A DNA stretch of 64,000 nt, from positions 1 through 64,000 of the IMG/VR virus record IMGVR_UViG_3300043444_000196; one strand, given 5' to 3'. The position numbers were made by a program, and so were the translations under genes. The notes beneath the pieces are model-generated. The model saw only the letters and a program-made list of their open reading frames with translations, did not search any database and was not told the origin of the DNA. The first letter of the stretch is position 1. Each line of letters opens with the position of its first letter. The DNA comes from a virus. This document shows positions 1 through 64,000 of the stretch, in pieces.

Positions 1-1
1 C

Positions 2-217
2 AGAGAAACCCCTGCCGCACAGCCCGAAGCCCCAGCCAAGGCCCCCAAAAAGCGCCAATCCAACGAGGCTCGCGACGCCCAGATCGCGGGCGAATACTTT
101 GCAGGGACGGTCACCTACCCCGTTCTGGCAGTCAAGTATGGGCTGTCGGTGGTGCGCATTGTGCAGATCGTGGCCAAGGCCCGGGCCCAACGGGCGGCAA
201 GTAATACAACCATCTAA
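2..217 (+). CDS. partial helix-turn-helix protein (C-terminal part)
   Basis: An open frame enters from the left edge and ends at TAA 215-217. The last 45 residues (pieces such as AGEYFAGTVTYPVLAVKYG and SVVRIVQIV) have the spacing of a helix-turn-helix: a helix, a G-L-S turn and a recognition helix. The upstream part is Ala/Pro/Lys-rich and looks like a linker. The stop codon lies inside the first palindromic site (213-224). I infer a DNA-binding role, possibly regulatory. The N-terminus is missing, so the family cannot be fixed. Confidence 0.6.
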   Translation, partial: RETPAAQPEAPAKAPKKRQSNEARDAQIAGEYFAGTVTYPVLAVKYGLSVVRIVQIVAKARAQRAASNTTI

Positions 218-224
218 TCTTAGA
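213..224. repeat. palindromic site 1, TCTAATCTTAGA
   Basis: Perfect copy of the dispersed TCTAANNTTAGA palindrome, centre TC. It supplies the stop codon of the upstream gene and ends 12 bases before the ATG at 237, next to the Shine-Dalgarno ACAGGAG. Confidence 0.9.
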
Positions 225-236
225 CAGGAGCCCAAC

Positions 237-695
237 ATGGAAATTCAAACAGAAGCCCAAGCCGCCAAGGTACGCGCAGTCATGCAGGCAATGATTGGCG
301 AGTTGCAGAGCGCACGGGACGCCAACGACAAGGAGCGCACCGCTGAACTCAAGGCACAATACACAACCCTGCAGAACGCCTTGCAGGAATACAAAGCTGG
401 GCGTAAAGAACCCCAAGCCCAGACGCAGGAATCGGCAGCCCCAGCAGCCCCAGCAGCCCCAGAACTCGTGAGTGAAATAGTCCTGCTCAAAGAGCGGCTG
501 GCCAAGGCTGAGGAAGTGTTCAAGGCACAGCGAGCAACTATCACTGACCTCAAGTACAAGCTGGAGTTGGCGGAAGACGAAGTGCGCACCCTGCGGGCCC
601 CTGTGCAGGCCAACCCACACCAGACAATTAAGCCCTCGGGAATCCCCGAACGTAACTGGACAACCGCCGACATACTGGGCGAACTGGTACCCTGA
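237..695 (+). CDS. hypothetical coiled-coil protein (152 aa)
   Basis: Starts at ATG 237, preceded by CAGGAG at a good distance; an upstream in-frame start at 99 would run through the previous gene and is rejected. Two predicted coiled-coil stretches (about residues 5-55 and 80-118, rich in A/E/K/L heptads) flank an Ala-Pro-Gln linker. The tail ends in an acidic/hydrophobic motif (DILGELVP). No enzyme motif is visible. It is the last gene before the consensus promoter at 701. Function unknown; a small oligomeric phage protein is the most that can be said. Confidence 0.75.
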   Translation: MEIQTEAQAAKVRAVMQAMIGELQSARDANDKERTAELKAQYTTLQNALQEYKAGRKEPQAQTQESAAPAAPAAPELVSEIVLLKERLAKAEEVFKAQRATITDLKYKLELAEDEVRTLRAPVQANPHQTIKPSGIPERNWTTADILGELVP

Positions 696-700
696 AAAGC

Positions 701-729
701 TTGACAAGTGGCTAGTATTAGTATATAAT
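701..729 (+). promoter_or_regulatory. perfect sigma-70 promoter
   Basis: TTGACA at 701-706 and TATAAT at 724-729 with a 17-base spacer: a full match to the bacterial housekeeping consensus. It points right into the gene-poor stretch and then the early small-gene array, so it is the best candidate for the main early promoter in this window. Confidence 0.85.
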
Positions 730-738
730 AGAGTCATC

Positions 739-761
739 GAGTGGGGATTCGTTCTCCACTC
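739..761 (+). promoter_or_regulatory. boxB-like hairpin
   Basis: GAGTGGGGA and TCTCCACTC pair over nine positions with one mismatch around a five-base loop. It begins about 10 bases after the -10 box and lies before the boxA element, the same order as boxB-boxA in rrn leaders (lambda nut sites have the opposite order). Confidence 0.5.
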
Positions 762-790
762 GGCCACCAGCCTTTCATGTGTGCGGTGTT

Positions 791-802
791 TGTTCTTTAA
801 CA
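791..802 (+). promoter_or_regulatory. boxA-like antitermination element
   Basis: TGTTCTTTAACA matches the E. coli rrn boxA TGCTCTTTAACA at 11 of 12 positions. boxA RNA is the known binding site of NusB and NusE (S10). Position 60-75 bases into the transcript fits an antitermination leader. Confidence 0.6.
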
Positions 803-847
803 AGTTGTTCTGTTAGGTTTAACTGTAAGTATTTGGGTTCATGCCCA

Positions 848-859
848 TCTAAGGTTAGA
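848..859. repeat. palindromic site 2, TCTAAGGTTAGA
   Basis: Perfect copy, centre GG, inside the leader region and not in any gene. A weaker look-alike with one central base (CTAACTTAG) is at 967-975. Confidence 0.9.
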
Positions 860-1123
860 CCGATCAAGCCGTCGCTGGTACTCAAGACCAGAAGCCGACC
901 AGAAGGAATTAGGCTAGACCTGCGGGTATGAGATGAAGTGCACACCAAGCATGTGCACCGCCGCCCCTAACTTAGATATGTGATCTCTCCCCGTGGTGAA
1001 ACGAGACGTAGGGTATAGCCCCTGCATGTTGTGGCGTGTGAAGTAGTGCAGTGAGATAGGGACAGGCCAGTCACCTACTGCCGAAAAGCACAGCAACATG
1101 GAAATGATACGCATACTACTTAA

Positions 1124-1300
1124 ATGGGAGGGTTCCTCTACGTTAATCCGCACGAACCCTTGATGCTGGGACTGCCGCAAGCAGGATATATCAGCATGAC
1201 AAACTCTATCGTAGTCCAAGGACACCCAGCAATGGGTGGCATCCTGAAGAGCCTGAGCAATCGGGCTCTTTGTGATGTTGGCAATAGCGCCACCATCTAA
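1124..1300 (+). CDS. possible small protein (58 aa)
   Basis: ATG 1124 opens a 58-codon frame ending at TAA 1298-1300, inside palindromic site 3. An internal ATG at 1196 would give 34 residues and has an AGGA about 11 bases upstream; the longer start has no clear Shine-Dalgarno. Composition (Gly, Pro, Leu, Asn) is protein-like but nothing is recognised. It fills the gap before the gene array. The stop placed in the palindrome, as in three other genes, slightly favours it being real. Confidence 0.35.
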   Translation: MGGFLYVNPHEPLMLGLPQAGYISMTNSIVVQGHPAMGGILKSLSNRALCDVGNSATI

Positions 1301-1307
1301 TCTTAGA
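1296..1307. repeat. palindromic site 3, TCTAATCTTAGA
   Basis: Perfect copy, centre TC, ten bases before the ATG at 1318 and overlapping its Shine-Dalgarno region (AAAGG). Same placement as sites 1, 7 and 10. Confidence 0.9.
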
Positions 1308-1317
1308 AAGGCAACAC

Positions 1318-1587
1318 ATGGACACCCCACAATGGGAACGCTCCCAGCACAATGGCAGAGAACGCTGGAACTACGTGACGTACAGACCATACCCGTATGA
1401 CCCAGCCAACAAGTACCGCAATTACATCGGGTACATCACCAAGACCAAGAACAAACACCGGTGCCGAGACTGGCGGGTGTATACCACGACCGCTGACGTT
1501 TACAGCGAGTACGTGACCACAATTAAAAACCTCAAGACCCGCGACGCCAAGGCCGTAGCACAGCTGCTATTGGGAGCACAGCAATGA
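1318..1587 (+). CDS. small array-family protein 1 (89 aa)
   Basis: First gene of a run of small genes coupled by short overlaps. It is rich in Tyr, Arg and Thr and ends in a helix with the array pattern (RDAKAVAQLLLG), where an acidic residue and Ala precede hydrophobic positions. The middle part looks beta-stranded (W-R-V-Y). It overlaps the next start by ATGA. No catalytic motif; function unknown. It is the most diverged member, and its family membership rests mainly on the C-terminal helix and position. Confidence 0.7.
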   Translation: MDTPQWERSQHNGRERWNYVTYRPYPYDPANKYRNYIGYITKTKNKHRCRDWRVYTTTADVYSEYVTTIKNLKTRDAKAVAQLLLGAQQ

Positions 1588-1820
1588 AATTCACATGGGT
1601 TGTACACGACGGCTCACCAATGGCATCGTGGAACTTGTACCTGATGCAGGGCACAACAGCGATGAAACGCATGGGCACGATGTACCGCATAGAAGATGGC
1701 ACTTACGTGGTGCTCGAGCGTGGGTGGGAGGCCAAGCCACTCCTGATGGACGCCAGTCTAAGCTTAGAAGATGCACAACGCGCAGCCAAACTGTTGTTGT
1801 GTGCAGGAGTCACGTCATGA
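1584..1820 (+). CDS. small array-family protein 2 (78 aa)
   Basis: Starts MKFTWV, like the genes at 8799 (MKFTWK) and 1817 (MKIKWV). Short beta-type segments (TYVVLERGW) are followed by the typical last helix LSLEDAQRAAKLLLCAG. The palindromic site at 1757-1768 is read here as S-L-S-L-E, just before that helix. It is coupled by ATGA overlaps on both sides. Function unknown. Confidence 0.75.
   Translation: MKFTWVVHDGSPMASWNLYLMQGTTAMKRMGTMYRIEDGTYVVLERGWEAKPLLMDASLSLEDAQRAAKLLLCAGVTS
1757..1768. repeat. palindromic site 4, TCTAAGCTTAGA
   Basis: Perfect and fully symmetric copy (centre GC), inside the coding sequence of array gene 2. Confidence 0.9.
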
Positions 1821-2095
1821 AGATCAAATGGGTACAACCAAAGCGACAACGCGACGTGCACGAGCTGTCGATTGACAAGATAGACATGGGCTGGGTAGAG
1901 CCCTGCGCCGAGGGTGGGCTCATCGTGAGTTGCATGTGGATGAGTGACGCTAACGATAGCCGCGTGAAAGCAGGGCTCTTAGTTGCCACGGACTACCCCG
2001 AAGAACATACGTTTGCCACCGTCGAAGAAGCCAAGCACGCCCTGCTGGAGACAGCGACCGTGATGTACATCGGCGGGTGGAGGGGACGAGCATGA
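1817..2095 (+). CDS. small array-family protein 3 (92 aa)
   Basis: The start at ATG 1817 overlaps the previous stop (ATGA); a longer in-frame reading from 1595 would overlap the whole previous gene. N-terminus MKIKWV, then strands containing S-C-M-W, then the C-terminal helix with TVEEAKHALLETA, the clearest form of the array motif (T/S-x-E-E-A-x-x). A short Trp/Arg-rich tail follows. Function unknown. Confidence 0.75.
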   Translation: MKIKWVQPKRQRDVHELSIDKIDMGWVEPCAEGGLIVSCMWMSDANDSRVKAGLLVATDYPEEHTFATVEEAKHALLETATVMYIGGWRGRA

Positions 2096-2421
2096 TTCAA
2101 CACTACCCAGACTTTGACGCTGACCGAGAGGAAGCTCTTTGGGAAGACTACTCATCCAAGTACGACGTGGTGCGTGACGGCATGTGGCGCAGGATATTCG
2201 AGGACGCTGTATCGTGGCAGCCCGACTACCTCAAGGAAGATAGCGTATCCCATTGGGACTACGGCGTGTGCAAGTACGCGTTCGTGCCGGGCTTTCATGT
2301 GGTGCAGTTCGACGATGGCGCCGACGATCAAGAATACATCCTGTCATCACACAAGACACTGCACGAAGCAATGGGTGTATGCAAAGTTCTGCTGGCCAAT
2401 GGCGGGGTGCACTATGACTGA
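2092..2421 (+). CDS. small array-family protein 4 (109 aa)
   Basis: ATG 2092 follows GGAGGGG and overlaps the previous stop. The longest array member: an acidic, aromatic N-terminal part (D/E/W/Y-rich) precedes the common core FHVVQFDDG and the helix TLHEAMGVCKVLLANGG. It ends in VHYD, encoded by CACTATGAC, a junction sequence repeated at the end of the next gene. It overlaps the next gene by eight bases (ATGACTGA). Function unknown. Confidence 0.75.
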   Translation: MIQHYPDFDADREEALWEDYSSKYDVVRDGMWRRIFEDAVSWQPDYLKEDSVSHWDYGVCKYAFVPGFHVVQFDDGADDQEYILSSHKTLHEAMGVCKVLLANGGVHYD

Positions 2422-2647
2422 CCAGAAGGAGCGGTATTGGCTTGAAGGGTTTGGCGGTCGCACGCATACGTTAATGCAGGCCTTTCGTAGCTTGGGGCGC
2501 GTGAGCTGCGTTCGCCCATTCAGTGCATACACCGTGTTTGTACGTCGGCAACAAGGCGAGCCGATGGAATACGTAGCGCAAGTGGGCACACTCGAAGAAG
2601 CACAAGGCCTGCTGATGACCATAGCCGGGAGCACACACTATGACTAA
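2414..2647 (+). CDS. small array-family protein 5 (77 aa)
   Basis: Begins at ATG 2414 within ATGACTGA. Core YTVFVRRQ, then VAQVGTLEEAQGLLMTIAG, then the ending THYD. Both this gene's start and its end use the same CACTATGACT junction, so it looks like a duplicated cassette. Function unknown. Confidence 0.75.
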   Translation: MTDQKERYWLEGFGGRTHTLMQAFRSLGRVSCVRPFSAYTVFVRRQQGEPMEYVAQVGTLEEAQGLLMTIAGSTHYD

Positions 2648-2903
2648 GGCATCTAAGCTTAGCTGGGGGCCCATAGGTGGGAACACTACCAAGCTGTATG
2701 CGGCAATTATCGACATGTGGTCAGCCAATTACCCGGTTGGCGCGGTGTCGCGCATCAACGTGGTGTGCTACCACGCATTTGTCAGGCAACACCTGTACGA
2801 ACCCCTGCAATTCATGGCGTCATTCCCCACACGAGAAGAAGCTATGGACTTCGTAACCCTCATGGTAGCGAACACAGACTATGGAAGAAACCTTCAAGCC
2901 TAA
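2640..2903 (+). CDS. small array-family protein 6 (87 aa)
   Basis: Starts at ATG 2640 in the second copy of the CACTATGACT junction. The near-palindrome at 2652-2663 encodes S-K-L-S at residues 5-8. Core VSRINVVCYHAFVRQH, then the helix TREEAMDFVTLMVANTDYG. It overlaps the next gene by 23 bases. Function unknown. Confidence 0.75.
   Translation: MTKASKLSWGPIGGNTTKLYAAIIDMWSANYPVGAVSRINVVCYHAFVRQHLYEPLQFMASFPTREEAMDFVTLMVANTDYGRNLQA
2652..2663. repeat. palindromic site 5, TCTAAGCTTAGC (one mismatch)
   Basis: Near-perfect copy, last base C instead of A, at codons 5-8 of array gene 6. Confidence 0.75.
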
Positions 2904-3168
2904 ATGGCAACGCAACAACGCCGGGGGCTACTCACTCATGATGTGGGCACCAGACAATCCGATCATGCTGCACGGCCAAGTGGCGTACACACGCCCCGGG
3001 TACTGGCGTGGCGTGGCCGATGTATTCAAAGCCAAGAAGGGCAACCGATGGGTGGCCCGGTGGCTGGCCCATGAGGGCCTGCACATCAACTGGCGCCAAG
3101 GCAGCACACTCACACTGCGAGAAGCTATGCGGCTCGCTCAATTCATGGCGGGGCTACATCATGTCTAA
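2881..3168 (+). CDS. small array-family protein 7 (95 aa)
   Basis: Starts at ATG 2881, 23 bases inside gene 6. A basic, Trp-rich middle (KGNRWVARWLAHEGLHINW) precedes the C-terminal helix TLREAMRLAQFMAGL. Its end overlaps the next start by eight bases. It fits the array pattern of strand-rich N-terminal half and E-A helix. Function unknown. Confidence 0.75.
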   Translation: MEETFKPKWQRNNAGGYSLMMWAPDNPIMLHGQVAYTRPGYWRGVADVFKAKKGNRWVARWLAHEGLHINWRQGSTLTLREAMRLAQFMAGLHHV

Positions 3169-3382
3169 GTACGTATGGTCAACGCTGCACAGCCAAGAGC
3201 ACTACAAGGTGGCGCGCACATTCAACGATGTGCATGGATGGGTCGTGCTGATTGACGGGTGGTGGATAGCCCGAACATCCGACGGCGCCATCCGCGCCGA
3301 GTTCAAGACCGAGCAAGAAGCCACCGACTTCATGAACCTGATACTGACAACGAAAGGAAACGACGATGTCTCATTACCATAA
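3161..3382 (+). CDS. small array-family protein 8 (73 aa)
   Basis: Shortest clear representative of the family and a useful reference: hydrophobic strands GWVVLIDGWWIART, then AEFKTEQEATDFMNLILTT. Start at ATG 3161 chosen because upstream in-frame codons overlap the whole previous gene. It overlaps the following zinc-ribbon gene by 17 bases. Function unknown. Confidence 0.75.
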   Translation: MSKYVWSTLHSQEHYKVARTFNDVHGWVVLIDGWWIARTSDGAIRAEFKTEQEATDFMNLILTTKGNDDVSLP

Positions 3383-3578
3383 CTTGATCTGCACCACATG
3401 TTACGCAGAGCGTATTCCCCCTGCCCGTGCTCGCCTCGGGTACATGACATGCCTGTCATGCGGTGAGAAAGCTGCATCTAAGGTTAGACACACTGTTGTG
3501 AATTTGAATAAGTCGAATTACATGTTGTTCACTGACCTTGAACAACTGAAACAAACCAACCCCAAGAGAACGATATGA
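3366..3578 (+). CDS. small zinc-ribbon protein (70 aa)
   Basis: Two CxxC knuckles, CTTC at residues 9-12 and CLSC near residue 29-32, suggest one bound zinc ion. The start has AAAGGAAACGACG upstream. The palindrome at 3477-3488 is read as S-K-V-R right after the second knuckle. Such mini-ribbons are common in phages, often binding nucleic acid or RNA polymerase, but no role can be assigned here. It interrupts the run of array-family genes. Confidence 0.75.
   Translation: MSHYHNLICTTCYAERIPPARARLGYMTCLSCGEKAASKVRHTVVNLNKSNYMLFTDLEQLKQTNPKRTI
3477..3488. repeat. palindromic site 6, TCTAAGGTTAGA
   Basis: Perfect copy, centre GG, within the zinc-ribbon gene. Confidence 0.9.
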
Positions 3579-3796
3579 ACAACGAGCTGTGGGGTATCGC
3601 AGGTAAGGGGAAATGGCGATATACCCGCCACGAACCTAACACCTACCGATGGGACGAAGCACTCATTACATGCACCGCCGCGCAAGAATGGCACCTATTC
3701 ATTAACCGCCACCACGTAGGCACGTTCAACTCATGGGAAGAAGCACGAGACGCCACGCCCATGATGATCTCACTTCACGGATACCAAGGACTCTAA
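3575..3796 (+). CDS. small array-family protein 9 (73 aa)
   Basis: Coupled by ATGA to the zinc-ribbon gene. Core EWHLFINRHHVGTF followed by NSWEEARDATPMM, the array helix with W before E-E-A. It ends in a short aromatic tail. Last member of the contiguous array. Function unknown. Confidence 0.75.
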   Translation: MNNELWGIAGKGKWRYTRHEPNTYRWDEALITCTAAQEWHLFINRHHVGTFNSWEEARDATPMMISLHGYQGL

Positions 3797-3798
3797 TC

Positions 3799-4497
3799 AT
3801 GACACCGTACACCAAACTCAAATTCCACCTCGAACGTCACGCCTACAAGAAAGGCCAGTTCATGGGTGACGCCCCTGCCGATCAAACCAAGCGCGGCAAG
3901 AATCATTTCCGTGTGCACAAGCGCGGCGACAACATGTGCGTGAGGATGTATAACACCGACCTAATCACAGTCACCCCAGACAATCGCGTCACCATCAGCA
4001 TGGGCGGGTGGTGGACGAGCACAACGAAAGCCAACCTCAACGAAGCCATGACGCACTTCCTCGGGTGGGGTGGTGTGGCCAGCCGCAAGCTGTTCAATAT
4101 GTCGCAGCATGTTATGCGTGCCAAGGGTAAGAGCTACCTGTTCTATGACGGCATGGAGTTCGACGCAGAGGGAACACTACTATCACCTGCGCGGTTCTTT
4201 GAGCGCAAGCAAACCGACCGAGACCAAACCGCAGAGTTTCGCAAAGACATGGAAGACTGCGGGTTCAAAGAAGTGTGGCCTGTGCTGTTCGGCGTGGCCG
4301 AGCCAAAGCGAAGCGTGTGGTTCCACGCTTCGCTGCGCAAAATCGTGACCGAAGAGCACAACGCCAACCAATGGGCTGAGCTTGCATCACGCATGAAAGC
4401 CTACCACGACGACCACAAAGCAGCCTACCAAGCCATCGTGCGCCAATGCACACGAGAGATGACCGAGGTCATCAAGACCAACGTAACCGTGCTGTAA
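3799..4497 (+). CDS. hypothetical protein (232 aa)
   Basis: The start at ATG 3799, two bases after the previous stop, gives a protein beginning MTPYTKLKFHLERHAY; an upstream start would overlap gene 9. N-terminal half basic with a possible beta core (NRVTISMGGWW), middle Y-L-F-Y-D-G-M, C-terminal half helical and charged, ending in a T-R-E-M-T-E-V-I helix. No catalytic motif or membrane segment. I do not recognise the family. It is followed by palindromic site 7. Confidence 0.75.
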   Translation: MTPYTKLKFHLERHAYKKGQFMGDAPADQTKRGKNHFRVHKRGDNMCVRMYNTDLITVTPDNRVTISMGGWWTSTTKANLNEAMTHFLGWGGVASRKLFNMSQHVMRAKGKSYLFYDGMEFDAEGTLLSPARFFERKQTDRDQTAEFRKDMEDCGFKEVWPVLFGVAEPKRSVWFHASLRKIVTEEHNANQWAELASRMKAYHDDHKAAYQAIVRQCTREMTEVIKTNVTVL

Positions 4498-4506
4498 GCG
4501 TGGGTA

Positions 4507-4518
4507 TCTAAGATTAGA
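4507..4518. repeat. palindromic site 7, TCTAAGATTAGA
   Basis: Perfect copy, centre GA (the TC type in reverse). Intergenic, 14 bases before the ATG at 4533 and adjacent to its AAGGAG. Confidence 0.9.
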
Positions 4519-4532
4519 CAAGGAGTAAACAA

Positions 4533-4772
4533 ATGAGCAAACTCGAAATGGTCAAGCTGACCTATGAAGAAAAGCAAGCCCTGCCTGTGATACGCAAGCT
4601 GTTGAAACGCAACCCCGACGCAGCCTACCTACTCATGGATGGCATGGCCAAAGAAATCGCAGTCAATGTGCTGCTGCAAGTCAAAGCCGAACTCAACGGA
4701 ATGATGGCCGTGAGCCGTGCGATGAGCACAGCCGCTGGGGAACTGGCGAAGCTGGACAAAGCCGAAGTCTAA
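4533..4772 (+). CDS. hypothetical helical protein (79 aa)
   Basis: AAGGAG lies eight bases before ATG 4533. The protein is almost entirely helical by composition (A/L/K/M-rich) without Cys or His clusters. Its stop TAA 4770-4772 is inside palindromic site 8. It stands alone between the array and the ATPase gene. Function unknown. Confidence 0.7.
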   Translation: MSKLEMVKLTYEEKQALPVIRKLLKRNPDAAYLLMDGMAKEIAVNVLLQVKAELNGMMAVSRAMSTAAGELAKLDKAEV

Positions 4773-4779
4773 GCTTAGA
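4768..4779. repeat. palindromic site 8, TCTAAGCTTAGA
   Basis: Perfect symmetric copy; contains the stop codon of the 79-residue gene. The following 77 bases to the ATPase start show no other clear signal. Confidence 0.9.
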
Positions 4780-4856
4780 CCGTAGCGTGTAGGGTAGCGA
4801 GTCTGCCCTATGCGGTGCGATGCACCAATTCAATCAATCCAAACTAAGGAAACACC

Positions 4857-5918
4857 ATGAAAGTAACTCTCGCCCAAGCCTCTACCCTGATTCGCAACGT
4901 CGGTACATCCAATACCCTCTTGTTGCGCGGTCAACCCGGTATTGGCAAGTCATCCATCCTCGGCGATCTGCAACGTGAGCTGCCCGATTATCAAGTGTGC
5001 TACATCGACGTGGCCAACCTTGATCTGGGCGACCTCGGCATGCCTGTGATCGACAAGGAAAGCATGACGACCAGCTACGCACCCAACACTCGATTCGGTG
5101 TTGGCAAGAACTCCAACAAGCCTGTCGTGCTGATGCTCGACGAGCTGGGCAAGGCCAGCCGCCCTGTGCTGAACATGCTGCTGCCTGTGATTCTTGAGCA
5201 TCGTATCGGTGACGTGCCGCTGCCTACTGGCTCGATCGTGTTCGGTACGACTAACCTCGACACCGACGGTGTGGGTGACAACATCCCAGCCCATGCGTTC
5301 AACCGTATGACTGTGGTGACCGTGGCCAACCCGACTGCTGACGAGTGGCTGCAATGGGCGAGCAACAACGACGTGGCTCCCGAGATCATGGCGTTCGCCA
5401 AGCAATTCCCCCAAGTGTTTGATTGCTACGCTGACCTCGACAAGAAAGAGAAGAACCCCTACATCTTCAACCCCATGACCGGCAACATTCGTGCGTTCTG
5501 TTCGCCGCGTTCACTGGCCAAGGCCAGCAACCTGATCGCTCAGCGTGATGTGCTCGGCGCTGCGATGCTGCCAGCTCTTGCCGGTACCGTAGGCGAAGCT
5601 GCTGCCCGTGACATGGAAGCCCTTGTCAATCTGGCTGACCAACTGCCGCTGTTCGAGAACATCGTGCAAGCCCCGGGCAAGACCAAGGTTCCTTCGAGTG
5701 TCGGCGCCCTGTTCATCCTTGCCTTCATGCTGGCAAGCCGTGTGGATGCAGACACGCTCGATGCAGTGATGGAATACGCTGAGCGTATGGGCGAGCAATC
5801 ATTCGAGGCGCACGCACTGTTCATCACATCCTTGGCAACCAACAAGTCCAAGGTAGGCATGGCCTGTCGCAATCGTAAGTTCACCAGCGCAGCCGCCAAG
5901 CTGGGCAAGTACTTCTAA
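4857..5918 (+). CDS. MoxR-type AAA+ ATPase
   Basis: Single AAA+ domain: Walker A GQPGIGKS at residues 25-32, Walker B VVLMLDEL with D95-E96, sensor-1 GTTN near 130-133 and an Arg-finger candidate near R150, then a helical lid domain. This layout is that of the MoxR/CobS group, chaperone-like ATPases that work with a VWA-domain partner to load metal or remodel a target. Such a partner is encoded at 7619 and a DUF3150-like protein at 11412. All three share the leader AAGGAAACACCATG, supporting matched translation. The target is unknown. Length (353) is normal for the group. Confidence 0.9.
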   Translation: MKVTLAQASTLIRNVGTSNTLLLRGQPGIGKSSILGDLQRELPDYQVCYIDVANLDLGDLGMPVIDKESMTTSYAPNTRFGVGKNSNKPVVLMLDELGKASRPVLNMLLPVILEHRIGDVPLPTGSIVFGTTNLDTDGVGDNIPAHAFNRMTVVTVANPTADEWLQWASNNDVAPEIMAFAKQFPQVFDCYADLDKKEKNPYIFNPMTGNIRAFCSPRSLAKASNLIAQRDVLGAAMLPALAGTVGEAAARDMEALVNLADQLPLFENIVQAPGKTKVPSSVGALFILAFMLASRVDADTLDAVMEYAERMGEQSFEAHALFITSLATNKSKVGMACRNRKFTSAAAKLGKYF

Positions 5919-6136
5919 TGCGCTCGGGGTACATGTACATGATGCCCCTTGATAGCGGCCTGTACGCCCTATGCCCGACGCGACTTTGGTATGCGCCGTG
6001 GCTGTGGAATGTATACGCCTATCAAATCAACGGGCTGTACGTAGACGACCGACAACCAATCGCGTCTAAGGTTAGACGCGACGAAGCCTACGGCCTCATG
6101 AAAATACTTGGGGCTCTCAACTTGGATTGGAGATGA
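5918..6136 (+). CDS. small array-family protein, outlying copy (72 aa)
   Basis: ATG 5918 shares its first base with the ATPase stop (TAATG). Tyr/Trp-rich N-terminal half with strand NVYAYQINGLYV, then RRDEAYGLMKILGAL, an array-type C-terminal helix. The palindrome at 6065-6076 is read as S-K-V-R just before this helix, the same relative place as in array gene 2. Function unknown. Confidence 0.7.
   Translation: MRSGYMYMMPLDSGLYALCPTRLWYAPWLWNVYAYQINGLYVDDRQPIASKVRRDEAYGLMKILGALNLDWR
6065..6076. repeat. palindromic site 9, TCTAAGGTTAGA
   Basis: Perfect copy, centre GG, inside the 72-residue gene. Here the symmetry extends outward: CGCG on the left and CGCG on the right. Confidence 0.9.
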
Positions 6137-6137
6137 A

Positions 6138-6380
6138 ATGAAAAACGTTGATATAACTGGTTTTGTCCTGTACCTTGCCATCGGCATCGCCGCCACATAC
6201 ATGATGCCCGGCGAGACCACCACGGAGCAGACGATTGCGTATGGTGTGGCGCTTGCCCTGCTGCTTATCATTGACCTTCGCTCGTACCGACAGGGACTCA
6301 AGCGAGGCAGTGAGATCGCCAACGAAGTACTGCGCGACCTGTGCGAGACAAAGAAGATCAAGGTGGTGCGCGATGTCTAA
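6138..6380 (+). CDS. small membrane protein (80 aa)
   Basis: Start ATG 6138 with GGAG upstream; a TTG at 6108 is less likely. Two hydrophobic segments (about residues 8-25 and 36-50) separated by an acidic loop predict a two-pass inner-membrane protein. The C-terminal 30 residues are charged and probably cytoplasmic. No holin context here. Role unknown. Confidence 0.7.
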   Translation: MKNVDITGFVLYLAIGIAATYMMPGETTTEQTIAYGVALALLLIIDLRSYRQGLKRGSEIANEVLRDLCETKKIKVVRDV

Positions 6381-6540
6381 GACCTACACACTCGATGAGA
6401 TCAACGGCGCACTGGAAGACCTCGCACTGATGATGGCTGACTGCGACGAAGCGCACCTGATTGTGCTCAGTTCCATGTACGCCAAGGCGTACACCATCAA
6501 GCTGCAACTGATGAAGGAGAAACCCCATGCTAGTCATTGA
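6373..6540 (+). CDS. small acidic protein (55 aa)
   Basis: ATG 6373 overlaps the previous gene by eight bases. Helical, with acidic residues in the N-terminal half (LDEINGALEDLALMMADCDE) and a basic C-terminus. No recognised domain. Coupled to the next gene by a 14-base overlap. Confidence 0.65.
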   Translation: MSKTYTLDEINGALEDLALMMADCDEAHLIVLSSMYAKAYTIKLQLMKEKPHASH

Positions 6541-6697
6541 ACACCAATCAAACGGCACGCGTATCGTCAAGATGCGCAAGGACTGGCACCCCGGCATGAT
6601 GAGCAAAGCATACATGCCCCGCCAGAAGAACTATGTGGAGGGCACGAACATGGAGCGCCTGCAACGTGCCCTGCTGGCAACAGGAGGTAGGAAATGA
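6527..6697 (+). CDS. small basic protein (56 aa)
   Basis: ATG 6527 follows AAGGAGAAACCCC. 57 codons to TGA 6695-6697. Rich in Met, Arg and Lys (VKMRKDWHPGMMSKAYMPR). It overlaps the next start by ATGA. No recognised domain; its place between two coupled genes supports it. Confidence 0.65.
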   Translation: MLVIEHQSNGTRIVKMRKDWHPGMMSKAYMPRQKNYVEGTNMERLQRALLATGGRK

Positions 6698-7014
6698 GAG
6701 GGTTCGTACCGCAAATAGCTGCGTCTCTGCGTGAAGATGAAACGTGGACGTATGACGCGCACTACGCAAAGAACGAGAAGCTCGGCGTATCAGTGTGGAT
6801 AGCCAATGGGTTTTGGTTTGTCCACCTTTTATGGTGTGCGGAGTGGCGCTCGTATGGAGCGTGGGGTACCGAGGCGAAAGTCGAGCTATCGCTGCGTGAG
6901 AAGTTCACTATCTGGCGAGCATTCAAAGCCCTGCGTAGAAACAAGGTGCAACGGCGTAACGCCAAGTTGTTGGAGTCCATCATCCAACGACGACTGAACG
7001 GAGCAACAAAATGA
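6694..7014 (+). CDS. hypothetical protein (106 aa)
   Basis: Coupled by ATGA both upstream and downstream, with AGGAGGTAGGAA before the start. N-terminal half beta-type with many Trp (VSVWIANGFWFVHLLW), C-terminal half strongly basic and helical (FKALRRNKVQRRNAK), as in proteins that touch nucleic acid. No family recognised. Confidence 0.7.
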   Translation: MRGFVPQIAASLREDETWTYDAHYAKNEKLGVSVWIANGFWFVHLLWCAEWRSYGAWGTEAKVELSLREKFTIWRAFKALRRNKVQRRNAKLLESIIQRRLNGATK

Positions 7015-7583
7015 GCGCATTTGAAACGGCTCGGGACATTCGTATGCCGGGGGTTGTGCTTGACCGTGTGTACATCGACCCATCGCTACTCACGCCACGC
7101 ATGAAGAACGCGGTCAAGAAGATGTTGCGTGAAGGTTATGCAAAGGGTGGGTGGTCAAGCAAGGCTCGCCAGTTGGCGGTCAAGATTGCTGCGGCTCGTG
7201 ACCTGCATGTGGTCGACTCGAACCTGTGGGGGTTTTGTGTGCCACCGTTCAACACGTACGGCCCCAAGCAAGTCAAGGAGGCCCTCGAACTGATCGACGC
7301 TGCGCAACTCATCGAGTTGATGGAGGATGCGTCGAGGTTTACAGAGCCCTCGTACGTTACGACCCAACAAAACCGCACTCGTAGTCGGTATGACAACTAC
7401 AAGTTCATCGTTACGCACAACTGTGATCGACGCTGGATAGGGCGTTGTTCCAACAAAGAGCTCACGCAGCAAATAGCAGACGTGTTCATTTCATGCCGCA
7501 CCCCTGCGCTGATCGAGAGAGCAGAGAAAGTCTGCGACATGCTCGACAACAACGAGCACATCCAAATCCGCATTTCATACTGA
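7011..7583 (+). CDS. hypothetical protein (190 aa)
   Basis: Starts in an ATGA overlap. Mixed alpha/beta protein with a basic N-terminal third and scattered Cys/His that do not form a clear metal site. It ends just before palindromic site 10 and the VWA gene. No domain recognised. Location inside the MoxR-VWA-DUF3150 segment makes an accessory role in that module possible but unproven. Confidence 0.7.
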   Translation: MSAFETARDIRMPGVVLDRVYIDPSLLTPRMKNAVKKMLREGYAKGGWSSKARQLAVKIAAARDLHVVDSNLWGFCVPPFNTYGPKQVKEALELIDAAQLIELMEDASRFTEPSYVTTQQNRTRSRYDNYKFIVTHNCDRRWIGRCSNKELTQQIADVFISCRTPALIERAEKVCDMLDNNEHIQIRISY

Positions 7584-7586
7584 CCA

Positions 7587-7598
7587 TCTAATCTTAGA
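7587..7598. repeat. palindromic site 10, TCTAATCTTAGA
   Basis: Perfect copy, centre TC, in the 35-base gap before the VWA gene (ATG 7619). Confidence 0.9.
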
Positions 7599-7618
7599 CA
7601 ACACCGAAAGGAAACACC

Positions 7619-8797
7619 ATGCAAGTAGCTGACCGTATCAAGAAAGCGCACATCTCGATCATGCAGCACAAGAAGTTCTGTGCGTTCTCAGGCATCCTAG
7701 CCTGTGGCAAGGTCACGGTGAGTGACGTCGTGCCGACCGCTGCAACCGACGGCTGGAACGTCGTGTACAACCCCACGTTCGTCGAAGCGAACATGCCCAC
7801 TGACCCCGAGCTGCGATTCCTCGTACTGCACGAGGCAACACACAAAGCCTATCGTCACATGGTGACGTGGCGCAAGCTGCACGAGGAAAACGCCATGCTG
7901 GCCAACGTAGCAGCCGACCACTTCGTTAACCTGCACCTGCAAGATACGGACGCTGGCGAAGGCTTTATCAAGATGCCCAAGCTCGGCATCCAACCCGACC
8001 CCAAGTACCGTGGCTGGTCGGTAGCCATGATCTACCAAGACCTCAAGAAACAACTGGAGCAACAACAGCAGCAGCCCCAAAGTGGCGACGGCGAGGGTAT
8101 GGACGAGCATGACTGGAATGGCAACGAAGCCAACGGCGACGCGGCCAAGGAACAAGCGCAAGCCGACGAAATCCAACGTGCTATCCGCCAAGGCGAGATC
8201 ATGCGCAAGAAGATGGCAGGCAAGGGCGCAGGCAATGAGGACGGTGTGTTCGGTGACCTCATGGCCCCCAAGATCGACTGGCGCAAGCTGCTGCGTGAGT
8301 TCGTGACCGAGTACTGCGCAGGCCGTGATGAGTCATCGTGGCGCAAACCCAACCGTAGGTACCTGAGCCAAGACATCTACATGCCCACTATGGTCGGCAC
8401 TACTATCACCCGCTTGGTTGTCGGTATCGACACGTCGGGTTCGGTGTTCAATTCCCCTGAGATGGATCAGTTTGCATCTGAGCTGCGCAAGATTGTGGAA
8501 GACGTGCACCCGCAGCTGATCGACGTTGTGTATTGGGACACGGAAGTGGCCGGGCACCAGACGTTCGAGGACGGCCAGTTTGCAATCCAGAACCTCAAAC
8601 CAAAAGGCGGTGGCGGCACCGACGGCAGCGTACTGTTCAAGTACCTGCGCGAGAAGAATATCAAGCCTGACGCCATCGTGCAGTTGACCGACGGTTATGT
8701 GGGTGACTGGGGCAGCACGGACATTCCGACGCTGTGGGGTATCACAACCAACGGCATCTCGGCGCCGTTCGGTACATCAGTACACATCGAGGTGTGA
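7619..8797 (+). CDS. metallopeptidase-like / VWA domain protein
   Basis: The N-terminal domain has a zinc-protease signature HEATH at 71-75 followed by A-A-D-H near 98-101, as in the DUF2201 metallopeptidase-like family. A Gln/Gly/Asp-rich linker covers about 145-215. The C-terminal VWA-like domain has a complete MIDAS: DTSGS at 271-275, T334 in GGGTDGS, and D358 in QLTDGY. VWA proteins of this kind act as substrate adaptors for MoxR ATPases; the ATPase is at 4857. Leader AAAGGAAACACC matches those of the other two module genes. Whether the peptidase part is active is unknown. Confidence 0.88.
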   Translation: MQVADRIKKAHISIMQHKKFCAFSGILACGKVTVSDVVPTAATDGWNVVYNPTFVEANMPTDPELRFLVLHEATHKAYRHMVTWRKLHEENAMLANVAADHFVNLHLQDTDAGEGFIKMPKLGIQPDPKYRGWSVAMIYQDLKKQLEQQQQQPQSGDGEGMDEHDWNGNEANGDAAKEQAQADEIQRAIRQGEIMRKKMAGKGAGNEDGVFGDLMAPKIDWRKLLREFVTEYCAGRDESSWRKPNRRYLSQDIYMPTMVGTTITRLVVGIDTSGSVFNSPEMDQFASELRKIVEDVHPQLIDVVYWDTEVAGHQTFEDGQFAIQNLKPKGGGGTDGSVLFKYLREKNIKPDAIVQLTDGYVGDWGSTDIPTLWGITTNGISAPFGTSVHIEV

Positions 8798-8798
8798 C

Positions 8799-9098
8799 AT
8801 GAAATTTACTTGGAAGAAGTACAGCGAGCACGACGACCAGCCTGAAGATATTGATCTGTATCTAACCTTAGATGACGGACGTTGCGGGCTGGTGGCGTTT
8901 GTTCGCCCGGTTTACGCAGAGCGTTTGAACTTCGCCCCTGAATACCGCGACAAATGGCTTGCACGCAGCATGTTGGGGGACTTCGTCGACGAGAACAAAC
9001 CGCTGAAAAGTAAACGTGCAGCCATGCTCAAGTGCCGCAGGGAATTTCCCGTGCTGTGGATTGGCGCCGACCCGGAGAAACGCGATGAACTCTTCTAA
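8799..9098 (+). CDS. hypothetical protein (99 aa)
   Basis: ATG 8799 comes one base after the VWA stop. N-terminus MKFTWKKY resembles the start of array gene 2. The palindrome at 8861-8872 is read as L-T-L-D. The C-terminal half is basic and helical with KCRREFPVLWIGADPEKRDE. It lacks the E-E-A helix, so only a distant link to the array can be suggested. Function unknown. Confidence 0.7.
   Translation: MKFTWKKYSEHDDQPEDIDLYLTLDDGRCGLVAFVRPVYAERLNFAPEYRDKWLARSMLGDFVDENKPLKSKRAAMLKCRREFPVLWIGADPEKRDELF
8861..8872. repeat. palindromic site 11, TCTAACCTTAGA
   Basis: Perfect copy, centre CC, within the 99-residue gene. Confidence 0.9.
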
Positions 9099-9222
9099 AT
9101 ACAAAGGCCCGGCCAAGCCGGTGCGTACGTGGCACAGGCCACTGATTGACTACATCGAGCCGATCGTAGTGACGCTCGCACTCGTAGTTGTTTTGCTTGA
9201 TATGTTTGTCTGGAGACCGTGA
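9085..9222 (+). CDS. single-pass membrane protein (45 aa)
   Basis: ATG 9085 follows CCGGAGAAACGCG and overlaps the previous gene by 14 bases. A basic N-terminus is followed by one hydrophobic helix (residues 26-41, PIVVTLALVVVLLDMF). This topology predicts a small inner-membrane protein. Role unknown. Confidence 0.65.
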   Translation: MNSSKYKGPAKPVRTWHRPLIDYIEPIVVTLALVVVLLDMFVWRP

Positions 9223-9542
9223 TGCTGAAGAAATTGATTGACCGCCTTGTTGAGGCTTCGCTCCAACGTGCGGCACACCGCGAGAAGATTAAACGCCTCA
9301 CGGAAGATGCCCCGCAGCAGCCGTTGCTGCGGAGTACAAATCTGTCGGTGGATGGCCCCCCAACGGGCCGAGTGCGCCAGTTCACTGTGCACGATGCCAT
9401 GAACGGCACGTACATCGAGTTTGCCAAGCGCAAATACAACCCGAACGGCCCCGACGAATACGCACGGGAGATTTACCTCGTGCAGCCGGGCGAAGCCTTG
9501 ATTGATGCAATCAGCACTGTGCTGGTACTGATGGAGAAATGA
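9222..9542 (+). CDS. hypothetical protein (106 aa)
   Basis: ATG 9222 overlaps the previous TGA by one base. Basic N-terminal helix (residues 1-30), then a beta-type part with GTYIEFAKRKYN and a final helix. No recognised domain. It looks like a small regulatory or structural phage protein; no more can be said. Confidence 0.7.
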   Translation: MLKKLIDRLVEASLQRAAHREKIKRLTEDAPQQPLLRSTNLSVDGPPTGRVRQFTVHDAMNGTYIEFAKRKYNPNGPDEYAREIYLVQPGEALIDAISTVLVLMEK

Positions 9543-9543
9543 C

Positions 9544-9948
9544 ATGGGATACAGAAGCGATGTAGTAGCGCTGATCTACCCGGACATGACACACGACGGG
9601 GACGATAGCGTGGCAAAGTACGAACAACTCAAGACGCTGATGAACACGAGATTCAAGCAGTTGGTGGACGATTTTGGCTCGTGCATGGAGTGGATAGACG
9701 TGGACCAAGTACTCAAGTTCGACATCAAGGACATCAACTGGTACTCAACCGCCTCGGGCGTCATTCGGTTTGAGGACATGCTCGCTACGCTCAACGGCGA
9801 CCCTAACGACGGTGATGACGTCATAGGCGGGTATTGCACAGAGTTCGTTCGGGTTGGCGAAGAATCCACTGACGTAGTTCAAGATCACGTCGGCAATAAC
9901 GTGCAGTTCTACCTGAACGTGAGCCACAGCATAGATTGCAACGTATGA
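9544..9948 (+). CDS. conserved phage protein, MGYRSDV type (134 aa)
   Basis: Begins MGYRSDVVALIYP, an N-terminus seen in a family of small phage proteins of unknown function. Acidic (many D/E) with alternating strands and one central helix (TRFKQLVDDFG). The wide spread of the family in phages suggests a small adaptor or inhibitor, but I know of no proven role. It overlaps the next gene by ATGA. Confidence 0.75.
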   Translation: MGYRSDVVALIYPDMTHDGDDSVAKYEQLKTLMNTRFKQLVDDFGSCMEWIDVDQVLKFDIKDINWYSTASGVIRFEDMLATLNGDPNDGDDVIGGYCTEFVRVGEESTDVVQDHVGNNVQFYLNVSHSIDCNV

Positions 9949-10262
9949 GCCATCTAAGCTTAGACGACTTCGAGTGGGTGGAGGCAGGCTTCGACAACTG
10001 GAGCCTTATGCACAAGACCCGCAACTTCACGATTGCACTCATCAACAACTTCAACGGGTGGCATGTGCAGGTTCTCTTTGATGCGAGCCAGAAAGCCCCC
10101 CTCCACGTCGATTCACTCGACGCAGCCAAAGCATTGGCGCAAATGACAGCAGCACCAAACATGGAGCAATATCATGAGTACATGCGTTCGCGAGCTTACA
10201 GCCGCAGAATTAAAAAAGACGGACCGCCGTCGTTTCGATCGCGAGTATTCCAAGTGGACTGA
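9945..10262 (+). CDS. array-related protein with basic tail (105 aa)
   Basis: ATG 9945 in an ATGA overlap; palindromic site 12 starts at codon 4 and is read L-S-L-D. Residues 20-70 resemble the array proteins: NFTIALINNFNGWHVQVLF, then VDSLDAAKALAQM. A basic tail (SRAYSRRIKKDG) is added. It overlaps the next gene by 89 bases, so the tail may be young. Function unknown. Confidence 0.65.
   Translation: MSHLSLDDFEWVEAGFDNWSLMHKTRNFTIALINNFNGWHVQVLFDASQKAPLHVDSLDAAKALAQMTAAPNMEQYHEYMRSRAYSRRIKKDGPPSFRSRVFQVD
9953..9964. repeat. palindromic site 12, TCTAAGCTTAGA
   Basis: Perfect symmetric copy at codons 3-7 of the gene starting at 9945. Confidence 0.9.
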
Positions 10263-10827
10263 GTGGCAGTGGGAAGACAGCTGGTACATCGAGGACACCC
10301 ACGAGCGGTTCAAAGAAAAGTACCGACCCAAAGGGTTCGAGATTGAGCGACTGCACTACCGTCTCGCGTACAGCCAAGGCGACTACGCATCCTTCAGTGG
10401 ACGTGTATTCCTTGCTGAGTGGATGGATGCTACGCTGACCTGCAAGGACGGCCCGACTTATGCCGAGCGTTACCCAGCCCTGTACATAGCGTGCAGTGAG
10501 GACGGTAGCTACATGAACATCACGGGCGAGGACGATCGACGTGGCTGGCGTGTGGACTTCCAAGAGGGTTGGTACCACGTAGGCCCATCGGGCATCTTTG
10601 CGGGGATGGAAGATGAGGACTGGGAGGAGCTCGTTACCGAGCAGGCCCAAGAGGTAGACCTCGAAGCGGAGATCATCGCGTACTGCCAGCGTATCGGCAG
10701 GGAAATCTACGACGAGCTGCGGGATTCGTATGAACATGCAACGAGTGAAGAGTCGTTTATCGAGTCTTGTGAGGCGAATGACGTTACGTTTGAAATTGAG
10801 GAGAGCCAAGATGAAGTTTGTTGTTAA
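10174..10827 (+). CDS. conserved phage protein, SQGDYASFSGRV motif (217 aa)
   Basis: Central motif SQGDYASFSGRV resembles the QGDGASFEG motif of a phage/plasmid family of unknown function, usually preceded by a Trp-rich segment as here. Strongly acidic C-terminal third (E/D-rich, ending in EVCC). Predicted soluble and cytoplasmic. The long overlap with the previous gene is unusual, but the start at ATG 10174 keeps the conserved region complete. No enzymatic residues visible. Confidence 0.7.
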   Translation: MSTCVRELTAAELKKTDRRRFDREYSKWTEWQWEDSWYIEDTHERFKEKYRPKGFEIERLHYRLAYSQGDYASFSGRVFLAEWMDATLTCKDGPTYAERYPALYIACSEDGSYMNITGEDDRRGWRVDFQEGWYHVGPSGIFAGMEDEDWEELVTEQAQEVDLEAEIIAYCQRIGREIYDELRDSYEHATSEESFIESCEANDVTFEIEESQDEVCC

Positions 10828-11068
10828 GGTCAATGACCGCAAGTGCCTGCTGTCTGCCATGCAGATCGAGCAGCTGTGTGAACTCCTGCATGGCACGGAG
10901 TACTACAACGAGAAGTACGTGGGTACCGACAAGGGCACCATAGGCTCCAGCCTGTCGTACGTACCCGTCATCGAGCAAAACAACGTGGACGAGTGGTTTG
11001 ATGCCAAGGTCATGCGCAGTGACTACATCGACACCATCAAGCTCACAATGAAATTGGAAAAGACATGA
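10811..11068 (+). CDS. hypothetical protein (85 aa)
   Basis: ATG 10811 follows GAGGAGAGCCAAG and overlaps the previous gene by 17 bases; the longer reading from 10730 is unlikely. Begins with a strand MKFVVKVN, then a helix (MQIEQLCELL) and mixed segments. Coupled by ATGA to the next gene. No recognised domain. Confidence 0.7.
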   Translation: MKFVVKVNDRKCLLSAMQIEQLCELLHGTEYYNEKYVGTDKGTIGSSLSYVPVIEQNNVDEWFDAKVMRSDYIDTIKLTMKLEKT

Positions 11069-11415
11069 GCGGTCTAACCTTAGCTCGTCTGAAGGCGTGG
11101 CTGGCAGACGAGGGAAATTACGCACGGGAGAAGGTTGTATTCGACTCCCCACTCCCGAACTTGTACAACGATATGGGGTACACCGTCATCCGCAAGCGGT
11201 TCATCACCCGCAACGGCTACGAAATATCCATCCAACAGTCCGGCACTCATTACTGCCGCGACGAGAACGAAGTGGAACTGTGGTACTGCCCGCCCAGCCC
11301 ACTGCTCTTGGCCTACGGTGGCGGGGACGATGATCCGTACGCCTACGTCCCGCTTGAAGTTGTAGCGGGCTACATCGACTCACTTGAATCTTTACCCCCA
11401 AAGGAAACACCATGA
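11065..11415 (+). CDS. hypothetical protein (116 aa)
   Basis: Begins MSGLTLARLKAW, where L-T-L-A comes from near-palindrome site 13. A helix-start region is followed by strands (YEISIQQSGTHYC) and an acidic, aromatic C-terminus. It overlaps the DUF3150-like gene by ATGA, so it may be translated together with that gene. Function unknown. Confidence 0.7.
   Translation: MSGLTLARLKAWLADEGNYAREKVVFDSPLPNLYNDMGYTVIRKRFITRNGYEISIQQSGTHYCRDENEVELWYCPPSPLLLAYGGGDDDPYAYVPLEVVAGYIDSLESLPPKETP
11073..11084. repeat. palindromic site 13, TCTAACCTTAGC (one mismatch)
   Basis: Near-perfect copy, centre CC, codons 3-7 of the gene starting at 11065; same intragenic position as site 12. Confidence 0.75.
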
Positions 11416-12353
11416 ACTACATGACTGAAACCAAACCCGACACCGTCGCTGGCGTCGCACGAGCTGCCATGCTCGTTGACCTCAACATCGCGATCTACTC
11501 AGGCCGCAAACAAGACAAGCACACGCAAAGCGAAGTGACCGCAGCCAAGGGCAGCGCGTCCAAGAAAGCCGCGTCCGTGTACAAGAACCTGTTCGCTGAG
11601 TGCAAAGAGCTCGACGCCATCACCAAGTTCCAAGCCCGTGCGCGGGCCGAACACTACCGCCTGACGATGCCTTGGAATGACCAAGGCGCACGACTGCTGC
11701 CCACTGCGGCACTGCTGGACTACCAAAAGACGATGGGCCGATACCAGTCCGAGTTCCAATTGCTGGTCGATGCGTTCCTTGATAAGTACGACACCCTCGT
11801 GGCATCCGCAGCGTTCCAGCTCGGCACGTTGTTTGACCGTGATGAGTATCCGTCCCGTGTGCAGGTGGCCCGACGCTTCCGTATGGACGTGGCCTTCACG
11901 CCGCTGCCTACCGCAGGGGACTTCCGACTGGACATTGAGAGCGAAGTGCAGCGTGAGCTGGTGCAGCAGTACGAGCGCCGCCTTGAGGCACAAGTGTCGC
12001 AGGCTACGCAAGATGCGTGGGATCGTCTCTACAAGGCACTATCACGCATGTCCGACCGGCTCGTTGTTGAGGAGGACGGCAAGAAACGCGTGTTCCATGA
12101 TTCCCTTGTGACAAATGCACAAGAGCTGTGCGAGTTGCTCACTGTGATGAACATCACCAACGACCCCAAACTGGAGTCAGCACGTCGTCAGCTTGAGGGC
12201 GTATTGTCCGGTGTAACCCCGAAAGAATTGCGAGAAGAAGATGGGACACGAATCCAAACCAAACAAAAGGTCGACGCGATACTGGCAGCGTTTGATTGGG
12301 GCTTCGATGGCGAATGTACCGACAACGGCACCACCAATAACGCTACGGAATGA
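11412..12353 (+). CDS. DUF3150-like protein (313 aa)
   Basis: The N-terminal part has the features I associate with DUF3150: VDLNIAIYSGRKQ at the start, YRLTMPWNDQGARLLP near residues 80-100, a helical segment with YDTLVASAAFQLGTLF, then PLPTAGDFRLDIE. The C-terminal third is helical. DUF3150 genes often lie with MoxR ATPase and VWA (CobS/CobT-like) genes, and both partners are here at 4857 and 7619. Leader AAAGGAAACACC is the same as theirs. Biochemical role unknown; I infer the third subunit or a target of the module. Confidence 0.7.
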   Translation: MNYMTETKPDTVAGVARAAMLVDLNIAIYSGRKQDKHTQSEVTAAKGSASKKAASVYKNLFAECKELDAITKFQARARAEHYRLTMPWNDQGARLLPTAALLDYQKTMGRYQSEFQLLVDAFLDKYDTLVASAAFQLGTLFDRDEYPSRVQVARRFRMDVAFTPLPTAGDFRLDIESEVQRELVQQYERRLEAQVSQATQDAWDRLYKALSRMSDRLVVEEDGKKRVFHDSLVTNAQELCELLTVMNITNDPKLESARRQLEGVLSGVTPKELREEDGTRIQTKQKVDAILAAFDWGFDGECTDNGTTNNATE

Positions 12354-12702
12354 CGCGGGCACTGCCTCGTGGAATCGGATTAACGCGTACCTCGCAGATC
12401 GCAAAGCCATGGGCATCGGGGCCAGCCTTGGAGCCATTCACTACATCGACCAAATGACCGACGACCACGAATTTAGATACGAGCAACGCGGTGACGAGTA
12501 CACCCTGCGAAGCTGGCACAACGGCATCGAGAAGTCCCATCGTGGATTCATCGACAACACACCGGGATGGCTACGTGACATTCTGGTTACGGCTAAGGTA
12601 GCCGGAGCAATCCGGCCTATCCTAACGCCCCCGCCAGAGGTCATCCTCTGGTTCCGAACCGACGACTCCCACAACCTCACTGAATTTATCGAGATGCAAT
12701 GA
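12307..12702 (+). CDS. hypothetical protein (131 aa)
   Basis: Start uncertain: ATG 12307 gives a 47-base overlap with the previous gene, ATG 12241 a 113-base overlap; I prefer the shorter. Soluble alpha/beta protein with the segment RYEQRGDEYTLRSWHNGIE and a Pro-rich patch near residue 110. Coupled by ATGA to the next gene. No domain recognised. Confidence 0.65.
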   Translation: MANVPTTAPPITLRNDAGTASWNRINAYLADRKAMGIGASLGAIHYIDQMTDDHEFRYEQRGDEYTLRSWHNGIEKSHRGFIDNTPGWLRDILVTAKVAGAIRPILTPPPEVILWFRTDDSHNLTEFIEMQ

Positions 12703-12878
12703 ACTACGACAACCTCACTGACCAAGAACTACTGCGTGTGGCCGATGGCCAAGCAGGCTTAATCAAGGCTCTGGCTGAACGGCTGGAGATGCGCCGCAGG
12801 GACTTGGAAGACTTGGGTGCGTACAAGGTGCGCCCCCACACACCTCCCGAAAACCCAGACCAACTCAAACTCTTCTAA
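12699..12878 (+). CDS. small helical protein (59 aa)
   Basis: ATG 12699 in an ATGA overlap, stop TAA 12876-12878 inside palindromic site 14. Helical with DQELLRVADGQAGLIKALAE and a basic RRRD turn, ending in a Pro-rich tail and LKLF. The tail resembles short docking peptides (a Q-L-x-L-F type clamp-binding motif is Q-x-x-L-F; here DQLKLF fits QLxLF). Binding to the sliding clamp is a speculative reading. Confidence 0.6.
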   Translation: MNYDNLTDQELLRVADGQAGLIKALAERLEMRRRDLEDLGAYKVRPHTPPENPDQLKLF

Positions 12879-12885
12879 GCTTAGA
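12874..12885. repeat. palindromic site 14, TCTAAGCTTAGA
   Basis: Perfect symmetric copy between two small genes; holds the stop of the first and ends two bases before the ATG of the next (12888). Confidence 0.9.
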
Positions 12886-12887
12886 TC

Positions 12888-13025
12888 ATGAAAGTTTTAG
12901 CTGGAATCACCGCACTGATGTCGGCGTTTAGCATGGGGTTCGCTTTGTGGGACCACAACTCCGTGTTGGCGCTATCGGACTTCAACGCAATGGTGTGGGC
13001 TGTGCTGTACATGACACACGACTAA
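12888..13025 (+). CDS. small membrane or exported peptide (45 aa)
   Basis: ATG 12888 to TAA 13023-13025. N-terminal hydrophobic segment (residues 2-20, VLAGITALMSAFSMGFALW) after one Lys and a second hydrophobic run at 33-41. No strong Shine-Dalgarno: the palindrome occupies that place. Predicted membrane peptide of unknown role; confidence is limited by size. Confidence 0.45.
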   Translation: MKVLAGITALMSAFSMGFALWDHNSVLALSDFNAMVWAVLYMTHD

Positions 13026-13050
13026 CAACCGAAGTAACTGGAGAAACAAA

Positions 13051-13521
13051 ATGAAGCTGACCAAGCTACACAAAGAAGCAATCGTTCGCGCCATCATGAA
13101 CGATGTGCCAAAGCCAGACAAAGCCAAGCGGCGCATGGAGGTCGTTAAGGCAATCATCAAGGCCATGAGCCCAGAGTGCCGCAAGGTGTATCTCAAGACG
13201 CCGAGTGCACTCGCTACGCAATACGTCGGAGACCTTACCTACGACGGCGTCTATGAACACCGGCAAGTACCGAAGGGAGATGTGCCCGCAACCAAGATCG
13301 ACGAGATTCTCAAGCCCTACCAAGAGGAAGACACCGCACGCGAGCACGCCAGCAGGCGGCTGCGCCTCGCCATCGACGGGTGCAGTACGCTCAAGCAACT
13401 GCAGACCGCACTGCCCGAGTTCAAGAAGTACTACCCCACTGAGATGGAACCGACCAAGAACCTGCCAGCACTGGCAAACGTCGTAGCCGATCTGAGCAAG
13501 CTCGGCTGGCCCAAGAAGTAA
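13051..13521 (+). CDS. Nmad5-like phage protein (156 aa)
   Basis: Starts MKLTKLHKEAIVRAIMNDVP, a pattern I associate with the Nmad5 family (putative nucleotide-modification-associated domain 5) of phages; the match is from memory and moderate. A basic helical N-terminal half is followed by an acidic segment and a Pro-rich C-terminus. Family function is unproven. Clear Shine-Dalgarno (CTGGAGA). No partner base-modification enzymes are visible in the window. Confidence 0.55.
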   Translation: MKLTKLHKEAIVRAIMNDVPKPDKAKRRMEVVKAIIKAMSPECRKVYLKTPSALATQYVGDLTYDGVYEHRQVPKGDVPATKIDEILKPYQEEDTAREHASRRLRLAIDGCSTLKQLQTALPEFKKYYPTEMEPTKNLPALANVVADLSKLGWPKK

Positions 13522-13531
13522 GGAGAACAAA

Positions 13532-14053
13532 ATGCCTGATATTCAATCTGAACTGAGCAAAGTCATCAGCGCATGGGAAACCCCCGCTGCACCGGCGCCC
13601 ACTGGCCGCAAGTTTTTCACGGCGACGAACAACGTGACTCGCGCCACGTTTGATTACGTCAAAGCACACCCCGGCCTTACACGAATTGATGTGGCCAATG
13701 CGTTGGACTCGCAAGGGTACAAGAAGTCTTCCACGACTTCGATCTTGGGCCAGATGCTCAAGCAAGGGCTGATGCGAACCGAAGGTGGTGGCCTGTTCAC
13801 TACGCAATCGCAATACACGCCGCTCAAGACAAGCAAGCTCGCTGCAGTGCGTAAAGCCACTGCGCACCCCAAGCGCAAGTACGTGAGAAAAAATGCAGCT
13901 GCTAAAGCCGCTGCCTACGAAGCCCATGAGAACTACAACCCTACGGCGCTCGGCAACCAACCGACCGAGTTCAACGCCGAAGAGTTTGTGAACTCACTCA
14001 CACTCAAGCAGGCCAAGGCGGTGTTTGAAGAACTCAAGAAAGTGTTTGGGTAA
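13532..14053 (+). CDS. winged-helix DNA-binding protein (173 aa)
   Basis: Residues about 32-85 read as a winged helix: VTRATFDYVKAHPGLTR, an IDVANAL helix, then SSTTSILGQMLKQGL as recognition helix and a short wing MRTEGGGLF. A basic Lys/Arg linker and a C-terminal helix (TLKQAKAVFEELKKVFG) follow, possibly for dimerisation. Preceded by AAGGAG. One of several candidate regulators that could bind the palindromic sites. Confidence 0.7.
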   Translation: MPDIQSELSKVISAWETPAAPAPTGRKFFTATNNVTRATFDYVKAHPGLTRIDVANALDSQGYKKSSTTSILGQMLKQGLMRTEGGGLFTTQSQYTPLKTSKLAAVRKATAHPKRKYVRKNAAAKAAAYEAHENYNPTALGNQPTEFNAEEFVNSLTLKQAKAVFEELKKVFG

Positions 14054-14057
14054 ACCT

Positions 14058-14234
14058 ATGGACTACGGTCTCTGGCAGATTTTTATCACCTTGATTGGCA
14101 TGGTCTTCATGATTGCGCTGATCGTAGGAATTGTCGGCGGCATCATCACGTACTTGCTGACGTTCGTACCAAAGAGCAATTGCAACGGTGACTGCGAACA
14201 AGGCAGGCGCTGTACGTGCGAGGAAAAGAAATGA
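14058..14234 (+). CDS. small membrane protein with Cys tail (58 aa)
   Basis: ATG 14058 starts four bases after the previous stop; no strong Shine-Dalgarno. One long hydrophobic region (residues 6-38), possibly two helices around a V-G-G-I turn, then a soluble tail with four Cys (SNCNGDCEQGRRCTC). The tail could bind a metal. Role unknown. Confidence 0.65.
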   Translation: MDYGLWQIFITLIGMVFMIALIVGIVGGIITYLLTFVPKSNCNGDCEQGRRCTCEEKK

Positions 14235-14407
14235 ACCTCTCTAATAACTACGTCGCCGTTGGCACGGCAAGCGACGAAGACAATGCACCGTGCGTCGTTA
14301 TTGTCAGCAAGGGCAACTATGTGATGAGCCTGCCCGAGCACGCCGCACGTAAGCTGGCCGACGACATCCTGCGCAACGCAAACTACCTGTGGCCCGTGGA
14401 GAAATGA
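14231..14407 (+). CDS. hypothetical protein (58 aa)
   Basis: ATGA overlap with the previous gene. Beta-type N-terminal half (CVVIVSKGNYVMSL), then a helix EHAARKLADDILRNA. The strand-then-helix order and E-x-A helix resemble the array family, but similarity is too short to be sure. Function unknown. Confidence 0.65.
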   Translation: MNLSNNYVAVGTASDEDNAPCVVIVSKGNYVMSLPEHAARKLADDILRNANYLWPVEK

Positions 14408-14408
14408 A

Positions 14409-14789
14409 ATGAAGAAACTGATTTTGATAAGCGCAGTGGCAGCCGCCCTTGCAGGGTGCGGTCGTGATGCTGATATTGCATCGCGCAACCTATCCCAAGC
14501 TGCGGACATGTTCGAGATCACGCGTCGTGTGGTGTTCTACAACGGCATCACTGGCGAGTACATGCTGACCATCGAGGGCCTGTGTGCACTGGGCAATCAC
14601 GACAAGAGCCGGGAGTTAACGCTCACGTGTAAGACTGGCCCTAGCTCATACAAGAAGCACTTCCTTGGCCTGTCGGATAACGTGACGTACTTTGTGGAAC
14701 AGCTCGAACCTGCGAAGGCTAGCGTGTATCACTACCGTGTGATCTTCAAACCCGCGAGCATCATCCCCGACATCGACGCACGACTGTAA
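14409..14789 (+). CDS. phage beta-sandwich lipoprotein (126 aa)
   Basis: Lipoprotein signal: basic start MKKL, hydrophobic stretch, lipobox L-A-G-C with the acylated Cys at residue 17. The mature part (EITRRVVFYNGITGEYML, LGLSDNVTYFVEQL, YHYRVIFKP) matches a phage lipoprotein family described as a beta-sandwich. It should sit on the outer face of the inner membrane or in the outer membrane. A role in superinfection control or envelope interaction is plausible for phage lipoproteins but unproven here. Confidence 0.75.
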   Translation: MKKLILISAVAAALAGCGRDADIASRNLSQAADMFEITRRVVFYNGITGEYMLTIEGLCALGNHDKSRELTLTCKTGPSSYKKHFLGLSDNVTYFVEQLEPAKASVYHYRVIFKPASIIPDIDARL

Positions 14790-14800
14790 GGAGAAAGACA

Positions 14801-15097
14801 ATGGGCGTTAAACCAAAATTCAGTAAAGACCCGCTCGTAGCAACGTACCGCGATGAGCACACAACACAAGACGTGTATCGCTTCGGGGACAGTGCTGTCG
14901 TCTACCGCAAGGAAGGCTACACCAAGCCCGACACGGCGTCTGTCATCGTTGAGAACACCGGCAACGGGTACATCGCAAGGTTCCCAGCAAGTAACTGCAC
15001 AGAGCAGGACTACTACGTGTGCATGGACTACTCGCAGATGTACGACTTGATTATCGCCATGTCTGCGTTCAAAAAAGACCTTGGGTTTAGGGAGTGA
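14801..15097 (+). CDS. hypothetical protein (98 aa)
   Basis: Strong AAGGAGA before ATG 14801. Mostly beta by composition (DVYRFGDSAVVYRK, NGYIARFPASN), with a C-terminal helix MYDLIIAMSAFKKDLG. Strands followed by one C-terminal helix again resembles the overall build of the array proteins. No domain recognised. Confidence 0.7.
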   Translation: MGVKPKFSKDPLVATYRDEHTTQDVYRFGDSAVVYRKEGYTKPDTASVIVENTGNGYIARFPASNCTEQDYYVCMDYSQMYDLIIAMSAFKKDLGFRE

Positions 15098-15099
15098 AC

Positions 15100-15855
15100 A
15101 TGAGCATTGAAGCAATGAAGCAGGCGCTGGAGGCGTTGGAACGAGCAGAGCGAGACGGGGCGTGGAGCATCGACACAACTAAAGCCATCACCGCCCTCCG
15201 CACCGCCATTGAGCAAGCAGAGAAGCAGGAGCCTGTGTCAAATGGAAAGTTAAACGTGACCTTGCAAGATACCCCAACCGAGATTGAATTGGCGCGTTAC
15301 AAGCGGATGTTTGAGGCTGCGTGTTCTGCACTTGGCGATGTTAGTGAGGCACTTGGCTGCGACCCCAATGAAGGCGGTTCAGAGCCATTGATTGCGGCAA
15401 TTGAAAGACTTAACTCGAGTTCTCGCGAGCCAATTGCTTGGATGGTTTATACGCTTGATGGCAAGTCGGTATTTGTAACAGACAACCCAACAGACTTTAC
15501 TAACGAACATCGTGCATTGCCCCTCTACACCACCCCACCCGCAGCACAGCCAGCACCTGTGCAGGAGCCTGATGAATGGCTTACCGGATGCCCTGAGTGC
15601 GGAATGGACAGCGGTTGTGATTGCGACAGCGGCACATGGAACCCACCCGCAGCACCTGTGCAAGAACACGAACCAGAGAACGAGCCTTTTGTGTCTTTGG
15701 CAAGTGTGCAAAGCGCGGAGCGCGTGGAGCCGGTGGCGCAATCACTGAAAGATGCCGTGTTCACAGTTTTGGAAGGGTTCACACTTCCTCACGATGTGCG
15801 AAAGATTCTTGAAACTGCCTACTACACCACCCCGCCCGCAGGAGAAAAGAAATGA
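15100..15855 (+). CDS. modular phage protein with LYTTPP motifs (251 aa)
   Basis: N-terminal helix pair MSIEAMKQALEALERAE ... ALRTAIEQAEKQEPV, then a central domain, and two copies of a Y-T-T-P-P motif (LPLYTTPPAAQ near 145 and AYYTTPPAG near the end). One Cys cluster, CPECGMDSGCDCDSG, may bind zinc. Modular proteins of this build are common in phages of Burkholderiales, with shuffled parts and unknown function. ATG 15100 is preferred to the GTG six bases upstream because AGGGAG is correctly placed. Confidence 0.7.
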   Translation: MSIEAMKQALEALERAERDGAWSIDTTKAITALRTAIEQAEKQEPVSNGKLNVTLQDTPTEIELARYKRMFEAACSALGDVSEALGCDPNEGGSEPLIAAIERLNSSSREPIAWMVYTLDGKSVFVTDNPTDFTNEHRALPLYTTPPAAQPAPVQEPDEWLTGCPECGMDSGCDCDSGTWNPPAAPVQEHEPENEPFVSLASVQSAERVEPVAQSLKDAVFTVLEGFTLPHDVRKILETAYYTTPPAGEKK

Positions 15856-16109
15856 GCAACATCATCGGACTACCGGGGGTAGTAGCCCCAACACATGGAC
15901 CCAAGGAGGTAGTCATTGACATCCTGCGCAAGATGCTGGAAGACGCAGAGAGTGGGATGCTGCAATCCTTTTACGCCGTCGGCTTTCTCGCAGATGGCAC
16001 ACGCATGACCGGCATTGCGAACACACACCCGAGCGTGTATGAAGTCGTCGGAGGCATCGAGATGCTGAAGATGGAATACATCCACAACCACACAAACTTT
16101 GATTCATGA
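15852..16109 (+). CDS. hypothetical protein (85 aa)
   Basis: Coupled by ATGA on both sides. N-terminal Gly/Pro segment, helix VVIDILRKMLEDAESG, strands SFYAVGFLADGTRMTG, and a final helix. The middle resembles the small phage proteins with a G-x-x-x-D-G-x turn, of unknown role. Confidence 0.7.
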   Translation: MSNIIGLPGVVAPTHGPKEVVIDILRKMLEDAESGMLQSFYAVGFLADGTRMTGIANTHPSVYEVVGGIEMLKMEYIHNHTNFDS

Positions 16110-16501
16110 AGAACCCAAAACGACTAGACCCAACAGGGCGGCGCAGCATCGTCACGAAAGCACCGGGGAAGGTTAACGCTATGGCGTATGCACACCTGAT
16201 GCAGTTGCTGATGCAAGGTACCCGTACCTGCGCCGAACTCGCCGCCGATACTGGTCTGCACGTCATGACCATCTACGACTACACTTACCACCTGCACAAA
16301 GCCAACGTCATCCACATCTGTATGTGGGATGGGACTGGCAGACAGCAGACACGCATCTACATGCTGGGCGACAAGGCAGACGTACCCCGTCCGTCCAAGA
16401 CCCGTCAGCAGATTGCCGAAGAATACCGCGCACGTAAGTCGGCGAAACAACTTTTACAACGTATGGCTGGAGCTACACATGACCTGCAAGTGTCACCCTG
16501 A
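16106..16501 (+). CDS. winged-helix transcription regulator (131 aa)
   Basis: Residues 27-85 form a winged helix: AYAHLMQLLMQGTRTCAELA, turn, HVMTIYDYTYHLHKAN as recognition helix, then the wing VIHICMWDG with TRIYMLG. Typical of MarR-like or phage winged-helix regulators. Basic tail with RARKSAKQLLQRM. Candidate regulator for the early region. Confidence 0.75.
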   Translation: MKNPKRLDPTGRRSIVTKAPGKVNAMAYAHLMQLLMQGTRTCAELAADTGLHVMTIYDYTYHLHKANVIHICMWDGTGRQQTRIYMLGDKADVPRPSKTRQQIAEEYRARKSAKQLLQRMAGATHDLQVSP

Positions 16502-16766
16502 TTCACCGTTCCTTTGGGCTGAGCATCCACGCCCAAGCATCTTTGCGAGCGACCACACATTCAGGCCTAAGTCATCCGACGGCAAGACCATTGGGCAGCT
16601 CGTAACGAGCAGACTGGATGAACGCCGCGCCAAGGGCGAGCTCGTCGGTACCGTCCCCGGCATGTCCAAGAAACGCGAGGAAGAAGTGCTGGCGTATCGT
16701 CTGTTCGGCGTGTACTCCAGAGCCAAGTCGTCTACCAAACCCCAACAGAACAAGCACGAGAAATGA
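16479..16766 (+). CDS. hypothetical protein (95 aa)
   Basis: ATG 16479 overlaps the previous gene by 23 bases. N-terminal MTCKCH with two Cys and a His, an aromatic segment, then a basic helical half (LDERRAKGELVG, MSKKREEEVLAYRLFGVYSR). It may bind nucleic acid. Coupled by ATGA to the next gene. Confidence 0.65.
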   Translation: MTCKCHPDSPFLWAEHPRPSIFASDHTFRPKSSDGKTIGQLVTSRLDERRAKGELVGTVPGMSKKREEEVLAYRLFGVYSRAKSSTKPQQNKHEK

Positions 16767-17080
16767 GAACAGGACTTGTGCGGGACCTGCGTGCAATACT
16801 ACGCAGCCACCCCGACGGACTAACGGTTAGGGAACTAGCCGACATGACAGGAAGAGAAAATGGCAACGTCGCAAAGTATCTTGGCTTCATGCCAGACACC
16901 TACATCGACAGGTGGGAAGGCCCGTCGAAGAAGTACCACGGACAATACGCCGCAGTCTGGTGCATTGTCACCCCGCCAGATAACTGCCCGCATCCAACAA
17001 AAGATGTGGTGGCCGTTCGACCGCGTAGACGGAAAGATTTTGGTGCAGATGCACCGGTCAATAGAGAAACAAACGATTAA
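16763..17080 (+). CDS. winged-helix DNA-binding protein (105 aa)
   Basis: Residues 5-55: LVRDLRAILRSHPDGLTVRE, LADMTGRENGNVAKYL, a helix-turn-helix of the winged type, followed by a wing-like segment DTYIDRWEGPSKKYHGQYAA. Very similar build to the gene at 16106, so the two may be distant paralogues. Basic C-terminus. Confidence 0.7.
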   Translation: MRTGLVRDLRAILRSHPDGLTVRELADMTGRENGNVAKYLGFMPDTYIDRWEGPSKKYHGQYAAVWCIVTPPDNCPHPTKDVVAVRPRRRKDFGADAPVNRETND

Positions 17081-17101
17081 CCAAACAGAGGAAGCATTGC
17101 T

Positions 17102-17350
17102 ATGAAAGAAGGACTCAACGGAACCACTGCCGACGACCTGCAAGTTGGCGGTCAGCACTACAAAGAGATGGGCATCCAGCCTTGGGCTGTGATGGAGGCC
17201 GTGCTCACGCCCGAGGAGTGGGTAGGTTATCTCAAAGGAAACGTAATCAAGTACGGTATGCGCCAAGGCAAAAAGGACAGTGACGACGCTAACAAGGCAC
17301 GCCACTACGCACTGAAGCTGGCGGAGGTGCAACGTGGCAGCAACGCCTGA
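17102..17350 (+). CDS. DUF3310 (SaV-like) protein (82 aa)
   Basis: Shows the conserved pattern of DUF3310: QHYKEMGIQPWAVME near residues 18-32, GNVIKYGMRQGKK near 48-60, and DANKARHYALKLAE. This domain occurs alone in many phages and as part of T7 gp1.7, a nucleotide kinase; the short form has no proven activity. Its place beside replication genes fits nucleotide metabolism. It overlaps the nuclease gene by 17 bases. Confidence 0.85.
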   Translation: MKEGLNGTTADDLQVGGQHYKEMGIQPWAVMEAVLTPEEWVGYLKGNVIKYGMRQGKKDSDDANKARHYALKLAEVQRGSNA

Positions 17351-17723
17351 AGCCAAGGTCAAAGCTAAGATCAAGCTGACCCTGCTGAACCATGGGGCGT
17401 ATCATGTGCTGCCTGTATCAAACGGTATGGGCGCGCATGGCATCCCGGACTTTCTGGTGTGTCACTGCGGACGCTTCATTGGCATTGAAGCCAAGGCCGG
17501 CACCAACCGGCCCACTGACCTGCAGATTTCTAACCTTAGACGGATTGATGAGGCCGGTGGCGTGGCGCTGGTCATCAACGAAGACAACGTGCATGAACTT
17601 GATGGGTGGTTACATGTCCTCAAAATCAACGGAGCAGTCCAATCCAATTACCGACTTTTTGAACGCACACAAGAAGCCGATGGACCCGGAAGCGGCCCGA
17701 CGCTTAAAAAACGTAGAGCGTAA
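17334..17723 (+). CDS. VRR-NUC domain nuclease (129 aa)
   Basis: GTG 17334 start with GGAGGTG upstream. The VRR-NUC fold of the PD-(D/E)XK superfamily is visible: GMGAHGIPDFLVCHCGRF with the catalytic Asp in P-D, then IGIEAKAGTN with E-x-K, then D-L-Q-I-S-N-L-R-R-I and AGGVALVI. The palindrome at 17529-17540 encodes S-N-L-R inside the conserved core. VRR-NUC proteins are structure-specific nucleases; a recombination or branch-resolving role is inferred. The last 30 residues overlap another frame and are not part of the domain. Confidence 0.88.
   Translation: MAATPEAKVKAKIKLTLLNHGAYHVLPVSNGMGAHGIPDFLVCHCGRFIGIEAKAGTNRPTDLQISNLRRIDEAGGVALVINEDNVHELDGWLHVLKINGAVQSNYRLFERTQEADGPGSGPTLKKRRA
17529..17540. 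repeat. palindromic site 15, TCTAACCTTAGA
   Basis: Perfect copy, centre CC, inside the VRR-NUC gene, 4.6 kb after site 14. Confidence 0.9.
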
Positions 17724-17832
17724 GCGCAAAGCGTACGCCAAGAAAACAAACATCAACTGGAGAGAAACCAATGAGCAACCTACGACCCGGAGTGCAGATA
17801 CTGATCGACCAGATGGCGAACAACCCGGATGA
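17614..17832 (+). CDS. possible overlapping basic protein (72 aa)
   Basis: A second frame from ATG 17614 overlaps the VRR-NUC tail by 110 bases and the next gene by 62. It reads MSSKSTEQSNPITDFLNAHK and then a charged helix (EAARRLKNVERKRKAYAKK). Its codon pattern looks protein-like where the nuclease frame has lost its conserved domain. Alternative: it is a chance frame. Both neighbours are better supported. Confidence 0.35.
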   Translation: MSSKSTEQSNPITDFLNAHKKPMDPEAARRLKNVERKRKAYAKKTNINWRETNEQPTTRSADTDRPDGEQPG

Positions 17833-18220
17833 TTTTTTTGGGCCTGTTGGGGAATCCAAGGGCCTCAGCATCCGCCGCAATAAGTTTGCGACATGGGCGT
17901 CCGTCATCGAAAACGAGTTGATTCCCGGTGCTCGACTTGAACGCGAGAAAGAGGGGCGCTCGTATATCTGGTTCCTGTCCGACGAAGAAAAAGCTGCGCT
18001 GGCTGAGGCGTACACCGAGGCCCGAAAGGTGCGGTTTGATGCGGAGATCGTCTTTGCGATGGCGGATAAGCCTGTGGCGGACCCGTATGCAGACATTGGC
18101 TCGGTGTATGCGACAAATTTGGGCGCCAACATAGCCGCGGTCAACGCACAGTACACCAACAACCTGATGGCGGAAAATACGATTGGCGTGGTTGCCAGCA
18201 GCTCTAGGAACTACAAATGA
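17771..18220 (+). CDS. conserved hypothetical phage protein (149 aa)
   Basis: Begins MSNLRPGVQILIDQMANNPD, a start I associate with a family of phage proteins beside nuclease and polymerase genes. N-terminal helical half with FATWASVIENELI and a central acidic helix LSDEEKAALAEAYTEARK; the C-terminal third is low-complexity (A/N/Y/V) and perhaps disordered. Function unknown. Confidence 0.7.
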   Translation: MSNLRPGVQILIDQMANNPDDFFGPVGESKGLSIRRNKFATWASVIENELIPGARLEREKEGRSYIWFLSDEEKAALAEAYTEARKVRFDAEIVFAMADKPVADPYADIGSVYATNLGANIAAVNAQYTNNLMAENTIGVVASSSRNYK

Positions 18221-18258
18221 AAGTTGTGTATACTACGTAAAAATCTACGGAGTAATAC

Positions 18259-18870
18259 ATGCGCCGCATTGACTTGACGGGCCAAATTTTTGGCCGGTGG
18301 ACTGCCCACGAGTATCTTGGGGGGAAGCCTCAAGGTAAGTGGCGTTGTGTATGCAGTTGTGGGGAAACCCGTGCAGTAACCGGGGCGAACTTACGGTCGG
18401 GGCACTCTACGTCTTGCGGGAAGTGCACCCGGTCTGAGCATGCCAGAGCTAACGCTGGGCGTCGGAACTTTCGGGGCGAGAATAACCCACGAGCCCTGCT
18501 TGCAAAACGCAAAGTGGGCGCCGCATACATACCTTCCGATGACGTTTGGTACCGGCGTGCCGCAGGGGTATTCCACTCGGCTCGGCGCAGAGGAATCCGC
18601 GTGGGGTTCTCGACCGCTATGGAGTTTGCGTCCTATGTAAAGTCGATCGCTCCCGCCAAGTGCCCTGTATTCAACCGTCGATTTGTGGACCGTGGCGTAG
18701 GGTTTTCGCCGTGGTCCCCAAGCATAGACAAAATCGACCCCGCCAAAGGGTATGTGCGCGGCAACGTGCAGGTCATCAGCATGCTGGCAAACGCCATGAA
18801 ACGGAACGCAACACCCGCGCAACTTCGGCAATTCGCCGAGTGGGTGTTATCAACAGGAGATACTAAATGA
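18259..18870 (+). CDS. HNH-type endonuclease with zinc ribbon (203 aa)
   Basis: N-terminal zinc ribbon (CVCSCG at about 31-36 and CGKC at 54-57), basic linker, then a C-terminal region with the conserved SIDKIDPAKGYVRGNVQVIS and N-A-M-K pattern of phage HNH nucleases of the homing type. It lies directly upstream of the DNA polymerase gene and overlaps it by ATGA. This is a common insertion place for free-standing homing endonucleases. It likely cuts polymerase genes that lack the insert. Confidence 0.8.
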   Translation: MRRIDLTGQIFGRWTAHEYLGGKPQGKWRCVCSCGETRAVTGANLRSGHSTSCGKCTRSEHARANAGRRNFRGENNPRALLAKRKVGAAYIPSDDVWYRRAAGVFHSARRRGIRVGFSTAMEFASYVKSIAPAKCPVFNRRFVDRGVGFSPWSPSIDKIDPAKGYVRGNVQVISMLANAMKRNATPAQLRQFAEWVLSTGDTK

Positions 18871-20759
18871 AGGTAGTTACGTTCGACCTAGAGTGCTATT
18901 ACGATAGGGAGTACTCTTTATCGCGCCTTACTACGGAGGAATTTTGCCGATCCCCGATGTTTGAAATGATCGGCTTTGCCATCAAGGTAGACGACGGCCC
19001 CACCCAGTGGGTGCCAAAGCCCGAGTGCCGGCAGTTCCTCGAAGAGTTCGATTGGTCCGACGCCATGGTGGTGTGTCAGAACACAGCCTTCGACGGCGCT
19101 ATCTTGAGCTGGCGCTACGGCGTCCAGCCTGCGGTGTGGATGGACATCATGGGCATGTCCCGCGCACTGTTCCCGCATGAGAAGTCCCACAGCCTCAAGG
19201 CGCAGGCCGAACGTCTGAAGATCGGCATCAAGGGCGACGAGGTTAACAACGCAATCGGCAAGCACTACGATGACTTCACACCAGAAGAGCTGCGGCGGTA
19301 CGCAGAGTACTGCGAGCTGGACGTGTTCTTGACCTACCAGTTGTTCTTGGCCTACATGGGCCGGGAGTTCCCCAAGGTTGAGATGAAGCTCATCGACCTG
19401 ACGCTGCGCATGTTCATCGAACCCGTGCTGGAGCTGGACAAGCCCATGCTGGAGCTGCACTACCAAGAGGTGGTAGACGCTAAGGAAGCGTTGCTGCACA
19501 CAGTGCGCGACAAGATGCTTGAGGGGGCCAACCCTGAGGTTGTGCATGCGGTGTACACCGACGGCATGGAGGGTATCAAGAAGCTCCTGATGTCGAATCA
19601 AAAGTTCGCCGACGTCTTGCAGTCGCTGGGTGTAGAACCCCCGACGAAGATCAGCCCCACAACCGGCAAGCTGGCCTATGCGTTCGCCAAGACCGATGAA
19701 GCCTTTAAGGCACTGGAAGAGCACCCGGATGCGCGGGTGCAGACTATGGTTAGCGCGCGCCTCGGGACAAAATCTACCATCGAAGAGACTCGTACGCAAC
19801 GCTTTATTGGTATGGCTGGCCGAGGCAAGTTTCCTGTACCTCTGCGTTACTACGGGGCCCACTCTGGTCGCTGGTCTGGGCAAGACTCTGTAAACCTGCA
19901 GAACCTGCCGTCACGCGGTGCGAACGCAGGCAAGATCAAGAAGTCCATCAAGGCCCCCAAGGGCTACGTGGTGATCGACTGTGACTCCGCGCAGATTGAG
20001 GCCCGTACGCTGGCGTGGCTGGCCGGGCAGGACGATCTGGTGCAAGCCTTCAAGGACAAGCAAGATGTTTACAAACTCATGGCGTCGAAGATTTACGGTA
20101 TCCCGGTTGAGTCAGTCGACAAGACACAGCGACAGGTTGGCAAAACTGTTGTTCTTGGAGCTGGTTACGGCGTCGGCCACAAGAAACTGCAGGCCTTCCT
20201 CAAAACTCAGGCAGGGGTTGAAGTTACGCTTGAGGAAGCCAAGCGCATTATTGACACCTACCGCAGTGCCTCCTTCAAAATCGCAGACCTCTGGGCGAAA
20301 GCGGGGCGCGCGCTCGAAGCGATGCTGACGGGCCAGTCCATGGAGATCGACGCTGTGGGGCTCATCCAAGCGGTTCCCGGCACGGTGCCTATGCTGACGC
20401 TGCCCAGTGGGCTGCACATCCAGTACCCGGACCTCAAGGTCGTTGTCAACGACGAAGGCAAACGTGAGCTGGTCTATAAGTCCAAGGGGCTGCCGGTTAG
20501 AATTTACGGCGGGAAAGCAACCGAAAATATTTGCCAAGCGGTGGCCCGTCAGATCGTGGCGGAGCAGATGCTTCGTATTGCGAAGCGCTACAAGGTGGTG
20601 CTGACGGTGCATGACGCCATTGCGGTGATCGCCCCCGAGGATGAAGCCGAGCAGGCCCAAGCCTACGTGGAAGAGTGCATGAGCTGGAACCCCAAGTGGG
20701 CCGCTGGCCTACCCCTGTCCTGCGAATCCGGTATGGGCGCAAGCTATGGAGATTGCTGA
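18867..20759 (+). CDS. family A DNA polymerase with 3'-5' exonuclease
   Basis: 630 residues. Exonuclease domain: FDLE with D7 and E9, NTAFDGAIL near 70, and Y-C-E-L-D near 145-151. Polymerase domain: RYYGAHSGRWSG near 328, motif A DCDSAQIEAR at about 371-380, motif B from R422 and K426 to Y434, motif C LTVHDA at 579-584. The residue matching E. coli Phe762 is Leu430. No 5'-3' exonuclease domain. It is the replicative polymerase of this phage. An HNH gene sits immediately upstream, and the coding sequence is intact. Confidence 0.95.
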   Translation: MKVVTFDLECYYDREYSLSRLTTEEFCRSPMFEMIGFAIKVDDGPTQWVPKPECRQFLEEFDWSDAMVVCQNTAFDGAILSWRYGVQPAVWMDIMGMSRALFPHEKSHSLKAQAERLKIGIKGDEVNNAIGKHYDDFTPEELRRYAEYCELDVFLTYQLFLAYMGREFPKVEMKLIDLTLRMFIEPVLELDKPMLELHYQEVVDAKEALLHTVRDKMLEGANPEVVHAVYTDGMEGIKKLLMSNQKFADVLQSLGVEPPTKISPTTGKLAYAFAKTDEAFKALEEHPDARVQTMVSARLGTKSTIEETRTQRFIGMAGRGKFPVPLRYYGAHSGRWSGQDSVNLQNLPSRGANAGKIKKSIKAPKGYVVIDCDSAQIEARTLAWLAGQDDLVQAFKDKQDVYKLMASKIYGIPVESVDKTQRQVGKTVVLGAGYGVGHKKLQAFLKTQAGVEVTLEEAKRIIDTYRSASFKIADLWAKAGRALEAMLTGQSMEIDAVGLIQAVPGTVPMLTLPSGLHIQYPDLKVVVNDEGKRELVYKSKGLPVRIYGGKATENICQAVARQIVAEQMLRIAKRYKVVLTVHDAIAVIAPEDEAEQAQAYVEECMSWNPKWAAGLPLSCESGMGASYGDC

Positions 20760-20952
20760 GGAAGCTCTGCGGGACGATCTTGGGATGACCCTCGACGAGT
20801 TCGAGGGTGCCTACGCTATGTTCCGTGTTGGCGCCGACGTTGGGGAGCTGGCAAAGACCTTCAAGTGCAACACCATGTCGCTGAGTTGGTTCTTCATTAT
20901 GCGCGGCGCCGGGGACGACGAACGCCCCCCGCACTGGCCGGGGGTGGAGTAA
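20746..20952 (+). CDS. small acidic protein (68 aa)
   Basis: Starts 14 bases inside the polymerase gene. Acidic N-terminal half with two helices (EEALRDDLGMTLDEFEGAYA), then a segment GELAKTFKCNTMSLSWFF that could be a helix-turn-helix. Small proteins of this kind follow polymerase genes in many phages; role unknown. Confidence 0.65.
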   Translation: MEIAEEALRDDLGMTLDEFEGAYAMFRVGADVGELAKTFKCNTMSLSWFFIMRGAGDDERPPHWPGVE

Positions 20953-20987
20953 ACTCGGGGTTGGCAAATCAACTCACGGTTCTTTCT

Positions 20988-21653
20988 ATGGCACTCGCAC
21001 ATTCCTACTCCGCAATCAAAGACTTTGAGGGCTGCCCCCGGCGCTACAACGAAGTCCGTATTCTCAAAAAATTCAAGCAAAAAGACACAGAAGCAACCCT
21101 CTATGGAACAGCAGTACACAAAGCCTTTGAGGACTTTATCCAATCCAACACCCCACTGCCAGCAAGTTTTGAGGCGTACCGCAAATTCGTGGAACCTCTT
21201 GCTGCCCTCGACGCCGACATCCGGTGCGAGGAAAAAATGGGTATCCGAGCAGACTTTACGCCGTGTGGCTTTTTTGACAAAGACGTATGGTTCCGAGGAA
21301 TCCCGGACTATCTTGCCATCTCTCGTAACGGGAAAGTGGCGCGGGTAGCAGACTACAAAACCGGCAAGTCCAGCCGCTATGCAGACACCGCACAGCTCGA
21401 ACTGATGGCCGCCATGGTGTTCATCCACCACCCGGAGGTTGAGAAAGTCAAGGGTGCCCTGCTGTTCGTAGTGGTTGGCGACATCATCAAGTCTGAGTAC
21501 ACTCGGGATCAACTGCCCGAAATCCTGTCGAAATGGGCCGGCAGGGCCTCAGCTATCGAGAGTGCATTGGAAGTGGGCGTCTGGAATGCCCGCAGTTCTG
21601 CCCTCTGCAAGTTCTGCCCAGTCTCTTCATGTGAGCACCATCATGGCAACTAA
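20988..21653 (+). CDS. Cas4/RecB-like PD-(D/E)XK nuclease (221 aa)
   Basis: ATG 20988; no clear Shine-Dalgarno. H44 in GTAVHKAFEDF, D107 in GIPDYLAI and D122/K124 in ADYKTGK form the catalytic set of the RecB nuclease family. C16 near the N-terminus together with C207, C210 and C215 reproduces the cysteine arrangement that holds an iron-sulfur cluster in Cas4 and AddB. It likely acts as a DNA exonuclease in replication or recombination. It stands alone, without Cas genes. The N-terminal extension from 20865 is rejected because it overlaps the previous gene. Confidence 0.85.
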   Translation: MALAHSYSAIKDFEGCPRRYNEVRILKKFKQKDTEATLYGTAVHKAFEDFIQSNTPLPASFEAYRKFVEPLAALDADIRCEEKMGIRADFTPCGFFDKDVWFRGIPDYLAISRNGKVARVADYKTGKSSRYADTAQLELMAAMVFIHHPEVEKVKGALLFVVVGDIIKSEYTRDQLPEILSKWAGRASAIESALEVGVWNARSSALCKFCPVSSCEHHHGN

Positions 21654-21927
21654 ACGCAACTACGCCGCCGAGTACGCCAAGTACCAAGGCACCCCAGAGC
21701 AAATCGCTAAACGCTCTGAGCGCAACAAGGCCCGCCGGGCCTACGAGAAAGCCAACGGCGATCTGCCGTCTACGGTAGACGTCGACCACAAGAAAGCCCT
21801 ATCCAAGGGTGGCACATCCAAGGCATCTAATCTTAGAGCCGCACCGCAGTCCGAGAACACCAGCTTCGCCCGCACCAAGACCGGTGCAATGAAGTCTCAA
21901 ATTTCCAAGCGCGAGCGCAAAAAGTAA
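21643..21927 (+). CDS. small HNH endonuclease (94 aa)
   Basis: ATG 21643 overlaps the nuclease stop by 11 bases. Conserved STVDVDHKKALSKGGTSKA, then SNLR and N-T-S-F: a short HNH core (D-H, N, plus a missing or distant last His). The N- and C-termini are strongly basic. The palindrome at 21826-21837 encodes S-N-L-R in the core. Small HNH proteins serve in packaging or as nicking enzymes; which applies is unclear. Followed by a strong terminator. Confidence 0.75.
   Translation: MATKRNYAAEYAKYQGTPEQIAKRSERNKARRAYEKANGDLPSTVDVDHKKALSKGGTSKASNLRAAPQSENTSFARTKTGAMKSQISKRERKK
21826..21837. repeat. palindromic site 16, TCTAATCTTAGA
   Basis: Perfect copy, centre TC, the last full site found in the window; about 150 bases before the terminator that ends this operon. 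Confidence 0.9.
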
Positions 21928-21980
21928 TGTAGGATGGAGTGGCTGGGTGACCAGCGCTTCATTGTGTTTCTCCTTGATTT

Positions 21981-22011
21981 AGCCCGGTAGTTCTGCTACC
22001 GGGCTTCTTTT
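21981..22011 (+). terminator. intrinsic terminator
   Basis: Ten-base-pair stem AGCCCGGTAG / CTACCGGGCT with a five-base loop, followed by TCTTTT. It ends the first early operon. No promoter could be placed in the short gap before the helicase gene. Confidence 0.85.
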
Positions 22012-22042
22012 GCCGTCAATCTTTCTATTTCGTGAGGTCCGC

Positions 22043-23596
22043 ATGGAAATCGTGCAAGACAGGGCGTTGATTTTCAACACCCGCAAGGGCGCGCAGATCA
22101 CTGCGCTTATCCCCAAGAGCAAGGTCGTGGAAACCCACGGCGACGTGGACCGAGTGCTGGTCCACTGGGACTTTGACGAAGTGCAATTGCTTCGCAACCT
22201 AGGTATCAAGAACGTGCCTAGCCCCATCCTCAGCCGGTACCAGTGGCCCGGGATGTTCACTCCGTTTGCGCACCAGCGAACCACTGCAGAATTTCTCACC
22301 CTCAACCCCCGATGCTTCGTGTTCAACGAGGCCGGCACAGGCAAGACCTCTGCTGCGGCGTGGGCTGCCGACTACCTGATGATGCAGGGTAAGGTCAAGC
22401 GCGTCCTGATCGTATGCCCTGTGTCCATCATGGAGACTGCATGGCGTTCTGACTTGTTCAAGACCGTGATGCACCGCACAGTGGCCATCGCGCAAGGCAC
22501 GCGCACACAGCGGCAAGCTGTGGTCAGGGGCAACTACGAGTTCGTCGTCATCAACTTTGACGGCGTGAAGGTTGTGCGCGAAGAGCTGGAGAACGGCGGG
22601 TTCGATCTCATCATCGTTGACGAAGCCAACGCCATCAAGAGCGTGACGACCGAGCGGTGGAAGGCACTGGCCTCGCTGATTAAACCTACTACGCGTCTGT
22701 GGCTCATGACGGGTACGCCTGCGTCGCAGTCACCGCTGGATGCCTACGGCTTGGCCAAGATGGTCAACCCTGCCAACGTACCTAGGTTCTTCGGCGCGTT
22801 TCGCGATCGCGTGATGATTAAGCTGACCCAGTACAAGTGGGTACCCCGTCAAGAGGCGCAGCAAATCGTGCATAACATCCTGCAGCCCGCGATTCGATTC
22901 ACCAAAGAAGAGTGCCTCGACTTGCCAGAGATGCTGTACAACACACGCGACGTCCCGCTCACCGCGCAGCAGACCAAGTACTACGAGGCGCTGCGCAAGC
23001 AAATGATGACGATCGCTGCAGGCTCCGAGATCACTGCGGTCAACGCGGCCTCCATGCTCAACAAGCTGCTGCAGGTCTCGCAGGGGGCGGTCTATACGGA
23101 CGATAAGGACGTGGTGGAGTTCGACGTATCCAACCGGGTTAGTGAACTCATGGATGTGATCGAGTCAACCGATCGCAAGATTCTGGTGTTCGTGCCCTAC
23201 CGGCACACGCTGGACATGCTGCGCGATGAGATGGCCAAGGCCGGGCATACGGCAGAGGTGATTCATGGGGGCGTAGCTGCCACGCAGCGCGCCGAGATCA
23301 TCAAGCGGTTCCAGACCGAAGACGACCCACGGGTTCTTCTCATGATTCCGCAAGCTACGGCACACGGGATTACCCTTACCCGGGCAGACCAAGTTGTCTG
23401 GTGGGGTCCAGTGTCATCTACGGAAATCTACCTACAAGCCAATGCCCGTGCACACCGCGCAGGGCAGACAAACAAGGTTACAGTTACCCACCTGCAGGGT
23501 AGCCCAGTCGAGCGGCGCATGTACACCATGCTCCAGAGCAAGATTGATCTACACCAAAATTTGGTGGAACTGTACAAACAAGAGCTTGACGGCTAA
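22043..23596 (+). CDS. SNF2-type superfamily 2 helicase (517 aa)
   Basis: ATG 22043 has GTGAGG upstream, the same leader type as the primase gene at 25538. Walker A NEAGTGKTSAAAW near residue 94; motif II VDEAN near 191; motif III LMTGTPASQSPLD; C-terminal RecA domain with ILVFVPYRHTLDML and motif VI QANARAHRAGQ near 470. The set fits SNF2/ERCC-like DNA translocases found in phage replication clusters. It probably remodels replication forks or displaces proteins. First gene after a terminator. Confidence 0.9.
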   Translation: MEIVQDRALIFNTRKGAQITALIPKSKVVETHGDVDRVLVHWDFDEVQLLRNLGIKNVPSPILSRYQWPGMFTPFAHQRTTAEFLTLNPRCFVFNEAGTGKTSAAAWAADYLMMQGKVKRVLIVCPVSIMETAWRSDLFKTVMHRTVAIAQGTRTQRQAVVRGNYEFVVINFDGVKVVREELENGGFDLIIVDEANAIKSVTTERWKALASLIKPTTRLWLMTGTPASQSPLDAYGLAKMVNPANVPRFFGAFRDRVMIKLTQYKWVPRQEAQQIVHNILQPAIRFTKEECLDLPEMLYNTRDVPLTAQQTKYYEALRKQMMTIAAGSEITAVNAASMLNKLLQVSQGAVYTDDKDVVEFDVSNRVSELMDVIESTDRKILVFVPYRHTLDMLRDEMAKAGHTAEVIHGGVAATQRAEIIKRFQTEDDPRVLLMIPQATAHGITLTRADQVVWWGPVSSTEIYLQANARAHRAGQTNKVTVTHLQGSPVERRMYTMLQSKIDLHQNLVELYKQELDG

Positions 23597-23613
23597 ATTA
23601 GACAATGTACAAT
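23586..23613 (+). promoter_or_regulatory. putative sigma-70 promoter
   Basis: TTGACG at 23586-23591 and TACAAT at 23608-23613, spacer 16 bases, over the end of the helicase gene. It would drive the gene at 23637 and the SSB-like gene. Confidence 0.45.
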
Positions 23614-23636
23614 CTTCCACACAACAGGAGAAAACA

Positions 23637-23879
23637 ATGAGCACAGAACAAGAAGACGCAGCCATGCTGCTGGAGCTGCAGGAGAAGATCACGTACCGCA
23701 TCCGGGAGCAGCTGATCGCGATGATTGACGGGGCTGACCCGCTCTACGGTACTACAAGCCCAGCCGACATGAGGGCGTCGTCACTCCACACACGTCTGAA
23801 GTGGAGCCTACTCAACGACCCCACGTTCATCTCCGAGATGGCCAAGCGCATTGGCCAGAAAATGCAAACCGTTTACTAA
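23637..23879 (+). CDS. hypothetical helical protein (80 aa)
   Basis: ACAGGAGAAAACA precedes ATG 23637. Helical throughout, acidic N-terminal half (TEQEDAAMLLELQEKITYRI), segment SSLHTRLKWSLLNDP and a basic C-terminus. No domain recognised. It lies between helicase and SSB-like genes, so an accessory role in replication is plausible. Confidence 0.7.
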   Translation: MSTEQEDAAMLLELQEKITYRIREQLIAMIDGADPLYGTTSPADMRASSLHTRLKWSLLNDPTFISEMAKRIGQKMQTVY

Positions 23880-23889
23880 GGAGAACACC

Positions 23890-24282
23890 ATGAGCGACGC
23901 GAGTAAACTCGTTCAGGTCTACGTCAAAATCCGTGACGCCCGGGATAAGAAGCAACGGCAGATGGAGCAGGAAGTCAACGAACTCAACGAACAGTTGGGC
24001 ATCATCGAACAAGAGCTGCTGGAAATCTGCAAGACCACCGGCCAAGACGGCGGTAAGACACCATTCGGGTCGTTCACACGATCTGTCAAGACACGATACT
24101 GGACCAGCGACTGGGACAGTATGTACAAGTTCATCCGCGACCATGACGCCCCGGAACTTCTCGAACGCCGGATTGCCCAAGGCAATTTTTCGGAGTTCAT
24201 CAAGGAGAACCCAGATGCCATGCCAGCAGGTGTAAACGTCGAGTCCAAGTACTCGGTAACGGTCCGTAGGGCCACAAAGTAA
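23890..24282 (+). CDS. conserved phage protein, YWTSDW motif (130 aa)
   Basis: AAGGAGAACACC leader. N-terminal coiled coil (RDARDKKQRQMEQEVNELNE), a compact middle with SVKTRYWTSDWDSMYKFI, then a C-terminal part with P-A-G-V-N-V and basic end. I have seen this architecture in podophages beside SSB-like genes, with no proven function. The coiled coil and partner position suggest a DNA-replication or recombination accessory. Confidence 0.75.
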   Translation: MSDASKLVQVYVKIRDARDKKQRQMEQEVNELNEQLGIIEQELLEICKTTGQDGGKTPFGSFTRSVKTRYWTSDWDSMYKFIRDHDAPELLERRIAQGNFSEFIKENPDAMPAGVNVESKYSVTVRRATK

Positions 24283-24305
24283 CCTCCCATCCAAAGGAAA
24301 TTTTT

Positions 24306-25202
24306 ATGAGCAACATCGCACTCTTCCAATCCGGTTCCATGGTTCCCGACTATCTGCGCGAAGCGTCAGATGAAACCACCAAAGACATTGCCGGCTCGTC
24401 CGGCGGCAAACAGATTTCCATCAAAGGTGGCGTCTGGCGTATGGTGGTTGGCGGGGAAGAGGTCGCCAAGAACGAAGACCGCGCCATGAACCTTGTGGTG
24501 ATTGCATCCAGCAAGGGCGTCTCCCGCACGTTCTACGCTGAGAAGTACGAAGAAGGCAAGGACATCAAGCCTGCCTGCTGGTCTGCCGAAGGCGACAAGC
24601 CCAACGAGGAAGTCCCCAACCCGCAAAGCTCCAGCTGCGCTACCTGCAAGCAGAACATCGAAGGCTCCGGCGACGGTAAGTCTCGCGCCTGCCGTTACAG
24701 CAAGCGTCTGGCTGTGGCTCTGGAAAACGACATCGGTGGCAACATCTACCGCCTGTCTATTCCTGCCAAGTCCTACTTCGGTAAAGCCGATGGCGACAAG
24801 ATGCCTCTGCAAGCGTTCGGCAAGTTCCTTGCTGGCCACGGTATCCCAATCACCGGCATCGTGACCGAAGCTCGTTTCGACACCAGCGAAGCTGTGCCTG
24901 TCCTGAAGTTCCGCGCAGTGCGCCCCCTGACCCGCGAAGAGTGGGAACTGGGCAAGCAGCAGAGCCAGACTGAGGACGCCAAGCAAGCCGTCGAGTTCAA
25001 GATGAACGTGGGCAAGGCCAAGGGGGAGCAGCAGGTTGCCCTGCCGCAAGCCTTCCAAGAAGCTGCCCCTGCAGCTAAGGTCGAAGCTGAGGAAGTGGCT
25101 GAGCCAACCAAGCGCGCTACCAAACCCAAGGCTGAGGCTGCCGCCCCTGCTGCGAAGAACGTTGCCGCGATTCTGGATGACTGGGCTACGGACGAGGAGT
25201 GA
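24306..25202 (+). CDS. putative single-stranded DNA-binding protein (298 aa)
   Basis: Residues 1-205 form a conserved core with beta-type segments (GVWRMVVGG, MNLVVIASSKG) and Cys pairs (CATC plus a later Cys) that may bind zinc. Residues 235-290 are a low-complexity Ala/Lys/Glu/Pro linker. The last residues, ILDDWATDEE, form an acidic tail with an aromatic, like the tails of SSB proteins and T7 gp2.5. Gene position between helicase and primase supports an SSB role. No clear OB-fold can be proven by eye. Confidence 0.6.
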   Translation: MSNIALFQSGSMVPDYLREASDETTKDIAGSSGGKQISIKGGVWRMVVGGEEVAKNEDRAMNLVVIASSKGVSRTFYAEKYEEGKDIKPACWSAEGDKPNEEVPNPQSSSCATCKQNIEGSGDGKSRACRYSKRLAVALENDIGGNIYRLSIPAKSYFGKADGDKMPLQAFGKFLAGHGIPITGIVTEARFDTSEAVPVLKFRAVRPLTREEWELGKQQSQTEDAKQAVEFKMNVGKAKGEQQVALPQAFQEAAPAAKVEAEEVAEPTKRATKPKAEAAAPAAKNVAAILDDWATDEE

Positions 25203-25207
25203 AGGTA

Positions 25208-25471
25208 ATGCGCGGGTACGATTCCTTTTTTGTTCAGCGCGTTAAGAGCGTGAAGCACGAGCCTCTTGCACTGCGGGTACTTGTCAAGGCCTGCATGCGC
25301 AACCACCAGCCGATCTCGGATTTGGCTGCATGGTTTGGGGTCTCGCGCAGCACGGTCTACAACTGGATGACTGGGCAAACGGTACCGCACCCGCGTTACC
25401 TTGCTGAGATGACTCGCGCAGCAGAACTGATCTCTTCAGGGATGCTGGCTGCCAAAGCCAAGCGCAAGTAA
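25208..25471 (+). CDS. XRE-like helix-turn-helix protein (87 aa)
   Basis: Residues 30-65: QPISDLAAWFGVSRSTVYNW, then MTGQTVPHPRYLAEM, a classic helix-turn-helix followed by a Cro/CI-type helix. Basic ends. ATG 25208 has GTGAAGG upstream. It could regulate early transcription or act at the origin. Followed directly by a terminator. Confidence 0.75.
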   Translation: MRGYDSFFVQRVKSVKHEPLALRVLVKACMRNHQPISDLAAWFGVSRSTVYNWMTGQTVPHPRYLAEMTRAAELISSGMLAAKAKRK

Positions 25472-25481
25472 TCTCTCAGTC

Positions 25482-25510
25482 GGGCGACGGGGAAACTCGT
25501 CGCCCTTTTT
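25482..25510 (+). terminator. intrinsic terminator
   Basis: Eight-base-pair stem GGGCGACG / CGTCGCCC with an eight-base loop, then TTTTT. It separates the SSB/HTH genes from the primase-helicase gene. Confidence 0.85.
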
Positions 25511-25537
25511 GTCTCATCCAGTTGTCCGTGAGGTTTT

Positions 25538-28381
25538 GTGGCTGACTTTCTCAACTCCGTTCTACCCACACAGGGCGTCTATTGCGCCGTGGGTATCCGG
25601 TCAGGCACCGTCAGGCAATCGTTCCACCCTACGATTGCAGATGTGGAGGCTGCCGCTGACGGCATGGCCTCTCAAGGGGTAGATGCGTATTTCGCTTTGG
25701 CGTCTTTCAAAGACGCTGCCGATGGCCGTACTGCCGACAACGCCGCTTTCTTGCGGGCGTTCTTCCTTGATCTTGACTGCGGCTTAGGCAAACCCTATGC
25801 CGACCAAAACGAGGCCTCTGTGGCCTTGAGCGAATTTGTTCGCTCTGTCGGTTTTCCGACACCCTACGTCGTCAATTCTGGTGGTGGCCTGCATGTGTAC
25901 TGGCCCCTGACGGAAGACGTCCCCGCCGAGGTATGGTTCCCCCATGCCCGGGCTTTGAAGAAGATGTGTGCAGACCACAACCTGCATGCAGACCCTGCGG
26001 TGACTGCGGACCGTGCGCGTATATTGCGCGTGCCCGGCACCTACAACTTTAAGAACAACCAGCAGCGCCCCGTGCAAGTGGGAGTTGCTGGTACTGCGGT
26101 GTCTTTGGCGGACTTCGTCAAGCTACTCCCCACCCCGGCATTTGATCTGTCCGCAGCCAAACAGTTTGGCATGGACGACACGTCGCGTGACGTGGGCGGC
26201 GGTGAGTTCCCCTCCTGCTCATTTAACCGCATCGTGCGCCGCAGTCTCAAAGACGACGGCTGCAACCAAATCAAGATTGCGATCGTCGACGCCGCTACGC
26301 TGGAAGAACCCCTGTGGCGTGCGGCCCTATCGGTGGCTACGCGCTGTGAGGACGGAGCCAAGGCCATCCACCAGCTCTCCAAGGCGCACCCCGGTTACAC
26401 ACCGGCCAACACCGAGGCTAAAGCTGCAGAGACCAAGGGCCCCTATACCTGCGAGTGGTACCGCGCCAACAACCCGACTGGGTGCGAAGGCTGCAAGCAG
26501 AAAGTCGGCAGCCCCATCATGCTGGGCAAGATCGTGCAGGAGTCCCCGGTCGAGAACGATCAGTACATGATCGAGAAGCCGCAGGACGAAGAGTCTCCAG
26601 CAGTGACCATGGCCATCCCGGCCTACCCGTATCCATACTTCCGTGGCACCAACGGCGGCGTGTTCAAGAAAGAGACATCTGCAGACGGCGAGGTTAAGGA
26701 AGTTGAAATCTACCCGCATGACCTCTACCTGACAGAACGCTTTTACGACATCGACGAAGGTGGCGATGGCGACGGTGAGATGGTGGGTATCAACCTGCAC
26801 ATGAAGCGCGACGGCGTGCGCCGCTTCTACGCTCCGGTCACCACGCTGTTCACCAAAGACAAGATGCGGGACCTGCTGATTAAGCACGGGGTCATCGCAT
26901 ACGGGAAACATCTGGACGCCCTTATGGCTTACTTTGCATCAACGATTCGCAAGCTGCAGCAGCAGTACTCCGCCAGCAAGACCCGCAACCAAATGGGCTG
27001 GACCCACGACATGCAGGGCTTCGTTGTTGGTGAAGTGGAATACACCGCAGGGGGCGTTAAGCTCGCACCCCCGGCCAGCGGAACACGGCAGCTGGCAGCG
27101 TCATTCCGACCCACAGGCACCCTCGAAGAGTGGCGTGACATTGTGAACTTCTACGACCGCCCCGGTCTGGAGCCGCATGCGCTGACACTGTTCTTTGGCT
27201 TTGGTTCGCCGTTGCTCAAACTCATTGGCGGCAACCACGTCAAGGGCGCTCAGGTGCACCTCAAGCACAACGGTTCAGGCTCCGGCAAGTCCACGGCCCA
27301 GATGGTTGTCAACTCCATTTTTGGCTCACCAGATGAGCTACTGATGAAAAAGGAAGACACCTACGCGTCCAAGATGCACATGCTGGGCATGATGAACAGC
27401 ATTGCGTTCACAGTCGATGAGATCACCAACGAGAAGGCCGAGGTCTTGTCTGACTATGCGTATGGCTTTACATCCGGCAGGGGCAAGCACCGCATGGAAG
27501 CGCAGACCAACAAGCTGCGCGCCAACTCCACGAACTGGTGCAACATTACTATCACGTCTGGTAACGCATCCGTGGTCGATGCACTGCAGCAGTTGAAAAA
27601 CACAGCCGACGGCGAACTGCGCCGCATCTTGGAAATCTCCGTGCCGAAGTACACCGGCTCCACCAAGTCCGAGATCGACTCAGTGTTTGGCAAGCTCAAC
27701 GACAACTACGGCGTGGCTGGCCCTCTGTTCATCCAGTTTGTGGTCAGCAACATCGACACAGTGCGGGATTCCTGCCTGAAGATGCAGGCGCAGATCGACC
27801 AAGCAATGAATCTGGACCAGTCAGACCGTTTCTATTCGTGCATATTGGCATGCGCCTTCACGGGCGCCATGATCGCTAGGAAGCTCGGTCTGCACAACAT
27901 CGACGTCAAGCGCATCTACAACTACTCTCTGGGTGTTGTGGCTCAGGCCAAGCTGACTGCAAAGGGTGAGACTGGCGACATGCTGACCGTGTCCAAGGAA
28001 ACACTGGCTGCATTCATCAACGAAAACGTCAACAACGCACTGGTCATCAACCACCCGACAAAGGGCGGGGCACTCGTGGCGCCAATCACGATGCCAAAGG
28101 GCTCCCTCAAGCTTCGGTACGAGCCAGACACGAAAGAACTGTACATCACCGTGGCCGAGTACCGCAAGTACTTCGCTGGGCGGCAGGTGGACGTGAAGGA
28201 CAGTCTGGCCAAACTGGCCGCTGCAGGCATCGTCAAGTACGACGGCAAGTCAGCTACCACCCGCATCGGTGCCGGTGCAGTGGGCGGCCTCAGCGGTCTG
28301 GCGGTGCGGTGCTACGTGTTCGACGGTGCGGCGATCGGTCTTGATGAAAGCGCGTTCGCAGATGGGCCGACCGAAACGTGA
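25538..28381 (+). CDS. AEP primase / SF3-like helicase fusion (947 aa)
   Basis: GTG 25538 start with GTGAGG upstream. N-terminal archaeo-eukaryotic primase-like domain: FFLDLDCG near 74-80, SGGGLHVYW near 113, DRARILRVPGTYNFKN near 155-170. A zinc-like cluster CEWY...C-E-G-C follows near 305-325. C-terminal ATPase: Walker A GSGSGKSTAQ near 580-588, acidic motif TVDEITNEKA, and an SF3/DUF927-like core with ITSGN. Combines primer synthesis and unwinding in one protein. The end overlaps a small gene by 20 bases. Confidence 0.9.
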   Translation: MADFLNSVLPTQGVYCAVGIRSGTVRQSFHPTIADVEAAADGMASQGVDAYFALASFKDAADGRTADNAAFLRAFFLDLDCGLGKPYADQNEASVALSEFVRSVGFPTPYVVNSGGGLHVYWPLTEDVPAEVWFPHARALKKMCADHNLHADPAVTADRARILRVPGTYNFKNNQQRPVQVGVAGTAVSLADFVKLLPTPAFDLSAAKQFGMDDTSRDVGGGEFPSCSFNRIVRRSLKDDGCNQIKIAIVDAATLEEPLWRAALSVATRCEDGAKAIHQLSKAHPGYTPANTEAKAAETKGPYTCEWYRANNPTGCEGCKQKVGSPIMLGKIVQESPVENDQYMIEKPQDEESPAVTMAIPAYPYPYFRGTNGGVFKKETSADGEVKEVEIYPHDLYLTERFYDIDEGGDGDGEMVGINLHMKRDGVRRFYAPVTTLFTKDKMRDLLIKHGVIAYGKHLDALMAYFASTIRKLQQQYSASKTRNQMGWTHDMQGFVVGEVEYTAGGVKLAPPASGTRQLAASFRPTGTLEEWRDIVNFYDRPGLEPHALTLFFGFGSPLLKLIGGNHVKGAQVHLKHNGSGSGKSTAQMVVNSIFGSPDELLMKKEDTYASKMHMLGMMNSIAFTVDEITNEKAEVLSDYAYGFTSGRGKHRMEAQTNKLRANSTNWCNITITSGNASVVDALQQLKNTADGELRRILEISVPKYTGSTKSEIDSVFGKLNDNYGVAGPLFIQFVVSNIDTVRDSCLKMQAQIDQAMNLDQSDRFYSCILACAFTGAMIARKLGLHNIDVKRIYNYSLGVVAQAKLTAKGETGDMLTVSKETLAAFINENVNNALVINHPTKGGALVAPITMPKGSLKLRYEPDTKELYITVAEYRKYFAGRQVDVKDSLAKLAAAGIVKYDGKSATTRIGAGAVGGLSGLAVRCYVFDGAAIGLDESAFADGPTET

Positions 28382-28604
28382 GTTTGAAGGCGACCCTCGG
28401 GTCGTCCAGATCAAAAACGTCGAGTACTACATCGACTGGAGCCGGGTGACCCTCGGCTCCTCGTTCTTCCTACCTACCGTAGCCACCGCCATACAGGTGC
28501 GGGACATCCTGCACCTTATCGAGCGGCACTTGGGAATCAAACTCACCGTACGCACCCGCGTGGAATACGGGCGGTACGGGGTTCGGGTCTGGCGCGTCGG
28601 TTAG
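28362..28604 (+). CDS. small basic protein (80 aa)
   Basis: ATG 28362 inside the end of the primase gene, reading MGRPKREFEGDP. Beta-type with VEYYIDWSRVTLGSSFFLP and a basic end. Similar short proteins often end phage replication operons. Its TAG overlaps the TAA of the opposing 2007-residue gene (sequence TTAG at 28601-28604). Function unknown. Confidence 0.65.
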   Translation: MGRPKREFEGDPRVVQIKNVEYYIDWSRVTLGSSFFLPTVATAIQVRDILHLIERHLGIKLTVRTRVEYGRYGVRVWRVG

Positions 28605-31600
28605 CGCAGTGAGGCTTTGGCTTCTCGCAGCCAGCCGGTCAGTTCCACCTCGATCTTACGCAGCTCCTGCAGCTCAGCTTCGCGTGCGTCCTTGGGCATG
28701 CCTTCGGCGCCCAGCGGGCTGTTGAGGTACTTGCGGTAGGCCCGGGTACGCTCCAGCTGTTCCAGCGTCGAGTTGACTGCACTCTCCAGCATCAGGATGT
28801 CTGCGTTCTTCTCAGCGTAGTCGGCGGCTTTGTCCATATCGGTCTTGGCCAGCTCGTTGAGCGTGGCGTTGGCACGGCCAACCTTTTCGCGCTCCTCGTA
28901 GAACTCGGTCATGCGGCGGGTGCCCACCGGGTCGTACATGTAGTTCGACACCAGTGCCCACTTATGCAGGGGGCGATCAACTCGCGTTGGGTTCAGCAAG
29001 GAATCCGTTGCAGCCACCAGCAGACCAGCGGTCGAACCGAAGTAGCCGTTCAGGGCGTTGTCCACGAGGATGGGGGATACCTTGTCCACACCCACCACGT
29101 CACGGGCAAAGTTGGCGATGGCAATGGCCAGCTCAGACGTGTTGGATGCGCGGCGCTGGCTGGGGTCCTGCTGCTTTTGGTAGATACCTTCCAGCTCGCG
29201 CCCCGTGAAGAACGAGTAGTTGGTCCATGCCTCCAGCAGAGGTTTCACAGCCTGCGGCACAGGAGTCACACGGCCCACGTACTGCTCGAAGATGTAGCTC
29301 AGGCCCGTGCGGGTTGCTTCCCATGCGGTCTGCTCTTCGGGGGTGCCTTGGCGGCGCATGTATTCCACCACGCGCTCGGGGATGACTTTGAACAGCGCGC
29401 CCAGTTCGCCCGGTACCGGCAGCTTAAAGCCGCCCGGCAAAATCCAGTTGCTGTCCCGAGTCCGCAGGTCCATCTCTTGGTAGTCCTCGTCGTCTCCAGC
29501 ACCCAAAGCGTAGAGCGAGCTGAGCATCATCACAGTGGCTGCGCGGCTCCAGAACATGCGGCGTGCTTGCGCCCGACCCACGGAGGAGCTGGAGTCTTTG
29601 CCGGAGGCTGCACGGTACAGCACATCCATACCTTGGATGTAGGCGTTGAAGAACGGGATGGTCGTGACCATGGCACCCACGAAGTCGCTGGCACCACGGC
29701 GGCGGAAGTTGATGAACTCACGGGCACGAGTCTGGGCCAGCAGCTGGTCGTTGGTTTCCTTGAGCGTCTGGTCGTAGATGGCCTTGCGGACTGCCAGATC
29801 GGAAGCGCGTGTGATGCCATCCAGTCGGTGCATCAGGGTTTCAAACTTGCCGCGCTTTTTGTAGCCCAAGTCCTTCAGGAGAGACGTGGCGGGCTTGCCA
29901 GCCTCGAAGTCGTATTCACCAGTCAGACCCATGCGACCAAACTGCTTGACGGACGGATGCTGGATACCACGCAGTTCAGCAAAGGCCAGCCCACCAAAGT
30001 TCGACAGGGACATGCGCAGCAGGGCGCCGGGGTTCTTCACACCCGAAGTCATGATGGCACGCTGCACGTCGTCTGTTACCTGCTTGAGCGCGAAGGGCGG
30101 CAGAGCCGTAACCGACTTACGCAGCACGTTGGAGAACTTGCCGAGGTTGCGCAGCCAGCCTGTCTTGGGTGGGTTCAGGTCTTTGAACGCCAGCACGTCG
30201 TACTTGCTGGGCAGCTCCCAATACATCCTCTCGCCGTTGACGTAGCCGTCGACGGTGTTGGGCTTTTGCTGGCTGCTGCGGCCAAGGAAGTTGGCAAAGC
30301 CAAGCTTCTCCAAGCTGCGCAGGGTCTGCACAGTGCCGTCGGTCTTCATGGTCTGGCCGACCATCCAGCCGAGGGTGTTCAGGTAGTTGTCGAACACGTT
30401 GCCCACCGGGCGGTTCAGAGAGCCGACGAGCTCCGGCAGTTTGCCGACCTGAGCAATGCCCTTGTTGCTGACCTTCTTGACCTTGCTGAAGTTGGTGATG
30501 AACTTTTCGTCCTCTAAGCGGTCGAACGGCACGTAGCCGACAGTTTCTTTCCAGACCTCGCCGGTCTCAGGCGTCAGGCGACCGACAGCCACCATGTTGT
30601 CCACCATAGCCAGACGAGACTCATCCATGGCCTTGCTCATGGCCTGCAGGTCCGGGTCTGCCTTGTACTCAGCGACAAGCTGGTCGATCTCGTTATCTTT
30701 GAGGTGCAGCAGGAATCCGGTGCCTTGGGTCTTGTTGGCGGTACGCATGGCGTCCAAACGCACGCCTTCCATGATACGGCTGGCGATCTGGGTGGCGCGC
30801 TCGCGGCTGTACCCGTTCTTGGCACCCCATGCGTCGATCAGTGCATACACCTCAGAGGGTGGGCGCACGCCCGCTTTGTTCTCCACAACCCACAGGCCTG
30901 TGGCGTCATCTTTGGTCAAGCCGCCTGTCTGGAAGAACTCCAGCAGAGTCTTGGTGTAGTCCTGCGCCTGACGGTACAGGCCCATGGGGTTGAGCTTGCC
31001 CATGCTGTCGCGCACGGCGCCGTCAAACTGCTCGCGCAAACGATGCTCGATTGTGGCAGCGGCATCAGCGGTCTGGGTACGGAACTTGACTGCATAGCCC
31101 AGCTCGTCCTGCTGCTTGAACCCAGTGATGAGGTCTTTGAGGCTGCGTTTGGTTTGCGGGTCAAGCTCGCCCATGCTGTCCACGAGGGATTCGGTGGAGG
31201 CGGAAACGGAGAACTCAGCGCGGCCAGATGGTTGCACCGCCATGTCGGTTCCAGTCATCCACAGCGCGGCACTGCCGGGGCCCATGGCGTCGAGGAACTC
31301 AGCGACCAGCTTGTTGGGCGGGTACTTGCGGCCAGTGACCGTAGCAACTAGATCGCGCAACATCTGTGCTACGCGGGCAAAGAACTTCTCGGTGATGGAT
31401 ACGGGCTTTTCTGAAGTCGAAGCCCAGCGCGAAGTGTTGTCCGCAAACCACTCTTTGAACGACCTCCAGTAGTCATCACCCATTTGCTCGGCGGTTTTGC
31501 TTTCCGGCACAGACAACATCTGGGTATCTGCAGTCTCGCGGTTGCGCAGCATCTGCACAAGCTCACGACCGCTCTTACCCTTAGTGGATTGCAGCCATGC

Positions 31601-34600
31601 GTCGTGCTCTTTGCGAATGGCGTTCTGTACATCAGCCGGGGCGTTATTGAACGCAATCGCCTGAATCATGTGCCCCAGCTCGTGGGTGATTACTTCGATC
31701 GACTTGCCCTCCGACATACCGGCCTTGAACGAGATGTAAAAGTCCCGCTTCTCTGGGCCCATCGTCTGCGTGGAGCCGTCCTCCGTCTCGCTAGAACCAG
31801 CGCTTTGAGTGGTAGCAAAGGACTTGTACAGCTTGTACTTGTCGATGGCGCCCGGGGCGCGCACGTCTTCAGGGTGCACCAAGAACACGCGAACATCGCC
31901 TAAGCCCATAGACCGCATGAGATTTTGTAGGAAGTCTGCGTACCGTTGGTCAACCGACTCCGACTTGGCGACGTTGGTAGTCGCACCCGTGAAGGGCCCA
32001 TTAGGGCTCTTGGCAGCGCGCTGGCTTTCGGCGAATACCGCTTTGGCGCGAGCGTCCAGTAGGCGACCCTTCTGCGCTTCCGTGAACAAGTTTCCCGAAT
32101 AGCGCTCAATATCCCACCGGGTATAAGTCCCATTGCGGTTCATGGCAACGTACACTTGATCACCAACGCTGTTTAGCCCGCGCACGAGGGAGACTTCCTC
32201 ATCTGCGTAGACTGCAACAAACCCGACCTCGTCGTACTCTTTGGCCCACGGCTCAAGCACCAGCCCATCCGGGCTCATAGGGGTACTGAAGTCCAGCTCA
32301 GGCTGTGCAGCTTCTGCCTCGATCTCAGCGTCAATGTCTGCGAACAGGTCGCGGATGTCTTCGCCAGTGCCAGTGTCGGCAGCGGATTCTTCTAGGTAGC
32401 GTCGGGCGCGCGCGTCGTCGATCGGTTGGATCAGCAGCTGCGGGCCACGGATGACTTTGCCAGTCTTGGGGTCGATGCCAACCGGCTCATAGAACGCGTC
32501 GTTCTTGCGGGGCACGAACGGCTTCTTGGCCTTGGGCTCTTCCGCACGCACAGCGGGTGCGGCAGGGGCTTGTTGTTTCGGACGGTTGCGCAACTCAGCA
32601 GCCTGCAGGGCACGCTCGAACTCGGGGTACTTGGCGACGTTGGACCCAATGAACTCACCCACTGCGTCTTTGTCTGGATGCTCCGCAGAACGCTGGATGG
32701 CCACCAGCTCATCCATGGCGGCATTGAACTCGGCTTGCGTGCGGGCACGCTCCAACCGCTGCACAGCAGCAGGCTTGGGTGCCTCGGGCAGCGGGGCTTC
32801 TTTTACTGCAGCTGGCTGTGCTCTTTCAGTTGCATCTCGTTGTCCAACAGGTTCTCCAGCAGGTACCAATCCGCTGCTGACAGGTCCTTCAGTTCCAATG
32901 GGGGTTCCGGTATCTGCGACGGGGACAGCAGTGGGTTGTACTCCGGCAGGCTCGCTAGGTACTGCCACGCTAGGCTCACTTGCTCTGGGCTCAGGTCGCT
33001 GTTCAGCTTTAGGAATAGGGGCCTTCGGGACACGTGGTTTCTCCTCAGTAAATGGCGCGGCTTGCGGAGCCAGCAGCTCGCGCAGAATCTTGGCGCGCTT
33101 GCCCTTGCCTTCCAACAGGCTCGGGTTTTTGGTCACCAGCTGCTGCACTTCATCCTGCGTTTTGCCGGCTACGTTCTGCTCGAACCAGCCACGGGTTGTG
33201 CTCGGGGCGATGCCGGTGTTCTCCACGTCCTGCATGGTGAACGTAGTGGGCGTCGGCTGCGCGCGCAGCGGCAGCTTGTATTGATACGGGCCTGTTCGGG
33301 CATAGGGCGGCACCGGGGTGGGTGCGCTCGGCTCCATAGGTTCAGCGGCTGCAGGGGTAATTGCAGCAGGCTCGCCACCAAACAAGTCGCCTTGAGTGCG
33401 GGCTTTGACCTCATCAGATTGGGCCATGAGCTCGGGGGCATTGGCCAGAGCCGGGAACGTCTCACGTCCACGGGCGTCTTTTGCAGCCTGCTCAGCTTCC
33501 GTGGCGGCCTGCGCACGGCGCTCGGCCACGCTCATTTCTTCGTAGCTGCTGATCTGGTCTGACAGGTCGGCCACGCGCTGCTTGACTTCAGGGGTCTGCT
33601 CGGCCTGCTTGAGACGCTCGCGCTCCAGATACAGTTGCTCAATCTCACGCTGGAAGTCGAGGCCAAGGTCCATCTGACCTTCGGTAGTAGCGGCTGCCGG
33701 TTCGGTAATAGCTTGCTCAGCTGCGGTAGTAGCAGGAGCTCGGCCCACGCCCATCTCAGCAGGGGTGAACATCTCGCCTTGGGCGCCCGGCTCTGCTCCG
33801 GGTTTTTCCTGTGCGGGTAGTCGCGACCCATAACTGCGCCCGGGAATTGCCATATCCAGCAGAACACTGGCGATCGCGCCCACACCAGCGCCGTAGGCAC
33901 CTTCTTCACCGGCACTCTCCAAAAGTGCTTGGTCAGGCTTGTATACGCCTTTGGCGATCAAGTTTTGTGCGATGGCCTGTGCAGCTTCCGTGGCACCTTC
34001 CACACCGCCCGACACCAAAGCGCGGCGAACCACGCTCAGCGACTTGCCCACCCCACCGGGGAGCGCAGCCAACGCCATGTCGATGGCCGTATCAAATGCG
34101 CCCGGGATGGTACCTGCGGCAGTGGCAGTGCCACGCTCTTCAGCGGTAGCGCCAGCTTGTTCAGCACGGACACGGGCTTCGCCAGCACCAGAGGCCAGAC
34201 CCACACCGACGCCAGCGGCGACGCCGGGCAAACCCAAAAAGCCAAGGGGGGCTACGGGTAGGATAGAGCCAAGGCCTTCACCGATACGCCGGCCAACCGA
34301 GTCCTCGTAGCCTTCAGCAGCTGCAAATGGTTTCTTGGCGGCGCCAGCGATCGACGCGATCTTCTCGCGTACGGCGGGTTCCATTTCATCGGGGAGGAGC
34401 GCAGAAGCGCCAGTGGCCGCAGACTCCAGCAGCCCGACAGCCCCGGGCAGAACGCCCTTGACTGCTTCTTTGATGTTGCCACCGACAGTTGTTTCGGGGG
34501 CGGCGCGACCCGCTTCAGGGTGCTGCGCCATGACCGCTTGCGCGACCTCCGCATCACTTGCCCCCGGGGGGCCTTCAATCTCGTAGGTTTGTCCGTTGGG

Positions 34601-34624
34601 GGCTGTGATGCGGTAGAGTGGCAT
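28601..34624 (-). CDS. giant polyvalent virion protein with metallopeptidase motif (2007 aa)
   Basis: Starts MPLYRITAPNGQTYEIEGPP, a small N-terminal domain found on many phage internal proteins. Then comes an Ala/Pro/Glu-rich region to about residue 800. A zinc metallopeptidase motif HELGH is at about 981-985. Large helical regions follow, and a C-terminal part (around 1450-1750) resembles the large-polyvalent-protein domain LPD38. The last 150 residues are coiled coil. I infer an internal virion protein ejected into the host, with the peptidase acting on the host or during assembly. It is the last gene of the late operon. Confidence 0.8.
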   Translation of the reverse strand: MPLYRITAPNGQTYEIEGPPGASDAEVAQAVMAQHPEAGRAAPETTVGGNIKEAVKGVLPGAVGLLESAATGASALLPDEMEPAVREKIASIAGAAKKPFAAAEGYEDSVGRRIGEGLGSILPVAPLGFLGLPGVAAGVGVGLASGAGEARVRAEQAGATAEERGTATAAGTIPGAFDTAIDMALAALPGGVGKSLSVVRRALVSGGVEGATEAAQAIAQNLIAKGVYKPDQALLESAGEEGAYGAGVGAIASVLLDMAIPGRSYGSRLPAQEKPGAEPGAQGEMFTPAEMGVGRAPATTAAEQAITEPAAATTEGQMDLGLDFQREIEQLYLERERLKQAEQTPEVKQRVADLSDQISSYEEMSVAERRAQAATEAEQAAKDARGRETFPALANAPELMAQSDEVKARTQGDLFGGEPAAITPAAAEPMEPSAPTPVPPYARTGPYQYKLPLRAQPTPTTFTMQDVENTGIAPSTTRGWFEQNVAGKTQDEVQQLVTKNPSLLEGKGKRAKILRELLAPQAAPFTEEKPRVPKAPIPKAEQRPEPRASEPSVAVPSEPAGVQPTAVPVADTGTPIGTEGPVSSGLVPAGEPVGQRDATERAQPAAVKEAPLPEAPKPAAVQRLERARTQAEFNAAMDELVAIQRSAEHPDKDAVGEFIGSNVAKYPEFERALQAAELRNRPKQQAPAAPAVRAEEPKAKKPFVPRKNDAFYEPVGIDPKTGKVIRGPQLLIQPIDDARARRYLEESAADTGTGEDIRDLFADIDAEIEAEAAQPELDFSTPMSPDGLVLEPWAKEYDEVGFVAVYADEEVSLVRGLNSVGDQVYVAMNRNGTYTRWDIERYSGNLFTEAQKGRLLDARAKAVFAESQRAAKSPNGPFTGATTNVAKSESVDQRYADFLQNLMRSMGLGDVRVFLVHPEDVRAPGAIDKYKLYKSFATTQSAGSSETEDGSTQTMGPEKRDFYISFKAGMSEGKSIEVITHELGHMIQAIAFNNAPADVQNAIRKEHDAWLQSTKGKSGRELVQMLRNRETADTQMLSVPESKTAEQMGDDYWRSFKEWFADNTSRWASTSEKPVSITEKFFARVAQMLRDLVATVTGRKYPPNKLVAEFLDAMGPGSAALWMTGTDMAVQPSGRAEFSVSASTESLVDSMGELDPQTKRSLKDLITGFKQQDELGYAVKFRTQTADAAATIEHRLREQFDGAVRDSMGKLNPMGLYRQAQDYTKTLLEFFQTGGLTKDDATGLWVVENKAGVRPPSEVYALIDAWGAKNGYSRERATQIASRIMEGVRLDAMRTANKTQGTGFLLHLKDNEIDQLVAEYKADPDLQAMSKAMDESRLAMVDNMVAVGRLTPETGEVWKETVGYVPFDRLEDEKFITNFSKVKKVSNKGIAQVGKLPELVGSLNRPVGNVFDNYLNTLGWMVGQTMKTDGTVQTLRSLEKLGFANFLGRSSQQKPNTVDGYVNGERMYWELPSKYDVLAFKDLNPPKTGWLRNLGKFSNVLRKSVTALPPFALKQVTDDVQRAIMTSGVKNPGALLRMSLSNFGGLAFAELRGIQHPSVKQFGRMGLTGEYDFEAGKPATSLLKDLGYKKRGKFETLMHRLDGITRASDLAVRKAIYDQTLKETNDQLLAQTRAREFINFRRRGASDFVGAMVTTIPFFNAYIQGMDVLYRAASGKDSSSSVGRAQARRMFWSRAATVMMLSSLYALGAGDDEDYQEMDLRTRDSNWILPGGFKLPVPGELGALFKVIPERVVEYMRRQGTPEEQTAWEATRTGLSYIFEQYVGRVTPVPQAVKPLLEAWTNYSFFTGRELEGIYQKQQDPSQRRASNTSELAIAIANFARDVVGVDKVSPILVDNALNGYFGSTAGLLVAATDSLLNPTRVDRPLHKWALVSNYMYDPVGTRRMTEFYEEREKVGRANATLNELAKTDMDKAADYAEKNADILMLESAVNSTLEQLERTRAYRKYLNSPLGAEGMPKDAREAELQELRKIEVELTGWLREAKASLR

Positions 34625-34629
34625 GGTCG

Positions 34630-36141
34630 TTACGGGTTAACTACTGAGGCTTTGCCCCAGCCAGACATGGTTCCGCCGGGGCTTGGCGCGCCGGGGGCTC
34701 CCCCCATTGTACCGAGACCTGCCATTTGCGCAATCCGTGCGTTGACTTGGGCCAGCTGCGCGTTGATGGATGCGCGCATCTCTTTGTTGAACTCCGTCTT
34801 GAGCTGGTTCTGCAAGTTGGTCTGCAGGGCTTTGAGTTCGTTGAGAGTCTGCTTGTCGCCACCCCCATCGCGGGCACCCGCCAGCATGGCGGTACGCTGC
34901 ATGCTGCCAGCTTCGGTGACTTGGGTCTTGTAGATACCAGACGCAATCTCGGCACTCTTGCCGGTGATGTCCATAATACCCTTGACGCCAACCTCGCGGG
35001 CCTTGGCCAGTCTGGCGTCGGCTTTGTCCTCGAAGTCACGGGCAGTCTTCCAATCGTCGCGCTCTTCTGCGCGGCGGGCGTTCTCGATGTCGGCAAACGC
35101 TTTCTGGCGCTCCTTGGCGGCTTTCTTCAGGTCCTTCATGGCGCCGGTGTACTCGCCCAGACCTTCCATGGCACCCTTGCCGATGTTTGCGAATGCGTTG
35201 GGGGAAGTTCCAGACATCATGGCCAGTCCGGCCTTGAGGACGGCTACGCCCGTGGCTTCGTCACGCTCTTTGGCTGCGCCAGCTTCCTCTTGCTGCAGCA
35301 TTTCCTCGAACTTGGAATACGCCTTGCCTTCGGGCTTGCCCTCCAGACGGCGCTTACGAGCGGCCTCGACTGCGGCTTTCTCTTCCTGCTGATACTTCTC
35401 AAGGTCGTCGCGCATGCTCTTGGTGTCGTAGAACTGCTCAGCGGTTTGCTGGGCGCCTTTGACAGACGGAGCACCGATACCAGCGCCTTTGAGCGCGGCA
35501 GCTTCGGGAGTAGCACCAAGTCCGCCTGCGGCAGCTGGCGTACCCTGCGAACCCGGTGCACCTTGGGTTTCATACGCACTGCGACGAGTGGCCGTAGCGG
35601 GGTCATAAGGAACGTCTGATGCCGGGGCCGGAGAGTCTTTGCTCAGCCCGTAGCCGGGAGCGCTAACCAATGTCTTGCCCAAATCGCTCAGGCCGCCAAC
35701 TACAGCACTGCCCAGTCGACTCATCTGCTCGCTGTACGGCATGGTGCTGTTACCAGCGGCTTCAATTGCGGCGAGGCGTTCCGCCTCTTCGCGCGCCGCG
35801 CGCTCACGGTTCTCACGATTCATGCGATCGTACGGAGTTTCGTACGTCTTGCCGCCTTCTGCGAACGCCACAATGCCGCCACCGGCAAAGTCCATGTCCT
35901 GCACGGGGAGCTGGTCCACACCGCCACCCATCTCCATCAGAGCTTGGTCGGCTACTTTAGGCTGGGGCTGGGCAGCGGGGTTCTGCATGGCGCCAGCGGC
36001 GCGCATCTGCTTACGGCGACGGGATTCCGACACTGCCAGAGCCATGATGTAAGGGTCATCCTTGTGCATCATGGCGTACTTCTGCAGCGAAGCATCTGGC
36101 ATCATGGCCAGTTGCGAGGTGATCTGTTCGACGTTCATCAT
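34630..36141 (-). CDS. coiled-coil virion-associated protein (503 aa)
   Basis: The start at 36141 (ATGATG) overlaps the previous gene by ATGA. N-terminal helical part (TSQLAMMPDASLQKYAM), then the Gly motif FAGGGIVAFAEGG near residues 84-96, a long helical and coiled-coil region (EKYQQEEKAAVEAARKRRLE) and a Gly/Pro C-terminus. Position between a Gln-rich protein and the giant protein suggests an ejection or inner-core protein. Family seen in uncultured freshwater phages; function unproven. Confidence 0.7.
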   Translation of the reverse strand: MMNVEQITSQLAMMPDASLQKYAMMHKDDPYIMALAVSESRRRKQMRAAGAMQNPAAQPQPKVADQALMEMGGGVDQLPVQDMDFAGGGIVAFAEGGKTYETPYDRMNRENRERAAREEAERLAAIEAAGNSTMPYSEQMSRLGSAVVGGLSDLGKTLVSAPGYGLSKDSPAPASDVPYDPATATRRSAYETQGAPGSQGTPAAAGGLGATPEAAALKGAGIGAPSVKGAQQTAEQFYDTKSMRDDLEKYQQEEKAAVEAARKRRLEGKPEGKAYSKFEEMLQQEEAGAAKERDEATGVAVLKAGLAMMSGTSPNAFANIGKGAMEGLGEYTGAMKDLKKAAKERQKAFADIENARRAEERDDWKTARDFEDKADARLAKAREVGVKGIMDITGKSAEIASGIYKTQVTEAGSMQRTAMLAGARDGGGDKQTLNELKALQTNLQNQLKTEFNKEMRASINAQLAQVNARIAQMAGLGTMGGAPGAPSPGGTMSGWGKASVVNP

Positions 36142-37454
36142 GCTACATCGCCCCCCATCATTTCGGCAATCGCCAAATCCATCAGGCCGTTGGACGGCGT
36201 GTCCACACTACCGCCTTCAGCCATCAATTTGCTCGCACCATACGCAGCGGTGCCCAGACCGGCCAGCTGAGAAATGGGGGACGCCTCCGCGCCGTACAGC
36301 GTTTGAACGGTACCCATCGGGGTGCCGCGCAGGATGTTCGACATGAACTCCAGCTGCTGGTACGGATACTTCTGCTGGTTGAGGAAGTCCTGATACTGTT
36401 GCGACAAGACATTCTGCTGCTGGGCCTGCTGTTGCTGACCCATCTGATTCTGCAGGTTGATGATGTCTTGATTCTGAGCGAACTGCTGCTGGCCGATGTT
36501 GGCCAACTGACCGGCACCGGTAAGGGCCGTCTGCAGACCTTGCAAGCCGAGACCTGCGCCGTACTGGCGCGACTGCTCCGCCAACTGCTGAGCGTTTTGG
36601 AAGGCTTGTTGGTTGGCCTGCTGCGCAGCCAGACCTTGAGTAGCGCCCAGATTCTGCACGCCCAAGAGTGCCTGCAGGTTGGCTTGGCCGGTCGTGAGAC
36701 CTGCCTGTTGGTTGGCCTGCTGCGCAGCCAGACGCGCTTGCTGCTCGGCGTTGAACTGCTGTTGGGCTGCGTTGAACGCGGCTTGCGAACCTTGCGCTTG
36801 GATGTCCCCGAGCTGCTGGCCCAGATTGCGCTGGCGCTCAGCTTCTACGATGGCCTGACGGGAGCCACCAAAAGCCCCAGCGCCCACAGCCTGCGCCTGC
36901 TGCTGATTACGCAAGATGTCGGACTGACGCGAGGCTTCGCGCTTTTGGATGTCCACTACATTCTGCATGTAGGGGTTCATATAGGACTCGGCAGCGCCGG
37001 GTTGGACGAACGACTGCGTGCGCACCTGCTGGGCCGGACCCATCTGGAAGTTCTGCAAGCCCGGGGCCTGCACGCTCATCATCGACGCTTGGTAGGGGTT
37101 GAAGTTGCTGCCAGCACCCAGCGCTTGGCCTGCGGCCTGCCCGGCGATGCCAGTGGCGGCAGCCATCTGGGGGGCGTTTGTCAGGTTACCCGCAGCCGTT
37201 TGTGCTTGGGTCTGCAGCCCAGAGAAGTCTGCAATACGCTGCCCACCATACGTCTGGTATGGGTTTTGGTTAACGTCAGTCAACGCAGCGGCTTGGCCGA
37301 GCGTGTCCTTGGCATAGGGTTTAGCCCAGTCCGGCAGATCGGAGACCTGCGTTTGGGTAGGACTGCCGCCACCGCCGCCAGAGTCAAAAACTCGACGAAC
37401 AGACGTAACACGACCGCCTTCGCCATAGCCGCTAAATTTGTTCGGGATAATCAT
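36138..37454 (-). CDS. Gln/Ala-rich virion-associated protein (438 aa)
   Basis: About one residue in five is Gln; residues 150-370 form long amphipathic helices with repeats such as ARLAAQQANQQAGL and GLAAQQANQQAF. Gly motifs SGYGEGGRV near the start and LMAEGGSV near the end are shared with neighbours. Such Gln-rich helical proteins often form ejected internal or tail-needle-like parts in podoviruses. Function inferred only. Confidence 0.7.
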   Translation of the reverse strand: MIIPNKFSGYGEGGRVTSVRRVFDSGGGGGSPTQTQVSDLPDWAKPYAKDTLGQAAALTDVNQNPYQTYGGQRIADFSGLQTQAQTAAGNLTNAPQMAAATGIAGQAAGQALGAGSNFNPYQASMMSVQAPGLQNFQMGPAQQVRTQSFVQPGAAESYMNPYMQNVVDIQKREASRQSDILRNQQQAQAVGAGAFGGSRQAIVEAERQRNLGQQLGDIQAQGSQAAFNAAQQQFNAEQQARLAAQQANQQAGLTTGQANLQALLGVQNLGATQGLAAQQANQQAFQNAQQLAEQSRQYGAGLGLQGLQTALTGAGQLANIGQQQFAQNQDIINLQNQMGQQQQAQQQNVLSQQYQDFLNQQKYPYQQLEFMSNILRGTPMGTVQTLYGAEASPISQLAGLGTAAYGASKLMAEGGSVDTPSNGLMDLAIAEMMGGDVA

Positions 37455-37879
37455 TTGGCCACCTCAAAAAACTTTTGGTACATCACACTCTGCACCTCAT
37501 ACCCGTACTTTTTGGCGGTATCGCGCCAACCCGGACGGCCCACAAATTCAATACCAGCGCAACCAGCATCGGCTGCAAACTGGGCAGCGACGCGCTGCAT
37601 CTCATCTTCAATCTGTTCCAGCGACCCCGGCGCCATGGCGCAATACTGAATGGTCAGCATTTTGCACTGCGGGTACTGCTTGATCTCGGTCATCACGTGC
37701 CCGTGAACGACACCCTCTTCATGCACCGCCCAGAGCTGCATGGCACCTGTAAGGGCAAACCGCAGCAGGTCATCGGCAGTTACACGCCCCCGGGCCCACT
37801 GTTCAGACTCTCGAATAAACGGGAGTACGTGCGGCACTACGTCCGCCAGCTTGCCAACAGGGATCAGCGTGATGTTCAT
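37451..37879 (-). CDS. GNAT-fold protein (142 aa)
   Basis: Segments DLLRFALTGAMQLWAVHE, TEIKQYPQCKMLTIQYC and AGCAGIEFVGRPGW, KKYGYEVQ follow the order of a GNAT acetyltransferase fold. This version, next to virion genes, is a known phage family; the acetyl-CoA loop R-G-x-G-x-A is not obvious, so catalytic activity is uncertain. ATGA overlaps on both sides place it firmly in the late operon. Confidence 0.7.
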   Translation of the reverse strand: MNITLIPVGKLADVVPHVLPFIRESEQWARGRVTADDLLRFALTGAMQLWAVHEEGVVHGHVMTEIKQYPQCKMLTIQYCAMAPGSLEQIEDEMQRVAAQFAADAGCAGIEFVGRPGWRDTAKKYGYEVQSVMYQKFFEVAK

Positions 37880-39660
37880 GCAGGTAGCATTTTCTCAGCT
37901 TTTGAGTCTTTCGCAACCTTATCTTTTCCGACGGTATTGGCTCGGGCTTTCTGGATACGGTCCATCATGGCGTACAGCTTACGTGCGCCAGCTTCCGAGG
38001 AGCCATTGCCCAGCTCAGAAACGATGCGAGCTGGCACCACAAACTCACCATCAGCCAGACGTGCAGGCTGCTTGCCGTTGATCGTAGCGGGGATGGAATC
38101 AGATACGCCATCACCCGGGCCGCGCAGGAAGGTGCCTTTGGCGTAGCCGATAGGACCGCCAGCAGCGTTGCCCTCACCGCCGGAATCACCGCCACTGTAG
38201 CTATCTGCACTATACGCAGCGTCGGCATCCGCAGCCGTCATGGCAGCGCCCGTACCATCAATACCCCCGTAACCACCGAACCCGGTATCCGAACCCATGT
38301 TCACGACTGGTACACCGCCGTACGGCTGTGCTTGATTACCAACCAGAGCGCCAATACCCTGAGCGGCGGCGTTAATCATGGAGCCGGGAGCCAGCATGCC
38401 AATGATGTTCGAGACGTTTTGCATACGCGCATCGCGCGCAGCAGGGGTTTCTGCGTCCAAGAAGGCAGCCGTACGGGGGTCAAGCCCCGCGCTAATACCA
38501 CCAGACGTGGTGGTAGCCATGATCGGTGCTACAGCACCGATGGGTGCCGCGGCTTCTTTTTTCTTGTATTGACGTGTGACGGGATCAAATTCGTAGTCAA
38601 CGGTTCCGCCGTCAGCAAACTGCTGGCCACCATTGGCCAAGAGCGTGAGCTGCTCGTTACGATCCGACATAGCCCCGACAGGACCACCGTCAGCCAAACG
38701 GGTATACGCAGGACGGAAATACGTACGTTCGCCGGTAGCGTGGCCAGTGTAGCCTTCTTCGGGGTTCTGTACACGACCGGGGCTGTAAGTGAACTTGGAC
38801 TGTTCGGTGTCCGGGGTGTACCCTGCCTGCTGAGGCGTTGCCATCAGCGCGGGTGCGGCAGCAGCCAGACCGTAGCGCAAGTTCTCGCCAGTCATGAGTT
38901 GGGATGGGTTTTGCATGATCCCACTGATGCCCTTACCAATACGGTCAGGCGCGCTTGCCAACTTATCGGCGAACGATGCGTCATTAATCCCCATCTGCTG
39001 CTTGGCAGCATCCGCCATAGCTTGATTACGCGCAGCGTAGTCAACAGGCATCTGCGTTACCGGTGCTGGAGATGGTGTGGGCACTGCGGCCACAGGGGGT
39101 GTGAACGATGGCGGAGGTGTTAGCCCAACGGAGCTACCGCCAAACCCGGGAATGCCAGTCACCTGTGCGGGGGTAGCCGCAGCAGCGCCTTGCCCAGCTA
39201 CAGACCCGAGCTGTTCAGCCCCAGCCCCAAAACCACCTTGCATAGCAGCCGTTGTGCCGTCGATACCGCCCGCTAGGGGGGCGGCTTCCATAGCTGCGCC
39301 AGCACCAGCGCCCAACACACTACCCATCATGCCTGCGCCGCCATAGGCACCGAGACCGGCCATCAAACCTTTCTTCAGGTCACCCGAAATGAGGGTACCC
39401 GCTGCACCGGTCATCAAACCAATCGCCAAAGGAGAGCCAACACCCGAGGCCATCAAGCCCGCGCCAATCACGGTTGGCAGGATGTTCGACAAGAAGCCTG
39501 CTTCAGCCAGACCCGTTTCCGGGTTGATCGTCAGAGAGCCGCCATGAGCTTTTGCAAGTGCTTGCAGACCCGCCACTTCATTGGGGGCCATGTGGACAAG
39601 CTGTGTATCCGGGCCACGGCCCTTGGAAGCTAGATGGTTTGCGGCGATTTGCAGGCTCAT
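37876..39660 (-). CDS. Gly/Ala-rich virion-associated protein (594 aa)
   Basis: ATG 39660 with CTTGGAGG upstream; the longer reading to 39723 is rejected. It begins MSLQIAANHLASKGRGPDT, typical of a freshwater phage family. Then come hydrophobic Gly/Ala stretches (residues 55-130), a disordered middle with several A-D-G-G motifs, and a conserved C-terminal block ARLADGEFVVPARIVSELG. The hydrophobic segments could insert in membranes during DNA ejection. Tape-measure-like role possible but not shown. Confidence 0.7.
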   Translation of the reverse strand: MSLQIAANHLASKGRGPDTQLVHMAPNEVAGLQALAKAHGGSLTINPETGLAEAGFLSNILPTVIGAGLMASGVGSPLAIGLMTGAAGTLISGDLKKGLMAGLGAYGGAGMMGSVLGAGAGAAMEAAPLAGGIDGTTAAMQGGFGAGAEQLGSVAGQGAAAATPAQVTGIPGFGGSSVGLTPPPSFTPPVAAVPTPSPAPVTQMPVDYAARNQAMADAAKQQMGINDASFADKLASAPDRIGKGISGIMQNPSQLMTGENLRYGLAAAAPALMATPQQAGYTPDTEQSKFTYSPGRVQNPEEGYTGHATGERTYFRPAYTRLADGGPVGAMSDRNEQLTLLANGGQQFADGGTVDYEFDPVTRQYKKKEAAAPIGAVAPIMATTTSGGISAGLDPRTAAFLDAETPAARDARMQNVSNIIGMLAPGSMINAAAQGIGALVGNQAQPYGGVPVVNMGSDTGFGGYGGIDGTGAAMTAADADAAYSADSYSGGDSGGEGNAAGGPIGYAKGTFLRGPGDGVSDSIPATINGKQPARLADGEFVVPARIVSELGNGSSEAGARKLYAMMDRIQKARANTVGKDKVAKDSKAEKMLPA

Positions 39661-39676
39661 AATACCTCCAAGTTTA

Positions 39677-40336
39677 TCAGGGGGACGGCGGTGTCGGCAA
39701 GACAGCTGGCAGTGGTGCGACAAAGTTAACCGTCATCACAGACGATGGGATTCCCGGGTGGGGGCTTGAGGCGGTAGATGCGCCTAGGTTCAACGAGGTG
39801 TCGGACGCTGAGGACATCAGCTCAATATACTGCCCCGCCTGCAGGTCAATATCGAACGAGAACGATATAGGCGCATAGGTACCGCTTCCAGAAATACTGT
39901 ACGCCCGGGTCGAGTACCCGATGTCTGTACCGTCGCGGCTAATCCACAAGAAGAAGTTTTTTGCGCTGCTGTTTGTGCTCTCAAGCTGCCCGCTGTACTG
40001 GAAGTTGTAGATTCCGCTAACTGTGACTTCGATTTTGCTGGTACTGCCGGACTGCAATACCACGGCATTATTCAGATATGTCTGGTTGTATACGATCGCG
40101 TACGCTGTATTAGCCACCGCAAAAGTCTGGTCAGCCGTATTGAAAAACAGCCCGTTAGGGCAGTCGACGTGTTGACCGCCGTTTGTACCGATAACCGCCC
40201 GAAGTGCGTTGTCCAGCTGGTTGAAGTACAGACGCAGAATGTCCTCGAACTGATTTTGGAAGCGCTCGTCGTACTCACGCCCCGGGGTTGGCATCCGGGG
40301 AGGGGGAGACAGCTGCAGCTGATTACGCGTTGTCAT
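39677..40336 (-). CDS. beta-rich virion protein, C1q/TNF-like (219 aa)
   Basis: Short N-terminal helix (RFQNQFEDILRLYFNQLDNA), then repeated strands (YNQTYLNNAVVL, SKIEVTVSGIYNFQYSG, KNFFLWISRDG, SISGSGTYAPISFSFDI) that resemble a C1q/TNF-like jelly roll used as trimeric tips or decoration on phage particles. Pro-rich tail. Overlaps the next gene by one base. Confidence 0.65.
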   Translation of the reverse strand: MTTRNQLQLSPPPRMPTPGREYDERFQNQFEDILRLYFNQLDNALRAVIGTNGGQHVDCPNGLFFNTADQTFAVANTAYAIVYNQTYLNNAVVLQSGSTSKIEVTVSGIYNFQYSGQLESTNSSAKNFFLWISRDGTDIGYSTRAYSISGSGTYAPISFSFDIDLQAGQYIELMSSASDTSLNLGASTASSPHPGIPSSVMTVNFVAPLPAVLPTPPSP

Positions 40337-42291
40337 CAGCGGCGCCCATCAGGTCGAATATCAATACGCGGCACGCCCAGCTGCCACTGCACGCCAAGGC
40401 CAGTCGAGCTCACTTTGAACGCCATCTGGCGCCCACGGATGCGTGTGTACACAATCTCCGTGAACTCTTGCACGGTGTAGTTGCGCTGTGCAGAATAGTT
40501 TTGGGTGCTGGTCACAGCAGGCGAGTCGCTTGTACCGTAGGCCGAACCGGGGTTCTGGCGTGGGCGCAGAGTAAACGTAGCCTCGGGCTGGTTCACGTAG
40601 GAGCCGTCAAACGTAATGTCCGGAATCATGCGCCAGACAAAACCGTAGTTGTGGCCGTCACCAATGTCGAAGTCGGCAGACTGGATGTACGCTGTAATAG
40701 CAGATGGTGGGTTTGTTGTACCGTCATCCACACCGTCTTCATGGTAGATCAGCTGGCCGTCATAGCCAGCAGCTGTCGGGTAGCCGCGCAGGGGTGTATC
40801 CAGCCAAGCCGTACGTGCCATGTTGCCGTAAGCCCACGTTTTCTCAAGGTGATTGTAGATCACGTAGCGGTCAACCGTATCCGAGTTGGCCGAGCAGTAG
40901 AACCACCAAATCTCGTTGAACCCTTCGTTTGTACCCGCAACTACTTGGAACTGCTGCAACAAGTTGATGTCGCCGAAGATGTACTGGCGCAGGGGGCAGT
41001 ACAACGTCTCAACACGACCGGTATACATGTAGAACTTGTCCACACCCATCCAGTACGTGACGTTCGCCGCCGTAGCCATGGCGCTGGGGCTGGCAATAGA
41101 GATGTTGTCCGAAATGATCTGCACGCCCCAAACGTATGGCGGGCCAAGGTACTGCATCGAGTAGATCGCTGCATCCGTCCAAACCAAAATTTCCTGACGA
41201 GACTGGTACGCGCCGATGATGCTGGAGCCGGAACTCAGGCGGAAGCTACCTGCTTGGTTGGTAGCGGATGGGGCCCACACAGCATAGTTTTCCTGATCCG
41301 ACCAGCGAATCAGCATCGGGTCTTGCGTGGCTACGCCGTAGTCATTACAACCAAACGCGATCACAAAACGTGAGTTATCCGACACCATGACGAGGTTGGC
41401 CACGCTCGGGCAGCTAGTGTCCGTGGTCCAGTAGGCGGTGCCGTCTTGCGTGTCTGTGTTGGTTGAGGACAAAACTTGCGCACGGTAGTACGTGCTGCTA
41501 GACGCAGCAGGTACCCACAGGTAGAGCGGGCCACCACGATAGTTCATCAGCAAATAGTCGCCGTAGTTGTCTTGGCTCCACAAGCGCATCTGCACGCCAA
41601 CACCAGAAGCAGCGGATTCACCCCAACCGGTCGTAGCTGCGCCAGTCACACCGCCAAAACCACCAGCACCCCAACCCGTAGCTACGGTGTAGATCGCCTC
41701 GCCAACAGGTATCAGATAAGCGAATGTGCCTGAACCAGTGGTTCCAGAGGATGTAGCCGGAGAGTCAACAACGATTGTGTACGTGTTAGCGTCTACATAC
41801 GTGACTTGAAACTCGGTGTTGAGCGATGCTGACGGGATGCCGTTCACTGCGCCGGGTACGTCAGAGATGATGACAAAGTCCCCCGTACTGCACCCGTGCG
41901 CTGTGTCGTTCACGGTCACTGTAGTGCTGCCGTTAGTGGTTGTGAACGCATTGGATGCGATTGTTACGGTATCCCGGAGTGGTGTGATGTCGTTGAAGTT
42001 GCCGCCAGCGGAGTTTTGCAGGTAGAACTTCAGGTTGGTGCCGAGCCCCATCAAGTTGTTGCCGGTGGTGGTCACCCAGTTCCACAAGCTACGGCACACT
42101 CCCCAGAACGAACCGGTGGCCGGAGGGACGACGTCGGCGGACTGCCCAGTATCTTTTTCCCAGCCGCCAACTTTCTCCGGAAAGCCCGAGCGAAAACGCA
42201 CCTTGTCCATCTCGAACCAAGTGCCTTCGTTTGCAAGCGTTGTCGACTCCCGGTTGACGCCGGGGCGGAGTTTTAGCTGTTGGAGTGGCAT
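40336..42291 (-). CDS. packaged-DNA stabilisation / tail hub protein (651 aa)
   Basis: Begins MPLQQLKLRPGVNREST, similar to the P22 gp10-like group whose members start with P-x-Q-Q-L. Mostly beta, with Gly/Trp/Tyr-rich blocks suggestive of a propeller, plus a small inserted beta domain around 105-185. I infer a tail hub that closes the portal after packaging. Located between endolysin and the internal-protein genes. Confidence 0.65.
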   Translation of the reverse strand: MPLQQLKLRPGVNRESTTLANEGTWFEMDKVRFRSGFPEKVGGWEKDTGQSADVVPPATGSFWGVCRSLWNWVTTTGNNLMGLGTNLKFYLQNSAGGNFNDITPLRDTVTIASNAFTTTNGSTTVTVNDTAHGCSTGDFVIISDVPGAVNGIPSASLNTEFQVTYVDANTYTIVVDSPATSSGTTGSGTFAYLIPVGEAIYTVATGWGAGGFGGVTGAATTGWGESAASGVGVQMRLWSQDNYGDYLLMNYRGGPLYLWVPAASSSTYYRAQVLSSTNTDTQDGTAYWTTDTSCPSVANLVMVSDNSRFVIAFGCNDYGVATQDPMLIRWSDQENYAVWAPSATNQAGSFRLSSGSSIIGAYQSRQEILVWTDAAIYSMQYLGPPYVWGVQIISDNISIASPSAMATAANVTYWMGVDKFYMYTGRVETLYCPLRQYIFGDINLLQQFQVVAGTNEGFNEIWWFYCSANSDTVDRYVIYNHLEKTWAYGNMARTAWLDTPLRGYPTAAGYDGQLIYHEDGVDDGTTNPPSAITAYIQSADFDIGDGHNYGFVWRMIPDITFDGSYVNQPEATFTLRPRQNPGSAYGTSDSPAVTSTQNYSAQRNYTVQEFTEIVYTRIRGRQMAFKVSSTGLGVQWQLGVPRIDIRPDGRR

Positions 42292-42316
42292 ACGTACCTC
42301 GTTAGCGGGTATTTTC

Positions 42317-42829
42317 TCACGCGGTCTTGAACAAGTCCACCTCGGCCTGACGGCGGCGAACCAGTCCTTTTAGCACCTTACCCCCGGCCTTCGTCCACTG
42401 CATGAACGCTTCGGCTGCGCCATCCCAGTCTTCCCGCAGGATTTTCTGGCGGATGGTCGAGCGTTGGAAGTTGCCCAACCCTACATTGAAGCTGAACGCA
42501 ACACAGGCATCAAATTTATGTTGATGCTCAGGACTATCGAGATTGGGAGCAAGTCGTAGAACACCACGTTCAAAAGATACGAGGTCATTCTTGAAAATTT
42601 CGACCAGTTCATCTTTCGACCAGACACGGTTGTCCTCCGGGTGAAGTTGGTACTCAGCACGCAGGGGGCCAGTGTAGCCCTCTTTGCGTACCAGTGGGAG
42701 CTTGATCTGGTGTTGGTAGATCACATGCCCCCAGCCGATCGTCCACATCGAGGCGCTGCAGAGGTACGGTTTGTCCCTATAACCCTCGAACAGGTGCATC
42801 AGGTGGATGCCTTTGTCGGACGTTCTCAT
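42317..42829 (-). CDS. GH24 endolysin (lysozyme, 170 aa)
   Basis: T4-lysozyme-type muramidase: catalytic E15 in LFEGYRD, C24 in YLCSAS at the place of T4 Asp20, and T30 in TIGWGH, giving the E-8-C-5-T form of the triad also used by P1 Lyz. A substrate-binding C-terminal lobe follows (KFDACVAFSFNVGLGNF). No N-terminal signal or SAR helix, so release should need the holin at 42826. Normal length for the family. Confidence 0.9.
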   Translation of the reverse strand: MRTSDKGIHLMHLFEGYRDKPYLCSASMWTIGWGHVIYQHQIKLPLVRKEGYTGPLRAEYQLHPEDNRVWSKDELVEIFKNDLVSFERGVLRLAPNLDSPEHQHKFDACVAFSFNVGLGNFQRSTIRQKILREDWDGAAEAFMQWTKAGGKVLKGLVRRRQAEVDLFKTA

Positions 42830-43350
42830 TTTTTCTGCCAGTTGCGAGAACCAAACCAGAAGCCGATGATGCCGCCCAGCATGCTCATCTCGTCGGGGGA
42901 GAACACAATGTCAGTGAACTTGATGAAGTCGTCGATGTTGGACATGATCTCAGGATGCGACCAGCCGTACATGGCGATCCAGACGTTGATACCAATCAAC
43001 TCAAAGATAAACAGGTAGGTCACAGTCGGACGCACGGTACCGATGTAGTTGGCCACCCATGGGGATGCCTTTTCCAGCACGGCTTTGTCGTGGTCTTGAG
43101 CGCCTTTGACCATGCCAGCTTCAGCTTCGGCCATTTGCGCTTGAGTCTGCATGGCGACCTGCTCTGTGCGGAACTCTTCAATCTTCTGTTGAGCAAGGAA
43201 ACCTTCCTTGGCCATGGCCAGATCGCGCTCATTGGCCAGACGTGCCAGCTCCTGCTCGTGCTTTTGGTCTTGCTTGGCTTGGAAAAAGTCCAGCAGTTTG
43301 GGCAAGCCGGAGATCAGCAAGCCGCCAAGAGTGGAAATGAGAGATAGCAT
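42826..43350 (-). CDS. putative holin, 3-TM type (174 aa)
   Basis: Hydrophobic N-terminal segment (residues 1-20), a charged coiled coil (25-95), then two membrane segments (about 108-130, YLFIFELIGINVWIAMYGW, and 153-168). This matches the GTA/phage three-TM holin family. It directly precedes and overlaps the endolysin start (ATGA), the classic holin-lysin order. Confidence 0.75.
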   Translation of the reverse strand: MLSLISTLGGLLISGLPKLLDFFQAKQDQKHEQELARLANERDLAMAKEGFLAQQKIEEFRTEQVAMQTQAQMAEAEAGMVKGAQDHDKAVLEKASPWVANYIGTVRPTVTYLFIFELIGINVWIAMYGWSHPEIMSNIDDFIKFTDIVFSPDEMSMLGGIIGFWFGSRNWQKK

Positions 43351-43359
43351 GACAGCTCC

Positions 43360-43842
43360 TTACTTAGACAAAGGGTTGGTGGATGCACGCTTGAGGGCGT
43401 TCATTTCGGTACGCAGGTTGGTCACTGCGTTGTTGATCTCGTTTTGCAGCTGGGTCAGCTTGGCGTTGATCTCGCGGCCTTGGGCGTCCAAGATAGCTTT
43501 GGTCTCGGCGCTGCTGCCCTTGGCGATGGCGCTGGTCTCACGGGACAAAGCGATGGCGTCCGATGCCTTCTCAGCGATGCGCACAGCCTGCTCAGCCGTA
43601 GCCAGCTGGCGCTCTTTGACCGACTTCATTTCGATCGAGAAAGTCTGCACCTGCTCGCGCAGCTCAGTGTCGTCATAAGGCTTGGAAGACTCCACCGCTT
43701 CGATGGTGTCCTGCATCTTATTGAAAAACGTTATCCCCGCATAGGCTGATCCCGCTATCACAGGCAGTACGGTCAGGATCAATCCAAGAATCATCTGAGG
43801 TGATAAGGTCAAGGAGAAAGTTTTGCTGTCTTCGGATGTCAT
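43360..43842 (-). CDS. membrane-anchored coiled-coil protein, i-spanin-like (160 aa)
   Basis: One membrane segment at about 17-40 (ILGLILTVLPVIAGSAYAGI), then a long coiled coil to the end. Topology of an inner-membrane spanin subunit (N-in, coiled coil in the periplasm). It overlaps the upstream secreted protein by 125 bases in another frame. Lies in the lysis segment with holin and endolysin downstream. Spanin identity is inferred from topology and place, not from sequence similarity. Confidence 0.6.
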   Translation of the reverse strand: MTSEDSKTFSLTLSPQMILGLILTVLPVIAGSAYAGITFFNKMQDTIEAVESSKPYDDTELREQVQTFSIEMKSVKERQLATAEQAVRIAEKASDAIALSRETSAIAKGSSAETKAILDAQGREINAKLTQLQNEINNAVTNLRTEMNALKRASTNPLSK

Positions 43843-44869
43843 CAGGAAGCTCCTGTTTCAGAGTCAATGTTTCGATAATACTGGGCTGCTTTGGCATAGC
43901 GCCGATCAACTCCAATTTCTGTACCAGTGCCGCTGCCTTCGCACCACTCCCTGCAGACGGAGCTGGAGCAGAGCTGACCGGTGATGGGGCAGCGGAAGTT
44001 TCCGAGCTGGTTTGGCTCTGGGGCGCGGAGGCGGGGGCCTCTGTACTCACTCCCTCCGTTGTCATCGTCGGCGCAGGTGCCGCTGGCACAGTTGCAGTTA
44101 CGCTCAAGGTGGCGCTCGCACTTGTGGGGCTGGTCGGCGACGCCGGATTCAGAGGACTGATTGGCGATGTTGGGTTGGTCGGGTTTGTGATCGACTTTAC
44201 GCACGAATCCGAAGTAGTCATCCAAGATGTGAACGACAAAGTCCCATACGGGTCTGGACACGTGCCGACCCTTGTCTGCGTAATTGACCCCGTGTACCCC
44301 GCCGGGCAACTCAGGATTTGTGTTTCGCTGGTCGGTAGACATGTCGCTGGGTCAGGTTTGCAGGTGTTCTGGCTCAGCGTCCATGCTCCCCAGACGGCTT
44401 GGCCGTACGGGTCTTGGCAGGTGCTTTGGCGGATGTAGCTTTTGAGGCCGCTTTGGTGGGCGCCGCAGGCTTCGGTTTTGCTTTCACTGCTGGCTTGGCA
44501 GGTTGGAGGGTCTTGGACGCAGGTGTCTTGGTAGAGCTGCCACGGGCCTTGGGTGACTTTGCCGTCGCTGCAGGTTTGGGTTTCTTGCTTGTACTTTTTG
44601 ACGCCGCTGAAGTGCGCGGGGCAGCTTTCGGTTTTCTCGGTGAAGCTGGTTTGACAGGTGACAACCGGGGCTGGGGCGACGCCGTTGCAGAAGTAGCTTT
44701 GCCAAGTACGGTCATAGGCTCCGGGAGCGCAGGCCCAGCAGCTGGTGTTGACGATGCAGTACTGGTAGGCCGTCGTACTAAACCACTGAGACGTGCAATA
44801 ACAGCCTTGAGCCAGCGCATCACCAGCCCCCAGCAGGCTTAGGATCAGCAGCAGAAACCGCTTTGCCAT
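43718..44869 (-). CDS. secreted Cys-rich repeat protein (383 aa)
   Basis: Signal peptide MAKRFLLLILSLLGAGDALA, cleavage before Q21. Residues 21-215 hold three to four repeats of about 48 residues with C, S-G, Y/R, W and T-C at fixed places (W-Q-L-Y-Q-D-T-C, W-T-L-S-Q-N-T-C), probably disulfide-bonded. Residues 230-320 are a Ser/Thr/Pro/Ala linker. The C-terminus overlaps the next gene by 125 bases. A second frame on the same strand inside it codes a Lys/Ala/Pro-rich sequence (see findings). Periplasmic or surface location; role unknown. Confidence 0.7.
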   Translation of the reverse strand: MAKRFLLLILSLLGAGDALAQGCYCTSQWFSTTAYQYCIVNTSCWACAPGAYDRTWQSYFCNGVAPAPVVTCQTSFTEKTESCPAHFSGVKKYKQETQTCSDGKVTQGPWQLYQDTCVQDPPTCQASSESKTEACGAHQSGLKSYIRQSTCQDPYGQAVWGAWTLSQNTCKPDPATCLPTSETQILSCPAGYTGSITQTRVGTCPDPYGTLSFTSWMTTSDSCVKSITNPTNPTSPISPLNPASPTSPTSASATLSVTATVPAAPAPTMTTEGVSTEAPASAPQSQTSSETSAAPSPVSSAPAPSAGSGAKAAALVQKLELIGAMPKQPSIIETLTLKQELPDDIRRQQNFLLDLITSDDSWIDPDRTACDSGISLCGDNVFQ

Positions 44870-45275
44870 ACAGCGCCTCGAATCGTTCAGGGTTCAGCTT
44901 CTTCCATGCGTCACGAGCAGCGTCGCCGATGGAGCCACCAATAGGGCACGGGGAGCCAGACATCTCCATCGCGTTCCACACACGCTCGTCTTGGCACAGG
45001 ACAGCAACAGCCGCTACCTTCAGGCCCAGATCGTTGAGCACTTTTGATAGTTTGATGCGCTCGCAGTTCTTGTCGTTGATGACGGTACCGCCTGCAACAC
45101 CGATGACGGTAGAAGAAACAGCGCCGCTAATAGGCACAGCGCAAATATCCTGACCCATAGCAGACAGACTCGGAGCCATCGCAGTCGGCGGTGGCTGGCC
45201 CTTGTAGTTAATGGTCGTGTCTTGCGCATAAACAACCGGCGCCATGAAAAGCATCAGTAGGAGTAGTTTGCGCAT
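44820..45275 (-). CDS. secreted protein (151 aa)
   Basis: Signal peptide MRKLLLLMLFMAPVVYAQ with cleavage after A17. Mature part has a Pro/Ser segment, a hydrophobic Gly/Val stretch (SSTVIGVAGGTVI), and four Cys. Residues KLNPERFEALYGKAV near the end are helical. It belongs to the envelope-active segment before the lysis genes; overlaps the Cys-rich gene by 50 bases. Function unknown. Confidence 0.7.
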   Translation of the reverse strand: MRKLLLLMLFMAPVVYAQDTTINYKGQPPPTAMAPSLSAMGQDICAVPISGAVSSTVIGVAGGTVINDKNCERIKLSKVLNDLGLKVAAVAVLCQDERVWNAMEMSGSPCPIGGSIGDAARDAWKKLNPERFEALYGKAVSAADPKPAGGW

Positions 45276-45284
45276 TTTGTGCTT

Positions 45285-45566
45285 TCAGTATTTACCTTCA
45301 GCAAACACGTTTATGAACACAGTTCCGTCCTCCAGCGCCTCAATCTCATGCCACTCGTTTGCCTTGAGGTTTACTGGGCGGCTGTCTTTGGTCATGACGT
45401 GCTCGATGCCTTCCTTACGAACAACAATTGATCCGGCAGCGCAGATGGTCAAATGAGAGTAAACGTGCTCATGCTTTGGCAGGCCTTCGCCTATGTTGGC
45501 GTGGTGCACGTTTATTGCTGCTCCGTCCTGCGTAACAGCAAAACGTGGCGCTATTGCATTTGTCAT
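45285..45566 (-). CDS. cupin-fold protein (93 aa)
   Basis: Beta-barrel pattern of a small cupin: VHHANIGEGLPKHEHVYSHL with the H-x-H metal motif, then GSIVVRKEG, NEWHEIEALEDG and TVFINVF. Cupins of this size occur beside phage tail-fibre genes. Possible sugar or metal binding; enzymatic activity unknown. Overlaps the previous gene by ATGA. Confidence 0.75.
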   Translation of the reverse strand: MTNAIAPRFAVTQDGAAINVHHANIGEGLPKHEHVYSHLTICAAGSIVVRKEGIEHVMTKDSRPVNLKANEWHEIEALEDGTVFINVFAEGKY

Positions 45567-45820
45567 AGCGTTTGTGCGCCTTCAACCATGGGCTGATTTT
45601 GTGCGGAGTCAGACGGTGCAATATACTCCCCGATAGCGCCGTATTTGCCTGAAACAATATCAGCAAAAATAGCCCGCCCGTGCGCTTCCACATCGTTTTG
45701 GTCAGCAGTGAAAGGTAGTTGCTCATTGCCAAACTGAGATGTCGTAATAACGCAGTCGATGCGTGTATGTGCTTCATCCGCCCAAATCGGGGATGTAACG
45801 GATGTCAAAATTGCGCTCAT
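45563..45820 (-). CDS. small fibre-associated protein (85 aa)
   Basis: ATG 45820 with AAAGGAAC upstream. Begins MSAILTSVTSPIWADEAH, with a strand-rich N-terminal half and a helix NDVEAHGRAIFADIV. Similar short proteins follow tail-fibre genes in related phages and may be fibre chaperones. Not proven. Confidence 0.65.
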   Translation of the reverse strand: MSAILTSVTSPIWADEAHTRIDCVITTSQFGNEQLPFTADQNDVEAHGRAIFADIVSGKYGAIGEYIAPSDSAQNQPMVEGAQTL

Positions 45821-45830
45821 ACAGTTCCTT

Positions 45831-47210
45831 TCAAGAAATTCTAAGCCACAGAGTAAGCCCGTATGTACCTGCACAGAAGTTACTCCAACTATAGCCCATA
45901 CAGCGCCAAGTACCACTTGGCGTGCCGGAGCCTCCTGTGCCCGGAGTCGATGACGAAGTTACGTTCCACGTATTTCCATCTCGCCGCTGAATGCCCGCAT
46001 ATCGCAAACTAGAGCCTGCTAGCGTACTTCCTTCCGAAACAATTGATGAACTAACACTGCCGAGCATTGCGTAAGTACCTACTGCACCAGTAGAGGCCGC
46101 CGCAGTAGCGGAAAGGACCTCGCTCGTGGAGGGGGTAACTGTAACCGCGCCTGTGCTACCGTTTACACTTGTAACACCGCCATTTCCTGCCGTTGTTGCA
46201 TACGTTGCATTAGTTACGTATGTAGAGCCGATTGCAGACACGACGTCGGATGCCGATGCCGCGCTCAAAGCTGACGTGCCGTTACCCTTGATGAGTGCGC
46301 CGGACGAGAAACTTGACGCTCCAGTACCGCCATCAGCAACCGCCAAATCCGTGATACCGGTGATCGAACCCCCTGTGATTGCGACGTTGTTGGCGTTTTG
46401 GGTGGACATCGTGCCCAGCGAGCCCGTCGCGTTTGTAACAGCGGTGGTCACAAACGCTGTACTAGCCGCTTGCGTTGTGTTCGTACCGGCTGATGCGGTT
46501 GGTACCGTAGGAGTACCTGTAAACGCAGGGGATGCAACTGGGGCTACATCCGTACCAATAACCAGTCCAAGGTTTGTCCGTGCGTTTGCAGCGGTAGACG
46601 CGCCAGTACCCCCATCGGCCACAGCCAAGTCGGTGATACCTGTGATCGAGCCACCAGTAATAGAAACGCTAGACGCTGCCTGCGTGGCCATCGTACCCAA
46701 ACCCAAGTTTGTGCGAGCGTCTGCAGCGGTGGAAGCCCCCGTACCGCCATCAGCAACTGCCAAGTCCGTAACCAAAGTCAGGCTGGACAGGTGGTTGTTC
46801 TGGAACGCAAAGTTGGTGCCATCAGACCAGACGGTTACTGTCTTACCCGCAGGGACTGCTACACCTGCACCAGCAGCAGTGGTGTTACCCAAAACCGTGG
46901 AGTTGTAGATCGTGGCTGCGTAGCTGCTGGCGTTGTAGATCGTGTAAGTCTTTTCCGCCGGAGGTGCGTACACAGCAAACGCTGCCGTGGTCGTCGTGGT
47001 CAGTGCAATCGAAGCGTTACGCGACTGGTCAGCGGTACCGTTGTTGGCCGTCAGCGCTTGGTTGGCGCTTGTGACCGAAACAGACGTATAGCCAGAAATG
47101 GCGTCTTCCAGCAAAGTGCCTAGATTCGTGTTCGTTGTCGAACCCCACGTACCGACTTGATCGCCGGTCGTGATAAGCTCGATTCGCAGGTTTGGTGAGT
47201 AGCTACTCAT
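45831..47210 (-). CDS. tail fibre protein A (459 aa)
   Basis: N-terminal attachment domain (SSYSPNLRIELITTGDQVG), then a beta-rich shaft with four units of a repeat like ITDLAVADGGTGAS and ARTNLGL. The C-terminal 85 residues ([38 protein letters not shown]) are nearly identical to the end of fibre B at 48786. The shared end is probably the receptor-binding tip. Paralogous exchange between the two fibres is likely. Confidence 0.8.
   Translation of the reverse strand: MSSYSPNLRIELITTGDQVGTWGSTTNTNLGTLLEDAISGYTSVSVTSANQALTANNGTADQSRNASIALTTTTTAAFAVYAPPAEKTYTIYNASSYAATIYNSTVLGNTTAAGAGVAVPAGKTVTVWSDGTNFAFQNNHLSSLTLVTDLAVADGGTGASTAADARTNLGLGTMATQAASSVSITGGSITGITDLAVADGGTGASTAANARTNLGLVIGTDVAPVASPAFTGTPTVPTASAGTNTTQAASTAFVTTAVTNATGSLGTMSTQNANNVAITGGSITGITDLAVADGGTGASSFSSGALIKGNGTSALSAASASDVVSAIGSTYVTNATYATTAGNGGVTSVNGSTGAVTVTPSTSEVLSATAAASTGAVGTYAMLGSVSSSIVSEGSTLAGSSLRYAGIQRRDGNTWNVTSSSTPGTGGSGTPSGTWRCMGYSWSNFCAGTYGLTLWLRIS
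45833..46088. repeat. 256-bp duplication, copy 1
   Basis: Matches 48788-49043 without gaps, with about nine differences (near 96% identity). Encodes the C-terminal tip of tail fibre A. Confidence 0.9.
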
Positions 47211-47219
47211 GGTTTACCC

Positions 47220-48218
47220 TCAGTTCGGGATTTGTGCCCAACCGGGCGATTGTGTGGTTGAAACAGCGGCCCAAGCCGGAGTTTGAGAGGTGTTGATGTT
47301 GCCCCAAACATTGACGTATCCTACACGACCTGTGCCATAAACGCCAGTGGGGTAGACGTTTGCTTTGGCAACTACTGAGACCGTACCAACGTAGCCAGTA
47401 CCGTAAACCCCCGAAGGGTACGCATTTGCTGCAGCACGAACAGTGGCCGTACCCAGCGCCGTCGTGCCATAGACCCCGGTGACATCAATGTAGTTGTTGG
47501 AGACGATTGAAACGGTACCGACTTGCCCAGTTGCTTCTACGCCTGTCGGGTATACGTTACCTTTGGCAATTACCGTGGCTTCGCCAAGAGCGGTGGTACC
47601 GTAAACGCCCGTCAGATCGACAATCGCGTTTGCCCCAACAGTCACATCGCCAAGATACGCAGTGGCCGCAACACCGTCAGGGTAGGTCTGTGCATCTGCA
47701 GTTACAGTGACGTAACCGACTGTACCGTTCATGGCGAACAGCGATACAGAAATACTGTTGTTGGTAACCAGCGTGACGTCGCCCAGCGCGGTAGTTCCGT
47801 AGACTCCAGTGGCGTCAATGTAGTTGTTGGTAACCAGCGTGACGTCGCCCAGCGCAGTTGTGGCTTCTTCGCCAGCAACATAAACCTGCGCATCCGCAGT
47901 TACCGTTACGTTGCCGAGTGCAGTTGTACCTACCTCGCCTGTTACGGAGATATTGTTGTTGGTGTTGAGCGTGACGTCGCCCAGCGCCGTAGTGCCGACT
48001 TCACCCGTTACGTAAACTTCGGCGGTAGCTACTACAGAAACAGTACCAAGTGCGGTTGTTCCAACTTCGCCCGTAGGGTAGACGTTGGCGGTAGCAATAG
48101 TAGTTACACTACCCAGTGAAGCTGTTGCGGAAACGCCGTCGACAGCAACCGTGGCGTTAACTGCGCCTTCGGCTATAGCTGCAAACGGGGCTGCGCTAAA
48201 CGCGCTATCTCCGAACAT
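47220..48218 (-). CDS. repeat-rich fibre/decoration protein (332 aa)
   Basis: ATG 48218 with AAAGGTGAG upstream; the GTG three bases before is less likely. Nearly the whole protein is about 13 copies of a 22-23-residue unit of the type TGVYGTTALGDVTLVTNN. Alternating V/T residues point to a beta-solenoid or stacked strands. A C-terminal W-rich part (TPAWAAV, SPGWAQIPN) may attach to the virion. It lies between two fibre genes. Function as spike or fibre shaft inferred. Confidence 0.7.
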   Translation of the reverse strand: MFGDSAFSAAPFAAIAEGAVNATVAVDGVSATASLGSVTTIATANVYPTGEVGTTALGTVSVVATAEVYVTGEVGTTALGDVTLNTNNNISVTGEVGTTALGNVTVTADAQVYVAGEEATTALGDVTLVTNNYIDATGVYGTTALGDVTLVTNNSISVSLFAMNGTVGYVTVTADAQTYPDGVAATAYLGDVTVGANAIVDLTGVYGTTALGEATVIAKGNVYPTGVEATGQVGTVSIVSNNYIDVTGVYGTTALGTATVRAAANAYPSGVYGTGYVGTVSVVAKANVYPTGVYGTGRVGYVNVWGNINTSQTPAWAAVSTTQSPGWAQIPN

Positions 48219-48231
48219 CACTCACCTTTCA

Positions 48232-48777
48232 TTAGCGAAAACGTGGGCCGTATGCCCAAATAACCGCCGACTTGCGCAGTCCTTTTGTAACAGGCAGCAC
48301 TTGGTGCTCAAGGATAGACGGAAACGCCATGAGCGTGCCCTTCTTCAACTCAGGCTTGTACTCGTTGTACAGGCGCATCAAGAACTCGCCACCTTCAAAT
48401 TCATCGGGGTCACTAAGCATACACACAACCGAAAGTTTGCGGTCCGACGGGTTGCCTGAAAGCGTAAAGGTGTCTGTATGCCAACCGTAGTGCTGGTTCG
48501 GCCCATACTGCCCGTACTGGACATTCTCATGCCCCGTTATATCGTAGTCCCATTTGCAAACAGTGTTCGCCTCAAGTGCGTGCATGTACATTCGCTCGCC
48601 AAACCAATGCCCCTCCGGCGCAAAACGCACCGTAGTATTGCGGTGTTTATGCTCTGTGGTTTCGCCGTTTTGACCCATTGCTGCGTCTTTTGCTGGTATG
48701 GCATCAAACTCCGCCATAGCCTTATCACACAGCGCAGGGTCAATTTGGCTTATGTACCATATTGGCAAGTGTTGCAT
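48232..48777 (-). CDS. 2OG-Fe(II) oxygenase (181 aa)
   Basis: ATG 48777 (MQHLPIWYIS) has AAAGG upstream; an upstream GTG is less likely. Iron-binding H-x-D in YGWHTDTF near residue 108 and the distal His in LEHQVLPV, with R about 10 residues later in GLRKSAVIW for 2-oxoglutarate. This is a prolyl-4-hydroxylase-type fold. Genes of this family are common in aquatic phages; substrate may be a fibre protein, here directly downstream of a fibre with collagen-like G-P-T repeats. That substrate link is speculation. Confidence 0.88.
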   Translation of the reverse strand: MQHLPIWYISQIDPALCDKAMAEFDAIPAKDAAMGQNGETTEHKHRNTTVRFAPEGHWFGERMYMHALEANTVCKWDYDITGHENVQYGQYGPNQHYGWHTDTFTLSGNPSDRKLSVVCMLSDPDEFEGGEFLMRLYNEYKPELKKGTLMAFPSILEHQVLPVTKGLRKSAVIWAYGPRFR

Positions 48778-48785
48778 TTTTACCT

Positions 48786-51700
48786 TTAAGAAATTCGCAG
48801 CCACATGGTAAGCCCGTATGTACCTGCACAGAAGTTACTCCAACTATAGCCCATACAGCGCCAAGTACCACTTGGCGTGCCGGAGCCTCCTGTGCCCGGA
48901 GTCGATGCCGAAGTTACGTTCCACCCATTTCCATCTCGCCGCTGAATGCCCGCATATCGCAAACTAGAGCCTGCTAGCGTACTTCCTATCGAAACAATTG
49001 ATGAACTAACACTGCCGAGCATTGCGTAAGTACCTACTGCACCTGCCGCCGCTGCAGCGATCGTATTCAAAACATCAGCGGCGCTACCCGGAGGGCCTAC
49101 GGGGCCGGTAGGGCCAGTAGGCCCAGTTGGACCTGTGGGGCCGGGGGAGCCCGTAGGGCCAGTAGACCCCGGAGGGCCGCTAGGCCCTGTTGGGCCGGTA
49201 GCGCCTGTCGGACCCGTAGCGCCGGTATTCCCACGCGGAATTGTGAAGTTGAACGTGGCCGCAGAGGAGCTACCACTGTTCGTTACGGATGCGTTTGTAC
49301 CAGCAGCACCGGTTGTCGTTGTGCCAACCGTAATTGTTGCAGCTGTTCCTGTCGGACCTGTTGAACCTGTAGGACCCGTAGGCCCGGGAGAGCCTGTAGC
49401 ACCAGTAGGACCCGTAGGACCCGTAGGACCTGCGACACCTTGAATACCTTGAGGGCCAGTAGGCCCAGTCGGGCCAGTAGGCCCAGTAGGACCAACCAAT
49501 GCAGCGTTTGCGATCGTGGCTTTCTTCAGCGCTGTGCCGGATGTGTCGTACACCAGCAAGTAGTCATCGCTTGCCACCTGACCGGAGGTCAGCTCAGTCT
49601 TGCCCGTGATCGCTGCGTTCTGCAGAGTGATCGACGGAGTAGCGTCGGCGGAGCCGTTGAACGACGTGCTGCCAGAGGCATCACCAGTCACACCGATGCT
49701 GCGCGAGGTAGTCAGCGTAGCGGCGCTACCACTGATGTTGCCAGAGATAGCCGAGCCGGGGATAGTCGTCGACGCAGTTGCTGCGCTTGTGCCGTTGCCG
49801 TACACGTAGCCAGTCAAGCTGGTGGCGCCAGTACCTCCGTTGGCCACGGCCAAGGTGCCCGAGATGTGGGTGGTCAGGCCGATCTTGCCGTAGCTAGGAG
49901 CCACACCCACGCCGCCAGAGATCAGGGCGTTACCGGTGGCCACGTCAGCCAAGCTAGCCAGCGTGCCGGAAGCCGACGCGTAGACGATGTCGCCAGTCGT
50001 GTAGCTGGTCAGGCCCGTGCCGCCGTAGCCAACACCCACCGTGGAGGCTGTCCAAGTACCTGCTGTCAAAGTTCCGACACCCGTGATACCGGTGTAAGAG
50101 CCAGTCAGTCGGCCAGACGGCAGGGTGCCAGAGCTGATGTTGGACGCGTTTGTGGTGTCCGTGGTGGCAGACGCCGCCAGACCCGAGATGTCTGCAGCGG
50201 CAACTTGTTGCCACGAAGGTGCAGCGGAGTTAGTGCCGTCACCCTGCTGCTGCAGATACTTCTTGGTCGTGGTGGTGTTGCCCGACAGTTTGCTCAGCGT
50301 GTTTGCTGCAGACGAGTACAGCGTATCGCCCAGCGTGTAGGTCGACTGGCCGGTACCCCCGTTTGTTGCAGGCAAAGAGCCGGACACAGCGCCAGACTGG
50401 TTCAGCGCCACAGCATTCCACTCGACGTTTGTACCGCCAGCGTTCATCACCAGCGACTTGTACGCAGAGCCAGCAGCCAGCTTAGACCATGTGTTCGTAG
50501 CAGACCCGTACAGCAGGTCGCCAGTCGTCACGGTCGAGGTGCCAGTACCACCGTTGGTGGCAGCTACGGTGCCCGTCAAAGACAGTGTGTTGCCTGTCAA
50601 GTTCAGCGGGGCGTTCACTACATACGAAGGAACTTGGCTGAACTCAGTAAACGTGATGTTCGTAGTACCGAATGTGATCGTATCGGTGTTTGTACAAACA
50701 AACGAGAAGAAGCCAAGCGTAGCGCCACTGCTTACGAAGAAGTAGTCACCGCCACCAAGGTCGTTTGAAGAGCCTTCGCCAGCCTCGTCAGTATCAGTCG
50801 AGCGGGTCAGAACCCAGTTTGTAGAGCCCGAACCAACGGTCGTGACAACGTAAACACCGTTTTGGGTGCCAGTTGTTTGCTGCCACACGAGCACGCGGTC
50901 ATTGGTCGATAGGCTCACCCCGTCAACAGACAGCGCTGCTTGAGCGCCAGAGTTGGTCAGCGTAGCGCCAACGCCAGAAGTGCCGTTGTTGTACGTAGCC
51001 GTCAGGTTGCCGGTCGTAGCCACGAGCACTGGAGTGTGAACGTGGAAGCCGTTTGATGTGGCGTTGTCAACGTATTGTTTGGTTGCTGCCTGCAAAGCCA
51101 GCGTTGGGTCTGCGTTCAGGGTAACCGTGCTGCCGAAGGTGGCTGCGCCAGTCACATCCAGATCACCGCCGACGTTCAGGTCGCCAACCAGCGTAACGCT
51201 CAGATCGGTTCCAGAAACGCGGATGGACTCGTTGGTCGTATCAACACCGCCAGCAAAGATAACCACGTCCTTGGCAGACGTTGCTGTACCGATGTATAGA
51301 GCGTCGCCGTCATGGAACAAGTAGCCAGAGCCGGGGGTGAAGATCGGGTAGTCAACGCTCGTGTAAGTCGAGCTGTTGATACCCATGTCGATGAAGTTCG
51401 TGTAGCCATCAGTCGTCAGATCGTTGTAAGCAACGAAGTCGGCAGAGGCGCTGGAGCCATCATTCTGGTTGATGTTGTAAATCTGCGCAAACAGATCCAC
51501 GTTACCGACGAACTTACCCAACTCAGCGGGCAGTGCGGGTACAGACGTAACGCCGCTACCGATAACGGTAATAGGACCGCCGTCAATCAGCGTTTCGCCG
51601 TTGGTCTCTTCGTAGATCGCCTTCTCTGCAGGGTAGGTGATGAACACCTCTTTGGTACCCGCTGAGAAATTAACTGCCGAACCTGCGTTCGACGACGCCA

Positions 51701-51932
51701 TCACGGACGTACGGCTCAGCGTAGTCCCAGACAGCGTGAACGTGCCATAGCCCACCTCCCACTCGTCTTCAAAGCCGGTGGCAGTGTTGTGGATACAGTA
51801 GTACACGACAGAGCCAGTAGGTACGCACGAAGCAAACGTGCGATACCCATCGTAGGCTCCACCCAGCGTGACGGTGCCAGTACCTGTTGTGGTACTGGAT
51901 TCACGCACCCGGTCCTTCAGTACGAGGGCCAT
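48786..51932 (-). CDS. tail fibre protein B with collagen-like region (1048 aa)
   Basis: N-terminal domain [19 protein letters not shown] typical of phage fibre proteins with DUF-type tail attachment. Then come long stretches of beta-repeats ([30 protein letters not shown]) and two Gly-x-y blocks of about 50 residues separated by a 45-residue globular part. The C-terminal tip is shared with fibre A. Likely the long trimeric receptor-binding fibre. The largest fibre gene of the window. Confidence 0.85.
48788..49043. repeat. 256-bp duplication, copy 2
   Basis: Partner of 45833-46088, coding the tip of fibre B. Offset between the copies is constant at 2955 bases, so there are no insertions or deletions. 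Confidence 0.9.
49087..49495 (-). repeat. two collagen-like G-P-T coding blocks
   Basis: DNA repeats of the type GGNCCNGTNGGNCC encode G-x-y triplets in fibre B (roughly 49087-49230 and 49345-49495). Such triplets form collagen-like triple helices in several phage fibres. Confidence 0.8.
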
Positions 51933-51944
51933 GGCGACCCCCTA

Positions 51945-52379
51945 TTAAGCGATACGGATGATGGCGCTGGAAGAGTCAGCAGTCGGGAAGTTGATCGTGA
52001 AATCACCCGCTGTAGAAGTCTTGTCACCACCAAAGTCCAGAACTGCGACGGACGGGTTGGTTGTACCGTTGGCCAAGTAGATCAAAGCGCCGCGAGCCGT
52101 GATTGTCGCAGTGCTCCAAGTCGTGTTGGAGAAGCTCAAGTACGCAGTGGTGCCAGAAGAAGTCGGGTTGGTGCTGATGGTCAGCGTGTTCCCGCCAGCC
52201 GTGTAGCCCGTACCAGAAGTTTCGTTGGAAGACGAGTACGCCGTGGTAGAAGCGCCCAGCGTAGCCGAAGACGTGAACAGAGCGATTTTGAAAACTTGAG
52301 ACGTGCCGCTAGAAAAGTCAAAAGTACCGTCGAGGATACCGACCTTGAAGCTGGTGCACATTGCCTGAGAAATTGCCAT
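51945..52379 (-). CDS. beta-rich virion protein (144 aa)
   Basis: Begins MAISQAMCTSFKVGILDGTF and continues with Ser/Thr/Gly-rich strands (QVFKIALFTSSATLGAS, GGNTLTISTNP). A family present in many podovirus-like genomes between adaptor and fibre genes. Probably a tail-tube or decoration component. Good AGGAG leader. Confidence 0.7.
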   Translation of the reverse strand: MAISQAMCTSFKVGILDGTFDFSSGTSQVFKIALFTSSATLGASTTAYSSSNETSGTGYTAGGNTLTISTNPTSSGTTAYLSFSNTTWSTATITARGALIYLANGTTNPSVAVLDFGGDKTSTAGDFTINFPTADSSSAIIRIA

Positions 52380-52395
52380 GATGGGCTCCTAAAAT

Positions 52396-53052
52396 TTAAG
52401 TTACAGCGACACGGGCCTGACCAGATCGGTAGGCGTCCTGCCGTTCCAACCCGTCGCCAAGGCGTTTGGCCAATGCGACAGCTTCTTTGTACTTTGCGTC
52501 GTACAACTGGATCATGTCTTGCTCACCCTTCATGAAGGTGTACGCCTCGACAAGCGACCCGTACAACAGCACGGTGTCGAAATTATCCCCCAACCATGAC
52601 GTACCTGCATCAACAATCGACTGGGGGTAGAAGAAATAGTGCAACTCAACGTCGTAGTTGGCATCCGGAGTTGGGCCAAGAATGAACGTCAATTCATCAG
52701 CATTTGTGGACTGTGGACCAAACAACGCGTAGTACTTGGGGATGCCCGTAGACGTTGGCGTTGGGTACGCTTGACGGATAAAGTTCACATCCTTGTTCAG
52801 CAGGTACTCGTACGCGCCGTCCTCGTCAATCACAGCCAACGAGTAAGACGACAGAAAGTCGTTCGGGCAAGCCAGATACTTGTTGTTGATCGTGGCCGTA
52901 CCGGTCACGTTCTTGCGCAGAGATGGGAACTGAACTGAGTTGTAGATGCGCTGCTCGGCCTGCTGCACAAACAGCGGGATGTTGTCCACGAACTCGGTTT
53001 CGTAGTTCTGGGTGTAAGACTGGATCGCAGCCGACAGCTCAGTGTAGTTCAT
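52396..53052 (-). CDS. head-tail adaptor protein (218 aa)
   Basis: Helical N-terminus (MNYTELSAAIQSYTQNYE and FVQQAEQRIYNSV), a beta insertion (TGTATINNKYLACP) and a C-terminal helix bundle (MIQLYDAKYKEAVALAKRLG). This is the layout of phage adaptor proteins that dock below the portal. Overlaps the next gene by one base. Confidence 0.75.
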   Translation of the reverse strand: MNYTELSAAIQSYTQNYETEFVDNIPLFVQQAEQRIYNSVQFPSLRKNVTGTATINNKYLACPNDFLSSYSLAVIDEDGAYEYLLNKDVNFIRQAYPTPTSTGIPKYYALFGPQSTNADELTFILGPTPDANYDVELHYFFYPQSIVDAGTSWLGDNFDTVLLYGSLVEAYTFMKGEQDMIQLYDAKYKEAVALAKRLGDGLERQDAYRSGQARVAVT

Positions 53053-53264
53053 TACATTACTCCGCCGCTAGCCCAAGGCACAGAAGTCGCCCAAATCTGG
53101 ACGTGCTGCTTGGGTTGCCAAGGACTGCCGCACGCTGTGCACACACCGGTCTCAGCTTCTTCGCTGCTCACGGGGTCTTCACAAACGGCACAAAGCACTT
53201 CGACGACGTGTCGAGGCTCGACAACGCCGTCACCTAGGTCTCGTGCAGCAAACTCTTGCTTCAT
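53052..53264 (-). CDS. small zinc-ribbon protein (70 aa)
   Basis: CAVC and CTAC knuckles about 17 residues apart suggest a zinc ribbon, followed by a Trp/Pro-rich end. Coupled to the neighbours by overlaps. Minor virion component or assembly helper; unknown. Confidence 0.65.
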   Translation of the reverse strand: MKQEFAARDLGDGVVEPRHVVEVLCAVCEDPVSSEEAETGVCTACGSPWQPKQHVQIWATSVPWASGGVM

Positions 53265-53461
53265 GCCATTGGGCCTCGGGCCATTACACCCTTGGTCGCA
53301 GCGCCAGTACCACGGATTTTGATGCCAGTCTTCTTGACTGGGTACTCACCCTTGGACTTGTCGATGTTGCCCACCGATGCGTCATAGGTCGACAGATCGC
53401 CTTCGAGCTTTCGGCTGTTGGTGGCGTTGGCCACTTTTTTGGGTTGCTTGTACGTTGCCAT
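53261..53461 (-). CDS. small basic protein (66 aa)
   Basis: ATG 53461 chosen because the longer reading overlaps the next gene. Lys/Gly/Thr-rich (TYKQPKKVANATNSRKLEG, KKTGIKIRGTGAATKG). Predicted disordered and basic, like the other small proteins of this segment; may bind DNA. Confidence 0.6.
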   Translation of the reverse strand: MATYKQPKKVANATNSRKLEGDLSTYDASVGNIDKSKGEYPVKKTGIKIRGTGAATKGVMARGPMA

Positions 53462-53462
53462 A

Positions 53463-53654
53463 TCAGCCTCGCTTGCTTGCTGCGGCTTTAGCCAAACCAC
53501 GGCCCATTTTCAGCATGTCGGCATCGGTCTTGCCACCACCAACTTTGTGAGCGGGGCCGGACTGAATGCCCTTGCTAGGGCCGGTGTCGCCGAGATTTTT
53601 GCCTTTGGTTTTGCCCTTTTTGGCAACGCCGTCTGCGGATTTAGTGAATGCCAT
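53463..53654 (-). CDS. small basic protein with ADGxAxxGKT motif (63 aa)
   Basis: Starts MAFTKSADGVAKKGKTKG, the motif shared with the genes at 54922 and 55137. 16% Lys, many Gly, no hydrophobic core: probably disordered. The strong charge suggests DNA or packaging-related binding. Function unknown. Confidence 0.65.
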   Translation of the reverse strand: MAFTKSADGVAKKGKTKGKNLGDTGPSKGIQSGPAHKVGGGKTDADMLKMGRGLAKAAASKRG

Positions 53655-53664
53655 ATTGGCTCCT

Positions 53665-54054
53665 TTAGTTCGTCACTACCGTTACTGTACCAACATTTCC
53701 CGTTGCAACCAAGTCATTTGGTGTCAATGGGTCATCAAATAGCCGAGAACCCCCGACAGGGTTCCAGCCCCACTGGAAAACACGACTGCCACCGCCCAAC
53801 GATCCATCCGACAAAACACCCGAGGTGTAGTACGTCGTGTCCCGGCGCGGGTTACGCACAGCCTGCGGATCATCCACAGGAAACGTTCCAAGCATCAGCT
53901 GCGGCTGATCGGGGTCCCAGCAGTCGTGGCACACCAGCAAGTTGTACTTACGCTGTTTGATGACCTCGGTTTTGAGCTGCTTGAGCTTGAACTGCTGGCC
54001 GCAGCGATCGCACTCCGCGATGCTGTTCTTGCCAGACGCGAAGCGGTTAGACAT
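53665..54054 (-). CDS. zinc-binding structural protein (129 aa)
   Basis: CDRC near residue 15-18 and CHDC near 42-45 form a zinc knuckle pair. The following half is Gly/Asp/Pro-rich and beta-like (GSRVFQWGWNPVGGSRLF), ending with V-T-V-V-T-N. Contains VRNPRRDTT, similar to the repeats of the 57-residue protein at 54749. Shares one base with the adaptor gene upstream. Probable tail-joining protein. Confidence 0.65.
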   Translation of the reverse strand: MSNRFASGKNSIAECDRCGQQFKLKQLKTEVIKQRKYNLLVCHDCWDPDQPQLMLGTFPVDDPQAVRNPRRDTTYYTSGVLSDGSLGGGSRVFQWGWNPVGGSRLFDDPLTPNDLVATGNVGTVTVVTN

Positions 54055-54752
54055 TAAAACCCGCCCCCAATGAACATCTGCCGGGGGACGAACCGCACTG
54101 CGGCTTTCTCGCGGTCTTCATCAGCGGCCAGCTGCCAAGCCTCGTCGTACTGCGCTTTGAGCACGCCCAAACGGTCAAGGGCGCCCGGCACCTTCATGGC
54201 CATGTAGTACGACAGCCCAGCAACCATAGCGTTGTAGAAGCGGAAGGGCATATCCATCGTGTTCACGCCGCCCCCAGCGTCTTGGATGCGGCGCAGGCGC
54301 CAGTACACAAGCGTGTAGGTAGTGGAGTTGTCTGGCACCGGCCAGACCGTGAACCGAGGCGTGTTCAGCCGCTCAATCCAAATCTGAATTGGTCGGGCCT
54401 GCTGCAGCTTGTTCGGGATTGTGGCGTAGGTTGGCTCGCTGATCCGGGTAATAGTCAAGTCTGCCTGTGTCGACGCCGAACCGGCGCCCGTGCGAATCAC
54501 GTGATCCAACAGGTCAACCGTATCCGCCGGCAAGTTGTACGTAGCCGTGCCGGGCGTCAGCACCTGCTGGCCCTGCTCCATCGTCCACATGTTGATACCG
54601 CGGTTGGCCCAATCAGTGAACATCAGGTTCAGCGAACGGCGCGCCGTGCGCAGGTCATAGCCCGTCCGGAGCTCGCCACCGCAGCGCTCAAACGCCTCCT
54701 CAACGATCTCGGTGAGGTCGGGATTAAATGTGGTGACGCCGGAAGTTGTCAT
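54054..54752 (-). CDS. head-tail adaptor / tail tubular-like protein (232 aa)
   Basis: N-terminal helices with EIVEEAFERCGGELRTGYD and ARRSLNLMFTDWANRG, a beta central domain (ATYNLPADTVDLLDHVI, TYTLVYWRLRRIQ), and a C-terminal helix pair. Typical of podovirus adaptor proteins (P22 gp4 / T7 gp11-like role). Overlaps the small gene upstream by ATGA. Confidence 0.75.
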   Translation of the reverse strand: MTTSGVTTFNPDLTEIVEEAFERCGGELRTGYDLRTARRSLNLMFTDWANRGINMWTMEQGQQVLTPGTATYNLPADTVDLLDHVIRTGAGSASTQADLTITRISEPTYATIPNKLQQARPIQIWIERLNTPRFTVWPVPDNSTTYTLVYWRLRRIQDAGGGVNTMDMPFRFYNAMVAGLSYYMAMKVPGALDRLGVLKAQYDEAWQLAADEDREKAAVRFVPRQMFIGGGF

Positions 54753-54922
54753 TTTTTACCCTTGGGTGCCGGTTGCCCAGCAAAGCTCAGGAAGTCCGTA
54801 TTGTCGCGTCGCGGGTGTCGCACACCGTTCTCAAGGAAGTCGGTGTTATCCCGGCGTGCTTTACGCACGCCTTTGGGCATTTTAGAGGGGGCGATGGCCC
54901 CCATACCGCGGCTGGCGCGCAT
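54749..54922 (-). CDS. small basic protein with RRDNTDFL repeats (57 aa)
   Basis: 58 codons from ATG at 54922 to TGA at 54749, fitted exactly between neighbours (one-base and four-base overlaps). Two copies of RRDNTDFL 16 residues apart, each after a V-R. Basic, with a K-G-K-K end. No domain known. Supported by the perfect gene packing and by R-R-D-x-T also seen in the protein at 53665. Confidence 0.65.
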   Translation of the reverse strand: MRASRGMGAIAPSKMPKGVRKARRDNTDFLENGVRHPRRDNTDFLSFAGQPAPKGKK

Positions 54923-55128
54923 TACATCATCATCCCGCGGGTCTTGCCGCGAACGGCGCAGCCGTCAGCACGCTTGGAAGCGGAGCCGACTTTGCCACCT
55001 TTGGCGTAACGCTCAGGACTGGGCATAGCCTTGTCGTATGCACGACCAGCGGCCTCCGCGTCTTTCATGTCCTGTGCCTCTTGCATTGCAGCTTCTTGAG
55101 CTGCGGAACGTTTTTTAGCTGTTGCCAT
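54922..55128 (-). CDS. small basic protein with ADGxAxRGKT motif (68 aa)
   Basis: N-terminal half helical and charged (MATAKKRSAAQEAAMQEAQD), then RYAKGGKVGSASK and the motif RADGCAVRGKTRG. Shares these motifs with the genes at 53463 and 55137. Predicted disordered C-terminus. Function unknown. Confidence 0.65.
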   Translation of the reverse strand: MATAKKRSAAQEAAMQEAQDMKDAEAAGRAYDKAMPSPERYAKGGKVGSASKRADGCAVRGKTRGMMM

Positions 55129-55136
55129 GTTGGGCC

Positions 55137-55490
55137 TCACTTCTTTTTGGTCATGCCGCCGCCACACATGGCGACTTGGGTGCCTTTGGTCTTGCCGCGC
55201 TTGGCGACACCATCAGCGGACTTTGTGAAGCCGCCCTTGGCCAGCTTCGTCATTGGTTGCCCTTTATGCAGGCGAGACTCGTGTTTGTTTACGGCCTTCT
55301 GCATCATGGCCTTGTCCATTTTCACATCTTCATGCTTCATGTCGCCACCTTTTGCGAATTTGCGGCCCTTGTCCGCTTGGTTGAAGTCTTTGCCCACAGA
55401 GGTGGGCACGCCTACTTTCTTTGCGAACTCCGGGGAGTGCGCGACAGCCGCCATAAAGCGGGCCTGCTTTTTACTTGTCGACGGCATCAT
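55137..55490 (-). CDS. small basic protein, SKKQARFM family (117 aa)
   Basis: Begins MMPSTSKKQARFMAAVAHS and PEFAKKVGVP, a conserved start in many phage proteins of unknown role. Then FAKGGDM, LAKGGFT and SADGVAKRGKTKG. Strongly basic. Start at 55490 or 55487 (ATGATG). It overlaps the holin-like gene by 20 bases. It may be a minor DNA-binding virion protein. Confidence 0.65.
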   Translation of the reverse strand: MMPSTSKKQARFMAAVAHSPEFAKKVGVPTSVGKDFNQADKGRKFAKGGDMKHEDVKMDKAMMQKAVNKHESRLHKGQPMTKLAKGGFTKSADGVAKRGKTKGTQVAMCGGGMTKKK

Positions 55491-55668
55491 CGCCCCCACG
55501 CCCAGTCCACCCACGGACCGTGTCGGTTTCCCAGATACGAATGCCGGTCCAGACAATCGTAAATACTGCGGCGATTGACGGTAGCATTTCTACAAGCGTT
55601 CCGAGAACTGTGAACACAGAAACTGCATCCACTACATGTTTGGTTGATTCCGACAATTCGTGTTTCAT
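55471..55668 (-). CDS. small membrane protein, holin-like (65 aa)
   Basis: ATG 55668; a membrane-helix region at about residues 14-45 (VVDAVSVFTVLGTLVEMLPS, IAAVFTIVWTGIRIW) and a basic/acidic soluble end. Similar small proteins are annotated as holins in podoviruses. It sits among virion genes, far from the endolysin, so it could be a second holin or a virion membrane protein. Confidence 0.6.
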   Translation of the reverse strand: MKHELSESTKHVVDAVSVFTVLGTLVEMLPSIAAVFTIVWTGIRIWETDTVRGWTGRGGDDAVDK

Positions 55669-55669
55669 A

Positions 55670-55924
55670 TCAGCACTTCCAAGCCCGCAGGCTCTTGTTG
55701 ATACGGCTGTCTGGGTCTTTGGCGGTCTTCGCACTGGTCAGCTTTTTCTTCATGCCCTCCATACGAGCGCAAAAAGAGTCGCGGCGTGGGCCGCCCTCTG
55801 GTTGAGGGGCCTTGAGTCCGGGCTTGCCGGGGTTCGCCTTGTTGTAGGAGGCACGGCCCTTGGCGTTCAATCCGCCTTTGGGATTCTTGCCTTCCTTGCG
55901 CTGCCATGCGGGTGACTTAGCCAT
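55670..55924 (-). CDS. DUF6321 protein (84 aa)
   Basis: Pattern KGGLNAKGRASYNKANPG, RRDSFCARMEGMKKKLT, DPDSRINKSLRAWKC fits the DUF6321 family of phage proteins. Basic and Cys-ended. Function of the family is unknown. It overlaps the gene upstream by eight bases. Confidence 0.75.
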   Translation of the reverse strand: MAKSPAWQRKEGKNPKGGLNAKGRASYNKANPGKPGLKAPQPEGGPRRDSFCARMEGMKKKLTSAKTAKDPDSRINKSLRAWKC

Positions 55925-56195
55925 AGAACACCGTGACTTTTGCGTTTGTCAGGGTAGCGTACACAGACGTCTCGAACAGCACGCCATTAGCGGGAATAAC
56001 CACGCTGAACGGCTCGCCATTAGCCATCGTGTTGACGGTAAACAGCGTGGTGCCGCCGGAACCGCCATCCTTGAAGACTACGCTACCGGCGCTTGCACCG
56101 GGCTCGACCAACGCGCCACGCACGCGAGTGCGGGCGCTAAAAGCGGACCCCGATTCGGCCAGTGATACGGCCATTACATCGGTTTGCATACCCAT
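55917..56195 (-). CDS. beta-rich small virion protein (92 aa)
   Basis: AGGAG is six bases before the ATG at 56195. Strands TLFTVNTMANGEPFSVVIPA and VLFETSVYATLTNAKVTVFYG suggest a small jelly-roll or decoration domain. Same segment as the 84-residue gene upstream. Function inferred. Confidence 0.65.
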   Translation of the reverse strand: MGMQTDVMAVSLAESGSAFSARTRVRGALVEPGASAGSVVFKDGGSGGTTLFTVNTMANGEPFSVVIPANGVLFETSVYATLTNAKVTVFYG

Positions 56196-56208
56196 GTCGG
56201 GCTCCTAC

Positions 56209-56463
56209 TTAGGAAGAAGAAATAGCAGCCAGTGTGTCGCACCGCAGCCAGTTGGTGCCATTGCCAAACGCAACCACGGGGTTACCGGCGGCGCCGTCAG
56301 ACACATAGATCATCTTGCCAGCAGTTTCAGTGGTGGGGGCGGTGGCCACGGTGTAAGCGGTCAGGGTGATGGTGCCAGCGACATCGCCAGTCACGTTGCC
56401 AGTGATAGCGCCAACAAAGCCATTGTCAGACGTGACGGGGCCGGAGAAGGTGGTATTTGCCAT
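56209..56463 (-). CDS. small virion protein with GNVTGDV repeat (84 aa)
   Basis: Begins MANTTFSGPVTSDNGFVG, then AITGNVTGDVAGTITL and a beta segment with G-N-G-T-N-W-L-R. This resembles short phage structural repeats of the head-fibre type. First gene after the promoter at 56554-56582. Confidence 0.65.
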   Translation of the reverse strand: MANTTFSGPVTSDNGFVGAITGNVTGDVAGTITLTAYTVATAPTTETAGKMIYVSDGAAGNPVVAFGNGTNWLRCDTLAAISSS

Positions 56464-56553
56464 GATGATTTCCTCACATGCGAGTTGGGCGTATCTGTCT
56501 GCATGTCGTCAGTCGGGCCTGTCAGATACGCGGGGGAGTCCCGAGTTGACTGC

Positions 56554-56582
56554 AATATATCACTGCGGGTCGGTGGGGTCAA
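56554..56582 (-). promoter_or_regulatory. putative sigma-70 promoter
   Basis: On the - strand: TTGACC at 56582-56577 and TATATT at 56559-56554, spacer 17 bases. It lies at the end of the HNH gene and points to the small virion genes. It would restart transcription after the capsid terminator. Confidence 0.6.
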
Positions 56583-57162
56583 TGAGCTTGTTGGACTTTT
56601 TCAAATTTTCATCCTGCGTGATGACCCGCAGGTTCCATGGCACATGTAGGCCGCAAACGCCGTCGCCGCGCAGCGGCACGATGTGGTCGACCACGTATTG
56701 CTCCCCTGTTGTCTGGGTCATGGTGATGGCAATTTGGTACAGCTGTCGAATTTCCGACTTCTGCTTGCGGGTAAGCCACGCCGGCGTGGCCTCCCTGTGT
56801 TTACGGCGCCGTGCTTTAGTGTCGGCGCGTACTTGCGTCTTGTTTGCTGCTTTCCACGCATTGCGGTACTCGCGCAACACATGCGCAGGGCGTGTGGCGG
56901 CGGCTTGCATTACTTGCTCACGGTTCTCGTGGTACCACTCGTGTTTGCGATCCTTGACATCAGCACGCTTGTTGTATTCGCGGAAGTACTGCGCCCGCGT
57001 GTCCGCGGATTTCTGCCACTCCAGTTTTAGGCATTCAACACAGGCCCCTTTTGTTTTGCGGGGGGCAACATGGCCATGTTTGCACGGCTCGCCTGTGAAG
57101 TAGTACGGGGCGCCCGCAGCTTTGGCTTCGGCACGGGTTTTGGGGAGGTTTGTGGTGTCCAT
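56560..57162 (-). CDS. HNH endonuclease, free-standing (200 aa)
   Basis: N-terminal zinc-type part (GEPCKHGHVAPRKTKGACVEC), a basic central coiled region, then a C-terminal HNH core: YVVDHIVPLRGDGVCGLHVP, W-N-L-R-V-I, N-L-K-K-S-N-K. It lies between the capsid terminator and a new promoter, so it was probably inserted here. Typical homing endonuclease next to the capsid gene. Confidence 0.88.
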   Translation of the reverse strand: MDTTNLPKTRAEAKAAGAPYYFTGEPCKHGHVAPRKTKGACVECLKLEWQKSADTRAQYFREYNKRADVKDRKHEWYHENREQVMQAAATRPAHVLREYRNAWKAANKTQVRADTKARRRKHREATPAWLTRKQKSEIRQLYQIAITMTQTTGEQYVVDHIVPLRGDGVCGLHVPWNLRVITQDENLKKSNKLIDPTDPQ

Positions 57163-57210
57163 TGGTGCTCCTGTGACTTAGTAACAGGTAATGTACCACA
57201 AGTTCGCGGG

Positions 57211-57240
57211 AAAAGAAAAAGGGCCCCGTAGGGCCCTTTT
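57211..57240 (-). terminator. intrinsic terminator of the capsid operon (bidirectional)
   Basis: GGGCCC - CGTA - GGGCCC stem flanked by A- and T-runs; on the - strand the stem is followed by T's. It lies 16 bases after the capsid stop. The opposite strand has a T-run too, so it can work both ways. Confidence 0.85.
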
Positions 57241-57255
57241 AGTACCACTTGGGTA

Positions 57256-58164
57256 TTAAGCTCCGGGGGAGCCGTACACGCCGAGGGGATCGCTGACGCC
57301 GAACGAATAACGCTCGCGAGCCTTATAGCGCACGTTGCCGGTGTCAAAATCACCATCCATGGAATTTTGCAGCGGGGTACGCACAAAGTGCTTCAGACCG
57401 TTAGGCACGTCAGTGGTCAGGAACCAAGCGTTGGTGTCGGTCAACCAGTGGTTGATCGCATAGCCGTCAGGAATCGAGCCATTGTTCTTGATGGCGTTGA
57501 TGTCGTTGTCGGCAGTGCCCACGCGCAGGCTGGTTTCCAACAGGCGGGTTGCAACGAATTGCAGTGCTGGAGGAATGATCAGCTTCTTGGGCTTGGCAGC
57601 GATCAGCAGGCCGCGTTCGTCGGTCCAAGCAGCGATCTGGATCACGGCGTTTTCCAACGACGTTTCGTTCAGGTCGGCAGCGACAGACGGGCGGTTGCTG
57701 TTGGTACCACCAGAGATCAGGGGGTGCGCGGTGTTGAACAGGGACACGCCGTCGCCGTAAGTGACGCCGGAGTTGAAGCCTTGGTTCAGCACGTAAGCGG
57801 CCTTGACCTGCTTGGTGTATGCCATGGCACGAGCCAGAGCCTTGGTGTAGCGGCTGGACAAGCTGTCGTACAGGTTGTCTTCCACTGCTTCTTCCGTGAT
57901 GGAGAAGCCCATGGCGATGGTTTCGTGGTTGTAACGAGCGGTCCAAGCTTCCTGCGCATTGTCATAAGCAATGGCAGAGCCTTCGTTCTTCACCGGAGCG
58001 GCGGAGAAGCCAGACAGCTTGGTTTCCTCTTCAAAGCTACGCTCCGAAGTTTCGGTTTCGTAGATTTCCTTGTGCTCCTCGCCGTAGCGAGCATATTCCA
58101 GACCGAACAAGGCGTTCAGGCCGGGGAGCAGTTCTTTCAGTAGTTGGGCACGAGAAATAGCCAT
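57256..58164 (-). CDS. major capsid protein (302 aa)
   Basis: Segments YARYGEEHKEIYETETSERS, FEEETKLSGFSAAPVKNEG, IAMGFSITEEAVEDNLYD and PPALQFVATRLLETSLR are typical of a phage head-protein family (Mu gpT-like group). Fold is inferred to be HK97-like. AAGGAG leader. It follows scaffold and decoration genes and is closed by its own terminator. Confidence 0.85.
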   Translation of the reverse strand: MAISRAQLLKELLPGLNALFGLEYARYGEEHKEIYETETSERSFEEETKLSGFSAAPVKNEGSAIAYDNAQEAWTARYNHETIAMGFSITEEAVEDNLYDSLSSRYTKALARAMAYTKQVKAAYVLNQGFNSGVTYGDGVSLFNTAHPLISGGTNSNRPSVAADLNETSLENAVIQIAAWTDERGLLIAAKPKKLIIPPALQFVATRLLETSLRVGTADNDINAIKNNGSIPDGYAINHWLTDTNAWFLTTDVPNGLKHFVRTPLQNSMDGDFDTGNVRYKARERYSFGVSDPLGVYGSPGA

Positions 58165-58176
58165 GATTCAGACTCC

Positions 58177-58755
58177 TTAAACACCAGTGGTGTTGTTGTA
58201 CGCGTGAGTGTTGATCTTGACGATCATCTCAACGTAGGTGGTGGACGAAGTGGCTGTTTCAGGAACCACGTCAATAATGCGGATGGGCAAAGTTGCAGTG
58301 GTAGCTGTGGTGTCGTCGATAGCCTGAGCGGAATCGCCAGTGGTGGCGCTACCAGAGTTCAGGACAACAGACGTGTTCTGGCCAACAGCGGCGCGGGTCA
58401 GGGTACCCATGGTGGTGCCAGAAGACACAACAGCCACTTTGAACAGGGCAGTTGGATCATCGACAACGTAAGCCACAGCATTGGTCACGCCAGAGGCGGG
58501 AGCGTACTGAGCTTGAACGGTTTGGCCAGACGAGTTGGTGTACTGAACGCCAACGCACACGCCCAAAGCTTGGGGAGCGGCGGAACCGTCAGCAACAACT
58601 GCGCACTTACCAGATGCCAGCAACTCAACGAGATCGCCGTCATACATTGCGCCCGAATCAATCGGGACGAGACGAGTGGACCCAGCGTACGGATTGCCGC
58701 CAATGCGATTGACAGGCTGGAAACCGTAAGGGGCCGAAACGGTGGGGTATGCCAT
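58177..58755 (-). CDS. capsid decoration / head protein (192 aa)
   Basis: Begins MAYPTVSAPYGFQPVNRIGG, an N-terminus typical of a decoration family in phages of this type. Mostly beta (PIRIIDVVPET, YVEMIVKINTH) with Thr/Ala-rich stretches. Directly upstream of the major capsid gene. Stabilises the head or coats it, by inference. Confidence 0.7.
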   Translation of the reverse strand: MAYPTVSAPYGFQPVNRIGGNPYAGSTRLVPIDSGAMYDGDLVELLASGKCAVVADGSAAPQALGVCVGVQYTNSSGQTVQAQYAPASGVTNAVAYVVDDPTALFKVAVVSSGTTMGTLTRAAVGQNTSVVLNSGSATTGDSAQAIDDTTATTATLPIRIIDVVPETATSSTTYVEMIVKINTHAYNNTTGV

Positions 58756-58775
58756 GTTTGGACTCCAAAAAAGTG

Positions 58776-59240
58776 TTAAATACCTTTACCGAAGGTAACA
58801 GTCGACTTGCGCTCCTTGAACAGAGGCATTCGAGCATCACCCTCGCGCATGAAGCTGTTGTCCACGGACTGCATTTGCGTCTCGGTTTGATTGCCGTAAT
58901 ACGAATTGCGTTGGTCCACGAACTCAGCGGGTGTTTTGCAGAGCATCAGGCCGCCCACAATCACCGCGTCAGGGAAACGAGTGTCGTTTTCACCGAACAA
59001 ACGGATTTCGGGGTGGTCAGCTGCCTTGACAGGCTCCCAACCTTCGCGGAGTTTTCCGGAAATGTTACGAGGATCAGCTTGGTTCATCGTGCTAATGCGA
59101 ATCCAGCGGTACGCGTAGCCTGCCTCCGGAGTGGGGTCAGGCAGAAGCTGGGGTGGCGCCCAAGACTTGGGGCGCTCGGCAGATTCACGAGTTTTCAGTG
59201 CACGGGGTGCACGGGTGTTTTCCATCTGTTCCATGTTCAT
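58776..59240 (-). CDS. conserved head-associated protein (154 aa)
   Basis: The N-terminal 40 residues are basic and Pro-rich; the middle has AYRWIRIST and NISGKLREGWEPVKAADHPE; later VIVGGLMLCKTPAEFVDQRN. The family is common in aquatic phages between scaffold and capsid genes. Function not known, probably a head component. Confidence 0.7.
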   Translation of the reverse strand: MNMEQMENTRAPRALKTRESAERPKSWAPPQLLPDPTPEAGYAYRWIRISTMNQADPRNISGKLREGWEPVKAADHPEIRLFGENDTRFPDAVIVGGLMLCKTPAEFVDQRNSYYGNQTETQMQSVDNSFMREGDARMPLFKERKSTVTFGKGI

Positions 59241-60226
59241 TTCCTCATTTCTTCCGCTACCTTACGGGCGTAGAGTTCCAAAGGAACCCCAAGCTTTCGG
59301 GCGATTTCGACCTGTGACTTCGTCAGCACGATTTTCTTGGGCGCTGTGCTGCGGGTCGCGGGTGCGACGACGTTCGACTTTTTCGGAGGAGTAGGCGCGT
59401 CCTCTTGTTTCTCGACCTTCCCGGACTCGAACACATCGGGGAAGCGAGTCCGCATTTCCGTGTCGATCGCTTTGTAGTAATCGTCACTTCCAGCGGTATG
59501 TCCTTGCTCAACCAGTTCGGAATGGAAGCCAAGGGCGTAGGCTGTCATCCGTTTGTTCGATCCCCACCACGGATTGCGGTCTTGCCACGCGCGCAGTTTA
59601 GGATCGACTTGAACCTGTTGAGGTTGTGATGCGGGTTGTACCGCAGTTTCCGGCTCCTGTAAAGAGGTCGGCTTGAAATTATTTACGCGGTCGATTTTCA
59701 TCTTGGCCGCAGTAAGTGCCTCTTGCGCTGTCACCAGAGCATCGGAGTCGCCAGCTTCGTACGCTGCTTTGTAGGCAGCACGGGCTTTTTCGACCTCGTT
59801 CTCGGCGACCAGTTTGGCCTGCTCGATGAAGGCAGTTTGACCTTCGGACAGAGTCCCCTTGAGCTTTTTGTTCTCTTCGACCAGCTGCTGGGCCAGACGC
59901 AGAGCCTCCTCACGCTCGCGCAGCGCAGTTTCCTTGGCGCGTCGCTCGTCGTGGTAGCCTTTCTGGACCTGCTTGATGCGGGACTGCACGCTCACGTCGT
60001 ACTTGGTCAGGTCATCATCGGTCAGATCAGCCGGTGGGGGCGTCTTCATCGGCTCACGGCCACGGTCTTTTTCGGGGGTATCGTCGACGATTTCGATCTC
60101 AGGCTTGTCGTCTGCGACGATCTCGACGTTGTCCTCTTCGGGAGTGACCACGGCCCCACCCTTGCGGGCGTTTTCCTTGGCTTCCTTCTCGTCGGGGAAC
60201 TCGAACTCAACTTGTTCCAGTGCCAT
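59237..60226 (-). CDS. scaffolding protein (329 aa)
   Basis: Strong AAGGAGG leader. Acidic N-terminus (EFEFPDEKEAKENARKGG), a long coiled coil (about residues 75-175), a Gln/Pro linker, and a basic C-terminal helix VEIARKLGVPLELYARKVAE. This acidic-coil-basic pattern and place just before capsid genes are those of phage scaffolds. ATGA overlap with the next gene. Confidence 0.8.
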   Translation of the reverse strand: MALEQVEFEFPDEKEAKENARKGGAVVTPEEDNVEIVADDKPEIEIVDDTPEKDRGREPMKTPPPADLTDDDLTKYDVSVQSRIKQVQKGYHDERRAKETALREREEALRLAQQLVEENKKLKGTLSEGQTAFIEQAKLVAENEVEKARAAYKAAYEAGDSDALVTAQEALTAAKMKIDRVNNFKPTSLQEPETAVQPASQPQQVQVDPKLRAWQDRNPWWGSNKRMTAYALGFHSELVEQGHTAGSDDYYKAIDTEMRTRFPDVFESGKVEKQEDAPTPPKKSNVVAPATRSTAPKKIVLTKSQVEIARKLGVPLELYARKVAEEMRK

Positions 60227-60237
60227 GATGCGCCTCC

Positions 60238-60642
60238 TTATGATGCGCGCGTGATGCCACGCGGGTCTTGTACAACAGCTTCCACGGAGTCGTCATTGAT
60301 GATGCGGAACTCTTTGCCGTGGATTTTGATGCGCGTACCGGTGTTCGGTCGCACCAAGACGAAGTCACCTACCTTACAGCTAGGGCCGTTGGGGAAGCGC
60401 TTTTCGTCCTTGTAAGCGTCCGGCCCGACTTTCACGACGAACAATACAGGCGACAGCAGCTCTTCAAAGTGCATGGTTTGGCCGGCTTTCACCAGACCAG
60501 AATCGCCGTAGGCTTCGTCAATCTCCGGGAGAACGCACAGGAGGTGGTAGGTCACAGGATCGGGAATCTGCTTGGCCTTCTCCTCAACGGGTTTGTTGAG
60601 GATGCCAGACAGGTCCACTGCCTGCGTATCAAAGGGAGTCAT
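60238..60642 (-). CDS. GroES-like co-chaperonin fold protein (134 aa)
   Basis: Beta-barrel segments VTYHLLCVLPEIDEAYGDSG, LLSPVLFVVKVGPDAYKD, CKVGDFVLVRPNTGTR, IKIHGKEFRIINDDSVEAVV correspond in order to Cpn10. The mobile-loop region is short. Phage GroES analogues such as T4 gp31 help the host GroEL fold the capsid protein. Placed next to scaffold and portal, so a capsid-folding role is plausible. Confidence 0.75.
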   Translation of the reverse strand: MTPFDTQAVDLSGILNKPVEEKAKQIPDPVTYHLLCVLPEIDEAYGDSGLVKAGQTMHFEELLSPVLFVVKVGPDAYKDEKRFPNGPSCKVGDFVLVRPNTGTRIKIHGKEFRIINDDSVEAVVQDPRGITRAS

Positions 60643-60829
60643 CGTAGTCCTTTACTTTTCGCAAGAGGTCGTTTATTTCGCGCTGTGCGGTCAACAGACC
60701 CCGGATAACGCCGCACAGGTTCTGGTACTCGGCGTAGTCTTTCGCTGCGCCGGCTCCCAAACTCTCTTGAATTACTTTGATCTCGTCGCCGTACTTGGTG
60801 TTCAAGTACTCAAGAATTTGTGTGTCCAT
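60629..60829 (-). CDS. small helical protein (66 aa)
   Basis: ATG at 60829 overlaps the portal stop by one base (TGATG). Helical, with KDYAEYQNLCGVIRGLLTAQ and a charged end. Small proteins like this follow the portal in related phages; role unknown. Overlaps the GroES-like gene by 14 bases. Confidence 0.7.
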   Translation of the reverse strand: MDTQILEYLNTKYGDEIKVIQESLGAGAAKDYAEYQNLCGVIRGLLTAQREINDLLRKVKDYDDSL

Positions 60830-63285
60830 CACTCACCCTTTTTCGGTTGGGGTTTGTTCTGCGACTGCAGGCGGGCCTTGGCGAGGTCGGCGCCGATGCG
60901 CACACCTTCGCGTTCTTGCTCCGCAGCCAGTCGCGCACGGTCCAGACGGTCGGTCTGCCCGGCCTTGAACCCTTCGAGCTGGTATTTGGCCTGCAGCTCC
61001 TCTTCCTTGAGACGAATCTCGTCGGCTTTGGCAGCGGCGTCCATGGACACCTTCTTGTCCTTGATTGCCACCTCTTGGGCTTTGATCTCTAGCTCTTTCT
61101 GCTGCATCTGCAGGACCGGGTCTTGTGCCATCTGCTGGGCCTGCTCCTGAGCGGCCTTGGCTTGGTTCTGCGCGAGCACTTGCTGCGCGGCTTGGGCCAT
61201 CATGGTCGACAGTGCCAGCTCCACCTGCGGCGGCAGCTCGTCTTTCTCCGGGGGCAGCGTGATACCGAGCTGCTGCTCAATGCGCTGGCGGTACGCGTAG
61301 CCAGTGTGCTGCGCGATGTGGGCCATCATGGCCGCCTGCATGGCTTGCGCCTGCGGGTTCTGGCCAATCAGCTTCATGATCTCTGGGTCCTGCATGGCAG
61401 CCATGTGCACTTGGATGTGCGCGGCGTGGTCCTGATACACGAACGCCTTGACCGGGCTCATGTTCAGGATGTCCATGTTCTCAGACACCGGGTCCTTGGG
61501 TTTGAGGTCATCTTCAACCGGCACGAGCTTGTCGGCGTTCTTGACGCCCAGCACTTCAATCATCTGGCGGTGCAACTGTGGCAGGTCGTAAATCTGGGGC
61601 GCAGACTGGGACAGCTGGATCACAGCTTGGTACTGCATGATCCGCTGGGCCATGGTCGAGCTGTTGGGGTCGGACACGGGGATCACGTCCACCATGTCGT
61701 AGTCCTGCTTGAGGGCCATGCGGCTGCCAGCCACCGGCTGGAACGGGTACTTCTCGGGAGCGTGGTCGCGGATGATCCCCTTGAGCAGCTTGAACTCCTG
61801 CTTCATCGAGTAGTGCACCCGGGCCTGAACGGCGCTCATGGTCTTGAGCTGTCGCTCCAACAGAGCCAGCGTGGTACCTACCGGAGCATTCGCACCCATG
61901 TCGCTGACCTGCATGTCGGCGATCGAGCCCAGACGGCGCGCTTCGTTCGTGATCCGGTCGAGCAGCGCGGCCAACACTTGGCTTGGCTCTTTGTAGGGCA
62001 GCGGCATGATGTTGTCGCGCACAGTGCCACTGGCCACGTCCACATCACGGAACTCACCGGGGGCGATCGGGGTGTCGTCACCCTTGATGCGCAGGCCGCG
62101 GGCCTTCAAGCCACCGGGCAAGTTGCTCAGCGTACCAGCGTCCACCAGCTGGCGGATCAGGGCGGTACCCGCACGGGCGTAGCCCCCGATCAGGTGGATG
62201 TAGCCGATGCCGTAGGCGCCAAAGCCAGTGATGTAGTCATACTGTACGAAGTGATCGCGTTTGATGTGCGTGGGGTCCGGCTCTTCCCAGTTGCGGTAGA
62301 TGGCCAACACCTTGTTCGTGCCACGGTCGATCGTCATTACATAGGGCAGCGCCAGACCGTCTGGGTCCTCAAACCCGGGCAGGTCGTACTCGACGTGCGT
62401 CTCAAACAGCTGGAAGCGGTTGTCCTCAGTCAGGGTGTAGCCTTGGTCTTCGGCTTTTTTCTTCTCGATGTCGCTGTGGAACGACACTGGCTCGCCGAGG
62501 TCCACGTCGCGGTAGAACCCAGCCACCTGCAGACGCTTGAGGTCATTCTCGCTCTTGCGCAAGATGTGGGTGGCACGCTCTGCGTCGCGTACACCACTGC
62601 AGCCCCACGGCAGGATGATGTCTTCTACCGGGATGAACATGGAGACCTGACGGTCTTTGGCGGTGTCGAAGTACACCTTCTTGAACGCGCAGCCGGCCAA
62701 GCCCAAGTTGAACAGCATGCGCTCATGTTCCGTGCGGTACTCGGGCATCTGCTCAGTCAGGCGCCAGTTCATGTCATCACGGACACGCTCCGCCGCTTCT
62801 TCTTTGAGGCGATCAATAGCGCCAACGATTTCGGTTTTGACCGGGCCAGCAGCCGGGAAAGTCTCAATAATCGTTTCGCTCTGAAACCGGACAGCGGCTT
62901 CGGTGAGGAGGGTACTAAACACTCCGCAAGCTCCATCCCAAGGTTCAGTGCGCTCTTCGTAGCGCATCCCGAGGACTTCCAGACCTTTGACATACGTTTC
63001 TACCCACTCTTTGCGTGACGCGATGTCGGACTCGATGAGCTCGACCAGATCACCGGCGATCTTCTGCAGCTCGCCTTCGTCCATGAAATCTGCCAAGTTG
63101 GCATCGAACGGGATGTCCCCGGGGCCGGGCGCAGCCGGAGTCAGTTCAATCTCCAAGCCGTCCATGCCGATCTTGACGCCCTCGGGGTCTTCGATTTCGA
63201 TCTCAAGCGCAGGGGAGGCGCCTTCCTCCAGCTCTGCTACATCCAACCCTGCGGGGGCGCCGCCAATACCGGGAACCATGTTCAT
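60829..63285 (-). CDS. portal protein (818 aa)
   Basis: Long portal of the podovirus type: acidic N-terminus, wing/stem core around residues 80-520 (EWVETYVKGLEVLGMRYEER, PWDGACGVFSTLLTEAAVRF, PVEDIILPWGCSGVRDAER), and a C-terminal coiled coil (about 660-800) rich in Gln/Lys/Ala. It forms the dodecameric DNA gate. Placed between terminase and scaffold, as expected. Confidence 0.9.
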   Translation of the reverse strand: MNMVPGIGGAPAGLDVAELEEGASPALEIEIEDPEGVKIGMDGLEIELTPAAPGPGDIPFDANLADFMDEGELQKIAGDLVELIESDIASRKEWVETYVKGLEVLGMRYEERTEPWDGACGVFSTLLTEAAVRFQSETIIETFPAAGPVKTEIVGAIDRLKEEAAERVRDDMNWRLTEQMPEYRTEHERMLFNLGLAGCAFKKVYFDTAKDRQVSMFIPVEDIILPWGCSGVRDAERATHILRKSENDLKRLQVAGFYRDVDLGEPVSFHSDIEKKKAEDQGYTLTEDNRFQLFETHVEYDLPGFEDPDGLALPYVMTIDRGTNKVLAIYRNWEEPDPTHIKRDHFVQYDYITGFGAYGIGYIHLIGGYARAGTALIRQLVDAGTLSNLPGGLKARGLRIKGDDTPIAPGEFRDVDVASGTVRDNIMPLPYKEPSQVLAALLDRITNEARRLGSIADMQVSDMGANAPVGTTLALLERQLKTMSAVQARVHYSMKQEFKLLKGIIRDHAPEKYPFQPVAGSRMALKQDYDMVDVIPVSDPNSSTMAQRIMQYQAVIQLSQSAPQIYDLPQLHRQMIEVLGVKNADKLVPVEDDLKPKDPVSENMDILNMSPVKAFVYQDHAAHIQVHMAAMQDPEIMKLIGQNPQAQAMQAAMMAHIAQHTGYAYRQRIEQQLGITLPPEKDELPPQVELALSTMMAQAAQQVLAQNQAKAAQEQAQQMAQDPVLQMQQKELEIKAQEVAIKDKKVSMDAAAKADEIRLKEEELQAKYQLEGFKAGQTDRLDRARLAAEQEREGVRIGADLAKARLQSQNKPQPKKGE

Positions 63286-63299
63286 ATCGAGTCCTTAGA

Positions 63300-64000
63300 T
63301 CAGTAATATGCCCCGCGACGGGACTTCACGAAGACCTCATTATCTTCCTTGTCCGTGTGTAGGCGCAACAAGCCGCCTTTGCGCACACGCGCCAGTGCCA
63401 ATGTCATGGCGTCAACCTCGTCGTCGTGCTCGCCCGCCGGGAAGGCCAAAATCTCCTCCACCGTCTGGGACGCCCATGCCGTTTCCGGGAACCAAACCTG
63501 CCCCGAGGCGAACATATCGGCCACGGCGTTCAGACGCGCAATCTTGTCTTGGCCCTTGCCCGGGCTGAAGTCCTGCACAAATATGCCGCTGCGGCGCATC
63601 TCGTCAATCAGCGGCTGGCCAGACGCCTTGGCTTCCACCACAACGCTGTCGGGTTCCCAGTCTTCGTACTGTTCGTGGGCCATCTTCTTGAGCTCCGGGA
63701 ACTCGTACTTGCCCTTGACCTTGTTGAGCAGGATCACGTTGGTGGAGTTGTTGTCCTCCTCGTTGACCCACACACCCCACGTATGGCACACAGAAAAGTC
63801 CGAGCGCTCCTTGGTCGTGAGCGCCGTATCGTAGGCCTGCACAATAAAGTCGCACTGCGGGGGCGTCTCGTGCGGCCACCACCTGATCCAGTCACGCTTG
63901 ATGATGGCGGCTTCGGCAGCCGTGGGGTTCTGCTGGTACTGGGCATACCACTGCCACATGATGTGGTGCATCGACGCCCGAGTTTTCTGCAGGGCCTCCA
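63300..64000 (-). CDS. large terminase subunit, C-terminal nuclease part (partial)
   Basis: The frame stays open to the right edge, so the ATPase half is missing. RNase-H-like nuclease: QAYDTALTTKERSDFS with the first Asp, SVVVEAKASGQPLIDEMRR with the central acidic residue, and HDDEVDAMTLALARV with the last Asp. It cuts concatemeric DNA during packaging. Packaging type (cos, pac or direct repeats) cannot be judged without the rest. Confidence 0.9.
   Translation of the reverse strand, partial: EALQKTRASMHHIMWQWYAQYQQNPTAAEAAIIKRDWIRWWPHETPPQCDFIVQAYDTALTTKERSDFSVCHTWGVWVNEEDNNSTNVILLNKVKGKYEFPELKKMAHEQYEDWEPDSVVVEAKASGQPLIDEMRRSGIFVQDFSPGKGQDKIARLNAVADMFASGQVWFPETAWASQTVEEILAFPAGEHDDEVDAMTLALARVRKGGLLRLHTDKEDNEVFVKSRRGAYY

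Follow-up and report, generated by a model that had tools for sequence, protein, structure and literature searches.

Ten open reading frames overlap end to start on the plus strand at positions 1318-3796 of an uncultivated, freshwater-type phage, of which the window (the whole stretch of DNA that was analysed) covers 64.0 kb out of a 67.5-kb virus record. Nine of these frames are array genes of 73 to 109 codons, and the original prediction, an array of at least nine small genes, was correct in its coordinates and sizes. The common plan that it assigned to the stretch held for these nine frames but not for the tenth (3366-3578), a zinc-ribbon protein that showed no profile link to the array families (best hhalign probability 2.7%). 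Plus-strand genes for early functions and replication occupy the left 28 kb of the window, and minus-strand structural genes its right half. The portal protein shows 38-43% identity to those of Pelagibacter phage HTVC023P, Planktothrix phage Pag-Yong1, and related podoviruses, and no cultured phage had a DNA match to the early region. When bacterial genomes were scanned for the host with the VWA protein, no relative of this protein was found. Related loci (L001-L042, n = 42) were gathered via the MoxR-type ATPase gene (4857-5918) and served as the basis of the comparisons; the features of the locus are listed in Table 1.

Table 1. Features of the early locus, with positions given in the window.
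Feature	Position	Strand	Basis or remark
RHH/HTH-type regulator gene, 3' end	1..217	+	start at other record end, about 67309-67498
Sigma-70 promoter TTGACA-17-TATAAT, head of early operon	701..729	+	12/12 consensus
Large structured non-coding leader RNA, ~560 nt	735..1290	+	boundaries inferred from promoter and alignment
Palindrome TCTAAGGTTAGA	848..859		inside leader RNA gene
Palindrome	1296..1307		directly before first array gene
g1 (89 aa)	1318..1587	+	position; L022 orthologue 44%; weak profile links to other units
g2 (78 aa)	1584..1820	+	hhalign 76% to g5, 81% to L022/L031 array family
g3 (92 aa)	1817..2095	+	66% to gene at 8799, 94% to L026/L027 family
g4 (109 aa), consistently acidic	2092..2421	+	AlphaFold model; 42% to g7
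g5 (77 aa)	2414..2647	+	AlphaFold model; 93% to g8, 90% to g6
g6 (87 aa), g5 paralogue and tandem neighbour	2640..2903	+	90% to g5, 85% to g8
g7 (95 aa), consistently basic	2881..3168	+	42% to g4
g8 (73 aa)	3161..3382	+	93% to g5
Zinc-ribbon protein, non-member	3366..3578	+	four Cys (Cys4), 30 orthologues
g10 (73 aa)	3575..3796	+	best profile match g5, 32%; homologue in L074 array
g11, claimed outlying copy, membership unproven	5918..6136	+	best profile match is an unrelated control
Outlying member	8799..9098	+	66% to g3; homologues within array in L007, L009
g12, probable distant member	9945..10262	+	41% to array-type family c27, 9% to g5; LDAAKAL motif

In the window, coding sequence behind the sigma-70 promoter starts with the array; this promoter is the sole full consensus match within 14 kb, and about 22 relatives have an equivalent one immediately downstream of the regulator gene. 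From the sequence, we infer that expression of the array would be immediate-early. The region between promoter and array is conserved in sequence, and a protein-coding reading of it was rejected, since indels break all frames and no gene was called there in the relatives compared. Folding of an alignment of 21 homologues with RNAalifold gave 48 consensus pairs, 38 of which showed two-sided compensatory change. In this structure 91.9% of cells were paired, compared to 34-42% (with 10-16 two-sided pairs) for slid pairings, and column-shuffled alignments gave essentially no structure; for the 3' domain alone, five covariation measures were computed, and in none of 500 shuffles was the observed value of any one of them reached. 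Another long gap without genes lies before the regulator gene in these genomes; the same analysis of it yielded 5 two-sided pairs and an energy of -1.7, and this gap was discarded as a structured RNA of the leader type. A search of Rfam 15 with cmscan gave no match at the gathering threshold, the two matches returned being chance-level ones to unrelated families (E up to 5). A covariance model of the 3' domain detected a single copy per locus in 28 loci, many of them outside the model-building set, and the domain was also present in 8 contigs found by motif, bringing the total to at least 36 contigs; in cultured phages the RNA was absent at the sensitivity of blastn. The leader RNA is, with near certainty, a new RNA family. 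It may control early expression as a leader, or it may be a stable RNA of its own. Like GOLLD and ROOL, it is a long phage RNA with elaborate covariation; unlike them, it has no Rfam match to either family, measures ~560 nt, heads an early operon, and lies in a window with no tRNA genes.

The array proteins had been predicted to share a C-terminal helix motif, and this was found in seven of the nine. As the motif was picked after the array proteins had been seen, the fair comparison for the presence of [TS]xxEA within the last 45 residues (7 of 9 array proteins) is its frequency in control families from the same phages (2 of 146) and not a P value; a loose version was present in 8 of 9 array proteins and in 5 of 146 control families. 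The prediction failed for g1, which ends in a helix-like segment, TRDAKAVAQLLLG, without the motif. Trp made up 4.2% of residues in the array proteins compared to 1.7% in the controls. Independently of the motif, each array family was compared by hhalign to the other array families and, as controls, to 77 families from the same genomes. For 7 of the 12 array-type families the best profile match was another of the 12, where about 1.5 would be expected (89 candidates), and four of the remaining five matched families that belong to the array of related phages. The genes g2, g5, g6, and g8 constitute a firmly tied core (hhalign 76-93% over alignments of 22-63 columns), these units resembling one another more than they resemble proteins of equal size from the same phages, while the g4-g7 tie was moderate (hhalign 42%) and no tie of g1 or g11 to an array family was found by profile comparison. 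The units flanking the L022 orthologue of g1 share its C-terminal LIAGAQQ/LAGAQQ ending, but this support is soft because the stretch also encodes a Shine-Dalgarno site and the overlapping next start. The g4-g5 and g5-g6 junctions have an identical overlapping start, ACTATGACT, and the g6-g7 junction has the similar ACTATGGA, an arrangement that is compatible with unit-wise duplication. Convergence, by which unrelated small proteins would have only the C-terminal helix motif in common, would agree with the short C-terminal hhalign alignments obtained for several pairs with g1, g4, g7, and g11. We consider it very improbable, since the motif is this rare in size-matched control families from the same genomes, the core units align at the profile values and lengths given above, and the predicted structure of g4, from the weakly linked group, has the same plan as that of g5. 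Judged by profile comparison, the array core is paralogous.

Outlying copies had been proposed at 9945 and 5918. The profiles lent weak support to the first of these (g12) but not to the second (g11), and the list as a whole overlooked the gene at 8799-9098, which is related to g3.

Structure prediction had been suggested as a means of deciding whether the proteins have one fold, and two members were modelled. The AlphaFold model of g5, made with an alignment (pLDDT 88, pTM 0.76), consists of five strands followed by one helix, and that of g4 (pLDDT 81, pTM 0.71) of a six-strand meander followed by a C-terminal helix. The two models thus have the same meander-plus-helix plan, so that differing folds, named beforehand as the result that would refute the array, did not appear for these two members, and on their basis one fold common to all array members is likely. 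Comparison to solved structures gave nothing significant, and a profile search of the PDB gave chance matches only; the OspA/OspB sheet-plus-helix and YkuJ, considered as PDB matches by fold, had E values above 0.06 and were dismissed as generic fold matches. Among predicted viral proteins (BFVD), the g5 model had many uncharacterised matches, mostly of about 60-110 residues and from diverse tailed phages, the best with an E value of 8e-4 and the others weaker. An anti-restriction nuclease homologue of a phage, at rank 50 in BFVD, was too weak a match (E 0.15) to be retained. Since many small phage proteins match, the fold appears to be common in phages, and the array would be a tandem expansion of that fold.

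The claim that no described family fits the array proteins was borne out in the libraries searched: there was no match above the curated cut-off in Pfam or NCBIfam and none above the cut-off in PADLOC (best E 0.0098), and PHROGs matched only g2, weakly (phrog_18965, E 9e-4, a PHROG of unknown function). By these sequence searches the superfamily is undescribed in those libraries. In addition, tblastn with one g5 and one g2 orthologue against 50,697 phage records produced no credible match, and the matches from a viral-contig scan with g4 were confined to contigs of this phage group. By fold, the g5 model resembled gp8 of phage N4 (71 aa), which we take to be the DNA polymerase clamp-loader inhibitor of that phage, with TM values of 0.69/0.74 and an E value of 0.065 in Foldseek, among more than 1000 weak matches. 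A sequence relationship was rejected (hhalign against the g5/g6/g8 profile, probability 0.4%, 7 columns), and gp8 would be a fold analogue of the modelled unit without sequence support. Both gp8 and the array units are small proteins of possibly similar predicted fold, gp8 being an early one, and in both phages genes for an AAA ATPase and a VWA-type protein follow short overlapping early genes. In contrast to the array, the early genes of N4 are not recognisable as paralogous. That N4 makes a clamp-loader inhibitor is stated in the title of a 2011 paper by Yano and Rothman-Denes, as cited in PMC4496689; according to PMC4496689, early transcription of N4 is by the virion RNA polymerase and not from a sigma-70 promoter, unlike here.

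Repeated duplication and fast change had also been proposed, and both were supported by the comparison to L022, in which single units have been gained and lost. This relative keeps the order g1, g2, g3, g4, g7, g8, zinc ribbon, and g10, with additional units inserted and with g5 and g6 absent, and the array genes showed either 44-57% identity to L022 or no orthologue, compared to 70-94% for most flanking genes. Homologues of g3, g7, g8, and the gene at 8799 occupy differing early positions among the relatives, and the independently found contig L074 carries g10-like and g7-like units behind the same leader RNA. In L014, L016, L019, L020, and L023 the same promoter and RNA were present and no unit was detected directly behind them, indicating that this lineage can do without the array. 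The wide variation in unit number among relatives, from 0 to about 10, together with the fast divergence, would fit near-neutral accessory genes as well, that is, duplicates with weak, redundant, or dosage-type functions, small ORFs being cheap. We regard this explanation as improbable, given that the frames are open and tightly overlapping in every relative with an array, that the units remain adjacent to the strongest promoter, and that family-specific charge and residues survive the divergence (in g4, PFVP.YH and KTL..A). The net charge of g4 is -13 and that of its orthologues mostly -3 to -13, and the net charge of g7 is +7 and that of its orthologues +6 to +11. Charge is constant within a family and unlike between families, which argues for distinct partners and not for extra copies of one function.

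The early region also carries a dispersed palindrome, TCTAAnnTTAGA, with 17 sites in the 67.5-kb record, all of which lie in the early region, from 66.6 kb over the record ends to 21.8 kb; the reversed control pattern had 0 sites. Four further long records contain 11-15 palindrome sites each, clustered as well. The half-sites are lineage-specific (TCTAA, TTTAA, CTTAA, TATAA, TTAAC, and CGTAA), with a spacing of 2 and in one case 3. Several palindromes are located within coding sequence, where the copies in g2 and g12 translate to L-S-L-(E/D). The regulator gene is complete in L001 (500-907) and L082, and it lies directly before the early promoter in nearly all relatives that have one. Its product gave weak matches to PHROG transcription regulators (E 0.005) and, as read from its sequence, has an RHH-like N-terminal and an HTH-like C-terminal segment, with a putative recognition helix that is VRVGQI or VRIGQI in those TTTAA phages that were examined and IRVHQI in the corresponding CTTAA phages. 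The upstream regulator is the best candidate binder of the palindromes. The palindromes resemble the stoperators of cluster A mycobacteriophages (PMC9283540) in that many copies of a short site of lineage-specific sequence are dispersed in and between genes, with a repressor-like gene adjacent. Stoperators, however, have 13 bp, lack symmetry, are oriented, and bind a monomer (PMC9283540), whereas the sites here are perfect 12-bp palindromes confined to the early region.

The position of the units directly behind the leader RNA and amid the palindromes, together with the strongly basic g7, is consistent with nucleic-acid-binding regulators or RNA chaperones acting for the phage itself, for example by pairing up with the leader RNA or by modulating a palindrome switch. 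DNA- and RNA-binding domains also occur among meander-plus-helix folds. However, the RNA and the palindromes persist without the array in L014, L016, L019, and L023, indicating that neither needs it, the majority of the units have a neutral or acidic net charge, and the gene upstream is the better regulator candidate. Taken together, this role is unlikely.

We lean, by a modest degree, toward a role of the array units in host take-over or counter-defence, as early binders of host proteins whose targets have become distinct by divergence; this reading is drawn from their leading position behind the strongest early promoter, their turnover, and the fold-only resemblance to gp8. Host RNA polymerase, starting at 701-729, would transcribe first the structured leader RNA and afterwards the array; the overlap of the array genes would couple their translation. 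The products, single-domain paralogues with an antiparallel beta-meander and a C-terminal helix, would be made at the onset of infection, and each would bind its own host protein, some blocking defence enzymes and others redirecting replication, transcription, or metabolism. Selection imposed by the host, presumably through its defences, would then drive duplication, divergence, loss, and relocation of units. Early effectors that diversify are already a known kind. Anti-defence genes of archaeal viruses were found through a conserved strong early promoter (PMC11065993), and those islands likewise consist of small variable genes directly behind such a promoter, with a DNA-binding regulator close by. 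The array differs in that it is not archaeal, its units form one paralogous superfamily, and its role is a predicted one.

Whether the whole locus represents a new kind of immediate-early module, in which a host-type promoter, a new large RNA, an effector array, and one repressor with lineage-rewritten palindromic operators are combined, appears to us evenly balanced. The locus exposed a large, covariation-supported RNA that is absent from Rfam, and a putative operator site that exists in at least six lineage-specific versions may be used to read the recognition code of the repressor. Inhibitors of bacterial enzymes and defences abound among early phage proteins, most of which have no family, and a tandem array of one predicted fold would provide both a defined set of candidates and a means to recognise further ones.

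The early region carries a dispersed 12-bp palindrome, TCTAAnnTTAGA, that is confined to this part of the genome and whose half-site varies by phage lineage, being TCTAA, TTTAA, CTTAA, TATAA, TTAAC or CGTAA. In nearly all relatives, the RHH/HTH-type regulator adjoins the early promoter on its upstream side, and the putative recognition helix of this candidate binder varies with the palindrome class (VRVGQI or VRIGQI with TTTAA, IRVHQI with CTTAA). Two palindromes lie within coding sequence, and in g2, a gene of the array of small early paralogs, the encoded residues belong to the conserved array helix; therefore, a putative operator and a protein motif overlap at this site.

A large structured RNA (735-1290) heads the early operon. 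Two-sided covariation was found in 38 of its 48 consensus pairs, it occurs as one copy per contig in at least 36 related contigs, and no match to it was found in Rfam.

Among the neighboring genes, the zinc-ribbon gene ranks among the small genes that this phage group retains most widely, and its product weakly resembles DksA-like zinc fingers (E 0.09). The PHROG family of the VWA/metallopeptidase-like protein bears the label 'HNH endonuclease', as does gp25 of coliphage N4, and for this family the label looks wrong. As read by eye, the HNH-type genes in three related loci (L010, L012 and L022) appear to be inserted as homing endonucleases would be.

Locations of the features in the window, its full record and related loci (L numbers)
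Feature	Location	Remark
RHH/HTH-type regulator	window 1-217; L001 500-907	directly 5' of early promoter
Palindrome TCTAAnnTTAGA	213-21837	14 exact sites
Palindrome, one mismatch	2652 and 11073	beyond the 14 exact sites
Palindrome	66633-67120 of record	3 sites
Palindromes within coding sequence	1757-1768 and 9953-9964	encode L-S-L-(E/D)
Zinc-ribbon gene	3366-3578	embedded in array; 30 loci
VWA/metallopeptidase-like protein	7619-8797	phrog_1314, E 3e-87
HNH-type genes beside early array	L010 3094-3639; L022 5508-5990	read by eye, not by profile
HNH plus AP2-like gene beside early array	L012 2224-2505	read by eye, not by profile
Second long non-coding region, 5' of regulator	L006 1928-2890; L007 4315-5035	equivalents elsewhere
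Second long non-coding region, window's record	about 66.4-67.3 kb	

The regulator gene spans both ends of the record (67498 and window position 1), running from locus L082 into window positions 1-217, and is intact in L001, so this record represents a genome that is either circularly joined or permuted. Conserved RNA structure was looked for in the second non-coding region before this gene and was not found. The region contains GTTAC/GTAAC repeats together with short AG- and GT-rich runs, and it is possibly an origin or operator region.
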